Shown here in pieces: positions 1-8,584 of a DNA stretch of 8,584 nt (within the stretch, counting starts at the first letter, position 1; each line of letters begins with the position of its first letter). Position numbers and translations under genes: made by a program. The notes below the pieces were generated by a model. It worked only from the letters and a program-made list of their open reading frames with translations, was not told where the DNA came from and made no database searches. This DNA comes from Thermoplasmata archaeon. GTDB taxonomy: Archaea > Thermoplasmatota > Thermoplasmata > Thermoplasmatales > Thermoplasmataceae. Location: contig JAJZYV010000060.1 in the NCBI GenBank assembly GCA_021797955.1, positions 1 to 8,584 on the forward strand. Direction: 5' to 3'.

Positions 1-27
1 CAAAGTTGAGAGGTAAGAATTTCATAG

Positions 28-211
28 AAGACACTCCATCAATTATCAAAAGAAGTTGCAAACCGGGATGAAATTGTTAAGCACAACAGACTGACCAGTT
101 ACAAAAAATAGAAAACTTAATGAAAGAGAAGGGATTGCCTTCAATAAATTACCTGAACAAGACGAAATCGATGAAGAATTAAGAGGACCAGAGGAGACTC
201 AAGCGGATTGA
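28..211 (+). pseudogene. Possible broken 3' end of an unknown gene
   Basis: Two adjoining plus-strand open stretches could be one damaged gene. The first, about 27 codons, contains KEVANRDEIVKHNRL and runs into TAG at 109-111, just after a run of six A. The second, in another frame, is open from 95 to the TGA at 209-211 and ends in the acidic tail LRGPEETQAD. A slip in the A-run would join them into roughly 60 residues of charged, helix-like sequence. I recognise no family. Each stretch is short enough to occur by chance, and the 5' part is stop-rich or outside the window, so this is a weak call. Confidence 0.25.
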
Positions 212-807
212 AACGGTTATTATTTAAAATGATATTAAATTCTTTAGATCATCAAGATTTGCAGTGGATGCCTTCTTTGAATGTGAGTCACACTGAATAC
301 CCCTCTTCTATGATCAATCTGACATTCGTATCAACTGATGGAACGTGACACTTCACATTTGTCATGTCTAATGAAGTTTACTTTACAAATTTTTTTACAC
401 ATTGATGCACCAGAATAGGTATAATAACTTGTAAAGTGGCTGCGAATCCATGGTAATGGCCACTCGGTACGCACTGAACTCATGATCCTGGACTAACGTT
501 TATCCATAGTAATAGCGGTTCAGCCGTCAATTTATGGGTATTTTTCTGGACGATTTTGCTAGACTCTGGACTTTGGGCTGTCGATTTTTGCCTATAATCA
601 TGTATGCTTCATGAAGGGAAAAGTCCGGAAATCATGCTAAAACCCTGACCAAGAATCTGTGAAGGATGCAGCATGACATGACTCATGGGCGGAAATTCCT
701 GGAATGGTCAGTCCAGTCGAGAAGTCCATTAGTCGAGTATTAGAGTACATCCTTTATGAACGACCCGAAATATGTGTTCATGGTTTTGACCAATCAATGA
801 ATCTGAT
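212..807. other. Stretch with no supportable gene
   Basis: About 600 bases without a credible gene. The longest start-to-stop frame noticed is 229-348 (plus, 39 codons). It is followed in the same frame by 18 more open codons to 405, so a dead small gene with one nonsense codon is possible but unproven. Bases 420-790 look less AT-rich than the surroundings. On the minus strand one frame reads as short open blocks separated by stops about every 20 codons, which is near chance. No tRNA, terminal inverted repeat or CRISPR-like periodicity was seen. Confidence 0.5.
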
Positions 808-922
808 TTATTCAATCTTCCTTACCACAATCTCCCCTTTGACTTCATAAAATCCAATATGCTCGGATTCCGAGGATTTGAATTTCTTTTGCTATTTCCT
901 TATGGAGAGGCATTATTAATTA
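808..922 (-). pseudogene. AbrB-type DNA-binding protein remnant, copy 1
   Basis: Reading on the minus strand, the C-terminal half of an AbrB/SpoVT swapped-hairpin protein is visible: SSESEHIGFYEVKGEIVVRK, then IE and TAA (810-808). Upstream, the equivalent of the ITLPKEVAVKL segment appears as MPLHKEIAKEIQ beginning at the ATG 913-911, but in a different frame. A one-base shift near 877-884 therefore separates the two halves, and the N-terminal strand of the fold is not recognisable. The C-terminal 20 residues closely match the intact copy at 2923-3084. It lies about 80 bases downstream of the rhomboid-like gene on the same strand. It is a relic of one of four direct copies. Confidence 0.75.
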
Positions 923-998
923 CGTTACGACCAAATTTAGGATAGTATATTTTGATTTACACAGCTTTTGGGAAGTTAATTAAAAACACTTTTCTTAT

Positions 999-1700
999 CT
1001 AAAGTCTTAGCCACAACAATTTGTCTCCGAACAAAATTATATAAACAGAAGCAATCAGGAAGCCACTTAAAAATGAAATGAAATGTAAAAATGAGTCCAC
1101 TCCTGGTGCCACTGAAAAGAATAGTGGGAAATCTACGACTAAAAAGATGATTGTAATGCCAAAAAGCAAGACTGTAAAAACATAGGTTACCAATCCTCTG
1201 GCCCTCTCCGATCCTCCTAGTTTTATGTTGAAGGTACTGATCTCCTTTTTCCTTTTATGATAACAATATAATAAGTAAAATAGTATGTCAAAGATGGCAA
1301 TAAATGCGAGCGCACCCATGAATCCATAAACAATCCCGGATTGGCCAAGAGAATATCCATTTGGTGCGCTAAGCCAATAAACAATGAGATTTATAACATT
1401 GCCTATTACTGCTGATAGAAGGGATACCCATATTGAAAGCAAGTATCTTTTAACTCTCATGAATCTGCTGTACCGAACATTCGCTGCACAGAAGACTAAA
1501 GCATAAATTGCATAATCAACAACATTACCATCGCCATCGAATATAAACATAGAGGTAATTATTCCCCATGGCGTCTTTATACTGTTATAGAGAATGGGAG
1601 TGTTTGCTGTATATTTGAGTACGAGATACCCTGTTAAGAAAATAATAACGCCGAAAATAGGAAGGAGAAATTCATAACATATGCTATATTTTTTTTCCAT
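999..1700 (-). CDS. Rhomboid-like intramembrane serine protease
   Basis: A 233-residue, strongly hydrophobic protein with about six predicted membrane segments (roughly residues 11-31, 60-77, 87-110, 120-146, 169-190 and 203-225). The rhomboid active-site signature is present: GQSG at 119-122 followed by IVYGFMGA, placing the nucleophile at Ser121. A late histidine, His206 in SFLHFISFLSGFL, sits where family members carry the catalytic His of an AHxxG-type segment. The segment before the serine (GNVINL, 100-105) also resembles the rhomboid TM2-TM3 region, although the usual TM2 HxxxxN is not evident. Rhomboids cleave membrane proteins within the bilayer; the substrate here is unknown. It is flanked on both sides by same-strand AbrB-type remnants at 808 and 1820, so it looks like cargo of that array. 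The ATG at 1700 has an A/T box about 28 bases upstream, supporting a leaderless start. Confidence 0.75.
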   Translation of the reverse strand: MEKKYSICYEFLLPIFGVIIFLTGYLVLKYTANTPILYNSIKTPWGIITSMFIFDGDGNVVDYAIYALVFCAANVRYSRFMRVKRYLLSIWVSLLSAVIGNVINLIVYWLSAPNGYSLGQSGIVYGFMGALAFIAIFDILFYLLYCYHKRKKEISTFNIKLGGSERARGLVTYVFTVLLFGITIIFLVVDFPLFFSVAPGVDSFLHFISFLSGFLIASVYIILFGDKLLWLRL

Positions 1701-1724
1701 TTTTGAGCAGTCATTAAACTTGAG

Positions 1725-1732
1725 ATATTTAA
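1725..1732 (-). promoter_or_regulatory. TATA-like box of the rhomboid-like gene
   Basis: TTAAATAT on the minus strand is centred about 28 bases before the ATG at 1700, with no Shine-Dalgarno sequence between. The spacing matches an archaeal box A driving a leaderless transcript that begins near the start codon. Confidence 0.5.
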
Positions 1733-1819
1733 TGATGATTGTAATCAGACAAAACGTGGAACCAGTTTCTTAAAAAAATGAAAGAAGTTATGTTAAATCA
1801 TGCTTCAGTAGGTCTTGTG

Positions 1820-1940
1820 CTACTCAGTCTTCCTTACCACAATTTCCCCTTTGACCTCATAAAATCCTATACTATCTGATGCTTTCAATCTCCTCGTAAA
1901 TCTCAGATGATCCCGTTTGATTAAGATTCATGTCTGTTGA
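1820..1940 (-). pseudogene. AbrB-type DNA-binding protein remnant, copy 2
   Basis: The minus strand encodes RRLKASDSIGFYEV followed by KGEIVVRKTE and TAG (1822-1820), the C-terminal half of the AbrB-type fold. Upstream the match to the intact copy at 2923-3084 is interrupted by deletions and frame changes: a stretch resembling TCC-AAG-GGC-TCA-TCT of copy 3 is present around 1900-1923, but the PKEVAVKL segment is largely lost. No usable start remains. It lies divergently upstream of the AbiV-like gene at 2094, the same arrangement as copies 3 and 4 with their plus-strand neighbours. The 5' boundary is approximate. Confidence 0.7.
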
Positions 1941-2063
1941 TCATGAGATCATAAAAGATGGTTTCGGTGAAAGTTCTTGGAAAATCTCTTTCTTGGTTTG
2001 ACTTTTAAGATCGACTTAAGACAATAAGTTTTGCAATAATGTCTATCATATTCTGCCTGAGAA

Positions 2064-2073
2064 ACTTAATACA
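2064..2073 (+). promoter_or_regulatory. TATA-like box of the AbiV-like gene
   Basis: ACTTAATACA is centred about 26 bases upstream of the ATG at 2094. No Shine-Dalgarno sequence is visible before the start, so a leaderless mRNA is the simplest reading. Confidence 0.35.
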
Positions 2074-2093
2074 TTGTATAGACTTTTAGAATA

Positions 2094-2831
2094 ATGGAAA
2101 TTGAACCTACGTTAGATGGCTTGGATCTTTGCGTTAGAAACTCTCTTAGACTATTCGAAGACTCATGCACGCAAAGACTATCATTGCCTACTGTAGGCGC
2201 AATACTAGAGATTGGCCTAGAGGAAGCAGTGAAAGGATTCCTTATTTTAATATGCTTAGAAAAAAATGTATTGATTTCAGGGAAAAAATTGATAGATTTG
2301 GATAAATCGCTTTCCGACTTTATAGTTAGCGTAAGAGAATTTAATAATAAGATAGATTGTCAAAAACAGTTAGTCTCTGCATTCAGAAAACATAAGGTTA
2401 AGACTAACATACTAAATTTTCTCGGAGGTTTAATTAGCTTCGTTCCTCCTGAATCGGTCACAATAAAAGATTTTACAAAAGATTTTCTCAATGGCTTAAA
2501 TCCAAATCTGGGAGATGATTCACTTGAAAAACTTTTAAGTTCTCCCTCCTTCACTGATTTCATAAGTCAGAATATGAATGCTACCCAAAGCGTACTTATG
2601 AGACTATCGGGGAAAATCAAAGAGTCAGGATTTTATGTTGATTGGACAGGGTCATGTTTCAGGTATCCAGAAATAGATAATAACACAATACTAAGGATGG
2701 CTAATTTTTTATTTAGCGTCATAGCTGGTTTCAAGATGCTTACAGGTTTACTTCAAATTAAATTGCAAACTAAATTGGATGTTAGCAATCTTTACAAAGA
2801 ACTTACTGTATTGGAGGATCGACTGAAATAG
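2094..2831 (+). CDS. AbiV-like abortive infection protein
   Basis: A 245-residue soluble protein whose landmarks fit the AbiV family. An N-terminal helix RNSLRLFEDSC (15-25) is followed by a second helix containing GLEEAVKGFL (41-50), matching the family's EE-x2-K core helix. Then come a basic His-containing segment FRKHKVK (97-103) and a late KESGFYVDW (176-184), the conserved glycine-tyrosine-valine-aspartate region of AbiV proteins. In lactococci AbiV blocks phage development; the mechanism in archaea is unknown. AbiV helices resemble HEPN-type all-helical folds, but no RxxxxH RNase motif is evident here. The start at 2094 is supported by the upstream A/T box and by a shared N-terminus with the broken paralogue at 4143 (PTLDGLDLCVRNS versus PTLERFRLCVKNS). 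Copy 2 of the AbrB-type gene lies divergently upstream and intact copy 3 lies convergently downstream. Confidence 0.7.
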   Translation: MEIEPTLDGLDLCVRNSLRLFEDSCTQRLSLPTVGAILEIGLEEAVKGFLILICLEKNVLISGKKLIDLDKSLSDFIVSVREFNNKIDCQKQLVSAFRKHKVKTNILNFLGGLISFVPPESVTIKDFTKDFLNGLNPNLGDDSLEKLLSSPSFTDFISQNMNATQSVLMRLSGKIKESGFYVDWTGSCFRYPEIDNNTILRMANFLFSVIAGFKMLTGLLQIKLQTKLDVSNLYKELTVLEDRLK

Positions 2832-2922
2832 CTCATCCTGTCCGATTTAAAATCGAAGTATTTCTATAGATAACCCTATGAAGGTTATGTAAGTAACGTT
2901 GTAGGATAATATAGATGTCTGG

Positions 2923-3084
2923 TCACTTAATCTTCCTTAGCACAATTTCTCCATTAACCTCATAAAATCCTATATGTTTCGATTCTGAAACATTTAACTT
3001 CACTGCAACTTCTTTAGGTAGAGTGATTCTCAAAGATGAGCCCTTGGATGAGGTTCTTGTCACTGCTATAAGTTTATCTGGCAT
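2923..3084 (-). CDS. AbrB/SpoVT-type small DNA-binding protein, intact copy 3
   Basis: A complete 53-residue gene from ATG (3084-3082) to TGA (2925-2923). The layout is that of an AbrB-type swapped-hairpin domain: an N-terminal strand LIAVTRTSSKGSSLRITL (5-22), the PKEVAVKLNVSES loop-helix (23-35) with the family's characteristic P-K-E, and a C-terminal hairpin HIGFYEVNGEIVLRKIK (37-53). Such proteins dimerise and bind DNA as transition-state-type regulators or as antitoxins of toxin-antitoxin pairs. It is the only unbroken one of four related copies here. It faces away from the DUF4145-like gene at 3208 and converges on the AbiV-like gene ending at 2831, so it could control either. An AAATTTAA box about 26 bases before the ATG supports this start and a leaderless transcript. 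Confidence 0.8.
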   Translation of the reverse strand: MPDKLIAVTRTSSKGSSLRITLPKEVAVKLNVSESKHIGFYEVNGEIVLRKIK

Positions 3085-3103
3085 TGGTAGGGTAATAAGT
3101 GGA

Positions 3104-3116
3104 TTAAGTTAAATTT
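3104..3116 (-). promoter_or_regulatory. TATA-like box of AbrB copy 3
   Basis: AAATTTAACTTAA on the minus strand is centred about 26 bases upstream of the ATG at 3084. The same AAATTTAA core at nearly the same spacing precedes copy 4, so the promoter was duplicated together with the coding region. Confidence 0.55.
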
Positions 3117-3207
3117 GTTCATAAAATAAACATTTGCAAAGTAAAGATTTACATTTTTGATAATATAGGGTGAGAATCTTTATTTTCAATAAATATTTCT
3201 CATCTCA

Positions 3208-3857
3208 ATGGCAAGATATTACCAACCGAGAGTTAATACTTATGCTTTTAACTGTCTACATTGTGGGGTCTACGCCAAACAAGATTGGTACTTCACTTTT
3301 GTTTATGGAAATGCCGACAAAGACAATCCTAATCAGACCTATAATCGTAAAAAACTGGAAGAAATGAAAGTTTCCAAATGCACCCATTGTGATGATATTG
3401 TAATTTGGTCTCGAGAAAATATGCTGATTCCACGGGGAATGGAAGTCCAAGAGCCCCCAGGAGATGTACCAGATAAAATAAAGGAAATTTACATTGTAGC
3501 TGGAAAGGTTTTCAATGATTCTCCTCGGGCATCAGGCGCTCTAATAAGGATGGCACTTGAACTACTTCTTCAGTTCATTAATAAAAACGATCTTGGATTG
3601 GATAAGAACATAACTGAGTTGATAAAGTCAAGGACCCTGGACAACTCATTAAGGACCCATCAATTTTGAGAGTAAATAGAAATGATATAATGCAATCAGG
3701 ATAGATTAAAATTTTTGAGGATAAAGATGATGTGGCATATTTGTTTGATCTTTATAATATGGTTTTTGAAGAGATGATTACAAGACCTAAAAAGCTTGAA
3801 GAGTATTACAAAAAGATACCGGAATCTAAAAGAAAGGAGATTGAAAATAGAAAGTGA
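3208..3857 (+). pseudogene. DUF4145-like zinc-ribbon protein, frameshifted
   Basis: The first 153 codons (3208-3669) carry a split zinc ribbon, CLHC at residues 16-19 and CTHC at 58-61, followed by IPRG, VPDKIKEIY and SPRASGALIRMALELLL. This is the order seen in DUF4145 proteins, which often occur alone or fused to nucleases in defence settings; their biochemical role is not established. The frame then ends early in LRTHQF. The missing C-terminus continues in another frame from about 3660: SILRVNRNDIMQSG, a TAG at 3702-3704, then IKIFEDKDDVAYLFDLYN and finally EEYYKKIPESKRKEIENRK with TGA at 3855-3857. One frameshift plus one nonsense codon thus explain the break, and the reconstructed length of about 215 residues is reasonable for the family. 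The ATG at 3208 has only a weak A/T box upstream. AbrB copy 3 is divergent to it. Confidence 0.75.
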
Positions 3858-3907
3858 CCTCATATGGAACCGAAAACTAAATCACAACACAAAGTAATCT
3901 ATATCCA

Positions 3908-4065
3908 TCAAATCTTCCCTACCATAATCTCCCCTTTGACTTCATAAATTCCTATATGTTCCGATTCTGAAACATTCAACTTATCTGAAATCGATTTCGG
4001 AATTATTATCCCTAATGAAGAGCCCAGTTTTGATGCCTTCATTACTGCGATTAATTGTCTGGCAT
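3908..4065 (-). pseudogene. AbrB-type DNA-binding protein, copy 4, 1-base frameshift
   Basis: The minus strand starts with ATG-CCA-GAC like copy 3 (ATG-CCA-GAT) but lacks one base in the fourth codon (around 4055-4058). The ATG frame hits TAA at once, while the rest reads on in another frame: LIAVMKASKLGSSLGIIIPK, SISDKLNVSESEHIGIYEV and KGEIMVGKI with TGA at 3910-3908. Apart from the missing base the whole fold is recognisable, so inactivation looks recent. An internal ATG at 4042-4040 could give a 44-residue product lacking most of the first strand, so residual function cannot be excluded. It is divergent to the AbiV-like remnant at 4143. Confidence 0.75.
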
Positions 4066-4085
4066 TTTGAGTTATAAGGGGAATA

Positions 4086-4098
4086 AATTAAATTTATA
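4086..4098 (-). promoter_or_regulatory. TATA-like box of AbrB copy 4
   Basis: TATAAATTTAATT on the minus strand is centred about 26 bases upstream of the ATG at 4065. It shares the AAATTTAA core and the following TCC-CTTAT pattern with the promoter of copy 3. It lies inside the 77-base gap separating the divergent AbrB and AbiV-like remnants. Confidence 0.5.
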
Positions 4099-4142
4099 GA
4101 TAAACTCCATTAATTCTATACGCGGCTTGAGCTTAAAAGTAT

Positions 4143-4343
4143 ATGAAATGCAAACCGACCCTTGAGAGATTTAGACTATGTGTTAAAAATTCTGCCTTGC
4201 TCTCCAAAAATGCATATGCATATGGTATGTCTCTTCTAACAATTGGTGCTATATCAGAGATTGAGTAGTAAGAATCAGCACTTTATTAGAATCAGTTCCA
4301 TTTGTTTAAGGCATTTTTACAGTCTATGGAATTTCCTTTATAA
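4143..4343 (+). pseudogene. AbiV-like protein remnant, 5' end only
   Basis: From ATG 4143 the frame reads 41 codons containing KPTLERFRLCVKNSALL and SLLTIGAISEIE, aligning with the N-terminus of the AbiV-like protein at 2094 (EPTLDGLDLCVRNSLRL and SLPTVGAILEIG). It then meets TAG-TAA at 4266-4271 exactly where the paralogue has Leu-Glu of the core EE helix. It continues in frame as ESALY, another TAG (4287-4289), then NQFHLFKAFLQSMEFPL and TAA at 4341-4343. The rest of the gene, about 170 codons, is not recognisable downstream. This is a nonsense-ridden, truncated second copy, divergent to AbrB copy 4. Confidence 0.7.
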
Positions 4344-4655
4344 TGAGGTCTCGAATACGTTGTTAAGAAATCTTCACCGTTTTTATTTTAAGCCCTGCCA
4401 GTCATGAAAAAATTACCTAATCCCTTTTTCTTTATTTCCGCCTAGCTCTGCATGTTTTCGTTTCCTCAAGTCCGAATTGTGCAGGATCACTTCAATTTTA
4501 ACGCAAATCGCTACATTATTTATGTACATTTAAAGAGGTTAAGAAATCATTTTAATTTATTTGGTAAAGGATTGAGAAGAAGGAATAAATGTTTTTTTGA
4601 ATAACAGAAATCAGTTCATTTTCGCTTCATTTTGCCTAAATTTGATTCAGATTTT
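4344..4655. other. Stretch with no supportable gene
   Basis: About 310 bases between the AbiV-like remnant and the end of the restriction operon. It is AT-rich with frequent stops in every frame I followed, and it contains no continuation of the AbiV-like reading frame that I could recognise. T-runs on the plus strand near 4380 and 4590 are not placed to terminate the minus-strand operon ending at 4656. Confidence 0.5.
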
Positions 4656-5390
4656 TCAGAAAGGTGCATCGAGCTTGAATTTACTAAACGTCGCTTCCAA
4701 AGGTTCTCTTAGGTCTTTGGGAAATAAAGATGAATAATTCCTAAGTATGAAAGGTGAAAAGTCTTCTTCGGTCCAACCAACTGCCATAACCACTATTGGA
4801 AACAAATTTTGTTGGTCTTCAGCGATCATCCTCTCAATTTTCCGCTTTTCACTAGAAAGATCAATTCCTTTTCTCTTCCGTCCCAGGCTATAGGCAAAAC
4901 CATACAAGTATTCTGGTTCTATATTTCTAAACCAATCTCTATCTTGATTTTCTTCTTTGATCTCTTCCCACTTAACAGTTCCGATTTTTCTCGAATGACG
5001 GAAAGGTACTTGTCTAATCCCTTTTGATTCATTAAAACCAGTGATACCCTCAAAGTAAGCCTTCATTTCTTTAGGCATATTCCTATCCCAACTACTAGGC
5101 GAGAGTTTACTTTCAATCAGGAATAGCCTAACGGTTTTTCCAGAACGTATGTCCTGAAAAGCAAGGTCAGGTCTCCTTAAGTTTCCAACTCCTCTCTTAG
5201 GACCAACTTGCCTGTACTCTTTACCATTATGCACTAGGTTTATAGTTTTCCAAGAGCCATGTGGTGGATTGTAATATACTAAATGAAGAAATTTAATTTC
5301 TTCCGCTAATCTTAAGATAAGATTGTCCACATGGTCTTCGCTGATATGGTCAGGTTGCCATTTTTTCAAATCTTCAACAGTCAGATTCAT
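4656..5390 (-). CDS. PD-(D/E)XK restriction endonuclease-like subunit
   Basis: I place the start at the ATG 5390-5388, giving 244 residues, because it forms an ATGA overlap with the stop of the upstream 510-aa gene. The frame is open further upstream to 5456, but that would overlap the neighbour by 70 bases. The nuclease core is clear: RRPDLAF (residues 72-78) followed after 18 residues by RLFLIESKLS (88-97), so Asp75, Glu93 and Lys95 fit the PD-(D/E)XK metal site. An acidic helix (ILRLAEEIKFLH, 25-36) could supply the usual upstream Glu. It is the third gene of an operon with a winged-helix regulator and the 510-aa protein, and is divergent to a DNA methyltransferase. It is therefore probably the cleavage component of a restriction-modification system, either alone or with the 510-aa protein. 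Specificity cannot be read from sequence. Confidence 0.7.
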   Translation of the reverse strand: MNLTVEDLKKWQPDHISEDHVDNLILRLAEEIKFLHLVYYNPPHGSWKTINLVHNGKEYRQVGPKRGVGNLRRPDLAFQDIRSGKTVRLFLIESKLSPSSWDRNMPKEMKAYFEGITGFNESKGIRQVPFRHSRKIGTVKWEEIKEENQDRDWFRNIEPEYLYGFAYSLGRKRKGIDLSSEKRKIERMIAEDQQNLFPIVVMAVGWTEEDFSPFILRNYSSLFPKDLREPLEATFSKFKLDAPF

Positions 5391-6919
5391 AACACCATAC
5401 CATTTTCCCATTTGTCCGAAATCACACAAGTTGCAAATTTTGCGATTTCTCTCCAAAGATTGTTAGTCATTGATGAAGACCCATTGTTATTTTCTCGAAT
5501 GGCTGTAATTAACATATCTTTCCAATTTTTAGGAATGAGGTCACTATAGAGTAATACTATACGAGCTCCAAAGTAACCATCGCTCCCAAAAAGAGCTCTT
5601 GCCAATCCAACTAAACCTTTATCTGGTCTTGAAAAGGCAGGTCCACCTGTATCTTTAACATAACCTGCAATAGGGAGGAATACAGCCGGTCTTTCCGATC
5701 TTTCAATATGTAAAATAACGGGGTCCTCAATCGAACGGTAAGTTTTCCTTAAAAGCCGAGAAAAATACATTTTGTTATTAATAATTGCAATTTCATTAGC
5801 ACCTTGCTTGTACGAAATGGGTATTAGTTTGCATTTTTTGGCAATATCGGTTTCTAATTCGACTTTGTAAGAACAATCTTTAGTCCAGTTTAAAAAATTT
5901 AGTGATTCTAAATTTTTAGAGTCACCATTGCGAATGCTCATTATCGGATTTATTTCTCTTTTGTATTTGGAATCCGTGCTAATATTCTTTTTAAAAGGAA
6001 TGCACGCCTTTTGGATGGCAGTTCCCAGAAGGTCAAATATAGTATTAGTAGGAATTTTGTTATCAAAAATGTAAGAAATCAATTCATTAGTTAAGATTTC
6101 GGGATTCTTAATAGACATCTCATTCTTCAAAACAGTAAAATCAGTTTCTAAGAAAAAAGATATTTGCTCACACATCTTGCGAAGACTCCGTTGAAGAACA
6201 TCGAAAATTGAATAACTCTGAGTTTTATCTAATGGGTCCTTCTCGAAAATATTCGACAGAATTAAGTTTGTCGTGAGTTCTACAAGGTCTTTTTCTCCAT
6301 CTGGCTCTTTTAAAGCGGGAGAAACATAGCCAGAATTTAGTCCGGCATTATGCCAAGCATCTGCGATGTAAAAAGTTAAAGATGGCATCTTTCTTTCAAA
6401 CATCATTATTACTTGAGCTATTTGTATTATTGTATTTGGGTGTCGTAAACTTCTAAAATCACCATCCTTAATTTCAGCATCGCATGTGGGGACAACGTAT
6501 ACAAAGGGTATTCGTTTTTCGGAAGCTTGAGATATACGAGGAAATCGTTGCCAGGCATTATTTCCAGCACCTATCGCATCATTAAATTCTAGGCCTAAAA
6601 TTACTTCTCCAATTTTTTCCGTTGCGCGCATTCTGCATAATATCACATCTGGATCCTCATAACCAATATATGGGTGTCTTTCATTCTCCCAATCATCATA
6701 TCTACCACAAGGTAAAAGACCGATTTCTATTGTTGCAGAATCTCCATTTTCGTACTCAAAAAGGTAAATTGGTCTATCAATGAAACCATCAATTCCTTTA
6801 AAATCCAAACCTTTGACCATAGGATATTTTATAAATAACTTGCAAAATTTGTGGCATTCATGTAAATTATCTCCATAAACAAGAAACCCATAAAACATAA
6901 CTAATACCTTCTTTCTCAT
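5387..6919 (-). CDS. Putative restriction subunit, 510 aa, family not firmly recognised
   Basis: This large soluble protein lies between the regulator and the PD-(D/E)XK gene, with ATGA overlaps at both ends (6919-6916 and 5390-5387). That implies coupled translation of a three-gene operon. Near the N-terminus, DPDVILCR (89-96) is followed by GEVILGLEFNDAIGAGNNAW (104-123), the strand-turn-strand spacing of a PD-(D/E)XK site with Asn113 in place of the lysine. The run of conserved-looking residues continues QRFPRI and RIPFVYVVPTCDAEI. Near the C-terminus is GGPAFSRPDKGLVGLARALFG (425-445), another motif-like block. No helicase, GTPase or methyltransferase motif is visible. It may be the recognition or second catalytic subunit of the restriction enzyme; the nuclease reading of Asp91, Glu111 and Asn113 is inference. 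Divergence from the methyltransferase supports a restriction role. Confidence 0.55.
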   Translation of the reverse strand: MRKKVLVMFYGFLVYGDNLHECHKFCKLFIKYPMVKGLDFKGIDGFIDRPIYLFEYENGDSATIEIGLLPCGRYDDWENERHPYIGYEDPDVILCRMRATEKIGEVILGLEFNDAIGAGNNAWQRFPRISQASEKRIPFVYVVPTCDAEIKDGDFRSLRHPNTIIQIAQVIMMFERKMPSLTFYIADAWHNAGLNSGYVSPALKEPDGEKDLVELTTNLILSNIFEKDPLDKTQSYSIFDVLQRSLRKMCEQISFFLETDFTVLKNEMSIKNPEILTNELISYIFDNKIPTNTIFDLLGTAIQKACIPFKKNISTDSKYKREINPIMSIRNGDSKNLESLNFLNWTKDCSYKVELETDIAKKCKLIPISYKQGANEIAIINNKMYFSRLLRKTYRSIEDPVILHIERSERPAVFLPIAGYVKDTGGPAFSRPDKGLVGLARALFGSDGYFGARIVLLYSDLIPKNWKDMLITAIRENNNGSSSMTNNLWREIAKFATCVISDKWENGMVL

Positions 6920-7215
6920 TTGCTGTTAATTTTGCCTGGTTTCCCATTAAGGTTAGACGAACTAATTTTCTGAAGTTCTCTTAGGATTTCTAGCCCGGAA
7001 TCCAGTAAAAAGTAACTTATTGTTCTAGTTTTAGAATAAGTTTTACCAATTAATTTTTCATTTTCCATTGACCTGAGAATCCTACTAACCGATTGTCTGG
7101 AAACCGAAATAGTAAAAGCAATCTCGCTAGGAAGCATAGGCCCCACTGCAAGTAACTTTAGAATATCAATTCTGTACTTTCCACCTTTTACCCAGTTAAT
7201 TTTTTCCAGATCCAA
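6916..7215 (-). CDS. Winged-helix (ArsR-like) regulator of the restriction operon
   Basis: A 99-residue protein with a winged helix-turn-helix: YRIDILKLLAVGPMLPSEIA (13-32) leads into the recognition helix SVSRQSVSRILRSMENEKLI (37-56) and a wing with KTRTISYFLLDSGLEIL (62-78), after which the tail is basic and Lys/Ser-rich. It has no cysteine pair or other ligand site. The start is TTG at 7215-7213; no upstream in-frame ATG was found, and the TATA-like box at 7237-7250 lies about 26 bases upstream, supporting this rare start on a leaderless mRNA. Its stop overlaps the ATG of the 510-aa gene. First position in the operon and the tandem repeat beside its promoter suggest autoregulation, a role like that of controller proteins in bacterial restriction-modification systems, though those are usually of another HTH type. 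Confidence 0.75.
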   Translation of the reverse strand: MDLEKINWVKGGKYRIDILKLLAVGPMLPSEIAFTISVSRQSVSRILRSMENEKLIGKTYSKTRTISYFLLDSGLEILRELQKISSSNLNGKPGKINSK

Positions 7216-7236
7216 TTTATGACTAATTGCTATTAG

Positions 7237-7250
7237 TGTTTATATATATA
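7237..7250 (-). promoter_or_regulatory. TATA-like promoter of the regulator-restriction operon
   Basis: TATATATATAAACA on the minus strand is centred about 28 bases before the TTG at 7215. It is the strongest box A candidate in the window and places the transcript start at or within a few bases of the start codon. Its distal end is overlapped by the tandem repeat at 7248-7269, so a protein bound there would touch the BRE/TATA region. Confidence 0.65.
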
Positions 7251-7269
7251 GTTAACATATAGTTAACAT
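7248..7269. repeat. Tandem 11-bp repeat, candidate operator
   Basis: ATAGTTAACAT occurs twice back to back (7248-7258 and 7259-7269). Each copy has the palindromic core GTTAAC, so two dimer half-sets would lie on the same face of the helix one turn apart. The position, just upstream of and overlapping the operon's TATA box and about 105 bases before the methyltransferase start, fits an operator for the winged-helix protein. Confidence 0.6.
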
Positions 7270-7373
7270 GGATATAAGTTTGGAGTTAGATTGCAATAAC
7301 GTTTTAATGGTATGCTCGCTATCCCTGCATTATGTTAATTTTTGTTTCTTGGAAAAGGGGGAAGTAGCTTAAA

Positions 7374-8399
7374 ATGCCAAATCGATCACATTATAATTCG
7401 GGCCATATTGGGATGAATATACTAAAAAAGAAGAGGAAATCGCACAGTTCTATGAGGCGCTACTATTTGCAACAAACCACACACCATGGCATTTATATTG
7501 AAAACGCCATAGATTTTCTAAAAATAGTTCCAGACTCGTCGATTCAGTTGATACTCATAGACCCACCATACAACATAGATGTTGCCTCGTGGGACAATTA
7601 TGAAAACTACATGGATTGGGCAAAAGAGTGGATTTCACAAATTGAGCGTATATTGACCGATGATGGTAATTTCGCAATTTTTGGAGGATTCCAATACCAA
7701 GACGAAGCAAAAACAGGAGACCTATTGGAAATTATGCATTATTTGAGACATAACACCAAGCTGAGATTCGTTAACTTCATTGTTTGGTATTACAAAACTG
7801 GAATGAGTGCTCAAAGATTTTTTGCAAACAGGCACGAGGAAATCCTATGGTTTGCTAAGTCTAAGAAATATTATTTTAATTTAGATAGCGTTAGGACACC
7901 GTTTGATGAAGAGACAAAAATAAAATATAAAAAAGATAAAAGGTTGAATCCAGATAGTATAGATAAAGGAAAAAATCCAACCAATGTCTGGGAAATAGAA
8001 CGATTAGTTGGTAATGCAAAAGAAAGGGTAGGCCATCCTACGCAAAAACCAATTGAAGTGATAAGGAGACTTATCAAAGGGCTCTCATATCCAGGTTCAC
8101 TAGTTATGGATTTTTTTGCCGGTTCTGGTACCACAGGAATAGTGGCAATTGAGGAGATGAGAAACAGTATATTGGTAGACAACGATCCAAAGACTCTCGA
8201 ATATTTTGAAGAGCATCTCAAAAAACTAAATGGACGGAATGTGAACACGCTATTAAATTACGGTACACATTATAATGTTATTAAGGACAAATCACTAGCG
8301 GACTTCTTGAAAATTGTGAGCGACGAACGAAGTAAGGCTACGGTTGTAGAACTTGTGGAGAAGGGTGAACAAAGGTCTAATGATATGAGTACCAAATAA
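7374..8399 (+). CDS. Beta-class DNA methyltransferase (adenine-N6 or cytosine-N4)
   Basis: This 341-residue protein transfers a methyl group from S-adenosylmethionine to an exocyclic amino group in DNA. Catalytic motif IV, LILIDPPYNID (59-69), comes first. HPTQKPIEVIRRLIKGL (221-237) and the AdoMet-binding FAGSGTT (248-254) come last, which is the circularly permuted beta order seen in HinfI- and RsrI-type enzymes. DPPY favours adenine-N6 methylation but does not prove it. The target-recognition region would be the stretch between, including NPTNVWEIERLVGNAKERVG (201-220). Length is normal for the class. The first 35 residues are basic and precede the core, so ATGs at 7413 or 7452 are alternatives; GGGGGAAG at 7357-7364 is a possible ribosome site for the 7374 start. 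It is divergent to the regulator-nuclease operon and is the presumed protective partner. Confidence 0.85.
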   Translation: MPNRSHYNSGHIGMNILKKKRKSHSSMRRYYLQQTTHHGIYIENAIDFLKIVPDSSIQLILIDPPYNIDVASWDNYENYMDWAKEWISQIERILTDDGNFAIFGGFQYQDEAKTGDLLEIMHYLRHNTKLRFVNFIVWYYKTGMSAQRFFANRHEEILWFAKSKKYYFNLDSVRTPFDEETKIKYKKDKRLNPDSIDKGKNPTNVWEIERLVGNAKERVGHPTQKPIEVIRRLIKGLSYPGSLVMDFFAGSGTTGIVAIEEMRNSILVDNDPKTLEYFEEHLKKLNGRNVNTLLNYGTHYNVIKDKSLADFLKIVSDERSKATVVELVEKGEQRSNDMSTK

Positions 8400-8497
8400 T
8401 TTTAGTTCTTTAAGATTAATATGTTTGAGAATTTGAGTCGAAACTGAGGGAAATAAGAGAGAGGTTATTAAATCTATGTCTAAAACGACATTGTCAA

Positions 8498-8584
8498 TTA
8501 TCGGTTGATAGATAGTGATGGTACCAGAAGGATGTCTTCAATAATCCTTCCTTGGTCTTGAACCTGTGCTTGAACGACCATGAC
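8498..8584 (-). CDS. Possible C-terminal end of a gene cut by the window edge
   Basis: On the minus strand a frame runs from the right edge through 28 codons, including VQAQVQDQGRIIEDILLVP, to TAA at 8500-8498. It could be the end of a gene starting outside, or a fragment beginning at the ATG 8581-8579. No family is recognised and the length is compatible with chance. Confidence 0.25.
   Translation of the reverse strand, partial: VMVVQAQVQDQGRIIEDILLVPSLSINR

Follow-up and report, generated by a model that had tools for sequence, protein, structure and literature searches.

The 8,584-nucleotide stretch of Thermoplasmata DNA analysed here (the window) carries four copies of a gene with an AbrB/MazE fold, in direct orientation on the minus strand, of which a single one (c3) is intact. 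We think it somewhat probable that they belong to a family of solo AbrB regulators that is linked to defence genes and recombines between its copies, and that the window is part of a Thermoplasmata defence island eroded by insertion sequences (IS).

Copy positions were set with a nucleotide profile of the AbrB family (nhmmer). The first copy, c1 (808..970, the end at 970 being estimated; 2.4e-19, profile match 812-918), is a decayed pseudogene, c2 (1824..1886; 6e-09) consists of a 3′ end only (profile positions 90-158), c3 (2923..3084; nucleotide-profile match 2928-3084) encodes 53 amino acids and matches Pfam MazE_antitoxin at 3.5e-08, and c4 (3908..4068; 7.1e-29, profile match 3911-4065) runs the full length but carries a frameshift near codon 4. 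The first-pass annotation of this DNA had described four direct copies 985-1103 bases apart, and this is borne out by start-to-start distances of 1012, 1103 and 982 bp, all on the minus strand. The nearest genome has 5 close copies in 2.1 Mb when decayed copies are counted; at that density, a simple Poisson estimate puts the chance of three further copies within 3.3 kb at p ~8e-08. Against PF04014 (AbrB/MazE/SpoVT DNA-binding family; cut-off 24.7 bits), c3 scores 33.7 bits and is above the threshold, while c4 falls just below at 24.4; the TIGR01439 profile was not reached (22.4 vs. a threshold of 28.3), and a PDB sequence search with the AbrB at E 0.1 gave no match. Proteins of the AbrB/MazE/SpoVT family bind DNA as swapped-hairpin dimers.

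It had also been claimed that the copies agree best at their 3′ ends, and they do, though for ordinary reasons. Copy c2 has lost its 5′ half at a remnant of an IS5-type transposase gene, lying 3 nt or less from the cut edge, while the 5′ part of c1 has decayed; because that part can still be aligned with G091_C6 and with LSA5_C23b (0/1000 shuffles in either case), we prefer decay and have dropped a clean truncation of c1, the 5′ part being detectable in two of four comparisons, with no detectable alignment to LSA5_C56 (311/1000 shuffles) or c3 (204/1000). Further, the 3′ segment is also the more alike in 28/45 pairs among ten loci outside the window (28/36 without LSA5_C23a).

The families found between the copies are rhomboid-like, HEPN AbiV-like and HEPN DUF4145 (PD-T7-4 in PADLOC, broken in the window). 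The rhomboid-like gene (999..1700), on the minus strand like the AbrB copies, is an open frame for a putative intramembrane protease of 233 amino acids (Pfam Rhomboid E 0.0043), the score of 17.7 lying below the cut-off of 22.6. Its predicted catalytic residues, Ser121 of the GxSG motif and His206, are invariant in nine aligned sequences including that of the window, and 3/9 database relatives are annotated PF01694, two of those at just 28-30% identity. The other three cargo genes are on the plus strand, each head-to-head with an AbrB copy. The one beside c2 (2094..2831) encodes a HEPN AbiV-like protein of 245 amino acids; AbiV, named HEPN_AbiV in Pfam, was the top VIA-align row for its structure model, for which Foldseek gave no match at E 0.001, and weak SidC and HxlR matches of the AbiV alignment in a PDB sequence search were taken as chance. 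The one beside c3 (3208..3857; PADLOC PD-T7-4 2.7e-34) is a broken DUF4145 gene, open to 3669 and with its C-terminal part in another frame at 3732-3857, as judged by three-frame translation against two intact relatives. It covers residues 1-133 of the 211 in the PD-T7-4 model and is broken beyond, and its relative in LSA5 covers 1-206 of 211 at 3.9e-62; both thus match the model. Beside c4 is an AbiV-like N-terminal remnant (4143..4262). The idea that every interval holds exactly one gene needs correcting: there are three intervals, the AbiV remnant is found beyond the last copy and not between two copies, and the c2-c3 interval also contains the IS5-type remnant (1883-1991).

Four IS or IS-like remnants lie within 8.6 kb. 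A transposase gene of the IS66 family, of which the 3′ end is left (1..104, plus strand), has 95% DNA identity to G091 C1, with positions 3-68 matching by tblastn residues 449-470 of the G091 C1 transposase, whose ORF matches DDE_Tnp_IS66 at 5.4e-27. The IS5-type remnant (DUF772/DDE_Tnp_1; 1883..1991, minus strand), which abuts the c2 cut, comprises the 5′ end of a transposase gene and the preceding sequence; DNA matches of 72-83% were found in 11/117 genomes searched, with two candidates scored per genome, and it contains the transposase ORF start, where the protein match is weak (18 amino acids, E 0.005). An IS256/Mutator-type remnant (4356..4508, minus strand), likewise a transposase gene 5′ end with preceding sequence, has DNA matches of 71-83% and no match at the protein level, and its counterpart ORF in L142 matches Transposase_mut at 4.6e-101. 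The last (8484..8583, minus strand) is the end of a repeated ORF that we take to be transposase-like (97% DNA identity to LSA5 C178; tblastn 96.6% over 29 amino acids), for which Pfam gave no transposase match. Between the last two remnants lie type II R-M-like genes on mixed strands (4656..8399; PADLOC REase_II and MTase_II), namely two REase-like ORFs (4656-5456 and 5387-6919) and a wHTH gene (6916-7215) on the minus strand, and a DNA methyltransferase gene (7374-8399, plus strand; Pfam N6_N4_Mtase 2.7e-56). RNA elements of known kind in the window numbered zero at gathering thresholds.

The AbrB family comprises 261 protein clusters, with 112 of the 120 listed being exactly 53 amino acids long, and a mean pairwise identity of 85%. 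Among the genomes searched and matches listed, close members are confined to one order of Thermoplasmata; one database relative with 85% identity, on a 766-base contig, is labelled Thermodesulfobium. The relatives compared include metagenome bins. Carriage of this AbrB by phages or plasmids was rejected, since none of the 115 stretches of viral contigs that fitted a pattern was confirmed as a relative and plasmids gave no match. Identity among c3 and ten intact or near-intact copies elsewhere is 61-90%, and most close copies align just over positions ~-36 to +162, a promoter-plus-ORF block of ~200 bp with mostly unrelated flanks. A truly syntenic pair, LSA5_C25 and G002_C31, aligns over 7,466 bp at 80%, so that where AbrB identity is equal the missing homology of the flanks is genuine.

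The upstream part of the block (-36..-1), located at 3085..3120 on the minus strand for c3, contains two apparent imperfect 9-nt tandem repeats. A position weight matrix (PWM) of this part from ten AbrB copies scores 31-47 at 9/10 training copies, 42.0 at c3, which is in the training set, and low (9.7-13.4) at c4, LSA5_C23b and G091_C6; LSA5_C25 and G002_C31 are without the motif. No non-AbrB site in 19 loci and 172 kb of control DNA scored above 14.8. At cargo promoters the motif was not found above control-DNA scores, and the argument for AbrB control of the cargo is therefore one of proximity.

Many flanks of close copies carry R-M, GmrSD, pAgo or PD-T7-4 genes, with members of this family adjoining HsdM, pAgo and GmrSD genes. 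For 59 neighbours per set, PADLOC family matches, which count redundant families and not proteins, numbered 273 for close AbrB, 143 for distant AbrB (59/125 ORFs) and 12 for control regions (59/140 ORFs drawn at random from 20 stretches chosen by contig number or round coordinates). Neighbours were ORFs of at least 130 amino acids without ambiguous residues, a filter that cost G002_C31 at least two genes, an HsdM-like one and one that is GmrSD-like by synteny. Since distant AbrB genes are also near defence genes, the link is partly a general AbrB property. The scanned immediate neighbours of G091_C3, G091_C6, G003_C14 and G084_C22 match no recognised defence family, and PADLOC gave no match for the SLFN_AlbA gene that adjoins G101_C20. 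Divergent orientation, in counts resting on unvalidated ORFs, was seen in 11/15 close rows, in which one pseudogene counts twice, and in 26/44 far rows with an upstream ORF, which is only moderately common, and we rejected it as a strong rule.

Sequence comparison supports recombination between copies of AbrB, in relatives and outside the window. The flanks of LSA5_C25 match those of G002_C31 on both sides (264/300 and 249/299) and are orthologous, and nt 119-161 of its AbrB are likewise closer to G002 (41/43) than to LSA5_C23a (27/43), whereas nt 0-118 match LSA5_C23a at 110/119 and G002 at only 89/119. The tract at nt 4-118, resembling a copy elsewhere in LSA5, agrees with it at 22/23 informative sites (0/400,000 permutations); this triplet is the best of 210 tested among nine copies, giving a Bonferroni bound of ~5e-4. 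Either locus of the LSA5_C25/G002_C31 pair may have been the recipient. G003_C14 is G101_C20-like at 22/24 informative sites over nt 24-128 and at 37/170 over +190 to +600, which, on informative sites only, gives it the look of a chimera with its join close to the AbrB 3′ end. The first-pass annotation had named junctions inside the AbrB 3′ region as support for its exchange reading; junctions are supported within the gene by the permutation test (LSA5_C25) and near its 3′ end by informative sites (G003_C14), but neither is in the window. Among the titles listed from the open-access literature, none was on recombining AbrB copies in defence islands.

Whether cargo is exchanged is a separate matter. 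The sole other array found, LSA5 C23, also has DUF4145 between its copies, and the AbrB-DUF4145-AbrB block is common to both arrays while both outer flanks differ, the breaks falling in short stretches beside AbrB. Different cargo between conserved AbrB copies, as had been predicted, was not seen, the single comparable interval (1/1) holding the same cargo. Cargo exchange is thus not shown, and as an established fact for the window copies it is unsupported; cargo swapping through AbrB is possible but not proven. Of the proposal of exchange by recombination, the recombination of AbrB copies is supported in relatives and the exchange of cargo is not.

According to the reading we favour, a solo gene for a 53-amino-acid AbrB/MazE-fold protein, equipped with a short promoter of its own, came to adjoin several defence genes. 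Its protein would repress its own promoter and probably also the divergent defence gene, and the AbrB blocks might act as short patches of homology by which alleles, and sometimes the defence genes flanking them, are reshuffled. The window array would have been assembled by separate arrivals or rearrangements rather than by recent duplication in place.

The explanation to be taken most seriously besides this one, and a possible if doubtful one, is an ordinary defence island, in which common AbrB genes arrive with their cargo by transfer and are shuffled by IS, with no role for AbrB homology. It agrees with the four IS or IS-like remnants, one of them 3 nt or less from the edge of c2, with the identical cargo of the second array, with the alignment of LSA5_C25 and G002_C31 over 7.4 kb without turnover at AbrB, and with the four close loci whose immediate neighbours, where scanned, include no recognised defence gene. 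However, the AbrB mosaics of LSA5_C25 and G003_C14 suggest some use of AbrB homology, in gene conversion at least, and the flank breaks between the window and C23 lie in short stretches beside AbrB. We consider unlikely the more ambitious idea that in this order of Thermoplasmata AbrB and its promoter (~200 bp) are a portable seam placed beside defence genes, whose copies recombine so that defence genes are joined, lost and replaced; each new defence gene would then land beside a ready-made repressor, and the window would show an array of four such seams in the course of decay.

Still less probable, in our estimation, is tandem duplication in place of an AbrB-plus-partner unit followed by divergence and partner replacement. 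The copies do share strand and similar spacing, and two units consist of AbrB head-to-head with an AbiV-like gene, but c3 is 70% identical to c4 as against 82% to G091_C6 and 80% to LSA5_C56, and the AbiV remnant is no closer to the window AbiV (45%) than to five other relatives (47.5%), over just 40 residues. An ancient duplication may still have taken place and been blurred by gene conversion.

We give the least credence, among the graded alternatives, to toxin-antitoxin pairs in which each AbrB neutralises its divergent HEPN neighbour. AbrB-fold proteins are known antitoxins (MazEF, Kis-Kid and PemIK, in a part of PMC2701414), DUF4145 is a HEPN family (in a part of PMC3710099) and the Pfam name of AbiV is HEPN_AbiV, with 3/4 cargo genes head-to-head with AbrB. 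Type II pairs, however, usually form one operon (the same parts of PMC2701414 and PMC3710099), whereas c2, c3 and c4 are divergent from their adjoining HEPN genes. The same AbrB family also adjoins HsdM, pAgo and GmrSD genes, a DUF4145 gene of G049 is without AbrB in the 2.7 kb scanned, and no AbrB was found by the AbiV homologue of LSA5 C178, a gene ~1.2 kb from its contig end. Recent tandem duplication, finally, was rejected on the AbrB identity matrix, because the window copies, when compared with related genomes, are no closer mutually than to copies elsewhere, a result that the first-pass annotation, with copies of the same genome in view, had itself named as counting against its cassette proposal.

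The gain and loss of genes in defence islands, and the restraint of defence genes that have newly arrived, raise open questions, above all in archaea. If our favoured reading is true, a regulator found repeatedly next to unrelated defence systems, and recombining between sites, would be a concrete, testable answer to both in one lineage, and the 53-amino-acid AbrB with its upstream motif could serve as bait for unrecognised defence genes in Thermoplasmata.

Defence islands were reportedly described by Makarova et al. in 2011. As in such islands, R-M, HEPN, GmrSD, pAgo and IS remnants are clustered here, but within a 3.5-kb stretch each cargo gene is set apart from the next by a copy of one regulator gene. 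In Streptococcus suis, certain loci with shifting defence systems were compared across 58 strains, according to a part of PMC5398294; they likewise hold different defence elements in one place in different strains, yet in that single bacterium, whereas the gene described here has copies at many sites. The window DUF4145 protein matches the model of PD-T7-4 (PMC9519451, in part) but is archaeal, distant and broken, and the AbiV-like model, for which AbiV (PDB 9bj7, in part) was the top VIA-align row, is archaeal and distant. In the largest families, >50% of the genes are for solo toxins and antitoxins, for which regulatory roles have been suggested (Makarova et al., 2009; PMC2701414, in part). 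The solo AbrB/MazE-type antitoxin homologues (COG2002, PF04014) resemble our genes in encoding small DNA-binding proteins of the AbrB fold with no toxin in the same operon, as far as that part of PMC2701414 goes; by contrast, the family described here is one 53-amino-acid subfamily with a conserved upstream block, beside unrelated defence operons, and apparently recombining.

The nearest relatives of the 8,584-bp window indicate that it comes from a Thermoplasmata archaeon. The four same-strand AbrB copies reported in the first-pass annotation were confirmed, with corrections; they lie on the minus strand, and their starts are 1012, 1103 and 982 bp apart. The first copy (c1) is decayed, with a family-profile match at 812–918, and the second (c2) matches the profile at 1824–1886 only; the third (c3, 2923–3084) is intact and encodes a 53-amino-acid MazE-fold protein, and the fourth (c4, about 3908–4068) is frameshifted near codon 4. 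The view that each interval holds one gene applies to the rhomboid-like protease (999–1700, minus strand), the AbiV-like HEPN protein (2094–2831, plus strand) and the broken DUF4145 HEPN gene (3208–3857, plus strand), but the AbiV-like N-terminal remnant (4143–4262) lies outside c4. To the right of the array is a type II restriction-modification-like set (4656–8399). Here, the restriction-enzyme model is spread over two overlapping minus-strand ORFs (4656–6919; model positions 58–452 and 490–621), reflecting either an enzyme encoded by two genes or a disrupted gene, and a small winged-helix regulator, possibly a controller protein, is encoded at 6916–7215 between the restriction-enzyme and methyltransferase genes.

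Sequence comparisons indicate that AbrB copies recombine with one another in related genomes, which upholds one part of the proposed mechanism, while the exchange of cargo genes through these copies is unproven. One case is on contig C25 of the nearest genome, LSA5.bin89 (LSA5). This locus and G002_C31 are orthologs whose flanks agree at 264/300 positions upstream of AbrB and at 249/299 downstream. Nucleotides 0–118 of the LSA5_C25 AbrB match the LSA5_C23a copy at 110/119 positions vs. 89/119 for G002_C31, and nucleotides 119–161 match G002_C31 at 41/43 positions vs. 27/43 for LSA5_C23a. The discriminating sites are LSA5_C23a-like at 22/23 and then at 0/14, a mosaic, the best of 210 triplets, that none of 400,000 permutations equaled. 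Since a simple assembly mis-join would switch the flanks, and these did not switch, we infer gene conversion. The AbrB of G003_C14 is G101_C20-like at 22/24 informative sites over nucleotides 24–128 (34/48 from −40 to 140), but at only 37/170 sites from +190 to +600, where its flank aligns with G091_C6; beyond about −50 upstream it resembles neither. A weaker sign is LSA5_C56, which has about 40 bp of 3′ flank in common with LSA5_C25 and G002_C31 and a different upstream sequence.

When the close AbrB copies were aligned with up to 5 kb of flank per side, only about −36 to +162 was common to most of them. Longer homology was found for c3 (to −92 with LSA5_C56 and to −115 with G101_C20), for LSA5_C56 with LSA5_C25 and G002_C31 (to about +200), and for G003_C14 with G091_C6 (to +760). 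The unrelated flanks elsewhere are not merely old, because LSA5_C25 and G002_C31 retain 7,466 bp alignable at 80%, equal to their AbrB identity. The upstream block (−36 to −1) contains two imperfect 9-nt tandem repeats (in nine copies, the repeats agree with each other at 5–8 of 9 positions), and probably represents a leaderless promoter with an operator. A matrix built from these 36 nt of 10 copies scored 31–47 at nine of them, as expected by construction since the same copies trained it, and at most 14.8 elsewhere, in 172 kb of control sequence; G091_C6 (13.4), c4 and LSA5_C23b (both 9.7) scored low. More informative than the high scores is that the motif was found at none of the cargo promoters scanned. 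The block is absent from LSA5_C25 and G002_C31, although their AbrB reading frames align, and thus their expression may differ. Based on fold, promoter and position, AbrB may be an autorepressor, and possibly a repressor of a divergent defense gene.

The expectation of different cargo between conserved AbrB copies was not borne out in the single comparison, since a second array, on LSA5 C23, has AbrB, DUF4145 and AbrB in the same order as c3–c4 (64% identity over 1,248 bp, rising to 71% in the best-matching 642). Homology ends near the 3′ end of the first AbrB at one side and some 25 bp upstream of the second copy at the other, and the genes that come next are different at both ends, suggesting that the block was conserved and its surroundings turned over. 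This agrees with breaks at AbrB, and also with turnover driven by insertion sequences. Further, no AbrB was found in the 2.7 kb scanned around an intact DUF4145 gene in G049 (C275, 544–1221; Pfam 4.3e-12), nor in the stretches searched beside an AbiV homolog (LSA5 C178) and a distant rhomboid homolog (LSA5 C78), so the cargo is independent of AbrB.

The window itself carries ends of transposase genes of the IS66 type (1–104; protein match 2e-08), the IS5 type (1883–1991; weak protein match, E 0.005) and the IS256 type (4356–4508; no protein-level match seen), all three with DNA matches elsewhere in the order, and a sequence match (8484–8583) to the end of a repeated transposase-like ORF that is without Pfam support. 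Because the IS5-type remnant starts within 3 nt of the end of c2, this short copy is most simply explained by deletion at an inserted element. The copies had been noted to agree best at their 3′ ends, and this tendency recurs outside the window (28/45 AbrB pairs from 10 loci), but given the loss in c2 it requires no special recombination in the window. Recent in-place tandem duplication of AbrB units is unlikely, as c3 shares 70% DNA identity with c4, 72% with c1 and 80% with the leftover c2 3′ end, vs. 82% with G091_C6 and 80% with both LSA5 C56 and C25, and the closest copy to c4 is also G091_C6 (78%).

The AbrB family comprises 261 clusters in a search of 5.8 billion proteins; among the 120 listed, 112 are exactly 53 amino acids long, and mean pairwise identity is 85%. 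One member labeled Thermodesulfobium (85% identity, 766-base contig) was taken as a mislabeled bin. Matches at E 1e-6 occur in 45/117 genomes of the order, with close copies in far fewer, and the 12 genomes matching at E 1e-10 in a class-wide sample of 400 were all already in the order search. No relative was confirmed in the viral contigs searched and none was found in plasmids. LSA5 has five close copies, of which two form the shorter array on C23 and one is a 5′ half only. The latter, with its upstream block, lies on contig C45 (2551–4812), flanked on one side by a prokaryotic Argonaute gene at a distance of 61 bp (PADLOC pAgo, 4e-199) and on the other by a GmrSD gene.

Immediate neighbors of close copies include HsdM, GmrSD, pAgo, PD-T7-4 and DNA methyltransferase genes, as well as an SLFN_AlbA_2 gene that matched no PADLOC model. 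No recognized defense family was found among the scanned immediate neighbors at four close loci (G091_C3, G091_C6, G003_C14 and G084_C22); farther from AbrB, G084_C22 has a ResIII gene (at about 1.4 kb) and G091_C6 has a gene resembling a methyltransferase (at about 1.1 kb). This gene-by-gene scan left out G004_C31. A stretch of about 80–340 bp recurs 1.2–3.1 kb upstream of AbrB at five loci (L054, L049, L059, L087 and L056), with differing sequence in between; in L054 it presumably covers the start of a type I methyltransferase HsdM-like gene. With redundant families counted, and close-AbrB neighbors drawn from only 12 stretches, 59 neighbors per set matched 273 PADLOC families for close AbrB and 143 for distant AbrB, compared with 12 for control regions.
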